Shown in pieces: positions 1 to 64,000 of a stretch of DNA of 64,000 bases (positions are counted from its first letter, which is position 1; each line of letters begins with the position of its first letter). The notes beneath the pieces are model-generated. The model searched no databases, was not told where the DNA came from, and was given only the letters and a program-made list of their open reading frames with translations. The position numbers and the translations under genes were made by a program. This DNA comes from Streptomyces sp. STR69. GTDB lineage: Bacteria > Actinomycetota > Actinomycetes > Streptomycetales > Streptomycetaceae. The stretch is from positions 1 to 64,000 of the forward strand of contig NZ_JALJRY010000004.1 of assembly GCF_024519455.1 (NCBI RefSeq), read 5' to 3'.

Positions 1-607
1 GGGCGGCAAGGTCAACTGGGAGACGTCCTTCGACTGGTCGGGCGGCAACCCGACCGGCGTCAAGGCGTACGGGAGCATCGTGCTCGGCTGGCACTGGGGC
101 TGGAAGGACACCACCACCAAGCTGCCGGTCCAGCTCAACAGCCGCCGCAAGATCACCTCGAACTGGTCCTTCGGCATCACCCAGAACACCCCGTCCGTCA
201 TGAACGTCTCCTACGACGTCTGGTTCCACCAGAAGTCCAACCCCGACTGGGCCGACCAGCCCCACGACGAGATGATGATCTGGCTCAACCACCAAGGCGG
301 AGCAGGCCCGTTGGGCACCAAGCGAGAGCGGGTCACCATCGGTGGCACGGCCTGGGACCTGTACGTCGGGAAGATCGTCAACAAGGACCAGGCGGGCCGC
401 GTCACCAGCAGCTGGAACGTCTACTCCTACGTCCGCGTCGCCAACACCAACTCCGCGACCACCGACATCACCGCCATGGCCGACGCCCTCGTCCAGCGCA
501 GACTGCTGGCCAACAACGCGTATCTGACCAGCGTCGAGGCCGGCACCGAGGTCTTCCGCGGGAGGGGCAAGCTGAGCAGCAGCTCCTACTCGGTCAACGT
601 CGGCTGA
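1..607 (+). CDS. GH12 family endo-beta-1,4-glucanase, 5' end outside the window
   Basis: This is the C-terminal 201 residues of a secreted glycoside hydrolase family 12 enzyme (endoglucanase or xyloglucanase), read in frame from base 2; the signal peptide and start lie outside the window. Visible GH12 marks are the GWHWGW strand, the segment DEMMIWLN, whose Glu (fragment residue about 90) is the expected nucleophile, and EAGTEVF near residue 180, whose second Glu is the expected acid/base. The protein ends in a Ser-rich strand typical of the family, with no carbohydrate-binding module after it. A perfect 18-bp hairpin follows the stop. Family assignment is firm; substrate (cellulose, xyloglucan or mixed-linkage glucan) cannot be read from the sequence. 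Confidence 0.88.
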   Translation, partial: GGKVNWETSFDWSGGNPTGVKAYGSIVLGWHWGWKDTTTKLPVQLNSRRKITSNWSFGITQNTPSVMNVSYDVWFHQKSNPDWADQPHDEMMIWLNHQGGAGPLGTKRERVTIGGTAWDLYVGKIVNKDQAGRVTSSWNVYSYVRVANTNSATTDITAMADALVQRRLLANNAYLTSVEAGTEVFRGRGKLSSSSYSVNVG

Positions 608-953
608 CCCACCTGCATCCAGGGGTGTCGTGTGGACCGCCTCAGACCCACAGGCAATCCACACGACACCCCTGGCCTTCGATGTCCGGTTCAACCACGC
701 CCGTGTCTCTCGACACCGGCGCAGCGAAACGACCGTCGCCGACAGCAATAGGTGCGTGGCGCTGACGACGGGCCGCGCGACTCGGGCAGGTGATACAGGG
801 TCACCGCCGAGCTGGACAACTCGTCGGGTATCGGCGCGAGCACCCCGGCCAACGACGCAAGGGCAGCTCACGGCTGGTGGTTCAGGGGCCGATGGCGGGC
901 CGTACGACCTTTGGTGTTGCCTGCCGGTCCGGCGCGGATCGTCGGCGTGGAAC
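608..953. other. Intergenic region without a recognisable gene
   Basis: Apart from the hairpin at 619-675 I see no gene here. The open frames crossing it continue antisense into the SnoaL-like genes and have no recognisable content. It separates the convergent glucanase gene (plus) and the SnoaL-like operon (minus). Confidence 0.6.
619..675 (+). terminator. Strong hairpin terminator after the GH12 gene
   Basis: Two perfect 18-nt inverted arms (619-636 and 658-675) enclose a 21-nt loop, starting 11 nt after the GH12 stop codon. There is no T-run, which is usual for actinomycete terminators. It probably ends the glucanase transcript. Confidence 0.8.
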
Positions 954-1334
954 TCAGAACATGGTGTTGTCGTTGGCGCTCTTCTCGGGCACTTCCTGGA
1001 TCACGTCCCAGTGCTCGACGATCTTTCCGTCGGCGACGCGCCAGAAGTCCGCCACGGCCATGCCACGGTCGCCGGGCTTGAGATGCAGGTTGCTGTGGGT
1101 GACGACCAAGTCCCCTTCGGCGACAGCCCGCTTGATGTCCAGGCGCAGGTCCGGGAACTGACCGCGCAGCCAGTGGACGTAGCCCACGAACGCCTGCGGA
1201 CTGTCCTGCGCCTCCGGGTTGTGCTGGGTGTAGCTCTCGCCGAGATGCGCGGCGGCTGCCTGCTCCGGCCGATAGTCGTTGAACGCCTGCTCGTAAAACG
1301 CGATGACGAGCGCCTTGTTGTCGGCCGCGGACAT
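954..1334 (-). CDS. SnoaL-like / NTF2-fold protein
   Basis: A 126-residue protein of the NTF2-like superfamily, SnoaL-like branch (small cone-shaped folds that include polyketide cyclases and many enzymes of unknown substrate). Typical marks are the N-terminal helix with FYEQAFNDY, the YTQHNP segment, FPDLRLDIKRAVAEGD, and the closing VADFWRVADGKIVEHWDV strand pair. The start at 1334 is supported by AGGAG seven bases upstream. It is the last gene of a four-gene minus-strand operon (DsbA-like, MBL-fold, SnoaL-like, SnoaL-like), 34 nt after its neighbour. Reaction unknown; the context suggests breakdown of a small reactive or aromatic compound (inference). Confidence 0.85.
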   Translation of the reverse strand: MSAADNKALVIAFYEQAFNDYRPEQAAAAHLGESYTQHNPEAQDSPQAFVGYVHWLRGQFPDLRLDIKRAVAEGDLVVTHSNLHLKPGDRGMAVADFWRVADGKIVEHWDVIQEVPEKSANDNTMF

Positions 1335-1368
1335 GCGCCTCTCCTTTCTTCGAGTGCTGGAAGTACGT

Positions 1369-1779
1369 CTAGACGGTCATGGCGTCGCGTACGAGCGCGG
1401 TGTCGACGAACTGCTCGAAGCGGACGATGTGTCCGCCGCGTACGACGAAGTGGTGGGCGACGCGGACGGCGATCGGCTTCCCGGTCGCCTTGTTGGTCGC
1501 GGTGTAGCGGGCGAGGACGACGACGTTCTCACCGTCGACGACGTAGGTGTCGTCGTGGGCGGTCCAGCCGTCCCAGTCCTTGCCGAGTCGTTCCATGACA
1601 TTGGCGGTGACGCCGTCGGGGGTGCGGTACGTGCCGGCGAGGGGGAAGCCGGCCATCTCCGTCCACTCCACGTCGGGGGCGAGGGTGGCCCGAAGCGCCT
1701 CCAGGTCACCTGCCGCGGAGGCGAGGTACTGGCGGCGCACGACATCGGCGGGTGCGGTGGAGGTGGCGAACTCGGACAT
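1369..1779 (-). CDS. SnoaL-like / NTF2-fold protein (second copy)
   Basis: A 136-residue NTF2-like protein. It shows the usual N-terminal helix, LAPDVEWTE, the FPLAGTYRTPDGV segment and a C-terminal GGHIVRFEQFVDT strand typical of the SnoaL/YesE-like group. The ATG at 1779 lies 2 nt after the stop of the MBL-fold gene, so the two are translationally linked; a longer frame upstream only overlaps that gene and is not needed. It resembles the neighbouring SnoaL-like protein in fold but not closely in sequence, so a recent tandem duplication is unlikely. Substrate unknown. Confidence 0.87.
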   Translation of the reverse strand: MSEFATSTAPADVVRRQYLASAAGDLEALRATLAPDVEWTEMAGFPLAGTYRTPDGVTANVMERLGKDWDGWTAHDDTYVVDGENVVVLARYTATNKATGKPIAVRVAHHFVVRGGHIVRFEQFVDTALVRDAMTV

Positions 1780-1781
1780 GG

Positions 1782-2591
1782 TCAGCCCCACTTCATCTCG
1801 CCCTTGGCGACCTTCGCACCGATCTGCGCGGCGATCAGCATGCCGTTGTCGGGGTAGCGCGCGATGAGCGCCTCGGTCAGCGCGGCGCCGTCGGCCGCCT
1901 TGCCGAGCTCCTCCTCGAAGGCGAGGAGGTACTCGCGGGTGGCGGTGATGGCGGACGCGTCCGCCGCCGTACCGGGCAGACGGTGGCCCGGCACGACGAG
2001 CTGCGGGTCGAGCGCGGCCATCTCGTCCAGCAGGTCGATCCACGCGGCACGGTCACCCGGGGTAGGGGTGTCGGCGACCCAGACGTGCTCCTGCTGGAAG
2101 AGCAGGACACCGCCGAGGAGGGCGCGGGCCTCGGCCTGCCACAGGTAGTGGCGGTCGGGCAGCGCGGCCGGGCCGCCCTTGAGTTCGAAGCGGTGGCCCT
2201 CCAGGGTCAGGGCGTCGCCGGTCAGCGGGGTGAGGTCGACCAGGCGGGTGGGCAGGTTCGGGCCGAGCGCGGCCCACGCCTTGAGCTTGCCCTCGTAGGA
2301 GTCCTGGATGTGCTCGATGACGAGCGGGGTGGCCACGAAGGTCGCCTCGGGGAAGGCGTCGGCAAGGACTTCGGCGCCGAAGTAGAAGTCGGGGTCGGCG
2401 TGGCTGACGAAGACGGTGGTCAGCTTCTTGCCGGAGTCGAGGATCTCGGCGGCGAGGCGGTGGCCGTCGGCGCGGGTGAAGGCGGCGTCGACCAGCAGGG
2501 CCTCGTTCTCGCCGGTGACGAGGGTGGCGGTCTTGTTCTTGCTGCCGGCCGGGAAGTCGAGGTCGAGGACCTTGAAGGAGAGGCTGCTCAT
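1782..2591 (-). CDS. MBL-fold hydrolase-like protein with altered metal motif
   Basis: A 269-residue metallo-beta-lactamase fold protein. The canonical HxHxDH metal motif is replaced by SHADPDFYFG (about residues 63-72), that is H-x-D-x-D-F; the later PGH (VVPGHRLPG) and a possible bridging Asp in WVADTPTPGD are kept. Two of the usual zinc ligands are therefore Asp and Phe, so it may use a different metal set or be a non-classical hydrolase. Start at 2591 has AGGAG seven bases upstream. It sits between the DsbA-like and SnoaL-like genes in one operon. Substrate unknown; fold assignment is secure, activity is not. Confidence 0.85.
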   Translation of the reverse strand: MSSLSFKVLDLDFPAGSKNKTATLVTGENEALLVDAAFTRADGHRLAAEILDSGKKLTTVFVSHADPDFYFGAEVLADAFPEATFVATPLVIEHIQDSYEGKLKAWAALGPNLPTRLVDLTPLTGDALTLEGHRFELKGGPAALPDRHYLWQAEARALLGGVLLFQQEHVWVADTPTPGDRAAWIDLLDEMAALDPQLVVPGHRLPGTAADASAITATREYLLAFEEELGKAADGAALTEALIARYPDNGMLIAAQIGAKVAKGEMKWG

Positions 2592-2635
2592 GCGGGGGCT
2601 CCTGTACGCAAGGGATGGGGTGGGACAGGGGAAGA

Positions 2636-3244
2636 TCAGTGGGCGGCGAAGCGTGCGTCGACCTCGTCGGCGGTGGCCTGGCCGTAGGCCAGCGGGGTGA
2701 CGGAGTCGCCGTCGACGGCCAGCAGAGTGGGGAACCCGGTAACGCCGAGCTGGACCGCACGGCGGAAGTCGGCGTGGGCCGCGGTCTGTGCGTCGGGTGC
2801 CTCGAAGGCGGCAACGACGGCATCCGCGTCGAGCCCGGCGGCCTGGGCGACCGTCCGGTAGGTGGCCACCTCGGACAGGCTGCGTCCGTCGACGTAGAAG
2901 GCGGCCTGCAGGGCCGCGGCCAGCTCCACCATCCGGTCGGGGGCGACCTGGCGCAGGGCGGCGACACCGCGGGCGGCGGCCTCGGAGTCCATCACGAAGG
3001 AGCCGTCGGCGATCAGCTGCTCGTAGGCCTCGCCGAACTCGGCGCCGGTCAGCTCGGCGATCTTGGCATTCGCGCCCTGGACGTAGCCGAACTCGCGGAT
3101 CGGAACCCGTCGCGATCCGGTGAACAGGCCGCCGGAGACGACTTCGACCGGCAGTTCGGGGGGACGGGCGGCGACCTCGCTCAGTGTTCCGGAGAACCCG
3201 TGCGACCAGCCGCAGTAGGCGTCGAAGACGTAGACGAGCTTCAT
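2636..3244 (-). CDS. DsbA-family thioredoxin-fold protein
   Basis: A 202-residue DsbA-like protein (thioredoxin fold with helical insertion). The active-site region is YCGWSHGF (from about residue 10), so only one Cys is present in the CxxC position; this is the form seen in isomerase or glutathione-transferase-like DsbA relatives rather than a disulfide oxidase. The cis-Pro loop is visible as VTGFPTLLAVDG. No signal peptide, so it acts in the cytoplasm. I chose the ATG at 3244 (GAGG upstream) because the fold starts there; a longer frame to 3313 adds residues over the promoter. First gene of the minus-strand operon, with a promoter and palindrome at 3292-3327. Confidence 0.86.
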   Translation of the reverse strand: MKLVYVFDAYCGWSHGFSGTLSEVAARPPELPVEVVSGGLFTGSRRVPIREFGYVQGANAKIAELTGAEFGEAYEQLIADGSFVMDSEAAARGVAALRQVAPDRMVELAAALQAAFYVDGRSLSEVATYRTVAQAAGLDADAVVAAFEAPDAQTAAHADFRRAVQLGVTGFPTLLAVDGDSVTPLAYGQATADEVDARFAAH

Positions 3245-3291
3245 CGAGGACCTCGGCAGGGATGTGCGCCCGCGGGTTGCGAGCGATTCAT

Positions 3292-3327
3292 CTGACAGAA
3301 CAGTAACTGACACGTCAGATATTTCAA
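3292..3327 (-). promoter_or_regulatory. Promoter with embedded palindrome for the DsbA/MBL/SnoaL operon
   Basis: On the minus strand a -35 TTGAAA (3327-3322) and a -10 TACTGT (3305-3300) are 16 bp apart. Inside the spacer lies the palindrome CTGACACGTCAG (3307-3318), and another TCTGAC half-site follows at 3291-3296. This arrangement fits repression by the MarR protein encoded just upstream. The transcript would start near 3293, about 50 nt before the dsbA-like ATG. Confidence 0.6.
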
Positions 3328-3399
3328 GGCACGTGTGAGGTGGCGCACACGGATCGGGCTGACCACGTCATTACACCAGCATCGCCGCTGGTCCGCAGG

Positions 3400-3939
3400 T
3401 CAGGGCAGGCGCGGCAGCAGGTCCCGAGCCGTGTGGCTGAGGATCCGGAGATCCTCCGCGAACCGCTTCCGATCCGCCACGGGCAGGGGATCCACCAGGT
3501 ACCGCTTGATGTTCTCCAGATGGACCCGGGACGCGCGCACGACCGTCTCCTCGCCCAGCGGCGTCAGCCGCACCAGCTTCCCGCGCCGGTCGTCGGGGGA
3601 ATCCGCACGCGTCACGAAACCCGCCGCCTCCATGCGATCAACCACCCGGGTCGCACCGCCCGTGGTCAGCACCTGTTCCTGGGCGATGGCACGCATCGAA
3701 AGTCCCGGCTCACCCGCACGCCCGAGGATCAGCAGCACCTCGAAGACCAGATGGCTGACGCCGCATTCCGCCTCGAGCGCCCGGCCGAGGATGTACTCCA
3801 GCCGGTTCGCCGCCCCCTGCAGCCGCCCGAACGCCAGGATGAGCTCGTGGTCGGCAGCCTCCTTCGCCGTCCCGATCTCCGCTTCCTCACCCACGGCCGC
3901 ACCGCCCCCTCGTCGTCCCGACACCACCGTACCGATCAT
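3400..3939 (-). CDS. MarR family transcriptional regulator
   Basis: A 179-residue winged-helix regulator. The DNA-binding core is visible as LSMRAIAQEQVLTTGGATRV (recognition helix, about residues 80-100) followed by the wing containing DSPDDRRGKLVRLTPLGEE. A flexible N-terminal extension of about 30 residues precedes the dimerisation helix. It is transcribed toward the DsbA/MBL/SnoaL operon, whose promoter carries a palindrome 73 nt beyond its stop, and lies after an FAD monooxygenase gene. It is probably the ligand-responsive repressor of this detoxification-type cluster (inference from position). Confidence 0.85.
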   Translation of the reverse strand: MIGTVVSGRRGGGAAVGEEAEIGTAKEAADHELILAFGRLQGAANRLEYILGRALEAECGVSHLVFEVLLILGRAGEPGLSMRAIAQEQVLTTGGATRVVDRMEAAGFVTRADSPDDRRGKLVRLTPLGEETVVRASRVHLENIKRYLVDPLPVADRKRFAEDLRILSHTARDLLPRLP

Positions 3940-4077
3940 GCACGGACGTGCGGGGCAGCGGAGGCACCCGGACCAATCGAGCTACCAGCAGTCTCGTCTC
4001 ATCCACGCCCACCGCGCCGTGCGAGTGGGTGGTGAGCTCGGGCGGTCCTTTCAGGAACCGCCCGAGCAATGCCGTGC

Positions 4078-5283
4078 CTATTCGGGCAGCGGCAGGTGCC
4101 CAATCACCTTTTGGCCGACGAACGCGGACATGCGCAGGGCGTGGTAGGCGTAGTCGCGCATGGCCTCCTCGTATCCGGCGATGCCGGCGAGGAGCGGCTT
4201 GTCGCCGGAGGCGACGGCGAGGAGCTGACCGCCCAGGGTGTGGGCGTCGCGCAGTGCGGTGTTGGCGCCGATGCCCAGGGCGGGGCTCATGGCGTGGATG
4301 GCGTCGCCCATGACGGTGATGTTGGACGGTTCCCAGGCGTCCACGGGTACGCAGCTGCGGCACTTGAGGGCTTGCACAGTGGCGGTGTCCCACAGCCGGA
4401 CGGTGTCGACCAGGGCCGGGTGCCAGCCGGTGACGCGCTCCAGGGCGTGCGCCTTGAGCGTGTCGGGGCCGGCGGTGAACAACTCCTCGTCGGGGAGCAT
4501 CCGGTCGGGCAGGGAGTTGAAGATGCTCAGCGCGTAGTCGGCGGTGGCCTCGCGCCGGAAGCCGGGGTCCTGCTCGGCGATCAGCGGCGAGGTGGGATCG
4601 GTGCGTTCCAGCGGTCCGAGGGTCAGCCCGGTGAAGTCGGCGTCATAGGCCAGCGAGAAGGCGTTGAACAGCTCCGCGGGCAGCTTGGCCTTCGCCTCGT
4701 CGGTGAGGTGGATCTTCGCGGCGATGTGCCGGGAGCCGAGGTCGGCGATCCGGACCTGCGGCAGGCGCTGGGCGCGGACGGCCGAGTTGATGCCGTCGGC
4801 GGCGATGAGCACGTCGGCCTCGACCGTGGCGCCGTCCTCCAGGAGCACGGTGATCGTCGAGTCGGGGCGGGTGCGGTAGCCGGTGACCCTGGCGCCGAAG
4901 TGCACGGCCTTCTCCAGGCCGAGGTAGAGGATGCGGCGCAGGGTCGAGCGGCACACCACCAGGTGTTCAGGGATGTCGACGGGCACACCGGTGCCCTCGG
5001 TGGCCGACCTGTCGCGGCCGGGGCGGAGGTTGAGCCGCTCGTCGAAGAGGAGCATGTCCTCACTCGGCATGCCGCAGGTCGCCAGGAACAGCTCCCACAG
5101 GCGTGGTTCCAGCGCCGCGTGCAGCGCGGAGGTGCCGGTGGAGTTGATGTGGATCCGGTACCCGGCCTCGCGTGCCGCGATATCGGCGTCGCGTTCATAG
5201 ACGGCCACGTCCAGGCCGTGCCGGTTCAGGTAGTGGGCCAGTGTCAGCCCGGCGAGCCCGCCGCCGGCGATGACAATTCGCAT
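4078..5283 (-). CDS. FAD-dependent aromatic-ring-type monooxygenase
   Basis: A 401-residue flavoprotein monooxygenase of the PHBH/TetX-like class. The N-terminal Rossmann motif GGGLAGLTLA (about residues 7-16) binds FAD, ADGINSAVR matches the conserved DG motif region, and GDAIHAMSPALGIGANTALRDA is the second FAD-binding segment near residue 310. Such enzymes hydroxylate aromatic compounds or drugs using NAD(P)H. ATG at 5283 starts exactly at the FAD fold; a GTG at 5292 with GGGAG four bases upstream would add three residues and is an alternative. It lies upstream of the MarR gene in the same direction. Substrate unknown. Confidence 0.88.
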   Translation of the reverse strand: MRIVIAGGGLAGLTLAHYLNRHGLDVAVYERDADIAAREAGYRIHINSTGTSALHAALEPRLWELFLATCGMPSEDMLLFDERLNLRPGRDRSATEGTGVPVDIPEHLVVCRSTLRRILYLGLEKAVHFGARVTGYRTRPDSTITVLLEDGATVEADVLIAADGINSAVRAQRLPQVRIADLGSRHIAAKIHLTDEAKAKLPAELFNAFSLAYDADFTGLTLGPLERTDPTSPLIAEQDPGFRREATADYALSIFNSLPDRMLPDEELFTAGPDTLKAHALERVTGWHPALVDTVRLWDTATVQALKCRSCVPVDAWEPSNITVMGDAIHAMSPALGIGANTALRDAHTLGGQLLAVASGDKPLLAGIAGYEEAMRDYAYHALRMSAFVGQKVIGHLPLPE

Positions 5284-6073
5284 TTCGGACACAGTACTCC
5301 CAGTGCAGAGTTCTTCTCTTACTCGGAGCACACCAGGACTCCCCCGAGGGGGAGGACGTTGACGCAGAACAGGAAAGCAGTGACCTGCGGTCCGGACTAC
5401 CAACCGGAAAGCAATTTCGTGTGCCTCGGAAGCATACACCGATAACTCGCCGCCAGGGACGGATCAACCCTGCAATATGCGGGAGTTCACTACTTCTGCA
5501 CTATTGAAGAAAGCCTTCACTCAATTACCGAGTAAGTCCTTGACACATTGCGAGACACCTGGTCAGCCAAACGTGATTTGACGAATGAGGGAATATGCGC
5601 TCGTGTTCCACTCGACAGCTGTCATCCAGCACCGTCACCTGTTTCAAGCAGTTGGCGATGAACGGGCACGGGTGAAGGCTCAGGCTGAAGCGATCGCCGC
5701 CAACTCTCGACGAATCCGCGGCCCGTACGGAGAATCAAGCACGCTTCGCGCGGCGACATCACGAAGGTGAATACCCTGCTGCCCTCAGCCGAGTACCTGC
5801 TCGTCGGACTCTTCCTGGGACGCGACGATCCAGAACTCCGACTTGAAGCGGTAGGCGGTGGCGTTCCGATGGGCTCCTCGATGGCCGTGGTGTGGTACCC
5901 GGCGTCCGGACGGACCTTCATGACGCGGGGGTGGACAGCAGGACGGGAAGTAGTACCGCGGTACTAGCCGGCTGCGCCGGATTCCGTTCTTCCGTACGGG
6001 ATGGTTGCCCAATACCGCTCCTACGTTGAGATCGCGGGTCGGTCAGGCCCAGCTCACCCAATGATCTCTTCTC
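5284..6073. other. 790-bp region with no convincing gene; lower G+C than its surroundings
   Basis: The stretch 5440-5640 is distinctly less GC-rich than the rest of the window. Short open frames exist on both strands (5585-5770 plus, 5622-5921 minus, 5785-6012 minus) but none shows a domain or codon bias along its whole length. On the minus strand the peptide pieces KVRPDAGYHTTAIEEPI and AYRFKSEFWIVASQEESDEQV look protein-like but lie in different frames, which suggests a decayed gene around 5790-5925. The region should also hold the promoters of the FAD monooxygenase and of the MMPL gene; I could not fix them. Confidence 0.45.
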
Positions 6074-7876
6074 TTGGTGGGAGTGATCGTGGCCACCTTC
6101 CTCTATCGGCTCGGCCGGCTGTCGTTCCGGCAACGACGCATCGTCGTGATGCTGTGGATCGCCGTCCTGGCCGCCATCGGTATCGGCGCCATGAGTGCGC
6201 CCGGCACGTCCTCCGGGGCCCTGAGCGTTCCGGGCACGCAATCGCAGAGGGCGATCGACCTGCTGCAGAAGGAGTTCCCGCAGGCCTCCGCCGACGGCGC
6301 CACGGCGCGTGTGGTGTTCGAGGCGCCCAGCGGGCAGAAGCTCACCTCCGCCGCCAACAGGGCGGAGGTGGAGTCCCTGGTGGCGAAGCTGGAGAAGTCG
6401 CCGCAGGTGTCGGGCGTCGCCGATCCCTTCACCAGCGGCCTGGTCAGCAGGTCCGGCACCATCGCCTATACCCAGGTGTCCTACAAGGTCGCCCAGGCCG
6501 ACGTGAGCAGCGCGGCCCACACCGTCCAGACCGACGTCGTCCAGCAGGGCGAGAAGGCCGGCCTGAAAGTGAGCCTGGGCGGCAACGCCGTCAAGGACAA
6601 GGCCGCGAGCAAGGCGGCCGAGCTGATCGGCGTCGGGGTCGCCGCCGTTGTCCTGGTGATCACCTTCGGCTCGCTGATCACCGCCGGACTGCCCCTGCTC
6701 ACCGCGATCCTCGGGGTGGCCGCAGCCGTCCTGTCGGTCACGCTCGCCACGCGTTTCTTCGACCTGGCCTCGGCCTCCACGACCCTGGAGCTGATGCTGG
6801 GCCTGGCCGTCGCCATCGACTACGCCCTGTTCATCGTCTCGCGCTACCGCAACGAGATCCGCGACGGCCACGAGCCCGAGGAAGCCTGCGGACGTGCCCT
6901 GGGCACCGCCGGATCCGCGGTGGTCTTCGCCGGACTGACCGTGATCGTCGCGCTGAGCAGTCTGAGCGTCATCGGCATCGGCACGCTCACCGCCATGGGC
7001 CTGGCCTCCGCCTTCGCCGTCGCCGTCGCCGTGGTCATCGCACTGACCCTGCTGCCCGCCGTCCTGGGATTCGCCGGCCTGCGGATCATGAAGGGCAAGC
7101 TGCACACCCGCCGTATGAAGGCGCTGGAGCGCGGCGAGGGCGAGTCGATGGGCGTGCGCTGGGCGAAGTTCGTCACCCGCAATCCCGTCAAGGTGCTCGC
7201 GGCCTCGGTGGTCGGCCTGGCCCTGCTGGCCATCCCCGCGATGTCCCTGCAGATGGCCCTGAACGACGACTCCATGAAGCCTCCCGGCAGCACCCAGCGC
7301 GTCGCCTACGAGACCCTCAGCAAGGGCTTCGGGCCGGGCTTCAACGGACCGCTCACCGTGGTCGTCGACGCCCGGGCCGGCGACAGTCCCAAGGCAGCCG
7401 CCCAGGACGCGTACGCCATGCTGAGCAAGCTGGACGATGTCGCCGCCGTTCGTCCCCCCTCCTTCAATCAGGCCGGCGACGTGGCTCTGCTCGGCGCCGT
7501 TCCCAAGAGCGCCCCCACCAGCGAGGCCACCAAGAACCTGGTCAACGAGATCCGCGGCCACGGCGCCGCCCTGCACCAGGACACCGGCGCCGAACTGATG
7601 GTCACCGGCCTGACCGCCGTCAACATCGACGTCAGCACCAAGCTCTCCGACGCCCTCGTGCCCTATCTGGCCATCGTCGTGGGCCTGGCCCTGGTCCTGC
7701 TCCTGCTGGTCTTCCGGTCGATCGTGATCCCGCTCAAGGCCGCCCTCGGCCTGCGGGAACGCGTCACCGCCCTCGGCGGGCATCTGAACTCCGGACCGTC
7801 CGGCGGGGGCGCCTGGCGGCTGGCGGCACGCATCCCCCACCCTGCCGACATCGAACAGAACGGCACCCGCTCATGA
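6074..7876 (+). pseudogene. MMPL-family transporter truncated and fused in frame to a histidine-kinase C-terminus
   Basis: The first about 560 residues are an actinobacterial MMPL/RND exporter: N-terminal membrane helix, a periplasmic domain, the helix bundle with VAIDYALFIVSRYRNE (proton-relay Asp), the conserved LLPAVLG, then the second periplasmic domain and the first helix of the second bundle. At about residue 559 the sequence switches to LRERVTALGG followed by a Gly-rich strand, the end of a NarL-partner histidine-kinase ATPase domain, for the last 41 residues. A full MMPL protein would need roughly 150 more residues. The stop overlaps the response-regulator start (ATGA), as expected of the lost kinase. 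The transporter is probably non-functional; start assumed at 6074. Confidence 0.78.
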
Positions 7877-8523
7877 TCCGCGCCATGATCGTCGACGACG
7901 ACGCCCTGGTCCGCCTCGGCCTGGCCGACCTCCTCAACGACGACCCCGGTATCGAGGTCGTGGCCCAGGCCCCGGACGGCCTGAAGGCCATCGAACAGGC
8001 CACGGCCCACCGCATCGACGTCGCATTGGTCGACGTACGCATGCCCCACATGGACGGCATCACCGCCACCGCCCGCCTGCGAGCCCTCCCCCACCCGCCG
8101 AAAGTGATCACCCTGACCACCTTCAACCTCGACGAATACGTCTACAACGCCCTCGCCGCCGGAGCCGACGGATTCCTCCTCAAGGACACCGACCCCGCCG
8201 AGATACTGCGCGCGGTCCACCTGGTGGCCGCCGGCTCGGCCATGCTCCACCCCACTGCGGCCCGCCGCCTCATCGACCGCTACCACGCCGCCAACCAGCC
8301 CCGAGCAATCGCGGCCAGGGACCGGCTGGACCGCCTCACCCCCCGCGAACGCGACGTGCTCGCCCTGCTCGCCCAGGGCGACACCAACGCCGACATCGCC
8401 GCCCAACTCGCCATGCGCGAGAGCACCGTCAAGTCCCACGTCAGTCGCATCCTGACCTCGCTGGAGGTCACCAACCGAGTCCAGGCCGCCCTCCTGGCCC
8501 GCGACGCGGGCCTCACAGCCTGA
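7873..8523 (+). CDS. NarL/LuxR-family response regulator
   Basis: A 216-residue two-component response regulator. The receiver domain has the acidic pair in IVDDDALVR, the phospho-acceptor Asp in VDVRMPHMDG (about residue 54) and the Lys in FLLKDTDP. The C-terminal LuxR-type helix-turn-helix reads LTPRERDVLALLAQG with the recognition helix ESTVKSHVSRILTSL. The ATG overlaps the preceding stop by ATGA, so it was translated together with a sensor kinase of which only about 41 residues remain upstream. The regulator therefore appears to be an orphan in this genome unless another kinase serves it. No autoregulatory site was identified. Confidence 0.92.
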   Translation: MIRAMIVDDDALVRLGLADLLNDDPGIEVVAQAPDGLKAIEQATAHRIDVALVDVRMPHMDGITATARLRALPHPPKVITLTTFNLDEYVYNALAAGADGFLLKDTDPAEILRAVHLVAAGSAMLHPTAARRLIDRYHAANQPRAIAARDRLDRLTPRERDVLALLAQGDTNADIAAQLAMRESTVKSHVSRILTSLEVTNRVQAALLARDAGLTA

Positions 8524-8623
8524 GGAACGCAGAGACCTGAGGCGGCCGGTCCCGGATTCGAGCGGAGCGCATTCTTCGGCTCCGACGCCTGGCCTCACAT
8601 CCACAGTCGTCACGCCTAGGGCC

Positions 8624-9046
8624 TCATCCAAGGAACGACAGCCGAACCACCCTGTTCAAATTATCCCGGTTCGTGTCGACCAGACACACCGACTGCCACG
8701 TCCCCAACTCCAGCCGCCCGCCCAGCACCGGCAACGTCGCGTGCGGCGGTACGAAGGCCGGGAGGACGTGGTCGCGGCCGTGGCCGGGGCTGCCGTGGCG
8801 GTGCTGCCAGCGGTCGTCGGCGGGGAGGAGGGTGTGCAGGGCGGCGAGGAGGTCGTCGTCGCTGCCCGCGCCCGTTTCGAGAATCGCGACGCCCGCGGTG
8901 GCGTGCGGGACGAAGACGTTGAGGAGGCCGTCACGGCCGGCCGCCACCTCCCGCAGGAAGGCCTCGCAGTCGCCGGTCAGGTCCATGACCCGCTCCCGGG
9001 AGCCGGTGGTGATGTTGAGGACTCGGGTGGTGAAGGCAGCTGACAT
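8624..9046 (-). CDS. YjbQ-family protein (secondary thiamine-phosphate synthase-like)
   Basis: A 140-residue protein of the UPF0047/YjbQ family, a small beta-barrel that forms trimers and is annotated as having weak thiamine-phosphate synthase activity; its true role is unsettled. The signature VFVPHATAGVAILE (about residues 44-57) and HRHGSPGHGRDHVLPAF are typical, with conserved His residues for a metal site, and the protein ends with LGTWQSVCLVDTNRDN, again family-typical. I took the ATG at 9046; an in-frame ATG at 9064 adds six residues. It stands alone, divergent from the sulfonate operon. Confidence 0.88.
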   Translation of the reverse strand: MSAAFTTRVLNITTGSRERVMDLTGDCEAFLREVAAGRDGLLNVFVPHATAGVAILETGAGSDDDLLAALHTLLPADDRWQHRHGSPGHGRDHVLPAFVPPHATLPVLGGRLELGTWQSVCLVDTNRDNLNRVVRLSFLG

Positions 9047-9131
9047 GCCCCCATCCTGACCCATACGTCGGGTCGCCCACCGGGTCGCCCGACCGGCCAG
9101 TGATACGAGGGGTCCAGTCCGCGAGACACCG

Positions 9132-9161
9132 TTGACCGTGGCACGCCATCTGGCCTAGTTT
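9132..9161 (+). promoter_or_regulatory. Promoter giving a leaderless transcript for the ssu leader peptide
   Basis: A -35 TTGACC (9132-9137) and a -10 TAGTTT (9156-9161) are separated by 18 bp. The ATG of the leader peptide is at 9169, 7 nt after the -10, so transcription should begin at or within a base or two of the start codon. This is the clearest sigma70-type promoter I see in the window. Confidence 0.7.
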
Positions 9162-9168
9162 CGCCCGC

Positions 9169-9252
9169 ATGTTGCGTTCAGTTCTGCTCACCACGCGCGG
9201 TCACATCGACCTGCTGCGGGTGGCCTCCGCCGCGTGTTGCCGCGGCTGCTGA
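9169..9252 (+). CDS. Cys-rich leader peptide of the sulfonate operon (27 aa)
   Basis: A 27-codon reading frame starting ATG TTG CGT and ending in the residues CCRGC before TGA. The core RGHIDLLRVASA matches the small actinobacterial leader peptides found before sulfate and sulfonate uptake genes, which share an HIDLxRVxSAxC pattern. Terminal Cys codons (TGT, TGC, then TGC) make ribosome pausing depend on charged tRNA-Cys, as shown for mycobacterial Cys-rich short ORFs. The start codon sits right after the -10 element, implying a leaderless message. Downstream inverted repeats (9263-9333) could form the switching structure. It probably senses cysteine supply and controls ssuCBAD. Confidence 0.75.
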   Translation: MLRSVLLTTRGHIDLLRVASAACCRGC

Positions 9253-9262
9253 CGCCTTCTTC

Positions 9263-9333
9263 CGCCTCACCCCTTCTTTTCCCGCACTCCGTCGCGTCCG
9301 CGTACACCGTCGTGACGCGGCGGCGTTGAGGCG
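9263..9333 (+). promoter_or_regulatory. Possible attenuator structure before ssuC
   Basis: Outer arms CGCCTCA (9263-9269) and TGAGGCG (9327-9333) enclose a second pair, CCGTCGCGTC (9289-9298) and GACGCGGCGG (9314-9323), the latter with one G-U pair. The structure starts 10 nt after the leader-peptide stop, close enough for a stalled ribosome to alter it. No T-run is present, so it might act through Rho or on translation. Folding was judged by eye only. Confidence 0.4.
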
Positions 9334-9379
9334 TATCCCCTTCCTCAGCGGACGCTCTCCCCCACTCCGTGGAGCACCC

Positions 9380-10273
9380 ATGAGCATCAGCCATGCCCCA
9401 CCCGACTCCTCCGGGCCCGACATTTCTCGTATATCCACCTCGAAGGCCGCCCCGGACGAGCACGCGCCCCTCGATCTCGTCCCGCTCGTCCCCACCTCCT
9501 CCCGCCGCACTCGCGTCCCCCGCTGGCTGCGCCGCACCACCGGCCCGCTCGTACTGCTCGCGCTGTGGCAACTCCTCAGCAGCACAGGCGTGTTGACCTC
9601 AGACGTGCTCGCCTCGCCGGGGCGGATCGCACATGTCGGCTGGGATCTGATCGACAGCGGTTCACTCACCTCGGCCATGGCCACCTCGCTCCAGCGCGTC
9701 GCGATCGGGCTGCTCCTCGGCACCGTCATCGGCACCGGACTCGCCCTCGTCTCCGGTCTGTTCAGGATCGGCGAGGACCTGGTCGACGCACCCGTGCAGA
9801 TGCTGCGGACCGTGCCCTTCGTCGGACTGATCCCGCTGTTCATCATCTGGTTCGGTATCGGCGAGGCGCCCAAGGTCGCCATCATCACGCTCGGCGTGAC
9901 CTTCCCCCTCTATCTCAACGTCTACGCCGGAATCCGGGGCGTGGACAGCCAGTTGATCGAGGCCGGGGAGTCGATGGGGCTGTCCCGCTGGGGGCTCGTA
10001 CGGCATGTGGTGCTGCCGGGTGCGCTGCCCAACGCGATGACCGGGCTGCGCTACTCCCTCGGTATCGCCTGGCTGGCGCTCGTCTTCGCCGAGCAGATCA
10101 ACGCGGACGCCGGGATCGGCTTCCTCATGGTGCAGGCGCGGGACTTCCTGCAGACCGACGTGATCGTGGTCTGCCTGATCGTCTACGCCTTCCTCGGCCT
10201 GCTGGCCGACTTCGTCGTCCGAACCCTCGAAAGGCTGCTGCTGCAATGGCGACCGACGTTCACGGGCCGGTGA
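9380..10273 (+). CDS. ssuC: Sulfonate-type ABC transporter permease
   Basis: A 297-residue inner-membrane permease of the SsuC/TauC/NrtB family with about six membrane helices (first at about residues 55-75). The EAA cytoplasmic loop that contacts the ATPase is visible as EAGESMGLSRWGLVRHVVLPG (loop about residue 195). ATG at 9380 has GGAG five bases upstream; the longer frame to 9326 has no reason to be used. It is first in an operon with the ATPase, the binding lipoprotein and an alkanesulfonate monooxygenase, so organosulfonates are the likely substrate. Expression probably depends on the Cys-rich leader peptide at 9169-9252. Confidence 0.9.
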   Translation: MSISHAPPDSSGPDISRISTSKAAPDEHAPLDLVPLVPTSSRRTRVPRWLRRTTGPLVLLALWQLLSSTGVLTSDVLASPGRIAHVGWDLIDSGSLTSAMATSLQRVAIGLLLGTVIGTGLALVSGLFRIGEDLVDAPVQMLRTVPFVGLIPLFIIWFGIGEAPKVAIITLGVTFPLYLNVYAGIRGVDSQLIEAGESMGLSRWGLVRHVVLPGALPNAMTGLRYSLGIAWLALVFAEQINADAGIGFLMVQARDFLQTDVIVVCLIVYAFLGLLADFVVRTLERLLLQWRPTFTGR

Positions 10274-11013
10274 CCGCGCGATCGGCGGCTGCGGCGCCGG
10301 CGACCACGCAGGCGGTACGGGTCGAGGGGCTGACCCGCTCCTTCGACGGCCGTCCCGTCATCGACAAGCTTCAACTCGACGTACGGCAGGGCGAGTTCGT
10401 GGCACTGCTCGGCCGCAGCGGCTGCGGCAAGTCCACGTTGCTGCGCATCCTCGCCGGGCTCGACCGGGACATCGAGGGCACCGTCCTCGTGCCGCGCCGC
10501 AAGGCCGTCGCGTTCCAGGCGCCCCGGCTGATGCCGTGGAAGAAGGTGTGGCGCAACGTCCTGCTCGGCCTGCCCGGCAAGCCCGAACGGGCCGTGGCGG
10601 AGCGGGCGTTGGCGGAGGTCGGGCTCGGGGACCACGCCGACGCCTGGCCCAAGACGCTCTCCGGCGGCGAAGCGCAGCGTGCCTCGCTGGCCCGGGCCCT
10701 GGTGCGCGAGCCCGATCTGCTGCTGCTCGACGAGCCGTTCGGCGCGCTCGACGCCCTCACCCGTATCAAGGCCCAGCGGCTGGTGGGCGAGTTGTGGCAA
10801 CGGCGGGGCTGCGCCGTCCTGTTGGTGACCCACGACGTCGAGGAGGCCGTGCTGCTCGCCGACCGTGTCCTGGTGATGGACGACGGCGTCATCGCACACG
10901 AGCAGCGCATCGATCTCGACCGGCCGCGCGACATCACCGACCCCCGGTTCGCCGAACTCCGCGCCGGACTCCTGGAACGCCTCGGCGTCGACACCGCCGC
11001 CGAAGCCGCCTGA
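10246..11013 (+). CDS. ssuB: Sulfonate ABC transporter ATP-binding protein
   Basis: A 255-residue ABC ATPase. It has Walker A GRSGCGKST (about residues 54-62), signature LSGGEAQR (about residue 139), Walker B LLLLDEPFGALD and the H-loop VTHD. The APRLMPWKKVWRNV segment around the Q-loop is typical of SsuB/NrtD/TauB proteins. The ATG at 10246 overlaps the permease gene by 28 nt, showing tight coupling. It energises uptake through SsuC. Confidence 0.92.
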   Translation: MATDVHGPVTARSAAAAPATTQAVRVEGLTRSFDGRPVIDKLQLDVRQGEFVALLGRSGCGKSTLLRILAGLDRDIEGTVLVPRRKAVAFQAPRLMPWKKVWRNVLLGLPGKPERAVAERALAEVGLGDHADAWPKTLSGGEAQRASLARALVREPDLLLLDEPFGALDALTRIKAQRLVGELWQRRGCAVLLVTHDVEEAVLLADRVLVMDDGVIAHEQRIDLDRPRDITDPRFAELRAGLLERLGVDTAAEAA

Positions 11014-11031
11014 ACTCCCCGACGTATCAGC

Positions 11032-11076
11032 CCAGTTACCGAAAACAGTTAGTTGCCGAGACCAGTTACCGAGAAC
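11032..11076 (+). repeat. Imperfect direct repeat in the ssuB-ssuA gap
   Basis: CCAGTTACCGAAAAC (11032-11046) recurs as CCAGTTACCGAGAAC (11062-11076), 14 of 15 bases alike and exactly 30 bp apart, with a partial third copy (AGTTGCCGAGAC) between. It occupies nearly the whole gap between the ssuB stop and the ssuA start. It may be a duplication scar or a binding site. Confidence 0.45.
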
Positions 11077-11087
11077 GGACTCCCCCC

Positions 11088-12113
11088 ATGCGACGAAGCC
11101 TCGTCCCCGCGGCCCTGCTGCTCCCCCTCGCCCTCCTGCTCACCGCCTGTGGCGGGAACTCGGCCGCCGAGACCTCGACCGGCACCGACGGCAAGGGCTC
11201 CCTCACGCTCAACGTCGGTGACCAGAAGGGTGGTTCGGAGGCGGTGCTGCGGGCCGCCGGTGAACTCAAGAACCTGGACTACAAGATCAAGTGGTCCACG
11301 TTCACCTCCGGCCCGCCACTTCTGGAGGCCGTCAACGCCAAGGCCGTCGACATCGGCGGTGTCGGCAACACTCCGCCGGTGTTCGCGGCGGGCGCGGGCT
11401 CGAAGATCAAGGTGGTGGCCGCCTGGCACGGCACGTCCGAGGGCGACGCCGTCCTCGTGCCGAAGGACTCGAAGCTCACCTCGCCGCAACAGCTCAAGGG
11501 CAAGTCCATAGCCGTGGCGCAGGGTTCGTCCGCGCACTTCCAGCTCGTCGCCTCCCTCAAGGCGGCCGGGCTCGCGCTGAGCGACGTCAAGGTGAAGTAC
11601 CTCCAACCGGCCGACGCACTGGCCGCGTTCACCTCCGGCAAGGTGGACGCGTGGGCGGTGTGGGACCCGTACACCTCGCAGATCCTCCAGGCCGAGCAGG
11701 GCCGCGTCCTCACCACCGGCCAGGGCGTGACCAACGGGCTCACCTTCCAGGTGGCGGCGCCCGGCGCGCTCCAGGACAAGAAGAAGGCCGCCGCGATCAA
11801 GGACTACCTGGACCGGCTGCGGCGGGCCCAGACATGGGTGTTCTCCCATCAGGAGGCGTGGGCCAAGGTGTGGTCGAAGGACACCGGGCTGCCGTACGCG
11901 GTGGCGCTGGCCTCGGTGAAGCGGACCAACTCGACCCGGGTGTCGGTCGCGGTCGACCCGCCGCTCATCGCCTCGGAGCAGCAGATCGCCGACACCTTCA
12001 CCCAACTCAAGCTGATTCCACGGAAGGTGGACTTCGCCGAGTTCGTGGACACGCGCTACAACGGCGACCTGCCGGCCTCCACCTCCGCCCCGCGCACCAG
12101 CGGAGGTTCGTGA
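11088..12113 (+). CDS. ssuA: Sulfonate-binding lipoprotein
   Basis: A 341-residue periplasmic-type solute-binding protein of the SsuA/TauA/NMT1 family. An N-terminal signal peptide ends in the lipobox LLTAC (Cys about residue 21), so it is anchored outside the membrane. Typical features are VGDQKGGSEAVLRAAG, the SGPPLLEAVNAKAVDIG ligand loop and AVWDPYTSQI near residue 190. It delivers sulfonates to SsuC/SsuB. The ATG at 11088 lies 74 nt after ssuB, with only a weak ribosome site; the gap contains a repeat. It sits immediately before the ssuD-like monooxygenase gene. Confidence 0.9.
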   Translation: MRRSLVPAALLLPLALLLTACGGNSAAETSTGTDGKGSLTLNVGDQKGGSEAVLRAAGELKNLDYKIKWSTFTSGPPLLEAVNAKAVDIGGVGNTPPVFAAGAGSKIKVVAAWHGTSEGDAVLVPKDSKLTSPQQLKGKSIAVAQGSSAHFQLVASLKAAGLALSDVKVKYLQPADALAAFTSGKVDAWAVWDPYTSQILQAEQGRVLTTGQGVTNGLTFQVAAPGALQDKKKAAAIKDYLDRLRRAQTWVFSHQEAWAKVWSKDTGLPYAVALASVKRTNSTRVSVAVDPPLIASEQQIADTFTQLKLIPRKVDFAEFVDTRYNGDLPASTSAPRTSGGS

Positions 12114-12114
12114 C

Positions 12115-13257
12115 ATGGGTGTGCGTCTGCACTGGTTCCTGCCGACCGGCGGCGACGGCCGTACCCTCGTCGACCGGCACGCCTACGGGCCCAACCGCGC
12201 GGGGGCGGTCCGCGGGGTGCGTCCGCCGGACATCGAGTACCTCGCCCAAATCGCCAAGGCCGCCGAGCAGTTGGGCTTCGAGGCGGTACTCACGCCGACC
12301 GGCACCTGGTGCGAGGACGCCTGGCTGACCACTGTGGCGCTGGCCCAGCACACCGAGCGGCTGAAGTTCCTGGTGGCGTTCCGGCCCGGGGTGATCTCGC
12401 CGACGCTGGCCGCGCAGATGGCGGCGACCTATCAACGCCTTACGCGTGGACGGCTGTTGCTCAACGTCGTCACCGGTGGCGACTCGGCCGAGCAACGGCG
12501 CTTCGGCGACCGTCTCGACCACGACCGGCGGTATGCCCGTACGGACGAGTTCCTGTCGGTCGTACGAGGGGTGTGGCGAGGAGAGCCGTACGACTTCGAC
12601 GGTGTGCACTACCAGGTCGAGGGCGGGCTCACCGCGCTGCCGCCCGATCCGGTGCCGCAGGTGTTCTTCGGTGGGTCGTCGGCGGCGGCCGGGCCGGTGG
12701 CCGCCCGGCATGCGGACGTGTATCTCACCTGGGGAGAACCGCCGGCGCAGGTCAAGGAGAAGATCGACTGGATTCGCGGGCTCGCCGAGCGCGAGGGGCG
12801 GGACGTGCGGTTCGGGGTGCGGCTGCACACCATCTCGCGGGACTCGTCGGCCGAGGCGTGGGCGACCGCGAACCGGCTGCTCGACGACCTCGACGCGGAC
12901 ACGATCGCGGCGGCGCAGGCCGCCCTCGGGCGCAGTGAGTCGGTGGGCCAGCAGCGGATGCTGGCGCTCCACGGCGGCTCGCGGGACGAGCTGGAGATCC
13001 ACCCGAACCTGTGGGCAGGGGTCGGTCTCGTCCGGGGCGGCGCGGGCACCGCGCTCGTCGGCAGCCATGCCGAGGTCGCCGATCTGATCGAGGAGTACCA
13101 CTCGCTGGGTGTCGAGCACTTCGTGCTGTCCGGGTATCCGCATCTGGAGGAGGCGTACTGGTTCGGCGAGGGCGTGATTCCCGAGCTGGCGGCGCGCGGG
13201 CTGGTCGAGGGGCCGACGCGGGCGGGTGTGCCGTTTCTCGTGGGCAGCGGGTGCTGA
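12115..13257 (+). CDS. ssuD: FMNH2-dependent alkanesulfonate monooxygenase
   Basis: A 380-residue LLM-class (luciferase-like) flavin-dependent oxidoreductase, the usual length of SsuD. It starts with VRLHWFLPTGGDGRT, keeps the family blocks LLLNVVTGGD and FGGSSAAAGPVAARHADVYL, and ends with HFVLSGYPHLEEAYWFGEGV, all characteristic of SsuD. It cleaves alkanesulfonates to aldehyde and sulfite with reduced FMN supplied by a separate reductase, which I do not see in this window. The ATG lies one base after the ssuA stop with GGAGG eight bases upstream, so it belongs to the ssu operon and works in sulfur scavenging. Confidence 0.92.
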   Translation: MGVRLHWFLPTGGDGRTLVDRHAYGPNRAGAVRGVRPPDIEYLAQIAKAAEQLGFEAVLTPTGTWCEDAWLTTVALAQHTERLKFLVAFRPGVISPTLAAQMAATYQRLTRGRLLLNVVTGGDSAEQRRFGDRLDHDRRYARTDEFLSVVRGVWRGEPYDFDGVHYQVEGGLTALPPDPVPQVFFGGSSAAAGPVAARHADVYLTWGEPPAQVKEKIDWIRGLAEREGRDVRFGVRLHTISRDSSAEAWATANRLLDDLDADTIAAAQAALGRSESVGQQRMLALHGGSRDELEIHPNLWAGVGLVRGGAGTALVGSHAEVADLIEEYHSLGVEHFVLSGYPHLEEAYWFGEGVIPELAARGLVEGPTRAGVPFLVGSGC

Positions 13258-13297
13258 GCGCGGGAAGATCCACGGGCCCGGTGCTGTTCGTAGAAGC

Positions 13298-14374
13298 GTG
13301 AACAACACTCGCGAGGTCGACGTGGTCGTCATAGGCGCCGGGCAGGCAGGACTGGCCGGCGCCTATCACCTGCGGCGCACCGGATTCGAGCCGGAGCGCG
13401 ACTTCGTGGTGCTGGACCACGCGCCCGCGCCGGGTGGCGCCTGGCAGTTCCGGTGGCCGTCACTGACGTACGGCAAGGTGCACGGGATGCACGCGCTGCC
13501 TGGCATGGAGCTCACCGACGCCGATCCGGCCCGCCCGTCCGCCGAGGTCATCGCCGAGTACTTCACCGCCTACGAGCGCGCCTTCGACCTGCGGGTGCGG
13601 CGGCCGGTGGACGTGCAGGCGGTGCGGGAGGGCGAGGGCGGGCGGCTGCTCGTCGAGACGTCCGACGGGGTGTGGTCGACACGGGCGCTGATCAACGCGA
13701 CCGGCACCTGGGACCGGCCGTTCTGGCCTCGCTATCCGGGCCAGGAGACGTTTCGGGGGCGGCAGTTGCACACCGCGCAGTACCCGGGGCCCGAGGAGTT
13801 CGCCGGGCTGCGGGTGGTCGTGGTGGGCGGGGGCGCGTCCGGTACGCAGCATCTGATGGAGCTGGCGCCGTATGCGGCGGCGACGACGTGGGTGACGCGG
13901 CGTCCGCCGGTCTTCCGCGAGGGGCCCTTCACCGAGGATGTGGGGCGGGCGGCCGTCGCGCTGGTGGAGGAGCGGGTGCGGCAGGGGCTGCCGCCGAGGA
14001 GTGTCGTCTCCGTGACGGGGCTGCCGCTGAACGACGCGATCCGGCAGGCGATCGCGGACGGGGTCCTGGACCGGCAGCCGATGTTCGACCGGATCACGCC
14101 CGAGGGCGTGGCCTGGGACGACAGCCGGCATGTGGACGCCGATGTCATCCTGTGGGCGACCGGGTTCCGGGCCGCGATCGACCACCTGGCACCGCTGAAG
14201 CTGCGCGGCCCGGGCGGCGGAATCCGCCTCGACGGCACCCGGGTGGCCGCCGATCCACGCATCCATCTGGTCGGCTACGGGCCGTCCGCGAGCACCATCG
14301 GCGCCAACCGCGCGGGGCGTGCGGCCGTACGGGACATCAGGCGGCTGTTGGCCGGGGAGCCGGTCGCGGTCTGA
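13298..14374 (+). CDS. Flavin-containing monooxygenase-like oxidoreductase
   Basis: A 358-residue class B flavoprotein monooxygenase-like protein. It has the FAD Rossmann motif VVVIGAGQAG (about residues 9-18), the NADPH motif VVVVGGGASGTQ near residue 172, and the ATGFR box near residue 288. GTG at 13298 is the likely start, 40 nt after ssuD. Its place at the end of the ssu operon suggests a role in sulfur-compound oxidation, or that it helps release sulfur from another organosulfur source; this is inference. A hairpin at 14473-14521 follows. Confidence 0.84.
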   Translation: MNNTREVDVVVIGAGQAGLAGAYHLRRTGFEPERDFVVLDHAPAPGGAWQFRWPSLTYGKVHGMHALPGMELTDADPARPSAEVIAEYFTAYERAFDLRVRRPVDVQAVREGEGGRLLVETSDGVWSTRALINATGTWDRPFWPRYPGQETFRGRQLHTAQYPGPEEFAGLRVVVVGGGASGTQHLMELAPYAAATTWVTRRPPVFREGPFTEDVGRAAVALVEERVRQGLPPRSVVSVTGLPLNDAIRQAIADGVLDRQPMFDRITPEGVAWDDSRHVDADVILWATGFRAAIDHLAPLKLRGPGGGIRLDGTRVAADPRIHLVGYGPSASTIGANRAGRAAVRDIRRLLAGEPVAV

Positions 14375-14387
14375 GGTCGTTCCTCCG

Positions 14388-14546
14388 GGGTCACTTCGTG
14401 GGCGGCATGGGGTGCCGGGGTCAAGAGCGCGCGGACCGGCTCCGATACGGCGCCGTTCTCGCGGCCGTTGGCGACGTCGGGCGGCTGTCGGCCCGAAAGC
14501 CGAGCGCCGCTGCCCGACGTCGTCCCGGGCGGGTCACTTCGTGGGC
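14388..14546. repeat. 16-bp exact direct repeat reproducing the mltG 3' end
   Basis: GGGTCACTTCGTGGGC occurs at 14388-14403 and again at 14531-14546. The second copy carries the last codons and stop of the MltG-like gene (minus strand), so the first looks like a displaced copy of that 3' end. Confidence 0.5.
14473..14521. terminator. Hairpin between convergent genes
   Basis: Perfect 10-bp arms GACGTCGGGC (14473-14482) and GCCCGACGTC (14512-14521), with more pairing possible inside the 29-nt loop. It lies between the ends of the flavin monooxygenase gene (plus) and the MltG-like gene (minus) and could terminate both. Confidence 0.6.
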
Positions 14547-15379
14547 TGGGAACTGCCGCTCTTCTGGGCCGCGTTGAACTCGGCGACATTGCGCTGGTGT
14601 TCCTCGTAGGTGGCCGCGAAGCGGGTGTCGCCGGGCTTGACCGTGACGAAGTAGAGCCAGTCGCCCGGGGGCGGGTTGATCGCGGCGCGCATCGCGTCCT
14701 CGCCCGGGTTGTCGATCGGGGTGGGCGGCAGGCCCATGCGCTGGTAGGAGTTGTAGGGGCTGTCGAGGCGGGTGTCGCTGGAGGTCGTCCGCAACGTGGC
14801 CCGGTTCAGGGCGTAGTTGATGGTCGAGTCCATCTGCAGGGGCATCCCGCGTTCGAGGCGGTTGAAGATGACCCTGGCCACCTTCCCCATGTCGGCCTTG
14901 GTCGCCGCCTCGGCCTGCACGATGCTCGCGATGGTGACCGCCTGGTAGACGTTCATCGCGTTGCGCTGCGCGCCGGCGGCGACCGGCGCTCCGTTGAACT
15001 TCTGGCTCGCGATGTTGACCATGAACGACAGGAGCGATTCCGGCGTCGCCTTCTCCTTCAGCGGATAGGTCGCCGGGAAGAGGTAGCCCTCGGGGTTGCC
15101 CTCCGCGTCGTTCGGCAGTTTGAGGCCGGCTTTCGGGATGGACTTCTTGGTGGTGCCGGCCGGGAGCGCGAGGGCCTTGTCGACGGCGTCGTAGATCTGG
15201 CCCGAGCGCCAGCCCTCCGGGATGACCAGTGAGGTGGGGCGTGCGTCTCCCCCGTCTTCCAGGCTGAGCAGCGGCACCGCCACGGCGGTACCGGCCACGA
15301 CGGCCCCGGTCGCGATGAGGGCGACCCGGCCCCGGCGGGTCAGTCGAATCGTGCTCCGTGGCGGAGTGTTCATCTGCAT
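14534..15379 (-). CDS. mltG: MltG-like endolytic transglycosylase
   Basis: A 281-residue membrane-anchored protein of the YceG/MltG family, which cuts nascent peptidoglycan strands. One N-terminal helix (about residues 20-42) follows a basic tail. Family blocks seen are GNPEGYLFPATYPL, whose Glu is the expected catalytic residue, VTIASIVQAEA, NRLERGMPLQMDSTINYAL and SPYNSYQRMGLPPTPIDNPG. In the second block Gln stands where many MltG proteins have Glu. It is shorter than the main streptomycete MltG, lacking a long N-terminal extension and an obvious LysM part, so it may be a second paralogue. Monocistronic. Confidence 0.86.
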   Translation of the reverse strand: MQMNTPPRSTIRLTRRGRVALIATGAVVAGTAVAVPLLSLEDGGDARPTSLVIPEGWRSGQIYDAVDKALALPAGTTKKSIPKAGLKLPNDAEGNPEGYLFPATYPLKEKATPESLLSFMVNIASQKFNGAPVAAGAQRNAMNVYQAVTIASIVQAEAATKADMGKVARVIFNRLERGMPLQMDSTINYALNRATLRTTSSDTRLDSPYNSYQRMGLPPTPIDNPGEDAMRAAINPPPGDWLYFVTVKPGDTRFAATYEEHQRNVAEFNAAQKSGSSQPTK

Positions 15380-15422
15380 GCGGGCACGGTAACCCGCATA
15401 TCGTCACAATCCCGGCATATCT

Positions 15423-17231
15423 TCAGCTTGTCGGTTCCAGTTGGGCATCCCGGCGTACGAGGGCCGCGTACCGCCCGTCCAGTTCCAGCAGTTCTTCGTG
15501 CGTGCCCCGTTCCGCCACGTGCCCGGAGTCGAGGACCACGATCTGGTCGGCGCTGCGGACGGTGGACAGGCGGTGGGCGATGGTGAGCGTGGTGCGGTTG
15601 GCCGAGAGGGCGTCGATGGCGTCCTGGACGGCCGCTTCGGTGCGGTTGTCGAGGGCGCTGGTCGCCTCGTCGAGGATGAGCACCGGCGGGTCGCGCAGGA
15701 TCGTGCGCGCGATGGCCAGCCGCTGCTTCTCGCCGCCGGAGAACCGGTGGCCGCGCTCGCCGACGACCGTGTCGTACCCGTCGGGCAGGCCCGCGATGTG
15801 CTCGTGGATCTGCGCAGCCCGCGCTGCCGCGTACAGCTCTTCGTCCGTGGCGTCCGGCTTCGCGAAGCGGAGGTTGTCGGCGACCGTGGCGTGGAAGAGG
15901 TACGTCTCCTGGGAGACGACGCCGACGGCACGCGCGAGCGTGTCGAAGTCCAGGTCGCGGACGTCGACCCCGTCGAGGGTGACCCGGCCGCCCGTCACGT
16001 CGTAGAGCCGGGGCACGAGATAGCCGAGAGTCGACTTTCCGGCGCCGGTCGGGCCGACGATCGCGAGGCTGTTGCCTGCCGGGACGGTGATGTCGATGCC
16101 GTCGAGGATCGCACGGCGCTTGTCGTTGCTTTCGTATCGGAACTCGACGTCCTGGAAGGCGACTTCACCCTTGATGCTGTCCAGGTGGACCGGGTTCTCG
16201 CGTTCGGTGATGTCGATCGGGAGGTCGAGGTACTCGAAGATGCGGGCGAAGAGCGCCAGCGAGGTCTGGATCTGGACGCCGGTCGACAGCAGGCTGACGG
16301 CCGGGCGGAACAGGCCCTGCTGGAGCGAGACGAAGGCGACGATGGTGCCGATCGAGACGTCCGGGCCGCCCGCCTGGAGGGCGATTCCGGCGGTCCAGTA
16401 GATGACGGCGGGCATCGCGGCCATGACGATCGAGATGACGGCCATGCGCCAGCGCCCCGCCATGTTCGACCTGACCTCCAGGTCGACCAGGCCCTCGGAC
16501 TCCTCCGAGAAGGACTGGGTGAGCGAGTCGGAGCGGCCCATGGTGCGGCCGAGCAGGATGCCGCTGACGGACAGCGACTCGGTGACCGTGGCGGCCATCA
16601 CGGCCATCTGCTTCTGGCGCTGGGTGGCGATCTTCTTGCGTTCGTTGCCGACCCGGCGGCTGATCCACACGAAGACCGGGAGCAGCAGCAGCGAGACGAC
16701 GGTGAGGCGCCAGTCCAGCGCGATCATCGCGATGATCGTGGCGACCACGCTGGTCAGGTTGGAGACCAGGGAGGTGGCCGTGGAGGTGACGGTGGCCTGC
16801 ATGCCGCCGATGTCGTTGGCTATGCGGGACTGGACCTCGCCGGTGCGGGTCCGGGTGAAGAAGGCGAGTGACATGCGCTGCAGCCGGCCGTAGACGGCCG
16901 TGCGCAGGTCGTGCATGACGCGCTGGCCGACCGTCGTGGAGATGAGGGTCTGCAGTACGCCGAAGATGCTGGTCAGGACGGCGCTCAGGATCATGCCGAG
17001 CGCCAGCAGACTCAGCAGTCCGGTGCGGCCCTGCGGGATGGCGACGTCCAGCGTCTCCTTCAGCAGGAACGGGGTCGCCACGGTGACCAGGGACGCGGCG
17101 CCGACCAGGAGGCCGACGACCGCGAGCCGGGCGCGGTAGGGCTTGAAGAGCTTGAGGATGCGGCGCACCTGCCGGGGTTGGTCGGTCGAGGTGCCTGGGG
17201 ACGGCTTCCAGTTGATTTCGTCGCGGGGCAT
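15423..17231 (-). CDS. ABC exporter, fused permease and ATPase
   Basis: A 602-residue half-transporter of the MdlB/MsbA-type multidrug exporter group. Six membrane helices (about residues 35-330) are followed by an ATPase domain with Walker A GPTGAGKST, signature FSGGEKQR, Walker B VLILDEATSALD and H-loop IAHRLST, all intact; it should work as a homodimer. It is divergent from a MarR regulator with a palindrome between them, suggesting drug-inducible export. Substrate unknown. The start at 17231 is the first ATG before the conserved N-terminus. Confidence 0.9.
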   Translation of the reverse strand: MPRDEINWKPSPGTSTDQPRQVRRILKLFKPYRARLAVVGLLVGAASLVTVATPFLLKETLDVAIPQGRTGLLSLLALGMILSAVLTSIFGVLQTLISTTVGQRVMHDLRTAVYGRLQRMSLAFFTRTRTGEVQSRIANDIGGMQATVTSTATSLVSNLTSVVATIIAMIALDWRLTVVSLLLLPVFVWISRRVGNERKKIATQRQKQMAVMAATVTESLSVSGILLGRTMGRSDSLTQSFSEESEGLVDLEVRSNMAGRWRMAVISIVMAAMPAVIYWTAGIALQAGGPDVSIGTIVAFVSLQQGLFRPAVSLLSTGVQIQTSLALFARIFEYLDLPIDITERENPVHLDSIKGEVAFQDVEFRYESNDKRRAILDGIDITVPAGNSLAIVGPTGAGKSTLGYLVPRLYDVTGGRVTLDGVDVRDLDFDTLARAVGVVSQETYLFHATVADNLRFAKPDATDEELYAAARAAQIHEHIAGLPDGYDTVVGERGHRFSGGEKQRLAIARTILRDPPVLILDEATSALDNRTEAAVQDAIDALSANRTTLTIAHRLSTVRSADQIVVLDSGHVAERGTHEELLELDGRYAALVRRDAQLEPTS

Positions 17232-17313
17232 GGTCTCCTACGGGATGGTGAGGCGATCAGGACTGGTCAGGCACTCAGAGCTCGTGGAGCAATGAGAACT
17301 CGTGGAGCATAGC

Positions 17314-17338
17314 TCATTGTTACCTATACTCACAATGA
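17314..17338. promoter_or_regulatory. Palindromic operator between the ABC exporter and MarR genes
   Basis: Perfect 7-bp arms TCATTGT (17314-17320) and ACAATGA (17332-17338) are separated by 11 bp. The sequence TATACT (17325-17330), a good -10 for the plus strand, lies inside. Further AATGAG/CTCATT half-sites occur at 17291-17296 and 17313-17318, and CTCGTGGAGCA is directly repeated at 17281 and 17299. This is a likely MarR binding site controlling both genes. Confidence 0.6.
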
Positions 17339-17362
17339 ACCAGGTCCTGATATTGTTCCCGC

Positions 17363-17830
17363 ATGACCACCCCCGATTCCGACGGCCTCCTCGCGGAGCA
17401 GCTGCTGCGGCTCACCCGCCGGGTGCACCGCATCCAGAAGCGCCATCTGGAGCAGCGCGACCTCGGCATCACCCCGGCCCAGTCCCGGCTGCTGCGCACC
17501 CTCGCGCACTTCGGCTCGCCACCGCGCATGGCCGACCTCGCCGAGCGCCTTGAGGTGGTGCCGCGTGCCGTGACGACGCTGGTCGACGGCCTGGAGGCGA
17601 GCGGCAAGGTGCGGCGGGTGCCCGACCCGTCCAACCGGCGGGTCATCCGGATCGAGATCACGGACGACGGCCGCAAGGCACTCAGCGAGCTGCGCAGTGC
17701 GCGGCGGGGCGCCGCGGACGAGATCCTCGCGCCGCTCACGGATGTGGAGCGCGAGGTGTTGCGGACGCTGCTGGACACGCTGGTGGACGGAGCACCCGGC
17801 GCCCATGAGGAGCACGGGCGGCCCTGCTGA
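17363..17830 (+). CDS. MarR family transcriptional regulator
   Basis: A 155-residue winged-helix protein. The helix-turn-helix is RMADLAERLEVVPRAVTTLV (about residues 55-75) and the wing reads RRVPDPSNRRVIRIEITDDG. It is divergent from the ABC exporter gene, and the 131-bp gap holds a clean palindrome, so it most likely represses the exporter and itself. ATG at 17363 is the first Met of the conserved region. Confidence 0.9.
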   Translation: MTTPDSDGLLAEQLLRLTRRVHRIQKRHLEQRDLGITPAQSRLLRTLAHFGSPPRMADLAERLEVVPRAVTTLVDGLEASGKVRRVPDPSNRRVIRIEITDDGRKALSELRSARRGAADEILAPLTDVEREVLRTLLDTLVDGAPGAHEEHGRPC

Positions 17831-17851
17831 CCGGCGGCGGTCGCCGGGGCG

Positions 17852-18490
17852 TCACTCCGGCCAGTTCGAGTCCTTGATCTTCTCGACGAAGTCGCCGCGC
17901 ACGAAGCCGGGAACGAAGTGGGCCAGTACGTCCGCCTTGATGTTGCCGAAGGTGGTATCGGGGCGGTCCTTGATGCCCTCGGTGAAGGCGGCGAGGATCC
18001 CGTTCTTGAAGTCCGGGCGGGGATGCGCCGCCACCACGGCCGCGCGCTGCTCGTCGGAGACGGCGTCGTAGCCGATGCCCACGACGTCCAGCGACACACC
18101 CCGGTTGACCAGGGCGATCTCGGCCGACATGTGCAGCGGGATCTCCTGCGTGGTGTGCAGGGCGATGCTCGTCCAGACCCGGTCGGCCGGCTCACCGGTG
18201 ATGCCGTGCGCATGCAGGAACCGGCGGGCCTCGTCGGCACCGTCGATCTCGAAGCGCTGGTCGGTCCGGCGGAACTTCTCGGTGAGCCCGAGGTCGTGGA
18301 ACATCGCGGCGACATAGAGCAGTTCGGGGTCGTAGCGGACCCCCTGCTCCCGGCCGCGCAGGGCGCCCCACAGGAACACCCGTCGCGAGTGGTCGAACAG
18401 CAGCGGCGACGCGGTCTCGCGCACCAGCTCGGTCGCCTCCCGCGCCAGAGCGGTGTCCGGGATCTCCACGCCTGCGATCACTTCACTCAT
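17852..18490 (-). CDS. HD-domain hydrolase, cyanamide hydratase-like
   Basis: A 212-residue HD-domain protein resembling the cyanamide hydratase / DUF-HD group. The metal motif appears as FDHSRRVFLWG (about residues 32-42) and AAMFHDLGLTEKF (HD pair about residue 65), with later His in SIALHTTQEIP. Such enzymes hydrate cyanamide-like compounds or cut phosphoesters; the real substrate cannot be told. ATG at 18490 was chosen because upstream in-frame sequence runs antisense to the next gene. It is divergent from a GlxA-type regulator, which may control it. Confidence 0.83.
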   Translation of the reverse strand: MSEVIAGVEIPDTALAREATELVRETASPLLFDHSRRVFLWGALRGREQGVRYDPELLYVAAMFHDLGLTEKFRRTDQRFEIDGADEARRFLHAHGITGEPADRVWTSIALHTTQEIPLHMSAEIALVNRGVSLDVVGIGYDAVSDEQRAAVVAAHPRPDFKNGILAAFTEGIKDRPDTTFGNIKADVLAHFVPGFVRGDFVEKIKDSNWPE

Positions 18491-18599
18491 CGTTCTGCCC
18501 TCTTCTCGATGACCTGCCTCGATGTCCTGTGCCTCCAGGATCTTCGGCGGCGTACGCTGGGGCCATGTCCTCAGAGCCACGAAACCCACGGATTCGGAC

Positions 18600-19592
18600 A
18601 TGACGGCGACCGGGACCGCGGACAGGCCGCACCGCGTGGGATTCGTCGTCTTCGACGGAGTGACCATGCTCGACGTCAGCGGCCCCGCCGAGGTGCTGCA
18701 CCAGTCGGGCAAACTCGGGCACCCGTACGAACTGGTGCTGGTGTCTCCCGGCGGCGGGGCGGTGACCGCCGCCAACGGGCTGACGCTGAGCGGCACGGTG
18801 ACCGCACCGGACGCCGGCCCGGTCGGGACCGTCGTGGTGGCCGGGGGCGACCGGCTGGCCCAACAGCCCGCCGAGGAGGAGCTGTTGTGCACGACCCGCA
18901 CCCTCGCCGACCGCGCGACACGGGTCACGTCCGTGTGCACGGGCGCCTTCGTCCTCGCCGAACTCGGCCTGCTCGACGGCCGTTCGGCCACGACCCACTG
19001 GCGGCAGGCCGGAACACTGGCCCGCCGCTACCCCCTGGTGCGCGTCGAGCCGGACGCCATCCACGTCCGCGACGGCCGCTTCGTCACCTCGGCGGGCATC
19101 AGTGCCGGGATCGACCTGGCGCTCGCGCTGGTCGAGGACGACCATGGAGCGGCCGTGGCCCGGGACGTCGCCCGCGAGCTGGTCGTCTTCATGCAACGCC
19201 CGGGCGGCCAGTCGCAGTTCTCCGCGGCGACCACCACCCCGCCACCGCGCACCGATCCGCTACGGTCACTGATCGCGTCCGTACTGGCCGACCCCGCCGC
19301 CGACCACAGCCTGCCCGCCATGGCAGCGACCGCGGCCGTCAGCACCCGGCACCTGACACGGCTCTTCCGCACGGAACTCGGGACCACACCCGCCCGTTGG
19401 GTAGAACGGGTCCGTCTCGACCGCGCCCAACACCTGCTCCTCGAAGGCCACAGCGTCACCTCCGCGGCACACCACAGCGGGCTCGGCACGGACGAGACCC
19501 TTCGCCGCGCCTTCGCCCGCCATCTGGACACCACACCGACGCACTACCGCAGCCGTTTCGCGAGCACGCGCGGGCGGTCGTCGACGGCATGA
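18600..19592 (+). CDS. GlxA-family transcriptional regulator (DJ-1/PfpI plus AraC HTH)
   Basis: A 330-residue regulator. Residues about 10-190 form a DJ-1/PfpI-like sensor domain with the nucleophile-elbow-like VTSVCTGAFVLAELGLLDG (Cys about residue 107). Residues about 225-325 are an AraC-type double helix-turn-helix: MAATAAVSTRHLTRLFRTEL and TSAAHHSGLGTDETLRRAF. The ATG at 18600 overlaps the TGA of a 12-codon frame (18565-18603), which might be a tiny coupled leader but is otherwise unsupported. It is divergent from the HD-domain gene, its most likely target. Confidence 0.88.
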   Translation: MTATGTADRPHRVGFVVFDGVTMLDVSGPAEVLHQSGKLGHPYELVLVSPGGGAVTAANGLTLSGTVTAPDAGPVGTVVVAGGDRLAQQPAEEELLCTTRTLADRATRVTSVCTGAFVLAELGLLDGRSATTHWRQAGTLARRYPLVRVEPDAIHVRDGRFVTSAGISAGIDLALALVEDDHGAAVARDVARELVVFMQRPGGQSQFSAATTTPPPRTDPLRSLIASVLADPAADHSLPAMAATAAVSTRHLTRLFRTELGTTPARWVERVRLDRAQHLLLEGHSVTSAAHHSGLGTDETLRRAFARHLDTTPTHYRSRFASTRGRSSTA

Positions 19593-19607
19593 GTCACTGG
19601 CGGCACT

Positions 19608-20285
19608 TCACCTCTCCGTCGACGGCATGCCGTTCAGCAACGCCGTGAGGATGCGGGTCAGTTGGGGCTCGACGTCGACCAGCGCGTGCGCCAACTCGGG
19701 ACGGGTCTCGTAGAGCGTGCGGAGTCGGGTACCGGGGGCGGCCATCTGGAGGAGCGCCCCGGCCATGCTCGTGGCCGTGGCGATCACGTCCACGGCGGCC
19801 CGCTCGGTGATCGCGAGCAGTCGGCACAACTCGGCCGCCACTGCGGCGACTTCACCGAGTACGACGGTCTTGAACGCGTACACGGACTCCATCGAGACAT
19901 TGCGTTCCAGGTTCAACGGCGCCTGAGCGAGCAGGTCGCAGAAGAACGGTCGCGCGACGAGTGACTGCGCGATGACGGCCGCGATCGTGCCGCGATCCCC
20001 GCCGCCGGCTTCGGTGACGTCGCCGAATTCCTTCAGCCGCGCGCGGAGCGCCGCCGACCAGTCCTCCCAGCCCTCGGCGGTCAGCGCCAGGAAGATCTGC
20101 TCCCGCGTCTCGAAGTACCTCAGCATGGCGGACTTGTGCATGCCCACGGCCGCGGCGATGTCGGTGAGCGTGACCTCGCGCACGCTGCGTTCGGCGCCGA
20201 GGGACCGGGCGGCGTCGAGAATCGCCCGCTCGCGCTGCTGCTTGGCCGCGGCGCTGCGGGCGCGTTGTGGACTGGGCGTGCTCAT
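19608..20285 (-). CDS. TetR family transcriptional regulator
   Basis: A 225-residue TetR-type repressor. The N-terminal helix-turn-helix is seen in VREVTLTDIAAAVGMHKSAM followed by LRYFETREQIFLALT (about residues 40-75). The C-terminal ligand domain resembles the AcrR-C group with LVARPFFCDLLAQAPLNLE. ATG at 20285 gives a conventional N-terminus. It is divergent from an SDR oxidoreductase gene across a 59-bp gap that contains the small palindrome GCAAC-CCG-GTTGC (20301-20313), a likely operator part. Confidence 0.9.
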   Translation of the reverse strand: MSTPSPQRARSAAAKQQRERAILDAARSLGAERSVREVTLTDIAAAVGMHKSAMLRYFETREQIFLALTAEGWEDWSAALRARLKEFGDVTEAGGGDRGTIAAVIAQSLVARPFFCDLLAQAPLNLERNVSMESVYAFKTVVLGEVAAVAAELCRLLAITERAAVDVIATATSMAGALLQMAAPGTRLRTLYETRPELAHALVDVEPQLTRILTALLNGMPSTER

Positions 20286-20344
20286 GACGCAGAGCATAGC
20301 GCAACCCGGTTGCACTAATAACGAAACAGTGTTTTGCTAGACCC

Positions 20345-21205
20345 ATGACACAGACATGGTTCATCACCGGTTCATCCCGTGGCTTCGGCCGCAACCTCAC
20401 CGTCGCCGCCCTGGAGGCCGGCGACCGGGTCGTCGCCACGGCACGCAAGCCGGAGCAGTTGGACGACCTCGTGAAGGAGTACGGCGACCGCGTACTGCCC
20501 GTCGCGCTCGACGTCACCGACCGAGCGGCGGCAACGGCGGCTCTCCAGGCGGGAGTCGACCGCTTCGGCCGTATCGACGTGGTCGTGAACAACGCCGGAT
20601 ACGCCAACCTCTCCCCGGTCGAGACGACCCCCGAGGAGGACTTCCGCCGCCAGTTCGACACGAACTTCTGGGGGGTCTACAACGTCTCGACGGCAGCGCT
20701 CCCGATCCTCAAGGCACAGCGCGCGGGCACGGTCGTGCAGTTCTCGTCCGTCGGCGGCCGGGTCGGCGGCACGCCCGGACTCGGGTCGTACCAGGCGGCG
20801 AAGTTCGCGGTCGACGGCTTCACCCGCGTGCTCGCGGCCGAGACCGCGCCGTTCGGCATCAGGTACCTCGTCGTGGAACCGGGCGGCTTCGCGACGGACT
20901 GGTCCGGGTCGTCGATGCAGGTCCCGGAAGTGCCGCCGGAGTACGACGAGACCGTCGGCGCGCGGATCCGCCTCTTCGACAGTCCGGTGGTCACAGCGGG
21001 CGACCCGAGGCGCGCCGGGGAGATCCTGGTCCGGATCGTCAAGCAGCCGACCCTGCCCTCCCACCTCCTCCTGGGCGCCTTCGCCGTGGAGCTAGCGCAG
21101 AACTACTCGCGCGACCAAATCGCGCAGGCAGCCGCATGGGAACCGGTGAGCCGCTCGGCCGACTTCGACCAGCCCTACCCGGTCGACCTCGTCGACCACG
21201 CGTAG
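20345..21205 (+). CDS. Short-chain dehydrogenase/reductase
   Basis: A 286-residue classical SDR. It has the nucleotide-binding motif FITGSSRGFGR (about residues 6-16), NNAGYAN, the catalytic Ser in VQFSSVGGR, and YxxxK as YQAAK (about residue 149). Sequence style matches the SDR group annotated as oxidoreductases acting on small carbonyl compounds, with an NADP preference suggested by TARKPEQL after strand 2. It is divergent from and probably repressed by the TetR protein. Substrate unknown. Confidence 0.9.
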   Translation: MTQTWFITGSSRGFGRNLTVAALEAGDRVVATARKPEQLDDLVKEYGDRVLPVALDVTDRAAATAALQAGVDRFGRIDVVVNNAGYANLSPVETTPEEDFRRQFDTNFWGVYNVSTAALPILKAQRAGTVVQFSSVGGRVGGTPGLGSYQAAKFAVDGFTRVLAAETAPFGIRYLVVEPGGFATDWSGSSMQVPEVPPEYDETVGARIRLFDSPVVTAGDPRRAGEILVRIVKQPTLPSHLLLGAFAVELAQNYSRDQIAQAAAWEPVSRSADFDQPYPVDLVDHA

Positions 21206-21269
21206 AAGGACGGGCCGCAACTCCCCACCGCACGGGCGGATCAGAAGCCGCGGCCCGTCACGACAGGGG

Positions 21270-22670
21270 TCAACCGGCCTCGGAGGCAGATTCCTTGACG
21301 AGCTGCGCGGGGACCTCCGCGTCCCCCTCCCCATCGATCTCCACGACATCGTTCGCCACGACATCGTCTTCTACGACCGTGATCTCGCCGTCCAGGACCT
21401 TCTTCGCCCGCTCGATGTCCAGCGCGCCCTCCCAGCGGGAGACCGCGAAGACGGCGACGCAGTTGCCGAGGAGGTTGGTGACGACCCGCATCGAGTCCAT
21501 GATGCGGTCCACGCCCAGGAGCAGGGCGACCGCGCCGGCCGGGATCGCGCCCAGCGAGGAGGCCGTCGCGGACAGGGCGAGGAAGGCCGAACCGGGGATG
21601 CCGGCCATGCCCTTGCTGGTGAGCATGAGCACAAGGATCACGGTGATCTGCTGGCCGAGGCTGAGGTCGACACCGACGGCCTGGGCGATGAACAGCGTGC
21701 CGATGGACAGGTAGAGGGAGGCTCCGTCGAGGTTGAAGGAGTAGCCGGTGGGCAGCACCAGACCCACGGCGTCGTCACGGGCGCCGGCCTTGCGCAGCTT
21801 CTGCATCACGCGCGGCATGACGGACTCGGTGGAGGCGGTGCCGAGCGCGAGAAGCATCTCCTCACGGATGTAGCGGAGGAACTTCCAGAGGCTGAGCCCG
21901 GTGACCAGCCGTAGCGCGACGGCGAGCAGGGCGACGAAGAGCGCGGCGGCGACGTAGCAGAGGATGATCAGCTTGGCGTAGGTCTTGATCACGCCGAGCC
22001 CGTACTGGCCGACGAGCACGGCCATCGCGCCGAACACGGCGAGCGGGGCGAGGCGCATGACGAAGCCGACGATCGCGAAGATGATCTCCTGGGCCTGCTC
22101 GATCGCGGGCAGGACCTTCGGCACCTTGGTGTGGCCGAGGTGGAGCAGCGCGGCGCCCACCAGGCAGGCCAGGATGAGGACTTGGAGCAGGGAGTTCTCG
22201 GCGAAGGCGCCGACGAAGCTGGTGGGCAGCGCGTTGACGATGAACTCGGTCGTCGAGGGCAGCGCGGCACCGCCCGTCTTCGCGTCCACCGCCGAGGTGT
22301 TGAGGGTGGACGGGTCGACGTGCATCCCGGAGCCCGGCCGGACAACGTTGGCGAGGACGAGACCGATGATGAGCGCCGCGGTGCTGGCGACCTCGAACCA
22401 GATCAGCGCCTTGAGGCCGATCCGGCCGAAGGCCTTGAGGTCACCGGCCTTGGCGATGCCGACGACGACCACGCAGAACACGAGCGGCGAGATGATCGTC
22501 TTGATCAGCCGGGTGAATCCGTCGCCGAGGGGCTGGAAGTCCGTGGCCACGTCGGGCCACAGCTTTCCGACGAGGATTCCGAGGACAAGCGCGCAGGCGA
22601 CCTGCGCGAAGAGAGAGGTACGCAATATGCGTGCGACGCGTCGCGGCAGGGACGGGACGGACGGCGGCAC
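21270..22670 (-). CDS. Dicarboxylate/cation symporter (DctA/GltP family)
   Basis: A 466-residue membrane transporter of the dicarboxylate/amino acid:cation symporter family. Family hallmarks are about eight helices plus re-entrant loops, the Ser-rich loop LALGTASTESVMPRVMQKL, the PTGYSFNLDGASLYLSIGT motif near residue 320 and the final VVTNLLGNCVAVFAV segment. It imports C4-dicarboxylates or acidic amino acids. GTG at 22670 was chosen because AGGAG lies five bases upstream; an upstream ATG at 22757 would add residues over the promoter. The acidic C-terminal tail of about 40 residues is typical of Streptomyces members. Confidence 0.9.
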   Translation of the reverse strand: MPPSVPSLPRRVARILRTSLFAQVACALVLGILVGKLWPDVATDFQPLGDGFTRLIKTIISPLVFCVVVVGIAKAGDLKAFGRIGLKALIWFEVASTAALIIGLVLANVVRPGSGMHVDPSTLNTSAVDAKTGGAALPSTTEFIVNALPTSFVGAFAENSLLQVLILACLVGAALLHLGHTKVPKVLPAIEQAQEIIFAIVGFVMRLAPLAVFGAMAVLVGQYGLGVIKTYAKLIILCYVAAALFVALLAVALRLVTGLSLWKFLRYIREEMLLALGTASTESVMPRVMQKLRKAGARDDAVGLVLPTGYSFNLDGASLYLSIGTLFIAQAVGVDLSLGQQITVILVLMLTSKGMAGIPGSAFLALSATASSLGAIPAGAVALLLGVDRIMDSMRVVTNLLGNCVAVFAVSRWEGALDIERAKKVLDGEITVVEDDVVANDVVEIDGEGDAEVPAQLVKESASEAG

Positions 22671-22846
22671 GGGCACTCCTTGGAGGGGGGACGGTCGTCC
22701 GCGGAAGTCGAGTGGGGTGACTTCTGCGATACGGAAAGCGGCTTCCGTGTGGATCACTTTGGAGCCGTTGTTGATCCCCCGGAAAACCTCCGTGTGACAG
22801 CCGTGTAAATCACGAACCCGAGGTGACGCGTCGCACGCACGACGGC

Positions 22847-24466
22847 TCAGCAGCCGCTGCGGTCCTCGGTCAGCACCCCCTGCGCGGTCGCCAGCGAACG
22901 GTCGTAGCAGCCGCCCGAGCCGTACAGCCGATAGCGCTCGCTCGACGTCCCCACCGCATGCCGCTGATCACGGGGCACATTGAGCGTGTACGTCGCGTCC
23001 CCGCTGTAGGTGTCGTCGAGCCGCGACCACCCGGTCCGCCGGCCGTCCCGCGTATCGACGACGGCCGCCCGGTCGCCCAGCGTGAGTACGGTACGCAGCC
23101 GGTCGTCCGTCCCGATCGTCGTCGCGCCGTTCATCGTGTACGTCCGATGCGTGGCGGTCGTCCGGGCCGGTCCCCGTCCGTCGACGGTCACCGACTCGTC
23201 GTCCGTCCAGGTCGCGTCGAGCCCGTCCATGTTCTCGCCGTCGATCCAGCGGTGCACGGAGGTGTTCGTGAGCTTCCGGTCGACAGCGGTCGCAACCCGC
23301 CCGTGCGAGGTGTCGACGTAACCGGCGACGGTCAGCCGATGGCCCGCGTCGGTGTCCACACGTTCCTCCGAACCGGGCGTGTAGGTCGAGGAGTTGGCGA
23401 GCTCACCGGCCCGGTCGAGGGTGAGCTTCCCGGTGACGTGGGCACGGTGCGCGTCCTGCCAGACGAGCACGTTCACCGGCGCGCTCCAACCGCTCTGCCC
23501 CTCGGGCACGCCCACGACGGAGACGTCGACGTGGTGCGGGCGGCCGTCGTTGAGCAGCCCGGCGAAGGGTGTGAGGTCGTATTCGATCGGCTTCACGTCG
23601 AAGGCGCGCGGGCCCGGAATGACGTACCAGAGGAAGGGGTCGGACCAGCCACCGGTCCACACGTTCGGGAACGGCGCGGCGATTCCCGCGAGTTGGCCGT
23701 CGACCTTGATCTGCACCTCGCGGTAGGGGCCCTTGTCGGCCTGGCAGGAGTAGGGCGCCGAGGCGGGCACCGCGAGATACCAGAACTCCTCGCAGCCGCC
23801 GCCGGATCCGGTGGCGTACACCTCGGCGACGATGCGTTCGCTGTTGCGCGGGGTGGTGACGGTCGAATCGGTGCCGAGGGTGAGGACGCGGTCGGGGGTC
23901 TGCGCCGCCGCCGGTCTCCCCTCGTAGAACGTCAGCGTGGCCTTGACGCCGATGACTCCGGTGTAGGTGTCGTCGACGACGTTGCCGATGAGCATCTCCA
24001 CGTCCTGCGTGCTGCGGAAGGTGGCGCTGTAGCGCGTGACGTCCTTCTCGACGGACCACGCGATGCCGTCGGGCGAGGGCTCCGGTGTCGACGTGCGCAG
24101 GATCTCGACGCCGCCGACATGCAGGTAGCCGAGGCGGTCGTACTGGCGGCCCTTGACCGTGCCGTCGAGGCGTAGCACGACCTTGCTCCAGTGGTCGCCG
24201 CAGGCCTTGGGCGGCGTGTAGGTGCCCTCGTACGGGGTGAAGTCACGGAACTCTGTGTCGGCGAGGGTGACTTGGCAGGACTTCGTCGCGGGCCTGGCGA
24301 TGGGCGGGGTCGCGGTGAGGGGGTCGTGCCAGTCGGTGCCGAACTCGGCGGGGACGTCGGCGACTTGGGCCTTCGCATCGGCCGCCTGAGCGGGGCCGAC
24401 CCCGAGGAGGGTGCTCGCCAGGAGGGTCGCTCCGGCGAGCATGGACATGACTATCCGGTTTCTCAT
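22847..24466 (-). CDS. Secreted PNGase A-like peptide amidase
   Basis: A 539-residue exported protein with a signal peptide (about residues 1-28, ending GPAQAADA). The body resembles peptide-N4-(N-acetyl-beta-glucosaminyl)asparagine amidase A, the plant/fungal PNGase A type, with blocks SCQVTLADTEFRDFTPYEGTY, GGGCEEFWYLAVPA and FLWYVIPGPRAFDVKP. Such enzymes release N-glycans from glycopeptides, so it may serve nutrient recovery from plant or fungal glycoproteins. Start at 24466 is the Met of the signal peptide; the frame further upstream overlaps the neighbour. It follows the L,D-transpeptidase-like gene by 10 nt and is probably co-transcribed. Confidence 0.82.
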   Translation of the reverse strand: MRNRIVMSMLAGATLLASTLLGVGPAQAADAKAQVADVPAEFGTDWHDPLTATPPIARPATKSCQVTLADTEFRDFTPYEGTYTPPKACGDHWSKVVLRLDGTVKGRQYDRLGYLHVGGVEILRTSTPEPSPDGIAWSVEKDVTRYSATFRSTQDVEMLIGNVVDDTYTGVIGVKATLTFYEGRPAAAQTPDRVLTLGTDSTVTTPRNSERIVAEVYATGSGGGCEEFWYLAVPASAPYSCQADKGPYREVQIKVDGQLAGIAAPFPNVWTGGWSDPFLWYVIPGPRAFDVKPIEYDLTPFAGLLNDGRPHHVDVSVVGVPEGQSGWSAPVNVLVWQDAHRAHVTGKLTLDRAGELANSSTYTPGSEERVDTDAGHRLTVAGYVDTSHGRVATAVDRKLTNTSVHRWIDGENMDGLDATWTDDESVTVDGRGPARTTATHRTYTMNGATTIGTDDRLRTVLTLGDRAAVVDTRDGRRTGWSRLDDTYSGDATYTLNVPRDQRHAVGTSSERYRLYGSGGCYDRSLATAQGVLTEDRSGC

Positions 24467-24476
24467 GGGCGGTGTT

Positions 24477-25232
24477 CTACCCCTTGAGGTCCACCCTGTC
24501 CCCCATGAGCACCACGGGATGCTGCTCAGGGTCGAGTGTGCGCAGCAGGTACTCCATCGCCTCCTTGGGCAGGCTGACGCAGGCCGACGTACCGCTGCCG
24601 TGGTCCAGATGCAGCCAGATCCCGCCGCCCTTGTCCTCGCCCTCGGGCTGCTCCGCGTCGTCGGGCGGGGTGCCCTTGACGCGGTTGTAGTCGATGGCGA
24701 TGACGTAGTCGAAGTCGTGCCAGTGCGACTCGTCCCAGTCGCGCGGCGCCGCGTACGACTCGTCCTGCGTGTACGGCAGTGCCGTGCCCGGGTCGTCGAG
24801 CACACCGGCCGCGGCGGTCAGGGTGAACACGCCGACGGGGCTGCGTTCGTCCCCGAGGTGGTGGTCGAGGGTCCAGCCCTTCTTGCCGTTGTGCGCGGGC
24901 CAGCTGCGGGTCCGGTTCCAGGTGGAGCCCCGCTTCGTGAACAGGACGGCGGTGGAGTACGGGGAATCCTTGCCGGCTCCGTAGACCGCGAGGACCTGAC
25001 GTGTCCCGGCGGGAATCTCGCGGTGGAGCCGGTCGCCGACTTCCGGGATGCGGGTCGGGGCGGGGGTGGCGACAGCCTTTCTCGGGTGGGTCGCCCGGGG
25101 CCCCGGTCTCCCCTCCCTGCCGCTGGTGTGTCGTGTGTCCGTGCTTCCGCACGCGGACAGGGTCGTCATCGTCAGGAGGGAAGCGAGAGCCGCCATCGCG
25201 ACCATCGCACGTCGTGTGCCGCCACTCTGCAT
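24477..25232 (-). CDS. L,D-transpeptidase-like lipoprotein (YkuD fold)
   Basis: A 251-residue lipoprotein with lipobox LSAC (Cys about residue 28). The C-terminal region has the YkuD-type arrangement: IWLHLDHGSGTSACVSLPKE, in which His and Cys match the catalytic pair though the usual SHGC is changed to TSAC. The relatives known as L,D-transpeptidase-family proteins without the strict motif may be carboxypeptidases or transpeptidases on peptidoglycan. It is located outside the membrane and forms a two-gene operon with the PNGase A-like gene. Enzyme activity is uncertain. Confidence 0.82.
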   Translation of the reverse strand: MQSGGTRRAMVAMAALASLLTMTTLSACGSTDTRHTSGREGRPGPRATHPRKAVATPAPTRIPEVGDRLHREIPAGTRQVLAVYGAGKDSPYSTAVLFTKRGSTWNRTRSWPAHNGKKGWTLDHHLGDERSPVGVFTLTAAAGVLDDPGTALPYTQDESYAAPRDWDESHWHDFDYVIAIDYNRVKGTPPDDAEQPEGEDKGGGIWLHLDHGSGTSACVSLPKEAMEYLLRTLDPEQHPVVLMGDRVDLKG

Positions 25233-25427
25233 CGGCCCATGGTCACATCGCGTTCAGTGACATTGCGTGAGGTCACGGACATCTCACCACGGATGGGTGA
25301 ACGCCGGTTCTGACCCGCGGCGGGGAAAACCGCTTGCTTCCGACCACGCTGCGAGGCGAACCTTTCACGGTTTGTTGCCGCACTCCGCGGTTCCTTCCGC
25401 CGCCCCGACCAGAGCCACTGGGACGTC

Positions 25428-27269
25428 ATGCAGATTCAAGACCTTCCGTATCCCGACCCGGGTGTCCCGGACGCCCGCTCGGGGCCCCGATTCCTGTGGT
25501 GGCTCGGCCGGAACCAGCTCGGCGGACAGTTCAAGTCACTCGCCTGGGGACTGCTGCACTTCGTGTCCGTCTGCGCGCTGCCGTTCTGCGTGGGACTCGC
25601 CGTCCAGGCCGTGGTCGACCGCTCCGGCAGCCGGCTCGCCCTGACCGGTGGGCTGATGGCGCTGTGCGGAGCGGGCATCGCCGTGGGCGACACCTTCCTG
25701 CACCGGGCCGCCGTCACCAACTGGATCACGGCCGCAGCCCGCGTCCAGCAACTGCTCGGCCGCCAGGCCGCCCATCTCGGCTCGGCACTGACCCGGCGGG
25801 TCGCGGCCGGTGAGGTCGTGGCCGTGTCCACGGGCGACGTCGAGAAGATCGGCTGGTTCGTGGAGGCACTGTCCCGCTTCCTGGCCGCCGCGCTGACCGT
25901 CGTCGTCGTGTGCGTCGGCCTCTTCGTGTATCAACCGGCACTCGGTGTCGTCGTCGCCGTGGGCATGCCCGTGCTGGCGGTCTCCGTGCTGCCGCTGCTG
26001 CCCCGTGCCACCCGGCGTGCGGACGTGCAGCGCGAGAAGGCGGGACGCGCCACAGAGCTGGCCTCCGACACGGTCGCCGGGCTGCGGGTGCTGCGTGGCA
26101 TCGGCGGTGAGGAACTCTTCCTCGACCGCTACCGCCGTGCCTCCCAGGAAGTGCGCCATGCGGCCGTGCGCAGCGCCCGGATGTGGTCGCTGATCTCCGC
26201 GATCCAGGTGCTGCTGCCGGGTCTGCTGCTGATCGTCGTCGTCTGGCACGGTGTGCACCTGGCCCGCGAGGGCCGGATCACGGTGGGTGAACTGGTCACC
26301 GTCTACAGCTCGGTGATGGTCCTGTCCTACCCGCTGCGGCACTTCGAGGAGATCGCCATGGCGTACTCCTTCTCCCGTCCCTCGGCCAAACGCGCCGCGC
26401 GCGTGCTGTCCCTGGAGCGGGTCACCGACACCGTGGGAACGCGCGCGGCCGAGGTGCCGGCCGGGGATCTGTACGACCCGGCCACCGGTCTGCTCGTGCC
26501 GTCCGGCCGGTTCACCGCCGTGGTGTGCGGCGACCCCGACGCGGCCGGACGGCTGGCGGAACGCCTCGGCGGACACCCCGCCGAGGCGGGCACCTCGGTG
26601 CTCCTGGACGGCGTGGCGCTCGACGAACTCCCCCTCGCCTCGGCACGCACCGCCGTCCTCGTCCAGGACAAGGACCCGGTACTGCTGTCCGGCTCGCTGC
26701 GCGAACTGCTCGATGTGCCCTCCTCGGGTGCGGTCGGCGCGGAGGAGGCCCTGGCCGCCGCGCAGTGCGGTGACGTGCTGGTGGCGCTGGCGCAGGGTTC
26801 GCTCGACACCGACGACCCCATGGACGCCCGCATCACCGAACGCGGACGCTCCCTGTCCGGCGGCCAGCGCCAGCGGCTCGCCCTGGCCCGGTCGCTGATC
26901 ACCGATCCCGAGGTACTCGTCCTGGACGAGCCGACCTCCGCCGTCGACTCCCACACCGAGGCCCGGATCGCGGACGGCGTACGGAAGTTGCGGGCCGGCC
27001 GGACCACGGCGGTGTTCACCTCCTCGCCCCTGCTCCTGGACCACGCGGACCGGGTGGTCCTCGTGCACGAGGACGAGGTCGTGGCGGTCGGCACCCACCG
27101 CGAACTGCTCCGCAGCGAGCCGCGGTACCGGGCCGTGGTGACCCGCGAGACGGAGGACGAGACGGCGCTGAGGAACGCCGTCAACGACGAGGCCGCTCTG
27201 CGGAGCACCCTGGACGACCACGATGTCGCGCTGCGTGGCGCACTGGAAGAAATCGAGGAGACCGCATGA
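25428..27269 (+). CDS. Heterodimeric ABC exporter subunit with degenerate Walker A
   Basis: A 613-residue half-transporter: six membrane helices (about residues 35-310) and an ATPase domain. The expected Walker A is VVCGDPDAAGRL (about residues 364-375), with no GKS/T, and the H-loop His is missing (VFTSSPLLLDHAD). Signature LSGGQRQR (about 475) and Walker B VLVLDEPTSAVD are intact. It can thus only contribute its signature to an ATP site formed with the next protein. The C-terminal tail repeats an ALRxxxxD pattern three times (about residues 577-605). The next gene overlaps by ATGA, so the two form one exporter. Substrate unknown. Confidence 0.9.
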   Translation: MQIQDLPYPDPGVPDARSGPRFLWWLGRNQLGGQFKSLAWGLLHFVSVCALPFCVGLAVQAVVDRSGSRLALTGGLMALCGAGIAVGDTFLHRAAVTNWITAAARVQQLLGRQAAHLGSALTRRVAAGEVVAVSTGDVEKIGWFVEALSRFLAAALTVVVVCVGLFVYQPALGVVVAVGMPVLAVSVLPLLPRATRRADVQREKAGRATELASDTVAGLRVLRGIGGEELFLDRYRRASQEVRHAAVRSARMWSLISAIQVLLPGLLLIVVVWHGVHLAREGRITVGELVTVYSSVMVLSYPLRHFEEIAMAYSFSRPSAKRAARVLSLERVTDTVGTRAAEVPAGDLYDPATGLLVPSGRFTAVVCGDPDAAGRLAERLGGHPAEAGTSVLLDGVALDELPLASARTAVLVQDKDPVLLSGSLRELLDVPSSGAVGAEEALAAAQCGDVLVALAQGSLDTDDPMDARITERGRSLSGGQRQRLALARSLITDPEVLVLDEPTSAVDSHTEARIADGVRKLRAGRTTAVFTSSPLLLDHADRVVLVHEDEVVAVGTHRELLRSEPRYRAVVTRETEDETALRNAVNDEAALRSTLDDHDVALRGALEEIEETA

Positions 27270-29047
27270 TCGGCGTGGCGCCCCCGGCGTACGACCCGGC
27301 GGCCCCGACCACGGCCAACACCCTGCCGGTCGGCGCCCCCGCGACCGTACGCGCCTACGTGTCCGAACTGTTCCGTCGCCATCGCCGAGCCTTCCTTGTC
27401 CTCGTCACGGTGAACACGGTCGCGGTGGTCGCGTCGATGGTGGGCCCCTATCTCCTCGGCGACCTGGTCGAGCGGGTCTCGGACGGAGCGCGGGAACTTC
27501 ATCTGGGCCTCACCATCGGGCTGTTCGGGATCGCGCTCGCCGTCCAGGCCTTCTTCATCCGGCAGGTACGGCTGCGCGGCGCGATGCTCGGCGAACGGAT
27601 GCTGGCCGATCTGCGCGAGGACTTCCTCGTACGGTCGGTCGGACTGCCTCCAGGTGTCCTGGAACGGGCGGGCACCGGCGACCTCCTGTCTCGCATCACC
27701 ACCGACATCGACCGGCTCGCCAACGCGATGCGCGAGGCCGTACCGCAGTTGGCGATCGGTGTCGTGTGGGCACTGCTGCTCCTCGGCGGCCTTGTCGTGA
27801 CCGTGCCGGCGCTGGCGCCCGCCGTACTGATCGCGGTGCCGCTGCTGGTCGTCGGCTGCCGTTGGTACTACAAGCGCGCACCCGCCGGTTACCGCTCCGA
27901 GGCCGCCGGGTACGCCGCCGTGGCCGCGGCCCTCGCCGAGACCGTGGACGCGGGACGCACCGTCGAGGCGCACCGGCTCGGCGACCGGCGCATCGCCCTC
28001 TCGGAGCGCCGCGTCAAGGAGTGGACGGCCTGGGAGAACTACACGCTCTGGCTGCGGTCGGTGCTCTTCCCGGTCATCAACATCACTCATGTCACGGTGC
28101 TCTGCTCGGTCCTGATGCTCGGCGGGGTGTACGTCCTGCACGGCTGGATCGGCGTGGGCGAGCTGACGACGGGCGCCCTGCTCGCGCAGATGCTCGTCGA
28201 CCCGGTGAACCTGATCCTGCGCTGGTACGACGAGCTCCAGGTCGCCCAGGTCTCGCTGGCCCGGCTGGTCGGCGTCCGTGACATCGAGCCCGATGCCGGG
28301 GACACCGCACTGTCCCCCGAGGGCCGGGACGTGCACGCGGACCGGGTGCACTTCGGCTACCGCGAGGGCGTCGACGTGCTGCGCAAGGTCTCCCTGGAGG
28401 TCGCGCCCGGCACCCGACTGGCCCTGGTCGGCCCTTCGGGCGCGGGCAAGTCCACCCTGGGCAGGCTCCTCGCCGGTATCTACGCGCCCCGGGACGGCCG
28501 GATCACCCTCGGCGGCGCCGAACTCTCCCGGATGACCGCAGAACACGTCCGCTCCCATGTGGCCCTCGTCAACCAGGAGCACCACGTCTTCGTGGGCTCC
28601 CTGCGCGACAACCTCCTGCTCGCCCGGACGGACGCGCCGGACGCGGAGCTGTGGGCGGCGCTGGGCGCGGTCGACGCGGACGGATGGGCGCGGGCGCTGG
28701 ACGACGGCCTCGACACCGAGGTGGGTTCGGGCGGGCTGGCGCTCACCCCTGCCCAGGCCCAGCAGATCGCGCTGGCCCGGCTGGTGCTGGCCGATCCGCA
28801 CACGCTGGTCCTGGACGAGGCGACCTCGCTCCTCGACCCGCGTGCGGCCCGCCATCTGGAACGGTCCCTGGCCCGTGTCCTCGACGGCCGCACGGTCGTC
28901 GCGATCGCCCACCGTCTGCACACCGCCCACGACGCGGACGTCATCGCCGTGGTCGAGAACGGCCGGATCAGCGAGTTGGGCAGCCACGACGAGTTGGTGG
29001 CGGCGGAGGGGGCGTACGCGGCGCTCTGGCGGTCGTGGCACGGGTAG
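27266..29047 (+). CDS. Heterodimeric ABC exporter subunit with degenerate signature
   Basis: A 593-residue half-transporter paired with the preceding gene. Six helices are followed by an ATPase domain with a perfect Walker A GPSGAGKST (about residue 389), Walker B TLVLDEATSLLD and H-loop IAHRLHT, but the signature motif is LTPAQAQQ (about residue 492) instead of LSGGQ. It complements the first subunit: its Walker A pairs with the intact signature of that protein. ATG at 27266 overlaps the upstream stop. Such Streptomyces pairs are often drug or peptide exporters. Confidence 0.9.
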   Translation: MIGVAPPAYDPAAPTTANTLPVGAPATVRAYVSELFRRHRRAFLVLVTVNTVAVVASMVGPYLLGDLVERVSDGARELHLGLTIGLFGIALAVQAFFIRQVRLRGAMLGERMLADLREDFLVRSVGLPPGVLERAGTGDLLSRITTDIDRLANAMREAVPQLAIGVVWALLLLGGLVVTVPALAPAVLIAVPLLVVGCRWYYKRAPAGYRSEAAGYAAVAAALAETVDAGRTVEAHRLGDRRIALSERRVKEWTAWENYTLWLRSVLFPVINITHVTVLCSVLMLGGVYVLHGWIGVGELTTGALLAQMLVDPVNLILRWYDELQVAQVSLARLVGVRDIEPDAGDTALSPEGRDVHADRVHFGYREGVDVLRKVSLEVAPGTRLALVGPSGAGKSTLGRLLAGIYAPRDGRITLGGAELSRMTAEHVRSHVALVNQEHHVFVGSLRDNLLLARTDAPDAELWAALGAVDADGWARALDDGLDTEVGSGGLALTPAQAQQIALARLVLADPHTLVLDEATSLLDPRAARHLERSLARVLDGRTVVAIAHRLHTAHDADVIAVVENGRISELGSHDELVAAEGAYAALWRSWHG

Positions 29048-29422
29048 CTCCGCCGGTGGAGCGGTGACTGCCCTGCGGACCGGTTGGGGCGCTGGTCGGG
29101 ACGGGAGGTGACTTGGCTGCGGGCCGGTGGGGGCTGGTCGCGCCCACGCGGCGGAGCGGCACATGTCGCAGCCCCGCGCCCCCTTCGGGGCGCGATGCCG
29201 TTCCGGTGTTGAGAAGGCCGAGGGGACTGGTGGGAAGCCAGTCCACTCGGGCCGTGCCGTTGCGCGGTGGGGAAAAGGGGTGGAAGTCTGGGGGACGGCA
29301 CCGGTTCGGGGAGTGCCCGGGAACCATGTGGTTCGTGCCGGGCTCCGCCTGTGCCCCGCACAGCGGCGGCCCGCCGCCGAGCGCGGTGAGTACGGGCCGG
29401 TCCCCACCACCTGGAGGTACCC
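29048..29422. other. 375-bp gap with a terminator and no gene
   Basis: Apart from the GC-rich hairpin at 29175-29194 I see no gene or clear promoter. The region precedes the DUF5709-like gene. Confidence 0.55.
29175..29194 (+). terminator. Hairpin terminator after the ABC exporter operon
   Basis: Arms CGCGCCCC (29175-29182) and GGGGCGCG (29187-29194) with a CTTC loop make a very stable stem. This short element type is common in Streptomyces intergenic regions. Confidence 0.55.
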
Positions 29423-29899
29423 GTGAACAGCGTCGACGGATGGGGAGACGACGTCTACCAGCCCGACGGATCCGAGGTTCAGGACGACGCGGGCCTGCTC
29501 GACGCGGAGGACACGCTCCTGGCCGACGGTGTCGAGGACCCGCTCGACCGCGGCTGGTCCCCACCGGACCGCCCCTGGGCGGTGGAACGCGCCGATGTCA
29601 CGGCCGCCGAACGTCAGCACGGTGAGACGCTCGACCAGCGCCTCGCCGAGGAGGTCCCGGATCTCGTGGTGCCCGACGGCGACGGTCTCGGCGACTCCGA
29701 GGACACCGACGGCGAACTCCGGGACACCGAGGTCGGTGACCTTCGCTCCGGCCGACTCGTGGCACCCGACGAAGGGGCGCACGAGGACGAGGAGAGCGGT
29801 CTGATCGCCACCGACGTGGGCATCGACGGCGCGGCGGCCTCCGCCGAGGAGGCCGCGATGCACATCGTCGACGAGGACGAGGACTCGCTCTACGGCTGA
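29423..29899 (+). CDS. Acidic DUF5709-like protein
   Basis: A 158-residue, strongly acidic cytoplasmic protein without membrane segments. The central RGWSPPDRPWAVERADVTAAE and TLDQRLAEEVPD blocks match the actinobacterial DUF5709 family (recognised from memory), and the C-terminus AAASAEEAAMHIVDEDE is also family-like. Function unknown; relatives are seen in stress-responsive gene sets. GTG at 29423 has GGAGG seven bases upstream. Confidence 0.75.
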   Translation: MNSVDGWGDDVYQPDGSEVQDDAGLLDAEDTLLADGVEDPLDRGWSPPDRPWAVERADVTAAERQHGETLDQRLAEEVPDLVVPDGDGLGDSEDTDGELRDTEVGDLRSGRLVAPDEGAHEDEESGLIATDVGIDGAAASAEEAAMHIVDEDEDSLYG

Positions 29900-29950
29900 C
29901 CTCGCCGTCCCCTGGCCCTCACCCACACCCCCGCCGCAGGAGGAGCAGCC

Positions 29951-30220
29951 ATGCAGCAGGACAAGCAGCCCGACTACCACCCCGTGGTCTTCCGCGACCG
30001 CTCCGCCGGATACGCCTTCCTGACCCGGTCCACCGCGACCAGCGACCGGACCATCGACTGGGACGACGGCGAGACCTACCCGGTCGTGGACGTGGAGATC
30101 TCCTCGGAGAGCCACCCCTTCTACACCGGCAAGGCCAGAACGGTGGACTCGGAGGGCCGTATCGCCCAGTTCGAGCGACGCTACGGCGGCGGCGCGGGCC
30201 AGGGCTCCGGCGGGGCGTGA
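29951..30220 (+). CDS. rpmE2: Type B 50S ribosomal protein L31
   Basis: An 89-residue bL31 of the type B form. It has [19 protein letters not shown] and the [12 protein letters not shown] motif with a Gly-rich tail, and no Cys residues, so it is the zinc-independent version. In many bacteria the type B copy is induced by zinc shortage under Zur, replacing the zinc-containing L31. I did not find a Zur-type box in the 50-bp gap upstream. AGGAGGAG precedes the ATG at 29951 with typical spacing. Confidence 0.92.
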
Positions 30221-30264
30221 GCCGCTGCCCGCGTCGACGCCGGAACCGGGGTCGGGACCGGACC

Positions 30265-31056
30265 TCAGATCACGTTGAGCGCCGCCGCACAGCCCACTCC
30301 CCCGAGCAGTATGAACACCGGCATCAGCACCTTGAGCTCGATCCAGCTGCCCGCACGGAACCGCATCACCTTCGGCGGCCCGATCGGGTACCAGCGCTTG
30401 CGGCCCAGCGGGATCGGCCACAGGATCGGGCAGCCGGAGACGGTCAGCGCGTCCCCGATGTCGTGCACCAGCGCGCCCAGCACGACCGGCAGGCCGAGCC
30501 AGAGGTACTGGTGCTGGTCCGTGAACAGCCAGTCCGAACCGTTGCCCGGCTTGTCCAGCACTCCGGCCAGGATCCACGCGCTGGTCGCCGCCAGCAGCCA
30601 CACCAGGATGTCGCTGCTGGAACCGCGGGCCGCCCGCCACAGCAGTCCCTCGATGGCCAGCACCATGTGCACGAAGAGGATCGCCAGCACTCCCCAGCGA
30701 CCGCCCAGGATCGCCACGCCCGCACTCCCCGCGCCGATCATGACCGCCCACAACCAGGTGTGGGTGAGCGTGCGGTGCCCGCCGTTGCGGCGCGGGTCGC
30801 CCTGCTTCCTGGTCCCCTTGTAGACGGCGTACGAGAGCTTGTCGACGACCTCGCACACGGTCCGGGAGACGGGTCCGAAGGCCCGCGAGATGGTCGCCGC
30901 CTTGTGGTCGAGGTCCGGGGCGAGCGCGGCGCCGGCGCAGATCAGGGCGCCGACCAGGATCACCGGCCAGGGCATCGGATGCCCGGCCGCGGCCGTCGCC
31001 GCTCCGACGCCGAGCCAGGCCGCCGCTCCCGACAGTGAGTGTGCTGGTCCCATCAT
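30265..31056 (-). CDS. DUF457/YdjM-type membrane metal-dependent hydrolase
   Basis: A 263-residue membrane protein with about six helices. Metal-binding-type motifs are GPAHSLSG near the N-terminus, APDLDHKAATIS and GGHRTLTHTW near residue 88, the pattern of the YdjM/DUF457 inner-membrane hydrolase family. A C-terminal basic part carries WYPIGPPKVMRFRAGSWIE. The ATG at 31056 is preferred (GGGGAA upstream); a second ATG at 31074 adds six residues. It is convergent with rpmE2 and divergent from the helicase gene. Function not established. Confidence 0.85.
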   Translation of the reverse strand: MMGPAHSLSGAAAWLGVGAATAAAGHPMPWPVILVGALICAGAALAPDLDHKAATISRAFGPVSRTVCEVVDKLSYAVYKGTRKQGDPRRNGGHRTLTHTWLWAVMIGAGSAGVAILGGRWGVLAILFVHMVLAIEGLLWRAARGSSSDILVWLLAATSAWILAGVLDKPGNGSDWLFTDQHQYLWLGLPVVLGALVHDIGDALTVSGCPILWPIPLGRKRWYPIGPPKVMRFRAGSWIELKVLMPVFILLGGVGCAAALNVI

Positions 31057-31201
31057 GGCCGTTCCCCGCCCCATTCCTCTTACGCCGCCGGTCAGTTGCT
31101 CGGGCGCCCTGACACTCTGTCGGCGCCACAGCGTAGCGGTAGCGATCTTCATCTCCGCAGCCGATTCCCCCATCGACCGGGACGCCAGGCAAGATGGGGT
31201 C

Positions 31202-33715
31202 GTGACCCTCATCGACCAGTTGCCGCCGACCGCAGATCCCGACGCCCTCTACGAAGCCTTCGAGTCGTGGGCCAAGGAGCGCGGTCTCACGCTCTACCCC
31301 CATCAGGAGGAGGCGCTGATCGAGGTGGTCTCCGGTGCGAACGTGATCGTGTCGACGCCCACCGGCTCCGGCAAGAGCATGATCGCCGCCGGTGCGCACT
31401 TCGCCGCACTCGCCCGGGACGAGGTCACCTTCTACACCGCCCCGATCAAGGCACTGGTCTCGGAGAAGTTCTTCGAGCTGTGCAAGATGTTCGGCACCGA
31501 GAACGTCGGCATGCTGACCGGCGACGCGTCCGTCAACTCGGACGCGCCCATCATCTGCTGCACCGCGGAGGTCCTCGCGTCGATCGCGCTGCGCGACGGC
31601 AAGCACGCGGACGTCGGCCAGGTCGTCATGGACGAGTTCCACTTCTACGCGGAGGCGGACCGCGGCTGGGCCTGGCAGATCCCGATCCTGGAGCTGCCGC
31701 AGGCGCAGTTCATCCTGATGTCGGCCACGCTCGGCGACGTCGCGATGTTCGAGAAGGACCTCACTCGCCGCACCGGGCGCCCCACTTCGGTGGTCCGCTC
31801 GGCGGTCCGGCCGGTGCCGCTGTCCTACGAGTACAAGCTGACTCCGCTCACCGAGACGCTGACCGAGCTGCTGGAGACCCGGCAGGCGCCGGTCTACATC
31901 GTGCACTTCACGCAGGCGCAGGCCGTGGAGCGGGCGCAGGCGCTGATGAGCATCAACATGTCCTCGCGCGAGGAGAAGGACCAGATCGCCGAACTGATCG
32001 GCAACTTCCGCTTCACCACCAAGTTCGGGCGCAATCTCTCCCGTTACGTGCGGCACGGCATCGGTGTGCACCACGCCGGCATGCTGCCCAAGTACCGGCG
32101 CCTGGTGGAAAAGCTGGCGCAAGCGGGCCTGTTGAAGGTCATCTGCGGTACGGACACGCTCGGGGTGGGCGTCAACGTGCCCATCCGCACGGTGCTGTTC
32201 ACGGCACTGGCCAAGTACGACGGGATCCGGGTACGTACGCTGCGCGCCCGTGAGTTCCACCAGATCGCGGGCCGCGCGGGCCGCGCCGGTTTCGACACTG
32301 CGGGGCTGGTGGTCGCTCAGGCACCCGAACACGTCGTCGAGAACGAGAAGGCGCTCACCAAGGCGGGCGACGACCCGAAGAAGCGCCGGAAGGTCGTCCG
32401 CAAGAAGGCGCCCGAGGGTTTCGTCGGGTGGACGGAAGGCACCTTCGAGAAGCTCATCACCTCCGAGCCGGAGCCGCTCACGTCCCGGTTCCGAGTCACG
32501 CACACGATGCTGCTGTCGGTCATCGCCCGTCCGGGCAACGCCTTCGAGGCGATGCGGCATCTCCTGGAGGACAACCACGAGCCGCGCAAGCAGCAGTTGC
32601 GGCACATCCGGCGCGCGATCGCGATCTACCGCTCGCTCCTGGACGGCGGCATCGTCGAGAAGCTCGACACCCCGGACGCCGAAGGCCGCATCGTGCGCCT
32701 CACAGTCGATCTGCAGCAGGACTTCGCGCTCAACCAGCCGCTGTCGACCTTCGCGCTCGCCGCGTTCGAACTGCTGGACCCCGAGTCGCCGTCGTACGCG
32801 CTGGACATGGTGTCCGTCGTCGAGTCCACGCTGGACGACCCTCGGCAGATCCTCGCCGCCCAGCAGAACAAGGCACGCGGCGAGGCCGTCGCGGCGATGA
32901 AGGCGGACGGCGTCGAGTACGAGGACCGCATGGAGCGCCTCCAGGACGTCAGCTACCCCAAGCCGCTGGAGGAGTTGCTCTTCCACGCGTACAACACGTA
33001 CCGCAAGAGCCACCCGTGGGTCGGCGACCACCCGCTGTCGCCGAAGTCCGTGATCCGGGACATGTACGAACGGGCCATGTCCTTCACGGAGTTGACCTCG
33101 TACTACGAGCTGGCCCGCACCGAGGGCATCGTGCTGCGCTACCTCGCCGGCGCCTTCAAGGCCCTCGATCACACCGTCCCGGACGACCTCAAGTCCGAGG
33201 ATCTGGAGGATCTGATCGCCTGGCTCGGTGAGATGGTGCGTCAGGTCGACTCCAGTCTGCTGGACGAGTGGGAGCAGCTGGCCAACCCGGCGGAGATGAC
33301 CGCCGAGGAGGCCCAGGAGAAGGCCGACCAGGTCAAGCCGGTCACCGCGAACGCGCGCGCCTTCCGGGTGCTGGTGCGCAACGCGATGTTCCGTCGCGTG
33401 GAGCTCGCCGCCCTCGACCATGTCGGGGAGTTGGGCGAGTTGGACGCCGAAGCCGGCTGGGACGCGGACGCCTGGGGCGAGGCGATGGACAAGTACTGGG
33501 ACGAGTACGAGGACCTCGGCACCGGTCCCGACGCCCGCGGGCCCAAGCTCCTGCTCATCGAGGAGGAGCCGCAACACAGCCTGTGGCGCGTTCGACAGAT
33601 TTTCGCCGACCCGAACGGCGATCATGACTGGGGCATCAGCGCGGAGATCGATCTCGCGGCCTCCGACGCGGAGGGCCGTGCGGTCGTCCGCGTCACCGAC
33701 GTCGGCCAGCTGTGA
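31202..33715 (+). CDS. Ski2-like DEAD/DEAH-box RNA helicase with DUF3516
   Basis: An 837-residue superfamily 2 helicase. Motif I is STPTGSGKSM (about residues 53-62), motif II MDEFHFY, motif III SATLG, and motif VI QIAGRAGRAGFD near residue 360. The C-terminal half is a DUF3516-type helical domain unique to actinobacteria. It resembles Mtr4/Ski2 RNA helicases and probably remodels RNA for degradation or ribosome assembly (inference). GTG at 31202 gives the start used by close relatives. The thioesterase gene follows 19 nt downstream. Confidence 0.9.
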   Translation: MTLIDQLPPTADPDALYEAFESWAKERGLTLYPHQEEALIEVVSGANVIVSTPTGSGKSMIAAGAHFAALARDEVTFYTAPIKALVSEKFFELCKMFGTENVGMLTGDASVNSDAPIICCTAEVLASIALRDGKHADVGQVVMDEFHFYAEADRGWAWQIPILELPQAQFILMSATLGDVAMFEKDLTRRTGRPTSVVRSAVRPVPLSYEYKLTPLTETLTELLETRQAPVYIVHFTQAQAVERAQALMSINMSSREEKDQIAELIGNFRFTTKFGRNLSRYVRHGIGVHHAGMLPKYRRLVEKLAQAGLLKVICGTDTLGVGVNVPIRTVLFTALAKYDGIRVRTLRAREFHQIAGRAGRAGFDTAGLVVAQAPEHVVENEKALTKAGDDPKKRRKVVRKKAPEGFVGWTEGTFEKLITSEPEPLTSRFRVTHTMLLSVIARPGNAFEAMRHLLEDNHEPRKQQLRHIRRAIAIYRSLLDGGIVEKLDTPDAEGRIVRLTVDLQQDFALNQPLSTFALAAFELLDPESPSYALDMVSVVESTLDDPRQILAAQQNKARGEAVAAMKADGVEYEDRMERLQDVSYPKPLEELLFHAYNTYRKSHPWVGDHPLSPKSVIRDMYERAMSFTELTSYYELARTEGIVLRYLAGAFKALDHTVPDDLKSEDLEDLIAWLGEMVRQVDSSLLDEWEQLANPAEMTAEEAQEKADQVKPVTANARAFRVLVRNAMFRRVELAALDHVGELGELDAEAGWDADAWGEAMDKYWDEYEDLGTGPDARGPKLLLIEEEPQHSLWRVRQIFADPNGDHDWGISAEIDLAASDAEGRAVVRVTDVGQL

Positions 33716-33734
33716 GCACAGGAGAATCCCACCC

Positions 33735-34598
33735 ATGACGAACCCGGCAGAGCGGCTCGTCGACCTGCTCGACCTGGAGCAGATCGAGGTCAACATCTTC
33801 CGTGGCCGCAGCCCGCACGAGTCCCTGCAGCGGGTCTTCGGCGGCCAGGTGGCCGGCCAGGCGCTGGTCGCCGCGGGGCGCACCACGGAGGGCGACCGGC
33901 CCGTGCACTCGTTGCACGCGTACTTCCTGCGCCCGGGCCGGCCGGGCGTGCCGATCGTGTACCAGGTCGAGCGGGTGCGGGACGGACGGTCGTTCACCAC
34001 CCGCCGGGTCACCGCCGTGCAGCAGGGCCGCACGATTTTCAATCTCACCGCCTCCTTCCACAAGCCTGAGCAAGGTCCTTTCGAGCACCAGCTGCCGACC
34101 CGCGAGGTCCCGGACCCGGAGTCCCTGCCGACGGTGTCGGAGGAGGTCCGGGCCCATCTGGGCGTGCTGCCCGAGCAGTTGGAGCGGATGGCACGCCGTC
34201 AGCCCTTCGACATCCGGTACGCGGACGGGCTGCGCTGGAGCGCCGAGGAGATCAAGGACACCGAGCCGCGCAGCGCCGTGTGGATGCGCGCGGTGGGACC
34301 GCTCGGCGACGATCCGCTGGTGCACACCTGCGCGTTGACGTACGCCAGTGACATGACGCTCCTGGACGCCGTCCGGATCCCCGTCGAACCCCTGTGGGGG
34401 CCGCGGAACTTCGACATGGCGTCGCTGGACCACGCCATGTGGTTCCACCGGCCGTTCCGCGCGGACGAGTGGTTCCTGTACGACCAGGAGTCCCCGATCG
34501 CGACGGGCGGACGCGGTCTGGCCCGCGGGCGCATCTACGACCTGGAGGGACGCCTGCTCGTCTCGGTCGTCCAGGAAGGGCTGTTCAGGGCGCTGTGA
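33735..34598 (+). CDS. tesB: Acyl-CoA thioesterase II
   Basis: A 287-residue double-hotdog thioesterase. It shows the TesB marks RVFGGQVAGQALVAAGRT near residue 35, HSLHAYFLRPG, LDHAMWFHRPFRADEWFLYD near residue 235 and the final GRIYDLEGRLLVSVVQEG. It hydrolyses medium- and long-chain acyl-CoA to free fatty acid and CoA. GGAG precedes the ATG at 33735, and it follows the helicase gene by 19 nt so is likely co-transcribed. Confidence 0.93.
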   Translation: MTNPAERLVDLLDLEQIEVNIFRGRSPHESLQRVFGGQVAGQALVAAGRTTEGDRPVHSLHAYFLRPGRPGVPIVYQVERVRDGRSFTTRRVTAVQQGRTIFNLTASFHKPEQGPFEHQLPTREVPDPESLPTVSEEVRAHLGVLPEQLERMARRQPFDIRYADGLRWSAEEIKDTEPRSAVWMRAVGPLGDDPLVHTCALTYASDMTLLDAVRIPVEPLWGPRNFDMASLDHAMWFHRPFRADEWFLYDQESPIATGGRGLARGRIYDLEGRLLVSVVQEGLFRAL

Positions 34599-34618
34599 CC
34601 GGTGGGTGTGCGCCGCGG

Positions 34619-35545
34619 TCACGCGTTTCTGCGGCGCAGCCAGCTCAACATGACGCGCGATCGCTCGGGTTCCGGCGCCGGCTCGGGCGGGTGCTCACTC
34701 GGGGACGGCGGTGGTCCGGCCGAGTACTCGCTCGGGGACAACCCTGATCCGGCCGCTTGGGAAGCGGGTCGCGGTGCCGGGCGATGGCGGCGTGCCTCGT
34801 CCAGCACCTGGGCCAGGTCCGCCCGCAGCCAGCTGATCTCGTCCGGGTCGTCCGCCGTCATGATCCGCTCGGCGAGGTGAGCGGAGGGCGAGCCCGGAGC
34901 GCCGTGGGTGGGCGGGTCCGGCCTGAACCGGTTCAGGTGGGCGCGCTCGTAGGGGTCCCGAACGATTTCGGCCACCTGGACGGGGGCGAGCAAGGCGGAC
35001 AGGGCGCCCGCGCGTTCCCACGGGCCGTCCGCCTCGCGCAGCAGGAATCCCAGATGACGTCCGCGCCAGTTGCGGGGCCGTCGGTCCAGCCCCTCTCGGA
35101 GTTGGTCGCGCAGGCCTTCGGGTGTACGGCCGTTCAGTAGTGAGGTGTGGTTCCTGTCGGTGGCGAACTGCCGTAGTTCTTCGGCGAGATAGAGCCAGAC
35201 CACTGCTCGGTAGCGGTTCAGATAGAACCTCACCGGCACCACCAGTCCCAGCCGGGCTAGGCGGGTGAACCTGGCGGAGGTGATCTCCATGAGGGCCGCG
35301 CCGTCCGTGGTGCCCACGGTCCTGACGCTCTCCACGAGCGATTCCGGGAACCCCTCGGCCGAGCGCAGTCGGTCGATCTCGGTGCGGGCGACGCGCCGGC
35401 CGCCGCCCCCTTCGTCGGGCACGGTGCGGATGCGTCCGAGATGGACGGCGAGGTCGAACTCGCCTCGTTTGAGGCCGAGTTCCCGTGCCGCGCGACTCGG
35501 CGTGCACGAGAGTTCCGGCGGTGTGGTGATGGTGTTGCCTGCCAT
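34619..35545 (-). CDS. Uncharacterised Streptomyces protein, possibly DUF6397-like
   Basis: A 308-residue cytoplasmic protein. The N-terminal third contains a helix-turn-helix-like stretch (SRAARELGLKRGEFDLAVHLG, then GGRRVARTEIDRLRS), a central region rich in Arg/Leu (LNRYRAVVWLYLAEELRQFA), and a low-complexity Pro/Ser tail (about 250-295) ending in a basic patch. I recall a Streptomyces family labelled DUF6397 with this look, but I am not sure. No catalytic motif is visible. It is convergent with tesB. The HTH-like N-terminus hints at DNA binding (inference). Confidence 0.7.
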   Translation of the reverse strand: MAGNTITTPPELSCTPSRAARELGLKRGEFDLAVHLGRIRTVPDEGGGGRRVARTEIDRLRSAEGFPESLVESVRTVGTTDGAALMEITSARFTRLARLGLVVPVRFYLNRYRAVVWLYLAEELRQFATDRNHTSLLNGRTPEGLRDQLREGLDRRPRNWRGRHLGFLLREADGPWERAGALSALLAPVQVAEIVRDPYERAHLNRFRPDPPTHGAPGSPSAHLAERIMTADDPDEISWLRADLAQVLDEARRHRPAPRPASQAAGSGLSPSEYSAGPPPSPSEHPPEPAPEPERSRVMLSWLRRRNA

Positions 35546-35671
35546 GGTCGATCTCCCCCGTGGAGTCCGTTGCTCACGCTGTGTGCGTTCGCGATGGACA
35601 AACCGTAGCCGGTTCGGAGAATCTCGTGGCGAGCCTGTGGATAACTCCGCAGAAACGGGTGAACTCGCAGG

Positions 35672-36085
35672 TCAGAGGTCTGTGACGGGAGTTCGCTCGG
35701 GCTGCCGGGCGTCCACGCCGAGGTGCTCGCCGACGCGGTTGACGAGCAGTGTCATCTCGTACGCGATCTGGCCGATGTCCGCGTCCGCGCCGCTGAGGAC
35801 GCACAGACAGCTGCCGCTGCCCGCGGCCGTGACGAACAGGACGGCGTCGTCGAACTCGATCATCGTCTGCCGCACCCCGCCGGCGCCGAAGTGGCGTCCC
35901 GAGCCCTTGGCCAGGCTGTGCAGTCCGGACGAGACGGCGGCGAGGTGTTCGGCGTCCTCGCGGCGAAGTCCCGTGCTCGCGCCGGTCACCAGTCCGTCGT
36001 TGGAGAGGACCAGAGCATGGCGTACATGCTCGACGCGCTCGGTCAGATCGTCCAGCAGCCAGCTCAGTCCCTGGTTCTGCGCCAT
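35672..36085 (-). CDS. Orphan roadblock/LC7 protein, CvnB-like
   Basis: A 137-residue roadblock/LC7-domain protein. Its sequence runs closely parallel to the CvnB protein at 37838-38275, with the shared blocks WLLDDL, HAxVLSNDGL, REDAEHLAAV, SLAKGxGRHFGAGGVRQTM and SCLxVL. Such proteins act as partners of the small Ras-like GTPase (CvnD) in the conservon signalling complexes of Streptomyces. It is separated from the conservon by a divergent PPOX gene. It looks like a duplicated cvnB that could compete with, or modulate, the conservon complex. Confidence 0.88.
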   Translation of the reverse strand: MAQNQGLSWLLDDLTERVEHVRHALVLSNDGLVTGASTGLRREDAEHLAAVSSGLHSLAKGSGRHFGAGGVRQTMIEFDDAVLFVTAAGSGSCLCVLSGADADIGQIAYEMTLLVNRVGEHLGVDARQPERTPVTDL

Positions 36086-36177
36086 GTTCCGGCCTCCCCG
36101 TGTCGCGTCTCCCCCTGGCCGGAGGATCTCCCGTCAGCCTTCACCACGCCCGTCGCCCGGGCAAGGAGGATAGGGGC

Positions 36178-36606
36178 ATGGCACAGAACATGACCGACGA
36201 GGAGTGGCGGGCGTTCGTCTCGCACGGCACGCGCACGGGCAAGCTGTCGACCGTTCGCGCCGATGGGAGCCCACATGTCGCACCGATCTGGTTCCTGCTC
36301 GACGGGGACGACGTGGTGTTCAACACCGCGAAAGGAACGGTAAAAGGGCGCAATCTGGCCCGTGATGGGCGAGTCGCCCTCTGCGTGGACGACGATCGGC
36401 CGCCGTTCGACTTCGTGGTGCTGCAGGGGCGCGCCACATTGTCGGAGGAACCGGGCGAACTCCGCTACTGGGCCGCCCGGATCGGGGCCCGGTACATGGG
36501 CGAGGAGCGTGCCGAGGAGTTCGGCGCCCGCAACGGAGTGCCGGGCGAACTCCTCGTCCGCGTCACGGTCGAGAAGGTCGTGGCGCTGAAGGGCATTTCG
36601 GAGTGA
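36178..36606 (+). CDS. PPOX-class flavin/F420-dependent oxidoreductase
   Basis: A 142-residue split-barrel protein of the pyridoxamine-phosphate-oxidase-like superfamily. Typical blocks are GKLSTVRADGSPHVAPIWFL near the N-terminus, FNTAKGTVKGRNLARD, and the DRPPFDFVVLQGRAT strand. This size and layout match actinobacterial F420- or flavin-dependent reductases of unknown substrate. ATG at 36178 has AAGGAGG at ideal distance; a longer frame starting at 36100 runs over the promoter of the divergent roadblock gene. Its insertion among cvn-type genes is notable. Confidence 0.88.
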   Translation: MAQNMTDEEWRAFVSHGTRTGKLSTVRADGSPHVAPIWFLLDGDDVVFNTAKGTVKGRNLARDGRVALCVDDDRPPFDFVVLQGRATLSEEPGELRYWAARIGARYMGEERAEEFGARNGVPGELLVRVTVEKVVALKGISE

Positions 36607-36616
36607 GGGCTCCCGC

Positions 36617-37219
36617 TCAGCCCACCGAGTCGAGCATCCTGGCGGTGTGCATCCGTCCGGCGTACTCGACGAGCCGGATCAACACCTCCTTCCCCGAGTC
36701 GCGGTCCCGGGCGTCGCACAGGACCACCGGTGTTCCCCGGTCGAGGTCCAGGGCGCGGGAGACGTCGTGGGCGCCGTAACTGCGGGCGCCCGTGAAGCAG
36801 TTGACGGCCACCACGAACGGGATGTGCCGGTGCTCGAAATAGTCGACAGCGGGGAAGCAGTCCTCCAGTCGCCGGGTGTCCGCGAGGACCACGGCTCCCA
36901 GGGCCCCCTGCGACAATTCGTCCCACAGGAACCAGAAGCGGTCCTGGCCCGGTGTGCCGAACAGGTAGAGGGAGAGGCCGGACCTGATGGTGATGCGGCC
37001 GAAGTCCATGGCGACGGTCGTCGTGACCTTCTGGTCCACGCCGTCGGTGTCGTCCACCAACTGGCCTGCCTCGCTGAGCAGTTCCTCGGTGCGCAGCGGC
37101 CTGATCTCACTGACCGCGCCCACCATGGTGGTCTTGCCCACGCCGAATCCACCGGCGACCAGGATCTTCAACGCCAGGGCGGTCTCGCCGCCTTCGGCAT
37201 CGGAGTGCTCGGAGACCAT
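36617..37219 (-). CDS. cvnD: Conservon small GTPase
   Basis: A 200-residue Ras/MglA-like GTPase. G1 is GGFGVGKTT (about residues 23-31), G3 is GTPGQDRF near residue 89, and the G4 region reads VAVNCFTG, where NKxD is absent as in other CvnD proteins. Together with CvnA (sensor kinase), CvnB (roadblock) and CvnC (DUF742) it forms the membrane-associated conservon complex affecting development and antibiotic production. It lies after a possible small coupled gene (37223-37402). Confidence 0.9.
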   Translation of the reverse strand: MVSEHSDAEGGETALALKILVAGGFGVGKTTMVGAVSEIRPLRTEELLSEAGQLVDDTDGVDQKVTTTVAMDFGRITIRSGLSLYLFGTPGQDRFWFLWDELSQGALGAVVLADTRRLEDCFPAVDYFEHRHIPFVVAVNCFTGARSYGAHDVSRALDLDRGTPVVLCDARDRDSGKEVLIRLVEYAGRMHTARMLDSVG

Positions 37220-37222
37220 CGA

Positions 37223-37402
37223 TCACTTCTCTCGGGAGTACCGGCAACGGTCGACGTCCGTAGGAGTGCATCCTGACAAGTACGGCCTCGCACTGGGCGG
37301 TTGGACCACTATTTGCCCGATGTGACCGTCTCGCACCTGTTCGGTGTCCAGATGGCTGCACAAGTCGGCGTCGTACGCGTTCGAGTGGTGCTGAAGTTTC
37401 AT
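37223..37402 (-). CDS. Possible small protein between cvnC and cvnD (59 aa)
   Basis: An open frame of 59 codons whose ATG (37402) overlaps the cvnC stop as TGATG and whose TGA ends 3 nt before the cvnD start. The first 25 codons show the GC3 bias expected of Streptomyces coding DNA (about 19 of 25 end in G or C); the second half is weaker. The protein starts MKLQHHSNAYDADLC, contains Cys residues and no known domain. In many conservons the cvnC-cvnD gap is short or overlapping, so this 182-bp interval is worth checking; it may be only spacer. Confidence 0.35.
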   Translation of the reverse strand: MKLQHHSNAYDADLCSHLDTEQVRDGHIGQIVVQPPSARPYLSGCTPTDVDRCRYSREK

Positions 37403-37815
37403 CACAGTGCCCGGAGTCCCTCGATCACCTCGCGCAGAATCCGTTCGTCAGGAAGCTGCGCGGGCGGCACCGGACGGCTGACGGTGACACAGCCGAGCTC
37501 CAGGAGGTCGCCCAGGAGCACCCTGACCACCCCCAGGGGAAGGTCGGCTCCGGCGGCCAGCTCGGCGACGGACTGTGTTTCCACGCGGCACAGGTCGATG
37601 AGGGCCCGGTGTTCCGGTCCGAGCCCGGTGTCGTCGTCGAAGCCGGGCGCGCCCGCGTCCAGCGTGACCAGCGCGATCAGGTCGAACCGCACTCCTGTAG
37701 GGCCTGATTTGGTACGTCCGCCCGTCATGGCGTAAGGGCGGACGAGAGGCCCGGCCTCCTGGTCGTACCACTGGCTGCCCGGCTCATGCGGGACACCGGT
37801 CATGTCTTCGGTCAT
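37402..37815 (-). CDS. cvnC: DUF742 protein
   Basis: A 137-residue DUF742 protein with a winged-helix-like core. Marks are GPLVRPYAMTGGRT, ALIDLCRVETQSVAELAAG, the LPLGVVRVLLGDLLELGCVTV helix pair and the end ILREVIEGLRAL. It probably links CvnB/CvnD to the membrane kinase. I took ATG at 37815; upstream in-frame sequence overlaps the end of cvnB. Stop and the next small frame overlap as TGATG. Confidence 0.88.
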   Translation of the reverse strand: MTEDMTGVPHEPGSQWYDQEAGPLVRPYAMTGGRTKSGPTGVRFDLIALVTLDAGAPGFDDDTGLGPEHRALIDLCRVETQSVAELAAGADLPLGVVRVLLGDLLELGCVTVSRPVPPAQLPDERILREVIEGLRAL

Positions 37816-37837
37816 CGGAACGGACCGCCTTCTCGCC

Positions 37838-38275
37838 TCATCCGGCGGCGGGTGGCCGCGCACCGACGCGCGGCGGCGTGTACAGGTGCTCGCCGACGCG
37901 CTTGACCAGCCGTGCCATCTCGTACGCCACCAGGCCTATGTCGGCGGTCACAGAGGTGAGGACGGCGAGGCAGGAGCCGTCTCCGGCCGCTGCCACGAAC
38001 AGGAAGCCGTCGTCCATCTCCACCATGGTCTGCCGCACTCCGCCGGCGCCGAAGTGCCTCCCGGCGCCCTTGGCCAGGCTGTTGAATCCGGAGGCCACCG
38101 CGGCGAGGTGTTCCGCGTCCTCGCGATCGAGGTCGGTGGAGGCGCCGATGGCGAGGCCGTCGTTGGACAGCACGACCGCGTGCCGTACTTCGCCGACGCG
38201 CAGCACCAAGTCGTCCAGCAGCCAGTCGAGTTCACCGGACCGCTGGGCGGCCCTCATACTCGGGTCCTGGATCAT
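37838..38275 (-). CDS. cvnB: Roadblock/LC7 protein
   Basis: A 145-residue roadblock/LC7 protein. The domain spans about residues 15-125 with WLLDDLVLRVGEVRHAVVLS, REDAEHLAAVASGFNSLAKG and HFGAGGVRQTMVEMDDG. It likely binds the CvnD GTPase as an activator or scaffold. Its ATG overlaps the cvnA stop (ATGA). A close paralogue lies at 35672-36085. Confidence 0.92.
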   Translation of the reverse strand: MIQDPSMRAAQRSGELDWLLDDLVLRVGEVRHAVVLSNDGLAIGASTDLDREDAEHLAAVASGFNSLAKGAGRHFGAGGVRQTMVEMDDGFLFVAAAGDGSCLAVLTSVTADIGLVAYEMARLVKRVGEHLYTPPRVGARPPAAG

Positions 38276-40800
38276 GCGGGGTCTCCTTCGCTGCTGTCGC
38301 TGCCCGTTGCGGGGCCTGGGGTGGCGCCACGGCCCGGTTTCCTGCCGCCGCCGCGCGTCCAGCCTTCGCGGTAGGCCGCCATCCGGTCCCGTACGACCTC
38401 CGGACTGCGGTGCTCATCGCGTGGCGCCGCGGGCGCCCGTTCCCGGTCCGCGGCGGGCTGTTCGCGGAGCTGGGGAGCGAGGCTCGCCTGCCGTACCCGG
38501 CGGGGGAGGTCGTCGCCGTCCTCGGGGCCTTCGGTGTCCTCGGGAGGACGGTGCAGTCGCAAGGTGGTGACTCCAGGGGGCGGGGTGCCGTTCGCCGGCT
38601 CCGCCGAGGCCCGGGGCGGGGACGCCAGGGCGGGCCGGTCGGCCGGTGCCGGTACGGACTCCTGGTGCTGGGGCGCGGTGGGCACGCGCGCGTACTCGCG
38701 TTCCACGGCCCGCTGTCCCTCGTCCACTGCCGCGCGGGGGGCGCGTTCGGCCGCGCCGCCGTGCAGCAGGGCCGTCGGCAGCAGCACGACCGCTGTCGTT
38801 CCGCCGTAGGGCGAGGTCCGCAGATGCACCTTGATGCCGTGGCGTGCGGCGAGTCTGCTGACCACGAAGAGGCCGAGCCGGTCGCTGTCGAAGAGGTCGA
38901 GGGCCTCGGACTGCTCGATGCGCCGGTTTGCCTCGGCCAGCGTCTCCGGGCCCATGCCCAGGCCCCGGTCCTCGACCTCGACGGCATACCCGTTGCCGAC
39001 GGGTTCGCCGGTCACGCGCACGCGGGTGTGCGGCGGCGAGAACTGGGCGGCGTTCTCCACGATCTCGGCGAGCAGGTGCGTGAGGTCGGCGACGGCCGTG
39101 CCGAGGACGGAGGCTTCGGGGAGTTGGCGTACCTCCACGCGCGCGTAGTCCTCGACTTCGGAGACGGCGGCGCGGACGACGTTGGTCAGGGAGACCGGCA
39201 TGCGCCAGGCCCGGCCGGGTGCCGCGCCGGAGAGGATGATCAGGCTCTCGGCGTGCCGTCGCATGCGGGTGGTGAGGTGGTCGAGGCGGAACAGATCGCT
39301 CAGTTCGTTCGGGTCCTCGGAGCGGCGCTCCATGCTGTCCAGAAGGCTGAGTTGACGGTGCACCAGGACCTGGCTGCGGCGGGCGAGGTTGACGAAGACT
39401 CCGGAGATGCCGCTTGCGAGTTCGGCGCGTTCCACGGCGGCCCGCAGGGCGGCTCGGTGCACGATGCCCAGGGCCTCGGCAACCTGTCCGGTCTCGTCCT
39501 CCGCGGCCGGTCCGGGCGGGGCCTCCGCCCTGATGTCGATGTCCTCCCCGGCACGCAGTCTCCGCATGGCTTCGGGGAGTTTGTGGCGGGCGATCGCCAG
39601 GGCGTCGTTGCGCAGACTCACCAGCTCGACGACGAGACCGCGTCCGATGCGTACCGAGATGACGAGCGAAGCGATGACGGCGGCGAGGCCGAGCAGGACG
39701 GCGGCGCCGGCCGGGGTGAGCAGTCCTCGTGCGAACGGATCGGCGCGGTCCGCGACTCCGCTGCCCGCGTCCGCCTCGATGGCGCGCATACCGTCCTGCA
39801 CGCGTGCGTGCGCGTTGTTCCAGGTGGTCTCGGGAGCCGAACCGATCGCGCGGGTGGCCGAGTTGGCGGCGAGGACCTTGTCCTCGACCGTACCGACCAC
39901 GGTGTAGGCACCGGTGTCGGCGAGGTTCCGCCAGGCGGTGCGTTCGGAACCGCGCAGATCCGCGGTGGCGGAGTCGGTGAGGGTGCGGCGCGTGTCGACG
40001 GCGCCGGTGAACAGCCGCAGCCGCTCCCCGTCGAGGCGGCCGTCGAGCCGGGCACCGGCGAGCACCACGTCCTCCTGGGACAGCGATTCCGCGGCCCGGG
40101 AGAACTCCAGCAGTACGCGCGCGTCGGAGCCGAGATCGGCGTCCTGGATTCCGGTGAGCGCCCCACCCACGGCGAAGGCCGACGAGATGGTCTTCGTGTA
40201 CAGCCCGTACGTCTCGTCCCATCCCGCGCGGTGGGCAAGCACGTCGGCCCGCAGCGAGCGCAGTCGCTCGGCACCGGTGACGAAGGTCTCCAGGCGCTGG
40301 GCGACTCCGGCCGGCAGTTCCTCGCCGTCGGCGACGGTGCTGGTGTCGCCGAGCCGCAGCCCGGCGACGGCCCGGTCCGTGTTCGCGGCCAGCTTCTTCA
40401 GGTCACCGCTCGGCTCGGCGCCGGGGTCGGTGGCGTAGCGCACCGCGGCCGACCGCTCGGCCTGCAGCGCGGCGACGGCGACGGCGACGGGGCTGCGCAC
40501 CGCCGAGTCCACGCGTTGCAACTGCCGTAGCCGGGCGACGTCCTGGGCCGTGCTGACGGTCGCGTACGCCCACAGGGCGAGAAGTGAGACGACCGGCACC
40601 ATCAGCAGGCAGACGATCTTGGCTCGTACGGTGCGGGGACGCATTCGCCAGCGTCCCGCGCGCGGGGGCACCTCGTCCTGCGGTGCGTCGAGGGGCTCGT
40701 CGAAGAGCTCGTCGGCGGGTGGTCCGGCGTGTGCGCGGCGACCGCGCACGGGCGGCGGCGTCTCGGCGCCGGCTCTGGGGGTCCTACGGGGGTTACGCAT
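38272..40800 (-). CDS. cvnA: Conservon sensor histidine kinase with NIT-type sensor domain
   Basis: An 842-residue membrane protein. A basic N-terminus and helix (about residues 60-85) precede an extracellular NIT-like nitrate/nitrite sensing domain to about 350, a second helix (about 355-375), a HAMP-like linker and a C-terminal GHKL ATPase domain. The N-box appears as HLLAEIVENAAQFSPP near residue 572, and the G1/G2 region as VEDRGLGMG. The H-box around LDHLTTRMRRHAESLIILSG looks like the conservon form. A long Pro/Ala-rich tail follows after about 675. It forms the signal-receiving part of the cvn complex. Confidence 0.92.
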   Translation of the reverse strand: MRNPRRTPRAGAETPPPVRGRRAHAGPPADELFDEPLDAPQDEVPPRAGRWRMRPRTVRAKIVCLLMVPVVSLLALWAYATVSTAQDVARLRQLQRVDSAVRSPVAVAVAALQAERSAAVRYATDPGAEPSGDLKKLAANTDRAVAGLRLGDTSTVADGEELPAGVAQRLETFVTGAERLRSLRADVLAHRAGWDETYGLYTKTISSAFAVGGALTGIQDADLGSDARVLLEFSRAAESLSQEDVVLAGARLDGRLDGERLRLFTGAVDTRRTLTDSATADLRGSERTAWRNLADTGAYTVVGTVEDKVLAANSATRAIGSAPETTWNNAHARVQDGMRAIEADAGSGVADRADPFARGLLTPAGAAVLLGLAAVIASLVISVRIGRGLVVELVSLRNDALAIARHKLPEAMRRLRAGEDIDIRAEAPPGPAAEDETGQVAEALGIVHRAALRAAVERAELASGISGVFVNLARRSQVLVHRQLSLLDSMERRSEDPNELSDLFRLDHLTTRMRRHAESLIILSGAAPGRAWRMPVSLTNVVRAAVSEVEDYARVEVRQLPEASVLGTAVADLTHLLAEIVENAAQFSPPHTRVRVTGEPVGNGYAVEVEDRGLGMGPETLAEANRRIEQSEALDLFDSDRLGLFVVSRLAARHGIKVHLRTSPYGGTTAVVLLPTALLHGGAAERAPRAAVDEGQRAVEREYARVPTAPQHQESVPAPADRPALASPPRASAEPANGTPPPGVTTLRLHRPPEDTEGPEDGDDLPRRVRQASLAPQLREQPAADRERAPAAPRDEHRSPEVVRDRMAAYREGWTRGGGRKPGRGATPGPATGSDSSEGDPA

Positions 40801-40854
40801 GGCCTCCTCGCTCGGGAGTGGTTCGGGGCGTGCCGTGGTCGGTCGGGCCGCTTG

Positions 40855-41628
40855 TCAGTGGGCGACGCTTTCGACCGGCCGCTCGGCCGAGGCGGTCGCC
40901 TCGCGTTCTCCCGTCGTCGGTGACAGTGCGACGAACGCCGAGGTCAGGAACAGGTAGGACCCGAGGCCGACGGCGAGGGGGAAGATGAACTGCATCGCCG
41001 TGGCCCCGGGCAGGACCTCACCGGAGGGGGTGACATGCACGCGCACCGCGAACATCCCGGTGTAGTGCATGCTGGCGACGGCCGCCCCCATGACGAGTGA
41101 GGCGACGGTGACCGCGATGGGCGACTTGATGTTGAGGGCCGCCCACAGGGCCGCGGTCGCCGCGACGACGGCGATGACGACGGAGAGCCCGACGAGCATC
41201 GGGTCGTAGGTCACGTCGCCGTGCAGTCGCACCGCCGCCATTCCCAGGTAGTGCATGCTCGCGACGCCCAGTCCGGTGGCCAGGCCGCCGAGGAAGAGCG
41301 CACGGCCACGGTCGCGGCCGTAGCCGACCACGAAGACACCCGCGCAGACGACGACGATGGCGACGACGAGGCTGAGCACGGTCAGTGGCACGTCGTAGCG
41401 GATGTCCGTGCCGCTGACGCCGAAGCCGAGCATGGCCACGAAGTGCATGGTCCAGATGCCGGTGCCGAGCGCGGAGGCCGCGGTGATGAGCCAGTTGCGG
41501 CGCGACCTGCCGGTGGCGCCGAGCGCGCGGACGGTGCAGCGCAGCCCGAGCGCGGAGCCCATGCAGGCCATCACGTATGACAGCACTGGGGTGAGCCAGC
41601 CGAAGGTCGCGTGGTCCAGGTGTCCCAT
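40855..41628 (-). CDS. MHYT-domain membrane protein
   Basis: A 257-residue integral membrane protein with seven predicted helices. Three MHYT-type signatures appear: MHFVAML near residue 61, MHYLGMA near 126 and MHYTGMF near 189. MHYT domains bind metal, probably copper, and are thought to sense diatomic gases such as oxygen, CO or NO. There is no attached GGDEF or kinase domain, so it must signal through a partner; it sits just upstream of cvnA, a candidate partner (inference). Confidence 0.9.
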   Translation of the reverse strand: MGHLDHATFGWLTPVLSYVMACMGSALGLRCTVRALGATGRSRRNWLITAASALGTGIWTMHFVAMLGFGVSGTDIRYDVPLTVLSLVVAIVVVCAGVFVVGYGRDRGRALFLGGLATGLGVASMHYLGMAAVRLHGDVTYDPMLVGLSVVIAVVAATAALWAALNIKSPIAVTVASLVMGAAVASMHYTGMFAVRVHVTPSGEVLPGATAMQFIFPLAVGLGSYLFLTSAFVALSPTTGEREATASAERPVESVAH

Positions 41629-41771
41629 GACCAGGGGACGCTAGTAGGGGCATGGGCGCACAAAGGGGGCGCATTTCGAAAGGTGTTGCAATATGACACA
41701 GAGAGGTGCCTGAACGACCGCGTCACGCTCGAACGTGTGCACCGAAGCGTCATCCGTGTCGGTGAGGGATC

Positions 41772-42380
41772 ATGCGGAACATGAACGACGACCACACGCA
41801 TGTCCGGGAGTTCTTCGGTGCGCGCGCCGCGCACTGGGACAGCCGCTTCCCGGACGACGGTCCCGCCTACGCGGCTGCCGTTGCCGAACTGACGCTGCAC
41901 ACGGGGGACCGTGTGCTCGACGCGGGCTGCGGGACGGGACGCGCACTGCCGCCGCTCCGTGCGGCCGTGGGGCCCTCGGGAGTGGTGGTGGGGGCCGATC
42001 TGACCCCGGCCATGCTGGAGGCCGCCGTACGGGCCGGACGCGGTCTCGATGGGTGCCTGCTGCTCGCCGATGTGGCCGCGTTGCCGCTTCGGTCGGAATC
42101 GCTCGATGCCGTGTTCGCGGCGGGCCTGATCGCACACCTGCCTCAACCGGAGGCGAATCTGCGGGAGTTGGCGCGTGTGGTACGCCCCGGCGGCACGCTG
42201 GCCCTGTTCCATCCGATCGGCCGCGCGGCACTCGCGGCGCGTCAGGGGCGGCAGATCACCCCGGAGGACCTGCGCGCGGAGCCCAATCTCCGTCCGCTGC
42301 TTGCCGGTTCGGGGTGGCGCATGACGTCGTACGCCGACGAGGACACCCGCTTCCTGGCGCTGGCCGTGCGGGAGGGATGA
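41772..42380 (+). CDS. Class I SAM-dependent methyltransferase
   Basis: A 202-residue methyltransferase of the type-11 group. The SAM-binding motif is VLDAGCGTGRALPPL (about residues 47-61), followed by VVVGADLTPAMLEAA and the acidic/loop region DVAALPLRSESLDAVFAAGLI. The shorter length fits small-molecule or lipid/quinone-like methylation. It starts with a ATG preceded by a weak site, and is divergent from the MHYT gene. Substrate unknown. Confidence 0.87.
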   Translation: MRNMNDDHTHVREFFGARAAHWDSRFPDDGPAYAAAVAELTLHTGDRVLDAGCGTGRALPPLRAAVGPSGVVVGADLTPAMLEAAVRAGRGLDGCLLLADVAALPLRSESLDAVFAAGLIAHLPQPEANLRELARVVRPGGTLALFHPIGRAALAARQGRQITPEDLRAEPNLRPLLAGSGWRMTSYADEDTRFLALAVREG

Positions 42381-42514
42381 GCCGCACCACTGCGGGAGGC
42401 CGGAAACGCTTCACCGCGACGTCCCCCTCCTGTCGCCGCAACTCCAACTCTATGTTGGGTAGCAGTAGATGGACGGTCGACGACGGAACACCACGCAGGG
42501 GGAAGGTGGTCAGC

Positions 42515-42811
42515 ATGTTCGACAGGCCCCGCAAGACCTTCGCCAGAATTCTCGCCTCCACGCGCACGGAGGCCGGCGCCGGCCCCGAACGGCGGGCGCA
42601 CAACCTGTTCGAGGCCGCGGCCGTCTATGTCTCGGCGCGCGCGGAGGACGACCAGGACCGGATCGACGAGGCCGCGGGCTGGGTGTCGCCGGAGGCACTT
42701 TCCTTCGGGGTGAGTGAGCTGGCGTGCCGGGCCGTGGTCGCGCTCGCCAGGGAACGCGACGAGTCGCCGCGGACGGTGGCCCGGGCCCTTCTCGGGCTCC
42801 CCGCGGCCTGA
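42515..42811 (+). CDS. Small conserved-looking protein of unknown function (98 aa)
   Basis: A 98-residue protein with a basic N-terminus and a helical core (RAHNLFEAAAVYVSARAEDD, then a second helix ending in VALARERDE). No recognised domain or cysteine. The ATG at 42515 has GGGGGAAGG about eight bases upstream, and codon use is Streptomyces-like throughout, which supports expression. A cytoplasmic helical bundle, perhaps a regulator, is all that can be said. Confidence 0.7.
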   Translation: MFDRPRKTFARILASTRTEAGAGPERRAHNLFEAAAVYVSARAEDDQDRIDEAAGWVSPEALSFGVSELACRAVVALARERDESPRTVARALLGLPAA

Positions 42812-42946
42812 CACTTCGGGTTGCCGGTGGTCGTTTCGCCCTGTCCAGACGGAAAACTGCAGCTCCGGGTGTACTTGGGAGTCGTGACAAGCGGCTTCCG
42901 CGCACACTAGGGTGCGCGCCGTTGGACGAACGATGGGGAGGCTGGG

Positions 42947-43837
42947 ATGGCCGACACGGATGAAGAGGCCGTCGCCGCCGAGGACGACGCGCTCTATGTG
43001 CTCACGGCGGTGCTGCTGACGCCGGCGAAGTTCCCGAGTGTGCTGGGTGACGACTATCCGGAGGCCTGCGCCGCGCTCGGTATGGCGCCGCTCGCCGACG
43101 GCTACGGCCTGGTGCTCGGCCAGGACGGCGAAGGTGCGCGGTGGACGGTCGTCATCGACGACGTGTCGCTGGTCGCGGTCGCCATCGCGTCCTGGGACTG
43201 CGGCATGGAGTACGACCTGTCGCCGAGCGAGCGCACCGTGGTCGCGGCGCTGCCGGGCTGGCCGCTCGCGGTCGCGGTCGCGGCTCCCAATGTGCCCGCG
43301 CCGCACGATCCGGACCCCGACCTCGTGGACCGGCCGCCGTTGGCTCCGCCGGACACCACCACATGGGGCCCGGCGCAGCGACGGCTGGGTGCCGACGAGA
43401 TCGCGCTGCAGTGGGCCCTGTGGCGGGAGCAGATCGACGACTCGGCCTTCCCGGTCCAGGGCAAGGTGGGCGAGGCTTCGGAGTCGTCGCCTGACGACGT
43501 CACCCCCGAAGACGCGTCAGAAGCGGACGAGGTCGCTTCGGACGGCGATGGGGAAGGCGCGCAGACGGGCCACAGCGGGGTCCGCAGGGTGCTGACGGAG
43601 GCCCGGGCGTATGTTGACGCCCCGCCGCCTCTCGGCCGCGTCAGATCGTCCTTCGCGCCGGGCGAGGCGCGCACGCTGCGTGCCGACGGCCCCGGCTGGT
43701 CGATGGTGGCCCGGACCGACGACATCGCGTTCGTCCTGCTCGACGAAGAGCCGGGTGAGGTGCTGCCGGTGGGGCGGGGCCCCGAGTTGCCGGGTCTCTT
43801 GGAGGCGCTGGACAAGCTCGCCGTACGGCCCAGTTGA
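42947..43837 (+). CDS. Uncharacterised Streptomyces protein (296 aa)
   Basis: A 296-residue cytoplasmic protein. The N-terminal half looks like an alpha/beta domain (DALYVLTAVLLTPAKFPSVLG, GYGLVLGQDGEGARWTVVID), then a Pro-rich linker with the acidic stretch about residues 175-210, and a C-terminal domain with ARTDDIAFVLLDEEPGEVLPV. I do not recognise a family. Start at ATG 42947 with GGGAGG upstream. Codon bias is strongly coding. Confidence 0.75.
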   Translation: MADTDEEAVAAEDDALYVLTAVLLTPAKFPSVLGDDYPEACAALGMAPLADGYGLVLGQDGEGARWTVVIDDVSLVAVAIASWDCGMEYDLSPSERTVVAALPGWPLAVAVAAPNVPAPHDPDPDLVDRPPLAPPDTTTWGPAQRRLGADEIALQWALWREQIDDSAFPVQGKVGEASESSPDDVTPEDASEADEVASDGDGEGAQTGHSGVRRVLTEARAYVDAPPPLGRVRSSFAPGEARTLRADGPGWSMVARTDDIAFVLLDEEPGEVLPVGRGPELPGLLEALDKLAVRPS

Positions 43838-43967
43838 GCCCTCGGGTGCGCGCGTCAGATGGGGCCGGGCACCGTCCGCGAAGCTGCTGTCGGCAGCCCC
43901 CCGGACGGTGCTGTGCTCTGCTTCCTCGCACCGGGCGGAAGCGCGGTGGGGCATCGGTGTGTCGGTG

Positions 43968-44150
43968 TCAGCGGCCGATCTCCTTGCCCGCGGCGCGGCG
44001 CAACCGACGCCGCTGCGCGGGATCCAGCGTGAGATACGCGGCCGTCGGCACTCCCACGACTATCAGGAATGAGACCCACCAGGGCAGCCAGATCAACAGG
44101 ATCAGTCCGACCGCCACGCCTCCTACAACGACCTTCGTGTTTCTCGACAT
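43968..44150 (-). CDS. Small transmembrane protein (60 aa)
   Basis: A 60-residue protein with two short hydrophobic segments (about residues 7-22 and 25-42) joined by LPWW, and a basic tail AQRRRLRRAAGKE. It should be a small membrane protein with its C-terminus in the cytoplasm. GGAGGAGG precedes the ATG at 44150; a longer frame to 44237 is not needed. No family recognised. Confidence 0.7.
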   Translation of the reverse strand: MSRNTKVVVGGVAVGLILLIWLPWWVSFLIVVGVPTAAYLTLDPAQRRRLRRAAGKEIGR

Positions 44151-44303
44151 GTGTCGCCTCCTCCGCGGCCACGGCCGCTCTCTGATCTGAAAACGGGTCC
44201 GCGCTTCCCACAGTTCCGGACCGCGACCCTGAAACATCCCTGAGACGTCTCCCCTACTGGCTCCCGAGGGCCGCCTGTCCCCGAGCCGTCGACTGTTCCG
44301 TCG

Positions 44304-45368
44304 TCACTCCGTCCACTCCGGCCTCAGCGGCTCCCCCACCTCGTGGAGGTGGTGCAGGGCCTGTCGGTAGGAGTCGACGAGCCCGGTCTCCACGTAGGGG
44401 ATACCCACATCCTGGCAGTGGGCGCGCACCAAGGGCTGGGCGAGCCGCAGACTGGGCCGCGGCATGCTCGGGAAGAGGTGGTGTTCGACCTGATAGTTGA
44501 GCCCGCCGAGGAACCAGTCTGTCAGGAGGCCGCCCCGGATGTTCCGTGAGGTGAGCACCTGGCGGCGGAGATGGCCCCATCGCTCGCCGTTCGGGTCCGG
44601 CATCTCCATGCCCTTGTGGTTGGGGGCGAAGGCAAGACCGAGGTGCAGTCCGAACAGGGCCTGGTGCAGTGCGGCGAACGCGAGCGCCTTCCCTGGGGAC
44701 ATCGAGGTCAGCAGCAGCGTGGCGTAGGACGCGACATGGCTCACCAGGAGCGCGCCTTCGACGGTCCGTTCGCGCCGGGGCTGTCGTCGCAGGTCCTGGA
44801 AACCGTGCACCTTGAGGGCGACGCCTTCGAGCAGGGTGAGCGGGAAGAACAGCCACGCCTGGTTGCGGGTGAGCCAACGCCGGAAACCGGAACGGTCCTT
44901 GGCCTGTTCACCGGTGAACACGAGGATGTCGGCGACGACGTCCGGGTCCTTGTCGACGTGGTTGGGGTTGGCGTGGTGGCGGTTGTGCTTGTCGTTCCAC
45001 CAGGAGTAACTCATTCCCAGCAGCAGGTTGCCGTGGATCAGGCCGATGAGGCGGTTGGCGGCCTTGCCGCCGGCGATCTGGGAGTGGCCCGCGTCGTGGC
45101 CTATGAAGGCCGTCCGGGCCCCGAATACGGCGAGCAGCGGGGCCAGGAGCAGGGTCGCCCAGGAGTCGCCGATCAGGACGATGCCGGTCACGATGCCGGC
45201 CAGCGCGAGGGCGTTGACGGAGACGCAGAACGTGTACCAGACGCGCCGCCGCTTCAGTAGGCCTCGGCTCTTGACCGTGCGCAGGAGGGGCGCGAACTCG
45301 CTTCCGGGGGACGCCACTACGGCATCCCCGGGATCATGCGCGCCGACGACTGCGGTGGTCTGGGACAT
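44304..45368 (-). CDS. Membrane fatty-acid / acyl-CoA desaturase
   Basis: A 354-residue integral membrane desaturase. The three histidine boxes that hold the di-iron centre are HDAGH (residues 91-95), HNRHH (128-132) and QVEHH near residue 300. Four helices are expected in two hairpins. The type resembles delta-9 or linoleoyl-CoA-like desaturases of actinobacteria (DesA3-like); it introduces double bonds into membrane fatty acids with an external electron donor. It is divergent from the rox region. Exact position specificity unknown. Confidence 0.92.
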   Translation of the reverse strand: MSQTTAVVGAHDPGDAVVASPGSEFAPLLRTVKSRGLLKRRRVWYTFCVSVNALALAGIVTGIVLIGDSWATLLLAPLLAVFGARTAFIGHDAGHSQIAGGKAANRLIGLIHGNLLLGMSYSWWNDKHNRHHANPNHVDKDPDVVADILVFTGEQAKDRSGFRRWLTRNQAWLFFPLTLLEGVALKVHGFQDLRRQPRRERTVEGALLVSHVASYATLLLTSMSPGKALAFAALHQALFGLHLGLAFAPNHKGMEMPDPNGERWGHLRRQVLTSRNIRGGLLTDWFLGGLNYQVEHHLFPSMPRPSLRLAQPLVRAHCQDVGIPYVETGLVDSYRQALHHLHEVGEPLRPEWTE

Positions 45369-45573
45369 GTCCGGTCTCCGGCTCTCTCAGGCAACGGGGT
45401 GACCTGAGCAAACGTACGAATCGGTGACCGGTCGCGACCATGGCGGCACCCCCCGTGTCCGTACGGGGGTCACCCGGGTCCTCGCAGGGGGGTTGCCGAC
45501 ACCCCAAGCGACCCGGTCCCAAGAAAACGAACGCGCGCAGAAGTGCGTCGGAAAAGGCATCGGAAAAACGCGA

Positions 45574-45601
45574 TGGCAAGGAGGTTGTCCGCTCCTTGCC
45601 A
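45574..45601. promoter_or_regulatory. 10-bp inverted repeat upstream of the rifamycin element
   Basis: TGGCAAGGAG (45574-45583) and CTCCTTGCCA (45592-45601) are perfect arms with an 8-nt loop. It lies 22 bp before the rifamycin-associated element; it could be an operator or a terminator for divergent transcripts. Confidence 0.5.
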
Positions 45602-45623
45602 CACCCAACTTATAGCGCACCAC

Positions 45624-45642
45624 GGGGCTTGCGGCAAGGCCC
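45624..45642 (+). promoter_or_regulatory. Rifamycin-associated element (RAE)
   Basis: The sequence GGGGCTTGCGGCAAGGCCC matches, base for base, the 19-bp rifamycin-associated element I recall from work on rifamycin-inactivating enzymes in actinomycetes, where it sits upstream of rph, rox and helR and is needed for induction by rifampin. It is an inverted repeat with near-palindromic halves. Here it lies 115 bp upstream of the rox ATG. Confidence 0.85.
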
Positions 45643-45745
45643 CTGTAGTGCCGCAAAATGGCCGACCGAGGCCAGGACCTGCGGAAACGCTGGGTTCGCG
45701 AGGCAACTGCCCTCAGGGCGCCCGACCGGAAGCCAATCTCGTTGA

Positions 45746-47194
<1,449 letters not shown>

Positions 47195-47321
47195 GTGCAG
47201 CCTTCGAACTCGCGCCTGCCCGACGAGCGGCCGACACCCTGGATTCATCCAGCCGTCGACCGCGGTTCCTCATGGGGACCAACTCTGGCCGCTGTCAACG
47301 AATTTGTCCTCAGGAGGCCAG

Positions 47322-48668
47322 ATGTCCCCGCACGCCCCCGTCCGGCGCCGTGTCCGTCGTCCCGTCGTGGCGGGCGTTCCGCTCGCCGTGGCAGTCGCCC
47401 TCATGGCGGCCGGTACGGCCTCCGGAGCCCCTTCCGGGAGCGGGGCCGCCCATGTCACCCGCACGGCGACACTGGGCGACATCCCGCTCGGCGCGTTCAG
47501 CAACGCGCTGCTGCCCGGGTCGGTGGACAACGACCGGGGAGTGGACCTCGGCGGCATCGGCAGCGACATCTACCCGGCCGGCCGCAAGGGCGAGTACTGG
47601 ACGATCACCGACCGCGGGCCCAACGGCCAGATCAAGGTGAGCGGGACGAAGCGCCGTACGTTCCCTGTGCCCGGTTTCGACCCGGCGATCGTGAAGATCC
47701 GCGTCTCCGGGGACACGGTGAAGGTCCTGGACGCCATCCCGATCACCACGTCCTCCGGGAAGGGCGTCACCGGGCTGTCGAACCAGCAGGGACGCGACGA
47801 GGCGCCGTACTCCTACGACGCGCAGACGCCGCTGTCGTACAACCCGAACGGGCTGGACACCGAGGGCATCGTGCGGGCCGGGGACGGCTCCTTCTGGATC
47901 GTCGACGAATACGGCCCTTCCCTGGTGCATGTCTCCGTGCGCGGGAAGGTGCTCACGCGGTACGTGCCCAAGGGGCTGCAGTTGACCGGGGCCGACTACC
48001 CGGTGGTGGAGGCGCTGCCGGCCGTCCTGCTGCACCGGAAGATCAACCGCGGCTTCGAGGGGATCGCCCAACTGCCCGGCGGTGACCTGGTGATGGCCCT
48101 GCAGAGCCCGCTGTCGCTGCCGGACGGGGATGCCGGGGGCGCGTGGCTCAACACCCGTCTGCTGCGCTTCTCCACGAAGAAGAAGGCGGTCACGGCGGAG
48201 TACGCGTACCGCTTCGACCCGGTGAACGTGGTCGACCCCAGCGAGGACGACACTTCCGAACTCAAGATCTCCTCGGTGGTCGCCGTGGGCGACGACCGGC
48301 TTCTGGTCGAGGAGCGCACCGACAAGGCTGCCCGGCTCCAACTCGTCAAGCTGGAGCGGAAGTCGAACATCCTGGGCGGGCGCTACGACGACGACACGAC
48401 GTCCCCGTCGCTGGAGCAGCTCGACGACCCCGCCTCCGCGGGTGTCCCGGTGCTGGCCAAGAAGCTGGTCGTGGACCTGGGGACTGTTTCCGGGGTGCCC
48501 CAGAAGATCGAGGGCATCGCGCGCGTGGACCACGACACACTCGCCCTGATCAATGACAACGACTTCGGGATGACGGACGGTGCGGGCGCGTTCGACGCAC
48601 AGGGGCGACTGGTCGACAGCGGTATCGAGACGACACTGGTGTACCTGAAGCTCCCCCACGGCATCTAG
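47322..48668 (+). CDS. Secreted phytase-like esterase (PF13449 type)
   Basis: A 448-residue exported protein with a signal peptide (about residues 1-36). The body is the esterase-like domain of the phytase family: VDLGGIGSDIYPA, GEYWTITDRGPNGQI, NGLDTEGIVRAGDGSFWIVDEYGP and FEGIAQLPGGDLVMALQSPL are typical beta-propeller segments. Relatives are secreted phosphoesterase-like proteins of unproven substrate. Start at ATG 47322 with AGGAGG four bases upstream. It may help phosphate recovery (inference). Confidence 0.84.
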   Translation: MSPHAPVRRRVRRPVVAGVPLAVAVALMAAGTASGAPSGSGAAHVTRTATLGDIPLGAFSNALLPGSVDNDRGVDLGGIGSDIYPAGRKGEYWTITDRGPNGQIKVSGTKRRTFPVPGFDPAIVKIRVSGDTVKVLDAIPITTSSGKGVTGLSNQQGRDEAPYSYDAQTPLSYNPNGLDTEGIVRAGDGSFWIVDEYGPSLVHVSVRGKVLTRYVPKGLQLTGADYPVVEALPAVLLHRKINRGFEGIAQLPGGDLVMALQSPLSLPDGDAGGAWLNTRLLRFSTKKKAVTAEYAYRFDPVNVVDPSEDDTSELKISSVVAVGDDRLLVEERTDKAARLQLVKLERKSNILGGRYDDDTTSPSLEQLDDPASAGVPVLAKKLVVDLGTVSGVPQKIEGIARVDHDTLALINDNDFGMTDGAGAFDAQGRLVDSGIETTLVYLKLPHGI

Positions 48669-48690
48669 GACTCGCCGGCTCCTGAGGAAA

Positions 48691-49110
48691 CTAGCCGAGC
48701 AGGGACGGGAGCAGCGACTCGATGTCGCTCGGGATCTCGCTCGGCAGTTCCGAGGGGAGGTTCGAGGGAAGCGCTGTCGGGAGCTTGGTCGGCAGGCTGG
48801 TGGGGAGTTTCGTCGGGAGGCTCAGGGACGGGCTCTTGCTCGAACTGCCGTCCGCCGGCTGCTTCTTGTCCGGTGAGTCGTGTCCCCCGAAGACCATCAG
48901 CGCGACGGCCACGACGGCTCCGACCGCCACGATCACGGTGAGCAGGATGAACAGCGGTCGGGGGCGCCTACGGGGCGGCGGTTCGTAGTCTCCGTAGCTC
49001 CCTCCCGATCCGTGCCCGAAGTCTCCGGGAGGTGGTCCGAAGCCGCCTCCTTGAGGCGGGGTGGCGTCCGGTGGCCCGGGCGGTCGAGGCGGTACGGGCG
49101 GCATGGCCAT
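48691..49110 (-). CDS. Proline-rich membrane protein with LPxx repeat tail
   Basis: A 139-residue protein: a Pro/Gly-rich cytoplasmic part (residues 1-50) with RRRPRP before the membrane, one transmembrane helix (about 52-72), a short linker and an extracellular tail of about 11 tandem four-residue units of the form LPT/LPS plus one (K, S, A, N, E, I) from about residue 97 to the end. The tail should be an extended polyproline-like stalk. Function unknown. Upstream are two 16-bp direct repeats (49229-49265). Confidence 0.75.
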   Translation of the reverse strand: MAMPPVPPRPPGPPDATPPQGGGFGPPPGDFGHGSGGSYGDYEPPPRRRPRPLFILLTVIVAVGAVVAVALMVFGGHDSPDKKQPADGSSSKSPSLSLPTKLPTSLPTKLPTALPSNLPSELPSEIPSDIESLLPSLLG

Positions 49111-49228
49111 ACCGTCAAGAGTCGCCTCGTGGAGGTCATGACGCGACCCCCGCGCGGTGGTTGATACGGACCCATGCCATGGATCGCATGATTCCGGAGC
49201 ACTTCGCGCGGAGGTCGGTCAGAAAGGG

Positions 49229-49265
49229 GAACTCACGAAAACCGAGGGCGAACCTACGAAAACCG
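49229..49265 (-). promoter_or_regulatory. 16-bp direct repeats upstream of the LPxx protein
   Basis: GAACTCACGAAAACCG (49229-49244) and GAACCTACGAAAACCG (49250-49265) differ in two bases and are 21 bp apart, on the same face of the DNA. They lie between xylA and the LPxx-protein gene and could be binding sites for an activator of that gene. Confidence 0.45.
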
Positions 49266-49298
49266 GCGGGCTCGTGAGTGACGCACGCGTGCGTGCCG

Positions 49299-50501
<1,203 letters not shown>

Positions 50502-50550
50502 TCATGGCGGTTTACAAATTAGTATGCCGGAGCGTCTCTGGGAAGGGACA

Positions 50551-50574
50551 ATGTGTCTCCGGGCGGAGACACAT
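50551..50574 (+). promoter_or_regulatory. Perfect palindrome between xylA and xylB
   Basis: Arms ATGTGTCTCC (50551-50560) and GGAGACACAT (50565-50574) flank a GGGC centre. It lies 24 bp upstream of the xylB ATG and is either the ROK-protein operator or a hairpin in the xylB leader. A further copy of GTCTC occurs at 50534. The AT-rich TTTACAAATTAG (50510-50521), closer to xylA, is another operator candidate. Confidence 0.6.
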
Positions 50575-50597
50575 GCCGCACACAAGGGAGAAACCCG

Positions 50598-52043
50598 ATG
50601 TCAGCAGCCGAGGGTCCGCTCGTCGTCGGCGTGGATTCGTCCACGCAGTCCACCAAGGCACTGGTCGTCGACGTGTCCACCGGCCAGATCGTCGCGAGTG
50701 GCCAGGCGCCGCACACCGTCTCCTCGGGGGCCGGCCGGGAGAGCGACCCCCGGCAATGGTGGGACGCCCTGTGCGAGGCCCTGCGCCAGTGCGGGGACGC
50801 GGCCCACGAAGCGGCGGCCGTGTCGATCGGCGGCCAGCAGCACGGCCTGGTCACCCTGGACGCCCGGGGCGAGCCGGTGCGCCCTGCCATGCTGTGGAAC
50901 GACGTGCGGTCGGCGCCGCAGGCCACCCGTCTGATCGAGGAACTGGGCGGTCCGAAGTCCTGGGCGGAGCGCACCGGCAGCGTGCCCGGCGCTTCCTTCA
51001 CGGTCACTAAATGGGCCTGGCTCGCCGAGCACGAACCGGAGTCGGTACGGGCCACGGCGGCCGTACGTCTCCCCCACGACTACCTCACCGAGCGGCTCAC
51101 GGGCCAGGGCACCACCGACCGCGGCGACGCCTCCGGCACGGGCTGGTGGGCCTCGGGGACCGAGTCGTACGACGAGGAGATCCTCCGGCACGTCGGGCTC
51201 GACCCGGCGCTGCTGCCCCGGGTGGTGCGGCCGGGCGAGGTAGCTGGGACGGTGCGGGACTGCCACGACCTGCCGTTCTCCAAGGGCACCCTGGTGGCCC
51301 CCGGAACCGGCGACAACGCCGCCGCCGCACTGGGCCTCGGGCTCCGCCCCGGCGTGCCCGTGCTCAGCCTCGGCACCTCGGGCACGGTGTACGCGGTGTC
51401 GAAACACCGCCCCGCCGACCCGTCCGGCACGGTCGCGGGCTTCGCCGACGCGCACGGTGACTGGCTGCCCCTGGCCTGCACCCTGAACTGCACCCTCGCC
51501 GTCGACCGGATCGCGGCCCTGCTCGGCCTGGACCGGGAGGCCGTGGAACCCGGCACGTCGGTCACGCTGCTCCCCTACCTGGACGGCGAGCGCACCCCGA
51601 ACCTCCCCAACGCCTCGGGACTCCTGCACGGCCTGCGCCACGACACCACCGGCGGCCAGCTTCTCCAGGCCGCCTACGACGGTGCCGTACACGCGCTGCT
51701 GGGCGCGCTCGACCTGGTCCTCGACGAGGACGCGGACCGCACCACACCGCTGTTGCTGATCGGCGGGGGCGCGCGCGGCACGGCCTGGCAGGAGACGGTA
51801 CGGCGACTGTCGGGACGTCCCGTCCAGGTGCCCGAGGCGAAGGAGCTGGTCGCGCTCGGCGCCGCCGCGCAAGCCGCGGGCCTGCTGACCGGCGAGGACC
51901 CGGCCGCGGTGGCCCGGCGTTGGAACACGGCCGCCGGGCCGGTGCTGGACGCCGTGGAGCGGGACGAGGCGACGTTCGCCAGGATCTCCGGGGTACTCTC
52001 CGACGCGGCTCCGCTGCTCGAACGCGACCCGAGCGGCCGTTGA
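50598..52043 (+). CDS. xylB: Xylulokinase
   Basis: A 481-residue FGGY-family kinase. The N-terminal ATP-site strand GVDSSTQSTKALVVD (about residues 11-25), VSIGGQQHGLVTLDARG, GTGDNAAAALGLGL and GGGARGTAWQETVRRL near residue 392 are typical. It phosphorylates D-xylulose to xylulose 5-phosphate for the pentose phosphate pathway. GGGAG precedes ATG at 50598. A ROK regulator gene follows 28 nt downstream. Confidence 0.95.
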   Translation: MSAAEGPLVVGVDSSTQSTKALVVDVSTGQIVASGQAPHTVSSGAGRESDPRQWWDALCEALRQCGDAAHEAAAVSIGGQQHGLVTLDARGEPVRPAMLWNDVRSAPQATRLIEELGGPKSWAERTGSVPGASFTVTKWAWLAEHEPESVRATAAVRLPHDYLTERLTGQGTTDRGDASGTGWWASGTESYDEEILRHVGLDPALLPRVVRPGEVAGTVRDCHDLPFSKGTLVAPGTGDNAAAALGLGLRPGVPVLSLGTSGTVYAVSKHRPADPSGTVAGFADAHGDWLPLACTLNCTLAVDRIAALLGLDREAVEPGTSVTLLPYLDGERTPNLPNASGLLHGLRHDTTGGQLLQAAYDGAVHALLGALDLVLDEDADRTTPLLLIGGGARGTAWQETVRRLSGRPVQVPEAKELVALGAAAQAAGLLTGEDPAAVARRWNTAAGPVLDAVERDEATFARISGVLSDAAPLLERDPSGR

Positions 52044-52071
52044 CGCACACCGATCGAGGACTGAGCGAGGC

Positions 52072-53304
52072 ATGACCGCACCGCTGCACGAGGCGCACCC
52101 CAACGGGCCCGGGCGTGCCCTGCCCGACACCCAGCAGGGCATGCGCCGCCGCAACCTCGCCCGGGTGATGCACACGGTGAGCGCCGAGGGTCCGCTCTCC
52201 CGTGCGGCCGTCGCCTCGCGCATCGGGCTGACCCGTGCGGCGGTGTCGACGCTGGTGGACGAGCTGATCCGGTCGGGGCTCATCGAAGAGCTGGGCCCCG
52301 AGCGGCCCGGCCGGGTGGGCCGCCCCGGATCGGCGCTCGCCGTCAGCGGGCGCGGTCCGGCCGGGATCGGCGCGGAGATCGGGGTCGACCATCTCGCGGT
52401 CTGCGCGGTCGATCTGCGCGGCGAGATACGGGCCCGGGCGGTGCGGCACGGTGTGAACCGCGGCCGTTCCCCCGAGCCGGTACTCGCCGAACTCACCGCG
52501 CTGGTACGGCGGGTCGTCGCCGAGGCGGACGCGGAGGGCCTGTGGCCGGCCGGGCTCGCGGTCGCCGTGCCCGGTCTGGTGGCCCGCGACGGCCGTACGG
52601 TCGTCCGCGCCCCGAACCTCGACTGGCACGACACGGATCTCGGCGCCCTGCTGCCCGCCGAGCTCCCGCCCACTGTGGACAACGAGGCCAACTTCGGCGG
52701 GCTCGCCGAACTCTGGCTGGGCGAGACCACCCCGCGTGACTTCCTGCATGTGTCGGCCGAGATCGGTATCGGCGCGGCGGTCGTCGTGGACGGCGGGCTG
52801 CTGCGCGGAACGCGTGGATTCGCGGGCGAGTTGGGGCATGTGCCGGTGCGTCCGGACGGGCCGGAGTGCGCGTGCGGCGGGCGCGGTTGTCTCGAACAGT
52901 ACGCGGGCGAGGAGGCGGTGCTGCGCGCCGCCGGTCTTGAGCCCGGCGCGGACCGGGTCGGGCTGCTGGCCACCCGCGCCGCCGACGGCGACGAGGCGGT
53001 ACGACGTGCCCTGCACGACGCCGGCACGGCGCTCGGTATCGCGCTGACCGGCGCGGTCAATCTGCTCGATCCTCAGCTTGTGGTGCTGGGCGGCGCCCTG
53101 TCCGGGCTCGCGCCCTGGCTTCTGCCGTCGCTGGAGGCCGAGTTGGCGCGGCGCACCGCGGGCCCGGCCTGTCCGGTGTCGGTGTCGCGGCTGGGGCCCG
53201 AGGGTCCGCTGCTGGGGGCCGCGCACTCGGTGGTGCGGGCCGTGCTCGACGACCCGGCGGCGGTGGCCGAACGGACTGTGGACATCGCGACCGAACGGGC
53301 CTGA
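52072..53304 (+). CDS. xylR: ROK-family regulator of xylose genes
   Basis: A 410-residue ROK (repressor, ORF, kinase) protein. The N-terminal winged helix reads LSRAAVASRIGLTRAAVSTL (about residues 43-62), and the ROK core shows VDNEANFGGLAELW, GELGHVPV and the zinc motif CACGGRGCLEQY near residue 264. It follows xylB in the same direction and probably represses the divergent xylA/xylB pair, with xylose as inducer, as for the Streptomyces and Bacillus XylR proteins. Confidence 0.9.
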   Translation: MTAPLHEAHPNGPGRALPDTQQGMRRRNLARVMHTVSAEGPLSRAAVASRIGLTRAAVSTLVDELIRSGLIEELGPERPGRVGRPGSALAVSGRGPAGIGAEIGVDHLAVCAVDLRGEIRARAVRHGVNRGRSPEPVLAELTALVRRVVAEADAEGLWPAGLAVAVPGLVARDGRTVVRAPNLDWHDTDLGALLPAELPPTVDNEANFGGLAELWLGETTPRDFLHVSAEIGIGAAVVVDGGLLRGTRGFAGELGHVPVRPDGPECACGGRGCLEQYAGEEAVLRAAGLEPGADRVGLLATRAADGDEAVRRALHDAGTALGIALTGAVNLLDPQLVVLGGALSGLAPWLLPSLEAELARRTAGPACPVSVSRLGPEGPLLGAAHSVVRAVLDDPAAVAERTVDIATERA

Positions 53305-53489
53305 AACACAACCGACTTCACTCGTCCGAGTGGCCGGGTTTTCCACAGTTCCTCCGTCGTCCACGGAAGCACGCCACGCCCTACTGCCCAACCCGCAAGC
53401 GCCGTACCGTGATTCACGCGAGGCGCAGCCGTCGTGACGTGACAACGGCGGGCGTGCACGGATGGACAGGTGGACGAGGGGGGATTCAC

Positions 53490-54974
53490 GTGTCGGCGGA
53501 GACAGTTCAGGGGCTGCGGCGGGATGCCGTCGGCCTGCGCGAGGTTCTCTTCCAGAGCGTCACGGCGATGGCGCCGGCCGCGGCGGTCGCCGCGTCGATC
53601 CCGTCGGGCGCGGCCTTCGCGGGCGGCAGTCTGCCGCTGTCGGTACTGATCGCGCTGGTGGCCTGCCTGTTCACCGCGTCCTGCGTGGCGGAGCTGGCCC
53701 GGGAGTTGCCCGCCGCCGGTTCGGTCGCCACGTACGCGGCACAGGGACTGCATCCGGCCGTCGGCTTCCTGGTCGGCTGGGGCTATGTCTTCGTGGAGGC
53801 ACTGGTGCCACCGCTGCTGCTCCTTCAACTCGGCTTCACCACGGCGGGCACCCTGCACCAGGAGTGGTCCTCGTATCCGGAGAGCCTGTGGTGGCCGTGG
53901 GCGCTCGCGGGCGCAGCGGTCATCGCGGCGGCGGGCTGGTTCGGAGTGCGCGCCTCCGCCCGCTTCGGCACGGTGCTCGGGGTCTTCGAGATCCTTGTCT
54001 TCCTGGTGTTCGCCGTGTGGCTGATCGGCAAGGCCGGCAGCGCCAACTCCCTGTCCGTGTTCGGCACTTCGCACACAGGTAAGGACTACTCGGGCCTCGG
54101 CGGGGTCTTCGCCGGCTCGGTCTACACGGTGCTCGCGTTCGCCGGGTTCGAGGCCGCGGCGCCGCTCGCCGAGGAGACCCGGGACCCGCGCCGGACGATG
54201 CACCGCGCGGTGCTCGGCGCGGCCCTCGGTATCGGCCTCTTCTACGTGCTGACGACCTACGCCATGACGGTGTACTTCGGCCCGGACCGCTTCGCCGAGT
54301 TCGGTGCCTCCGGCGCGGCGTCCTGGGAGGGGGTGGCACGCGCGTCGTTCGGGCTGTTCTGGGTCCTGGTGTTCCTGGCCGTGGTCAACTCGACGATCGC
54401 CAACGCCAACGCGTGCGCCACCGTCTCGACCCGCACCGCCTTCGCCCTGGCTCGCATCCGGGTACTCCCCCGCGTCCTCGCAACGCTGCACCCCCGCCAC
54501 CGCTCCCCCGTCGTCGGAATCGCCGTGCAGACCGTCGTCGCGGTGGGCGCCGTACTGGGCCTCGGCCTCGGCTACGACCCGGTGACCGCGTTCCTCCTGC
54601 TGGCCACGGTGATCGTCACGGTCGTCATCGCCGTCTACATCGTCGTGAACCTGGCCTGTGCGGGCTACTTCCTGCGCCGCAGACGCGAGTTGCTCAAGCC
54701 GCTACGACACCTGCTGGTGCCCCTCCTCGGGATCGCGGCATTCGTCCCGGCCCTGCTCACCGCGGCGGGTCTCCCGGTCTTCGACTTCGTCACCGAGTTG
54801 ACCACTCCCGTCTCCTACGCCGGACCGGTCGTCGGCGTCTGGATGGCGGCAGGCGTCGTAGTACTACTGGTCCTGCTACGGCGTCACCCCGAGCGAATAG
54901 CCGAGACCGCCCGTGTCCATCTCGACGAAACCGCCGCAGGCGGTCCTCCTCAGAACGGAGCAGTACAGCCATGA
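53490..54974 (+). CDS. APC-family amino acid / amine permease
   Basis: A 494-residue membrane transporter with about 12-13 helices. It starts with LREVLFQSVTAMAPAAAVAA, has GWGYVFVEALVPPLLLLQLG and the unwound-helix region FAGFEAAAPLAEETRDPRRT near residue 215, typical of the APC superfamily. GTG at 53490 has GGGGGGA upstream. The acetamidase/formamidase gene overlaps it by ATGA, so it likely imports an amide or amine substrate of that enzyme (inference from coupling). Confidence 0.88.
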   Translation: MSAETVQGLRRDAVGLREVLFQSVTAMAPAAAVAASIPSGAAFAGGSLPLSVLIALVACLFTASCVAELARELPAAGSVATYAAQGLHPAVGFLVGWGYVFVEALVPPLLLLQLGFTTAGTLHQEWSSYPESLWWPWALAGAAVIAAAGWFGVRASARFGTVLGVFEILVFLVFAVWLIGKAGSANSLSVFGTSHTGKDYSGLGGVFAGSVYTVLAFAGFEAAAPLAEETRDPRRTMHRAVLGAALGIGLFYVLTTYAMTVYFGPDRFAEFGASGAASWEGVARASFGLFWVLVFLAVVNSTIANANACATVSTRTAFALARIRVLPRVLATLHPRHRSPVVGIAVQTVVAVGAVLGLGLGYDPVTAFLLLATVIVTVVIAVYIVVNLACAGYFLRRRRELLKPLRHLLVPLLGIAAFVPALLTAAGLPVFDFVTELTTPVSYAGPVVGVWMAAGVVVLLVLLRRHPERIAETARVHLDETAAGGPPQNGAVQP

Positions 54975-55984
54975 ACGACCCCCGGATCCTGACGGTGCGG
55001 CCCGAACCGGGCGAGTACGCCTGGACGTTCGGCGGTGCGCCGCCCGTGGCGCGCATCGCGCCCGGCACGGTTCTCGACCTGTACACGGAGGACTGCTTCG
55101 CCGGGCGGGTACGGTCCGAGAAGGACCTGGTGTCCGAGGTGTGCGAGTTCCCGTTCCTCAACCCGCAGACCGGCCCCTTCCATGTGGAGGGCGCGGAGCC
55201 GGGTGACACCGTCGCCGTGCACTTCGTGTCGATCGAACCGGCCCGCGACTGGGCCGCCTCGACCACGGTCCCCCTCTTCGGCGCGCTCACGTCGACGCAC
55301 ACCACGGCGACACTGCAGCCGCCGCTTCCGGAGACCGTCTGGATCTGGCAGTTGGACCGCACCCGCCGTACGGCGTTGTTCCGCGCGCGGGACAGCGACA
55401 TCGAGATCGAGCTGCCTCTCGACCCGATGCACGGCACGGTGGGTGTGGCCCCCGCCAACCTGGAGGTGCGGTCGGCACTGGTGCCCGACGCGCACGGCGG
55501 GAACATGGACACACCCGAGATGCGGGCCGGAGTCACCTGCTATCTCGGGGTCAACGTCGAGGGCGCGCTCCTCAGTCTCGGCGACGGGCACGCCCGGCAG
55601 GGCGAGGGCGAGACCTGTGGTGTCGCAGTCGAGTGCGCGATGAACACCATGGTGATCGTGGAGCTGCTCAAGGGCGTCGCCACGCCCTGGCCGCGCATCG
55701 AGTCGGACACGCACATCATCTCGACGGGTTCGGCACGTCCGTTGGAGGACGCGTTCCGGATCTCGCAGCTCGACCTGGTGCGCTGGCTGGTGCGGGACTA
55801 CGGGTTCAGCGAACTGGACGCCTACCAATTCGCCACCCAGGCGGTCGAATCGCCGTTGGCCAACGTGTGCGACACCAACTACACCTGCGTCGCCAAGATC
55901 CGCAAAGAGTGGCTGCCCGCGCGCGAGACTCACCGAGGACTGCACGCGCGGTTGCGTGAGACCGCGGCGGCCCTCCGCCACTGA
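54971..55984 (+). CDS. Acetamidase/formamidase family hydrolase
   Basis: A 337-residue FmdA/AmdA-type amidohydrolase. Family blocks are TGPFHVEGAEPGDTVAVHF (about residue 75), DPMHGTVGVAP, the HGGNMDTPEMRAGVTCYLGV metal region near residue 180 and ALLSLGDGHARQGEGETCG. Such enzymes release ammonia from formamide or short amides. It overlaps the APC permease by ATGA, so uptake and hydrolysis are coupled. Exact amide unknown. Confidence 0.92.
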   Translation: MNDPRILTVRPEPGEYAWTFGGAPPVARIAPGTVLDLYTEDCFAGRVRSEKDLVSEVCEFPFLNPQTGPFHVEGAEPGDTVAVHFVSIEPARDWAASTTVPLFGALTSTHTTATLQPPLPETVWIWQLDRTRRTALFRARDSDIEIELPLDPMHGTVGVAPANLEVRSALVPDAHGGNMDTPEMRAGVTCYLGVNVEGALLSLGDGHARQGEGETCGVAVECAMNTMVIVELLKGVATPWPRIESDTHIISTGSARPLEDAFRISQLDLVRWLVRDYGFSELDAYQFATQAVESPLANVCDTNYTCVAKIRKEWLPARETHRGLHARLRETAAALRH

Positions 55985-56003
55985 ACCGAAAGGCAACGCC
56001 ACC

Positions 56004-56603
56004 ATGGAACGGGCAACACCGCTCCCGAGCAGGCGATGGCTCCTGAAGGGCGCCGCCCTCGCCGCCGTCCCCTACGCGTTACTCCCCGCCCCACAGGCCG
56101 ACGCGCAGCCGCAGGCCGTCGACTATCCGTCGGCCGAGTGGCAGCCGGCGACCTCCTCCAACTACACGGCGTCCAGCCGCCCCAGCACCTATCCCGTCGA
56201 CTACGTGGTCATTCACGTCACCCAGGAGACGTACTCCTCGACGTTGTCCATCTTCCAGAATCCGAAGAAGAAGGTGTCCGCGCACTACCTCGTACGGTCG
56301 ACCGACGGGCATGTGGCGCAGTGCGTGCGGGAGGCCAACATCGCCTGGCACGCGGGGAACTGGGACTACAACACCCGCAGCATCGGTATCGAGCACGAGG
56401 GCTGGGTGGACCAGCCCGCGTACTTCACCGACGCGCTCTACGAGCAGTCGGCCAGACTGACGGCGGCGATCTGCGCGAAGTACGGGCTCCCCAGGGACCG
56501 GTCCCACATCATCGGGCACTACGAGGTGCCGGGCACCGACCACACCGATCCGGGGCCGAACTGGGACTGGACCCGCTATATGAGGCTGGTCGGTTCCGTC
56601 TGA
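56004..56603 (+). CDS. Secreted N-acetylmuramoyl-L-alanine amidase
   Basis: A 199-residue exported Amidase_2/PGRP-fold enzyme. The N-terminus SRRWLLKGAALAAVPYALL has the twin-Arg pattern of a Tat signal. Zinc ligands are seen as VVIHVTQE (about residue 72), and HYEVPGTDHTDPGP near residue 176, with GIEHEG for the catalytic Glu region. It cleaves the lactyl-Ala bond of peptidoglycan. It lies 19 nt after the acetamidase gene and may be expressed from its own promoter. Confidence 0.92.
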   Translation: MERATPLPSRRWLLKGAALAAVPYALLPAPQADAQPQAVDYPSAEWQPATSSNYTASSRPSTYPVDYVVIHVTQETYSSTLSIFQNPKKKVSAHYLVRSTDGHVAQCVREANIAWHAGNWDYNTRSIGIEHEGWVDQPAYFTDALYEQSARLTAAICAKYGLPRDRSHIIGHYEVPGTDHTDPGPNWDWTRYMRLVGSV

Positions 56604-56738
56604 TCCGACCCGGGCCGGGGCCCGATCCGCGCCTGCTCCACGCCTGATCCGACCGGGATGTGCCGCGTTCGGACCGGCCCGGTCGAAACGGTTGTCCGTA
56701 CCCTTCCCCGGAGTGACGATGTCCGCAGGCGTTTCCCC

Positions 56739-56804
56739 GCCGTATCGCGGGCGTGTCACCGCTGTATCGCGGTACTCGCGACGCTGTATCGCCTTCCTGG
56801 GAGG
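56739..56804 (+). promoter_or_regulatory. Three 22-bp tandem repeats before the GAF-domain regulator
   Basis: GTATCGC occurs at 56742-56748, 56764-56770 and 56786-56792, exactly 22 bp apart, inside a shared pattern CGC[CT]GTATCGC. The spacing equals two helical turns, so the copies face the same side of the helix, as in cooperative operator arrays. The third copy ends just before the GGGAGG ribosome site of the regulator gene, suggesting autorepression. Confidence 0.6.
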
Positions 56805-56809
56805 CCGAG

Positions 56810-58087
56810 TTGACCGATCCATGGGTGGCCCTGGAGCCGGGGGCCGACCCTGCCGAGCGGGTGCGGGTGCTTCGCCGGGCGCACGAGACGTTCGCCGTGG
56901 CGGGCACGGTACCGCCGCCGGTGCGCTCGGTGGTGGCGGATTCCTGGCGGCGTTCGGCACGTGCCGGTGTCGGTCCCGAAGGCACGGCGAACGTCGAACT
57001 CACGGACGGCGACCTGGGCGTCTATCGCGCGCAGCATCCGCTGGCGCGGGTGATGCCGCTGATCCGGGAGCTGATGGGCACGTTCGCCGCGGACGGCGAG
57101 CACCTGCTCGCGGTGTGCGACGCGCAGGGCAGGCTGTTGTGGGTCGAGGGGCATCCGGCGACCCGGCGGAAGGCAGACCGGATGAACTTCGTGCCGGGTG
57201 CGCGCTGGTCGGAGAGCGCGGTCGGAACGAACGCGCCGGGTACGGCGGTCGCCGTGGACCGGCCGGTGCAGGTGTTCGCGGCCGAGCACTTCATCCGGCG
57301 GGTCCAGCCGTGGACGTGCGCGGCGGCTCCGGTGCACGATCCGCGCACCGGGCGGGTCCTCGGAGCCGTGGACATCACCGGCGGGAACGGGCTGGCGCAT
57401 CCGCACAGCCTGGGCTTCGTGCAGGCGGTGGCGCGTGCCGCCGAGTCCCAGTTGGCGCTGCTCGCCCCGGAGCAGACGTCGGTCGACGGACCCGAGCTGT
57501 CCGCACTCGGCCGGGACGAGGCCCAACTGTGCTTCGGCGGACGCAAGATGAGGCTGAGCCGTCGGCACAGCGAGATCCTGGTGCTGCTGGCCCGGCATCC
57601 CGAGGGGCTGACCGGCGACGAGCTGCTGTGCGCGCTCTACGAGGACGAGTCGGTGCCGCCGGTGACGCTGCGGGCCGAACTGGCGCGGCTGCGCAGGCTG
57701 TTGGGCCCCGGTCTGCTCGCCTCGCGTCCTTACCGGCTCACGCTGCCGGTCGAGTCCGATGTGGCGATCGTCGAACGGCGACTGGAAGGAGGTGCGGTCA
57801 CGGGGGCCGCGACGGCGTACACGGGTCCGTTGCTGCCGGGTTCGCAGGCCCCGGCGGTGGTACGGCTCAGGGCCCGCCTGGCGGACGGCGTCCGTACGGC
57901 GTTGATCGCCCGCCGTGACCCCGACCTGCTGGCCGACTGGGCGCACGCGCCCTGGGGCGAGGACGACCTCGACGTCTGGCGGGCGCTCGCGGCGATACGT
58001 CCGACGGCACCGGTGCGCTCCCGGCTCGCCGCCCTGGAGTCGGAGTTGGCGGCACCGGGTCCTTGGTCCCGGGGGACGGGCCGCTGA
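56810..58087 (+). CDS. GAF-domain transcriptional regulator with winged-helix C-terminus
   Basis: A 425-residue regulator. The N-terminal part resembles AcoR-like GAF sensors: PVRSVVADSWRRSARAGVGP, then MNFVPGARWSESAVGTNAPG and WTCAAAPVHDPRTGRVLGAVD. The C-terminal helix-turn-helix domain is of the winged type (LSRRHSEILVLLARHPEG, TLRAELARLRRLLG), and no sigma54 AAA+ domain is present, fitting actinobacteria that lack sigma54. TTG at 56810 is the likely start (GGGAGG at the right distance). It is followed by the aldehyde dehydrogenase gene, its likely target. Confidence 0.85.
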   Translation: MTDPWVALEPGADPAERVRVLRRAHETFAVAGTVPPPVRSVVADSWRRSARAGVGPEGTANVELTDGDLGVYRAQHPLARVMPLIRELMGTFAADGEHLLAVCDAQGRLLWVEGHPATRRKADRMNFVPGARWSESAVGTNAPGTAVAVDRPVQVFAAEHFIRRVQPWTCAAAPVHDPRTGRVLGAVDITGGNGLAHPHSLGFVQAVARAAESQLALLAPEQTSVDGPELSALGRDEAQLCFGGRKMRLSRRHSEILVLLARHPEGLTGDELLCALYEDESVPPVTLRAELARLRRLLGPGLLASRPYRLTLPVESDVAIVERRLEGGAVTGAATAYTGPLLPGSQAPAVVRLRARLADGVRTALIARRDPDLLADWAHAPWGEDDLDVWRALAAIRPTAPVRSRLAALESELAAPGPWSRGTGR

Positions 58088-58121
58088 CGTGACTCGGCTG
58101 ACGTACCTCACGGGAGGCACC

Positions 58122-58139
58122 GCAACGTACATGCAACGT
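58122..58139 (+). promoter_or_regulatory. Direct repeat before the aldehyde dehydrogenase gene
   Basis: GCAACGT occurs at 58122-58128 and 58133-58139, exactly 11 bp apart, one helical turn. It lies about 70 bp upstream of the exaC start and is a candidate activator site for the GAF-domain regulator. Confidence 0.45.
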
Positions 58140-58207
58140 CCCGCTCCCTAGCCTCGCGCCGAGAGCTGCCCAACGGCGGGCAGCGCTGCTCCGGGAGGCA
58201 CATCAGC

Positions 58208-59731
58208 ATGACCCGTTACGCGGCACCCGGCACCGAGGGCGCGATCGTCTCCTACCAGTCGCGCTACGACCACTTCATCGGCGGCGAGTACGTGCCGCCG
58301 GCTCGCGGGCAGTACTTCGAGAACCCGTCCCCGGTGAACGGGCAGCCGTTCACGGAGATCGCGCGTGGCACCGCGGAGGACGTGGAGCGGGCGTTGGACG
58401 CGGCGCACGCCGCCGCGCCGGGCTGGGGGCGCTCCTCGGTGACCGAGCGTTCCGACATCCTGCTCAAGATCGCCGACCGGATGGAAGCGAACCTGGAGCC
58501 CCTCGCGGTCGCGGAGAGCTGGGAGAACGGCAAGCCGATCCGCGAGACCCTCGCCGCCGACATCCCGCTGGCCATCGATCACTTCCGCTACTTCGCGGGG
58601 GCGATCCGGGCGCAGGAGGGTTCGCTGGGTGAGGTCGACGACGACACGGTGGCGTACCACTTCCACGAGCCGCTCGGGGTCGTGGCGCAGATCATCCCGT
58701 GGAACTTCCCCATCCTGATGGCGACTTGGAAGCTTGCCCCGGCCCTCGCGGCGGGCAACGCGGTCGTCATCAAGCCGGCCGAGCAGACCCCGGCATCCAT
58801 CCACTACTGGATGAGCCTGATCGCGGACCTGTTGCCGCCGGGTGTGGTGAACATCGTCAACGGCTTCGGAGTCGAGGCGGGCAAGCCGCTCGCGTCCAGC
58901 CCGCGCGTGGCGAAGGTCGCCTTCACCGGTGAGACCACCACGGGGCGGTTGATCATGCAGTACGCCTCCGAGAACATCAAGCCGGTCACGCTGGAACTGG
59001 GCGGCAAGTCGCCGAACATCTTCTTCGACGACGTGTCGTCGGCGAACGACGACTTCCTGGACAAGGCGCTCGAAGGCTTCACGATGTTCGCGCTCAACCA
59101 GGGCGAGGTGTGCACCTGCCCGTCCCGGGCGCTGATCCAGCGCGGCCACTACTCCGACTTCCTCCAGGCGGCCATCGCCCGCACGGAGTTGATCAAGCCG
59201 GGGCACCCGCTCGACACCGACACGATGATCGGCGCCCAGGCCTCCAACGACCAGCTGGAGAAGATCCTCTCCTACCTGGACATCGGTCGGCAGGAGGGTG
59301 CGAAGATCCTCACGGGTGGTGAACGTCTCGACTACGACGGCGAGTTGAAGGGCGGCTACTACGTCCAGCCGACGATCTTCGAGGGGGACAACCGGATGCG
59401 GATCTTCCAGGAGGAGATCTTCGGGCCGGTGGTCTCGGTGACGTCGTTCGACGACTTCGACGACGCGATCAAGGTCGCGAACGACACGCTGTACGGTCTC
59501 GGCGCCGGTGTGTGGACCCGGGACATCAACACGGCGTACCGCGCGGGCCGGGCGATCCAGGCGGGCCGGGTGTGGACGAACTGCTACCACGCGTACCCCG
59601 CGCACGCGGCGTTCGGCGGCTACAAGCAGTCCGGTATCGGCCGTGAGAACCACAAGATGATGCTGGAGCACTACCAGCAGACGAAGAACCTGCTGGTGAG
59701 CTACTCGCCGAAGAAGCTCGGCTTCTTCTAG
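58208..59731 (+). CDS. exaC: NAD-dependent aldehyde dehydrogenase (acetaldehyde type)
   Basis: A 507-residue ALDH of the ExaC/acetaldehyde-dehydrogenase-II type. Signature residues: [17 protein letters not shown] near residue 170, ELGGKSPN with the base Glu near 262, and the nucleophile in [11 protein letters not shown] near 301; the second Cys is the likely catalytic one. It oxidises acetaldehyde to acetate in ethanol and related catabolism. The GAF regulator upstream is probably its activator. A good terminator follows at 59751-59788. Confidence 0.94.
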
Positions 59732-59750
59732 GCCCACAAGCTCGGACAAA

Positions 59751-59788
59751 AGGGTGCCTGAACTGGGAGAACTCCCGTCAGGCACCCT
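59751..59788 (+). terminator. Hairpin terminator after exaC
   Basis: Perfect 11-nt arms AGGGTGCCTGA (59751-59761) and TCAGGCACCCT (59778-59788), with a second inner GGGAG/CTCCC pairing, starting 20 nt after the stop codon. Confidence 0.8.
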
Positions 59789-60013
59789 TCGTCACAGCCG
59801 CTCACGCAGCGCTGTCGCCGAGCCGGTTCCGGCCGGTCGGCAGGGGAGCCCGGACTCGGGAGTGAACCGCTCGCGGCCGGCGTAAGGCACGGGGTCCCGG
59901 CATCGCCGCAGGTGACAGTGGTAACGGTGCTCATTGCAGTCTTTGGTGAAACCCTCCGGGGCGCGGTTGACTTGCTCTCCGCCGACGCAGAACCGCGACT
60001 CCTGGGAGTTCCC

Positions 60014-61045
60014 GTGTCCGACCATCACGACCACGAGCACGGCGGCCACGACCACGAGAGCGGTGGCGGTCATTCCGGTCACTCCCACGGGGTGTCCGCG
60101 GACGCCGACCGGCGCTGGCTGACGATCGCCCTGGTGCTGATCAGTGTGTTCATGCTCGCCGAGGTCGTGGTCGGGGTGGCGGCCAACTCGCTGGCGCTGA
60201 TCTCGGACGCCGCGCACATGCTCACCGACGTCGCGTCCATCGTGCTGGCACTGGTCGCGATGCGACTGGCGGCCCGCCCGGCGAAGGGGCAGTTCACCTA
60301 CGGTCTCAAGCGCGTGGAGATCCTGTCCGCGCAGGCCAACGGCCTGACCCTGCTGCTCCTTTCGGTGTGGCTGGCCTACGAGGCGGTGAGTCGCCTCGTC
60401 TCCCCGCCGGAGGTCACCGGCGGCCTGGTCCTGGTCACCGCCCTGGTCGGAGTGGTGGTCAACCTGGTGGCCACCTGGTGCATCTCAAGGGCCAACCGCA
60501 CCTCCTTGAACGTCGAGGGCACCTACCAGCACATCCTCACCGACCTGTTCGGCTTCATCGCGACCGCCGTCGCCGGAGCCGTCGTCCTCACCACCGGCTT
60601 CGCCCGCGCGGACGCGATCGCCTCCCTGCTCGTGGTGGTCCTGATGCTCAAGGCCGGCTACGGCCTGGTCCGCGACTCCGGACGGATCTTCCTCGAAGCC
60701 GCGCCCGCCGGGATCGACCCCGACGCCGTCGGCGACCGCCTGGCCGCGCAGGACACCGTGGTCGAGGTTCACGACCTGCACGTCTGGACGATCACCTCCG
60801 GCCAGAGCGCCCTGTCCGCCCACGTCCTGGTCGAGCCGGGCGGCGACTGCCACGCCGTGCGCCGCGGCCTGCAGAAGATGCTCCTGGAGGACTACCGCAT
60901 CAGCCATGCCACGCTGCAGGTCGACCACCTGGGCGAGGACACACCGGACCTGCTGCAGATCACCAGCGCCACCGGCGACGACCGGGACGCGCACTGCGAC
61001 GACGCCCACGGTCCCGTCCACCGACCCGGCCCGCACGACCACTGA
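60014..61045 (+). CDS. His-rich cation diffusion facilitator (Zn/Cd/Co efflux)
   Basis: A 343-residue CDF transporter of the CzcD/ZitB group with six membrane helices. The N-terminal 25 residues are packed with His (HHDHEHGGHDHE) and the C-terminus with DAHCDDAHGPVH, both metal-loading tails. The transmembrane zinc site is seen in LISDAAHMLTDVAS (about residue 62) and HILTDLFG (about 175). GTG at 60014 has GGGAG five bases upstream; the longer frame to 59912 is not needed. It exports zinc, cadmium or cobalt. A CmtR-like repressor gene follows. Confidence 0.9.
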   Translation: MSDHHDHEHGGHDHESGGGHSGHSHGVSADADRRWLTIALVLISVFMLAEVVVGVAANSLALISDAAHMLTDVASIVLALVAMRLAARPAKGQFTYGLKRVEILSAQANGLTLLLLSVWLAYEAVSRLVSPPEVTGGLVLVTALVGVVVNLVATWCISRANRTSLNVEGTYQHILTDLFGFIATAVAGAVVLTTGFARADAIASLLVVVLMLKAGYGLVRDSGRIFLEAAPAGIDPDAVGDRLAAQDTVVEVHDLHVWTITSGQSALSAHVLVEPGGDCHAVRRGLQKMLLEDYRISHATLQVDHLGEDTPDLLQITSATGDDRDAHCDDAHGPVHRPGPHDH

Positions 61046-61076
61046 CCGGCCGACCGCCCGCCCGCCCGCCCGCCAG

Positions 61077-61108
61077 TACAGGATTTCCTGAATTCAGGAT
61101 CTCCTGTA
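61077..61108. promoter_or_regulatory. 32-bp perfect-symmetry operator of the CmtR-like repressor
   Basis: The outer arms TACAGGA (61077-61083) and TCCTGTA (61102-61108) and the inner palindrome TCCTGAATTCAGGA (61086-61099) share one centre. The ATG of the repressor is only 11 bp beyond it, so transcription probably begins next to or within the palindrome and the message may be leaderless. Binding here would block the repressor-efflux operon. Confidence 0.75.
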
Positions 61109-61118
61109 CCGTCGCCGT

Positions 61119-61454
61119 ATGCTGAGTCTCGCCCCCGAGGTCGAGGTGCTGGCCCGCTTCGGCCGTGCCCTCGCCGACCCGATCCGCTGCCGTCTGCTGC
61201 TCGCCCTGCGCGAGGCCCCGGCCCATCCCTCCGATCTGGCGGAGGAGTTGGGCATCTCCCGGACCCGGCTCTCCAACCATCTGGCGTGTCTGCGCGACTG
61301 CGGTCTCGTCGTCGCCGTGCCGGTCGGCCGCCGTACCCGCTACGAGCTCGCCGATCCCCGCCTCGGTCACGCGCTGCAGGACCTGCGGACCGCGGTGTTG
61401 GCGGTGGAGAGCGACCGCACCTGCCCGGACGCCGCCGCCAAGGGCTGCTGCTGA
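61119..61454 (+). CDS. cmtR: CmtR-like ArsR/SmtB metal-sensing repressor
   Basis: A 111-residue winged-helix repressor. The recognition helix is ISRTRLSNHLACLRDCGLVV (about residues 47-66), and the two Cys in ACLRDC plus a third in DRTCPD near residue 103 match the alpha4/C-terminal cadmium/lead site of mycobacterial CmtR. It ends in KGCC. When cadmium or lead binds it should leave the palindrome at 61077-61108 and allow expression. The next gene starts inside its stop (TGATG), so repressor and efflux pump are one operon. Confidence 0.87.
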   Translation: MLSLAPEVEVLARFGRALADPIRCRLLLALREAPAHPSDLAEELGISRTRLSNHLACLRDCGLVVAVPVGRRTRYELADPRLGHALQDLRTAVLAVESDRTCPDAAAKGCC

Positions 61455-62170
61455 TGAGCGCCGGGACGCCCCTGGCCCCGCCGGGCCCGTCCCCTGTCCG
61501 CCGCGACCAACTGGCCCGCCGCATAAGGCTGTTGGTGGGCGCGACCATCGCTTACAACGTCGTCGAGGCGGTCATCGCCCTGGCCGCCGGGACCGCCGCG
61601 TCGTCCAGCGCGCTCATCGGCTTCGGCCTCGATTCCGTGGTCGAGGTGTCCTCGGCGGCGGCGGTCGCCTGGCAGTTCTCCGCGGCCGATCACGGGGTGC
61701 GCGAGGCCCGGGAGGCGCGGGCGCTGCGGATCATCGCCCTCTCGTTCTTCGCCCTGGCGCTCTATGTGGCCGTGGATTCCGTACGTGCCTTCGTCGGGGC
61801 CGGTGAGGCGGACCGTTCGTTCGTCGGTATCGCCCTCGCCGCCGTGTCGCTCGCGGTGATGCCGTTCCTGTCCGCCGCCCAGCGCCGGGCCGGGCGCGAA
61901 CTCGGGTCGGCATCGGCCGTCGCCGACTCCAAGCAGACCCTGTTGTGCACCTACCTGTCGGCGGTGCTGCTGACCGGCCTGGTCGCCAACGCCGTACTGG
62001 GCTGGTCCTGGGCCGACCCGGCAGCCGCCCTGGTGATCGCGGCCGTCGCGGTCAAGGAGGGCCGCGACGCCTGGCAGGGCAAGGGATGTTGCGCTCCGAC
62101 TTCGGCCGCCGTACTGCCCGTTGAGGCCGCGGACGACCTGTGCGGCTGTCGCCCCGGCTGCGGCTGCTGA
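61454..62170 (+). CDS. Cys-tailed CDF-like metal transporter
   Basis: A 238-residue membrane protein of the cation-efflux family with about six helices. Metal-type motifs are IGFGLDSVVEVSSAAAVAW near residue 55 and the second Asp site in SAVADSKQTLLCTYLSAV near residue 155. The last 30 residues are Cys-rich (KGCCAPT, then CGCRPGCGC), a clear metal-binding tail. It likely exports the metal sensed by the upstream CmtR-like repressor, to which it is coupled by TGATG. It lacks the cytoplasmic C-terminal CDF domain. Confidence 0.85.
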   Translation: MSAGTPLAPPGPSPVRRDQLARRIRLLVGATIAYNVVEAVIALAAGTAASSSALIGFGLDSVVEVSSAAAVAWQFSAADHGVREAREARALRIIALSFFALALYVAVDSVRAFVGAGEADRSFVGIALAAVSLAVMPFLSAAQRRAGRELGSASAVADSKQTLLCTYLSAVLLTGLVANAVLGWSWADPAAALVIAAVAVKEGRDAWQGKGCCAPTSAAVLPVEAADDLCGCRPGCGC

Positions 62171-62438
62171 CGGTGGTCCTTGCCAACGTCGCCGAGGCGG
62201 AGACCGTGGCCCAGAGCCGCGGGAAGGCGCAGGCAGGCACCTTGCGCAGGGCCCGGCGGCAGATCACCGCCCGGCGGCTCGTGGGCGGGGAGTCCGGCAC
62301 GGTCGAGGGGTCGTACGTCGAAGAAGGCGTTGCCGCCGCAGAGTTGAGGCGCGACGGGCGGCGGTACCGGGTTCTCGCCGACTACCTCGCCTGCTCCGTC
62401 TGCCTCGTCGTACGGATCACGATGGCATCCTGGCCCGC

Positions 62439-63395
62439 ATGGCCGAACCGATCGACGCTCCGCTCGCCGATGTCGAACTGACCTCTTTCATCAAGGCGGT
62501 TCGGCGGGATCCCGGACCTCCCGCCCGGGCCGTGGGCGCGGCGGAGCTGCGTCGCGCGCAGCGAGTCCGTGCCGAAGCCCGGCCGCCGGGTCCCGAGATC
62601 GCCCACGTCGAGGATCTGACGGTTGGCTCGGCTGCCGGGGGGGCCCGCCTCTACCGGCCCTCGGCGAAGGGCGGGCCGCCCGTGGTGTTCCTTCATGGCG
62701 GGATGTGGACGATCGGCGATCTGGAGTCGCACGACCGGGCATGCCGACGATTGGCGCTCGGCGCCGAGACGGCCGTGCTGAGCGTCGACTTCCGGCGGGC
62801 CCCGGAGCACCCGTGGCCGGCCGCTGTCGACGACTGCGTGGATGCCGTCCGGTGGGCAGCGGCGGGTGGAGTTCCCGGGGCTGGGAGCGCAGACCCGATC
62901 GTCGTCATGGGTGACAGTTCCGGCGGCAACCTCGCCGCACTCGCCTGTCTGCGCCTGCGTGACGAGGGCGGACCGCTACCGGCCGCCCAGATCCTGCTGT
63001 ACCCCAACACCGATCTGACGCTCTCCTGTCCCAGCACGCGGTCGAAGGGCACGGGCTGGGGTCTGACGACCGACGATGTCGCATGGGGCGTCGAGCAATG
63101 GGTCCCCGATCCGGCCCGGCGCGCCGACCCCGAGGTCAGCCCGCTGCACGCCGTCGACCTCGGCGGGCTGCCGCCCGCCGTTGTCGTCACCGCCGAGCAT
63201 GATCCGCTTCGGGACGAGGGCGACGCCTACGCCGCTCGGCTGGCCGCAGCGAACGTTCCCGTCAGACATCGCCGCGAGGCCGGGATGGTCCACGGATTCC
63301 TCACCCTCGACACCCTCTCGCCGGCCGCCGCGGCTGCGGGAGAGAGGGTGTTCGCGGACGTCACCGACATGCTCGGCTACGCCCGCTTCCGCTGA
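62439..63395 (+). CDS. HSL-family alpha/beta hydrolase (esterase)
   Basis: A 318-residue esterase of the hormone-sensitive lipase group. The oxyanion motif is VVFLHGGMW (about residue 87), the nucleophile Ser is in GDSSGGNLA (about 162), the acid in TAEHDPLRDEG (about 253), and the His in MVHGFLTLD (about 284). It hydrolyses short-chain esters in the cytoplasm. ATG at 62439 is chosen from the domain start; there is no good ribosome site, and the upstream frame runs through the previous gene. The gap 62171-62438 holds no other convincing gene. Confidence 0.88.
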   Translation: MAEPIDAPLADVELTSFIKAVRRDPGPPARAVGAAELRRAQRVRAEARPPGPEIAHVEDLTVGSAAGGARLYRPSAKGGPPVVFLHGGMWTIGDLESHDRACRRLALGAETAVLSVDFRRAPEHPWPAAVDDCVDAVRWAAAGGVPGAGSADPIVVMGDSSGGNLAALACLRLRDEGGPLPAAQILLYPNTDLTLSCPSTRSKGTGWGLTTDDVAWGVEQWVPDPARRADPEVSPLHAVDLGGLPPAVVVTAEHDPLRDEGDAYAARLAAANVPVRHRREAGMVHGFLTLDTLSPAAAAAGERVFADVTDMLGYARFR

Positions 63396-63880
63396 CGCCT
63401 CGTCGAGCAGCGGCTGCTCGGCCGCGATCCGAACCTGGTGGGTCGTCTCACCTCGCGCCATTTCGGGTTTCGGGTGGCGCTGCGGGCTTCGCACAGAGGA
63501 CTTCGCGAACCCGACGCCCTGGCGCGCGATCGTCTTGGAGACAGACGCCTCGCCGTCACGCCCGTGCCCCTGCGCCGGCGCCCCCTGCCCGGGCGCGGGG
63601 TGTGCTTGCGCCGGTGGGCGCGGCGTTCGGTAGGGCGGTGGGCCAGGTCGGCGCAGGGGGCTGTCGGTCGGTCCCTGATCTCCTCACCATAGCGTTCACT
63701 TTTCATCCATTGCAATGGAACACTTCCTCACCGTTGCATTATCTCCAAATCCGTTGCAACGATATCTCGACACTGACCTGCATAGATATAGATTGAGCGC
63801 AACGAGCATGTTGCCCAGTCACGAAAGGCAACGTAGCGTTTCCGGTGTCAGAAACAACGAGCCGACACCCGGAGTACACG
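63396..63880. other. 485-bp region: no gene in the first part, AT-rich regulatory part from 63690
   Basis: From 63396 to about 63690 I see no gene; open frames there lack coding bias. From about 63690 to 63800 the DNA is clearly AT-rich and carries the TTGCA motifs and a promoter-like pair for the next gene. Confidence 0.6.
63706..63761 (+). promoter_or_regulatory. Array of three TTGCA-centred sites upstream of the DUF4097-like gene
   Basis: A 14-bp palindrome TCCATTGCAATGGA (63706-63719), a single CCGTTGCA (63731-63738), and a second palindrome CGTTGCAACG (63752-63761) have centres at 24 and 20 bp spacing. They look like operators for a repressor of the following gene. A -35 TCGACA (63767-63772) and a -10 TAGATT (63789-63794), 16 bp apart, follow directly. 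Confidence 0.6.
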
Positions 63881-64000
63881 ATGCAGAAGTTCGACACCAC
63901 CTCCCCGATCTCCGTCGTCCTGGACATCCCCGCAGGACACATCCAGTTCATCGCCGCGGACCGCGCCGACACCACCGTCGAGGTCCTGCCCGCCGACCCG
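63881..64000 (+). CDS. DUF4097-like protein, N-terminal part only
   Basis: The first 40 residues of a protein beginning MQKFDTTSPISVVLDIPAG and continuing into QFIAADRADTTVEVLPADP. This is the start of a DUF4097-type beta-strand-repeat protein (recognised from the N-terminal style), whose function is unknown; the rest lies beyond the window. GGAG precedes ATG at 63881 by about seven bases. Confidence 0.7.
   Translation, partial: MQKFDTTSPISVVLDIPAGHIQFIAADRADTTVEVLPADP

Follow-up and report, generated by a model that had tools for sequence, protein, structure and literature searches.

How does an open reading frame that begins as an MMPL exporter come to end as a histidine kinase, in direct contact with a response regulator gene? 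A locus in the 64,000-nucleotide stretch of Streptomyces sp. STR69 DNA analysed here (the window) raises this question. The frame, the junction and the ATGA overlap with the regulator gene are all present in the assembly as first described: a single open frame on the plus strand (6089-7876) has 595 codons, 554 of MMPL and 41 of kinase origin. The initial annotation was right about the in-frame fusion and its 41 kinase residues. The likely start is the GTG at 6089 that the orthologs share, not the TTG at 6074 that it had used, and the MMPL part has 554 codons rather than about 560. Its claim that the stop codon keeps the overlap holds exactly, with the regulator ATG at 7873-7875 and the TGA of the chimera at 7874-7876. 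We put at close to nine in ten the probability that this fusion is the scar of a deletion within a gene cluster of Streptomyces (Table 1).

Table 1. Features of the fusion locus, in window coordinates
Feature	Position	Strand	Evidence
Conserved upstream (promoter) region of the MMPL gene	5937..6088	+	Homology to close relatives begins in its first bases
Perfect palindrome TAGTAC-CGCG-GTACTA, probable operator	5951..5966	.	One match in the window; conserved place in close orthologs
MMPL-derived part, 554 codons, TM1 to TM8, GTG start	6089..7750	+	Pfam PF03176 1.4e-68; ortholog identity; common start codon
CCGCCCTCGGC pair (7740-7750 and 7767-7777), not the join	7740..7777	.	Intact G239 cluster already has both copies
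TCGGC microhomology, the deletion join, common to MMPL and kinase parents	7746..7750	.	Aligned parents in G140 and G239
Kinase 3 remnant (HisKA_3/HATPase histidine kinase), last 41 codons and stop	7751..7876	+	89-92% nucleotide identity to relatives (together with the regulator); domains of intact G140 kinase 3; tail residues
LuxR/NarL-type response regulator, intact, orphaned	7873..8523	+	Pfam Response_reg 1.3e-27, GerE 2.7e-18; orthologs at 90-91% amino acid identity

Both parts of the chimera have traceable parents. The chimera matches PF03176 (MMPL, RND superfamily exporters) with 231.7 bits against a gathering score of 20.5. In all 33 related stretches compared, MMPL homology breaks off at 7749-7750 (matches over 80 bp; four genomes are present twice and two stretches are paralogs from the window's own genome). 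The MMPL part is 92-94% identical in DNA to close full-length orthologs, including those of S. pseudovenezuelae, S. sporangiiformans, S. flaveus, S. hokutonensis, S. phaeochromogenes, S. canus, S. griseoruber and S. scopuliridis, and 72-84% identical to more distant stretches. Matches at E 1e-200 or better were found in 21 of 246 genomes, counting its own. The 25 matches outside the window (two of them the own paralogs) are open frames of 749-1106 codons, and each aligns only up to query residue 560-565; that of G125 starts at residue 107. This S. griseoruber ortholog (G125; L060 / L025) shifts frame between about codons 107 and 158, either naturally or by sequencing error. On the other side, homology to the kinase tail plus regulator begins at 7746, inside the kinase, in all five stretches that hold that side (seven were compared, two of which hold the MMPL side only). 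Several genomes that carry the MMPL ortholog also carry the regulator ortholog, and in five (G140, G239, G125, G011, G226) it follows a kinase in a 401-codon frame.

The join itself appears in one genome. A 66-residue junction peptide found matches in 34 of 392 genus genomes at E 1e-8, and the sole match across the join is in the window's genome; the remaining matches start at residue 23 or 24, on the kinase side. Among 296 relatives there were 16 matches, of which again the own genome alone crosses the join, and the other 15 were already among those of the 392 genomes. These searches took the best 15 and 20 candidates per genome and one genome per species, a scope that fusions to other kinases would escape. 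The check set by the initial annotation, a comparison with relatives for the same fusion architecture, thus gave none in either set save the own genome. A plasmid search returned 160 matching records, none covering 80% of 6000-8600.

In two relatives the parents lie on one contig, in the same order and on the same strand as in the window, 7.8 kb apart in G140 and 18.9 kb apart in G239. G011 and G125 are compatible with this order, with a contig break between the parents. The G140 cluster reads MMPL, kinase 1 (with HisKA_3 and HATPase_c domains), GDSL lipase, kinase 2, regulator 2, a methyltransferase on the minus strand, kinase 3 and regulator 3. The kinase tail and the regulator of the window belong to a separate two-component pair further along the cluster. 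We rejected loss of the kinase directly adjoining MMPL because the tail is homologous to kinase 3 rather than to kinase 1. The stretch between the two parents in G140 holds the MMPL 3' end, kinase 1, the lipase, kinase 2, regulator 2, the methyltransferase and most of kinase 3. A deletion of the MMPL 3' part and most of a kinase gene had been proposed at the outset; the deletion stands, and it was larger than that, with several whole genes gone (7.8 kb by G140, 18.9 kb by G239). The cluster varies in other ways. In G140 (L111 8277-10589) the lipase lies within 70 bases of kinase 1, which leaves no space for a regulator, and the arrangement in L053 and L057 looks similar; G239, unlike G140, has regulator-like sequence after kinase 1. 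Other relatives probably carry a regulator 1 after kinase 1, and the cluster seems to lose genes repeatedly.

The deleted middle was not found at ortholog-level identity in the own assembly, a draft of 130 contigs that is 99.88% complete. Orthologous middle pieces are 87-96% identical between relatives, whereas own-genome matches to the G140 middle that are at least 300 bp long lie at 65-84%, and only short ones exceed this. The best places are two paralogous clusters (C75:371-378 kb and C119:190-195 kb). These MMPL-kinase-regulator clusters (C75:371071-377662, L044; C119:190736-195032, L045) have MMPL genes 77% and 69% identical, with frames of 840 and 768 codons. Judged on these frames both clusters appear intact, and they may cover for the loss.

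We can place the join at five bases. The aligned parents in G140 and G239 have TCGGC in common, and kinase sequence continues after it. The MMPL copies of G125 and G011 read TGGGC at this site; the ancestral bases are thus reconstructed, and the five rest on G140 plus G239. Random joins between the two G239 genes have at least five shared bases in about 1.1% of cases. With parents in one cluster in relatives and short shared bases at the join, the locus has the features of a microhomology-mediated deletion scar, and we infer the repair pathway from them. A study of break-repair scars in S. ambofaciens (PMC5869714) gives micro-homologies of 1-6 nt in 50% of them and deletions of 191-23,591 bp. 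The deletion size and microhomology here fit these figures for Streptomyces break repair.

The initial annotation had drawn attention to CCGCCCTCGGC, which occurs twice near the junction. Both copies lie where it named them, and neither is the deletion site. Recombination at this repeat was considered and rejected: a crossover within it would leave one copy. Both copies remain, and both already exist in the intact MMPL and kinase genes of G239, 19 kb apart. Repeats of 11 bases within 50 bp are rare, at 14 of 63,939 window positions.

Could the assembly, or the sequencing behind it, have wrongly joined two distant stretches at 7746-7750? A draft of 130 contigs leaves room for such an error. However, the two pieces have only five bases in common, in relatives they form the two ends of a single cluster, correctly ordered and oriented, and the lost middle does not turn up elsewhere in the assembly at ortholog-level identity. 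We consider an artefact very unlikely.

Sequence outside about 5937-8545 does not match the context of the cluster in relatives. Upstream of 5937 the window matches none of 14 other upstream stretches of up to 3 kb; among all 15, shared sequence longer than about 200 bp is confined to G140, L053 and L057. Among six downstream stretches one pair shares 51 bp. The flanks of the window have their matches elsewhere in the relatives, and those of G140 find only weak matches in the own genome. The outer edges of the cluster are alike across relatives and the sequence beyond differs, as if the cluster moves as a block; no integrase was found among the eight G140 genes run through Pfam. The differing flanks outside the 2.6-kb module might suggest that a transposition or inversion brought the two pieces together and moved the missing middle elsewhere. 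Yet the own genome, a draft at 99.88% completeness, holds no ortholog-level middle, and the two pieces have the same order and strand as in G140 and G239, which makes this reading very improbable. Rather, the differing flanks imply that relocation happened as well as deletion, and that the scar sits in a new place.

The deletion would then have run as follows. Two ends, one in MMPL codons 553-554 and the other at the end of the kinase 3 ATPase domain, would have been joined at the 5-base microhomology. Everything between them was removed, as the comparison with relatives shows, presumably by end joining. The join kept frame, and a ribosome leaving the MMPL part would stop at the old kinase stop and, through the ATGA overlap seen in the sequence, could hand over to regulator 3 by translational coupling. 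Of the three possible frames, only the observed one keeps the original overlap; of the other two, one would stop at 7785-7787 and the other would enter the regulator frame and stop at 8521-8523. The effect likely to remain is that the MMPL promoter, in place of the kinase 3 promoter that was lost, would now drive the orphan regulator.

What did the chimera lose? MMPL exporters have twelve transmembrane segments (TMs) with an Asp-Tyr pair in TM4 and in TM10, and such pairs form a proton relay. Hydropathy and alignment with MmpL3 place the loss after TM8, with TM9-12 gone; the last hydrophobic stretch is 518-556. The chimera has one Asp-Tyr motif (D244-Y245), against two in the G140 ortholog (244 and D605-Y606), and lacks the make-up of an MMPL exporter. 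Nor is it a histidine kinase. Intact G140 kinase 3 has HisKA_3 at 190-256 and HATPase_c at 302-376 of 400 residues, with His 199; the tail lacks the phospho-acceptor His and most of the ATPase domain, and it had no Pfam match at E up to 1. With TM9-12, the second Asp-Tyr pair, the phospho-acceptor and the bulk of the ATPase domain lost, a working pump or kinase is unlikely. Judged by its sequence, the chimera most likely neither transports nor phosphorylates and is a dead remnant.

We looked for pseudogene decay in the MMPL part and saw none; its 554 codons are free of stops and indels. Pairwise dN/dS against relatives is 0.26-0.40, and among the relatives themselves 0.19-0.40 (mean 0.31). A count over the 554 codons with nine relatives, which excluded L058 and L059 as more distant and the S. 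griseoruber copy (G125/L060) for its frame shift, gave 7 nonsynonymous to 14 synonymous unique changes in the MMPL part, against 67 to 99 summed over the nine relatives (Fisher p 0.64). The regulator, with 9 nonsynonymous and 8 synonymous unique changes, likewise does not differ from five relatives (27 and 29, p 0.79). The absence of decay means that the deletion is recent or that the MMPL part is still under selection; it fits the first and would also fit a part still in use.

In the second case, compatible with deletion, the chimera would be a selected, working half-size MMPL with a short cytoplasmic tail, retained for a remaining ability to bind partners or ligands, and produced together with regulator 3 so that the two form a new pair. 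Its frame is open and free of stops, the regulator overlap and the upstream palindrome are kept, and nonsynonymous changes (7 of 21) are fewer than site numbers alone predict (binomial p 0.0002). Against this, a recent deletion predicts the same substitution pattern, an in-frame join has a one in three chance, the fusion is present in a single genome, and TM9-12 and the second Asp-Tyr pair are missing. We regard a working chimera as very unlikely.

The deletion left the regulator whole. It has a receiver and a C-terminal helix-turn-helix (PF00072 and PF00196), as LuxR/NarL-type regulators do, and the stretches VDDD, VDVRMPHM, LTTF and LLKD, which we take to be its receiver Asp-pocket motifs. 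No complete cognate kinase lies alongside, the upstream kinase being cut to 41 codons, and in a DNA-level search the G140 kinase 3 region has only four short matches, of 77-84%, in the own genome. Both products of deletion foreseen by the initial annotation are therefore supported: the in-frame chimera by the homology edges and the cluster of the relatives, and the orphan response regulator by the reduction of its kinase. The original promoter of regulator 3, expected before kinase 3, would be gone, and the nearest same-strand upstream promoter region left would be that of MMPL, from which the orphan may now be read.

This promoter region carries a conserved palindrome. Homology to the close orthologs begins at 5937-5953, and the palindrome TAGTACCGCGGTACTA at 5951 occurs in the same place with 0-1 mismatch in all 11 stretches of window and close orthologs. 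The window holds one match, against 0.05 expected in shuffles with up to 2 mismatches. The motif TAGTAC-N4-GTACTA precedes MMPL genes in the window (5951-5966) and in L040, L042, L043, L113-L114, L116, L117, L054 and L056; no copy was found upstream of four MMPL loci that are more distant (L062, L068, L070, L071). Both own paralogous clusters (L044, L045) carry it upstream, one with 1 mismatch. An extra copy (0-1 mismatch) lies inside the cluster in G239, G125, G011, L054 and L056, ahead of kinase 2 where that gene is present, and none with up to 2 mismatches lies beside the kinase 3-regulator 3 pair in the five genomes scanned. From its sequence and placement, the palindrome looks like an operator of an MMPL/two-component regulon, and it probably belongs to another regulator of the cluster. 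A literature search for the GTACTA motif with Streptomyces response regulators gave no paper evidently on the motif by its title or the start of its abstract, and a search for the palindrome together with Streptomyces, MMPL, two-component systems and histidine kinases found nothing. A rewired circuit is conceivable, in which regulator 3 is translated behind the half-MMPL from the TAGTAC-N4-GTACTA promoter, bound maybe by regulators of the paralogous clusters, and the half-transporter persists as a decoy or as a sensor of ligands at the membrane. We give this very little credence.

For annotators, the MMPL gene here is probably broken. As a natural deletion scar with parents traceable in relatives, the locus shows one way in which an orphan regulator and a chimeric ORF can come about in Streptomyces. 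The wider cluster, with its MMPL gene, several kinases and conserved palindrome, is more interesting than the fusion. The scar is new as an instance and ordinary in kind, a chromosomal accident cleanly readable by comparison.

How does the locus compare with known systems? The regulator here has a receiver and a LuxR-type helix-turn-helix but no linked kinase gene, as orphan response regulators of Streptomyces do; Aor1 (PMC5733086) is one example, presumably with these domains too. It differs in that the remnant of the lost kinase is visible beside the gene. With MMPL exporters (PF03176; nearest solved relatives by sequence MmpL3, e.g. 7nvh) the chimera agrees over residues 1-554, the first Asp-Tyr pair among them, whereas TM9-12 and the D605-Y606 of the G140 ortholog are missing. 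Finally, like the double-strand-break scars of the Streptomyces repair study (PMC5869714), ours is a kilobase deletion joined at a microhomology of a few bases; those were induced by I-SceI, whereas this one points, by comparison with relatives, to a natural event.
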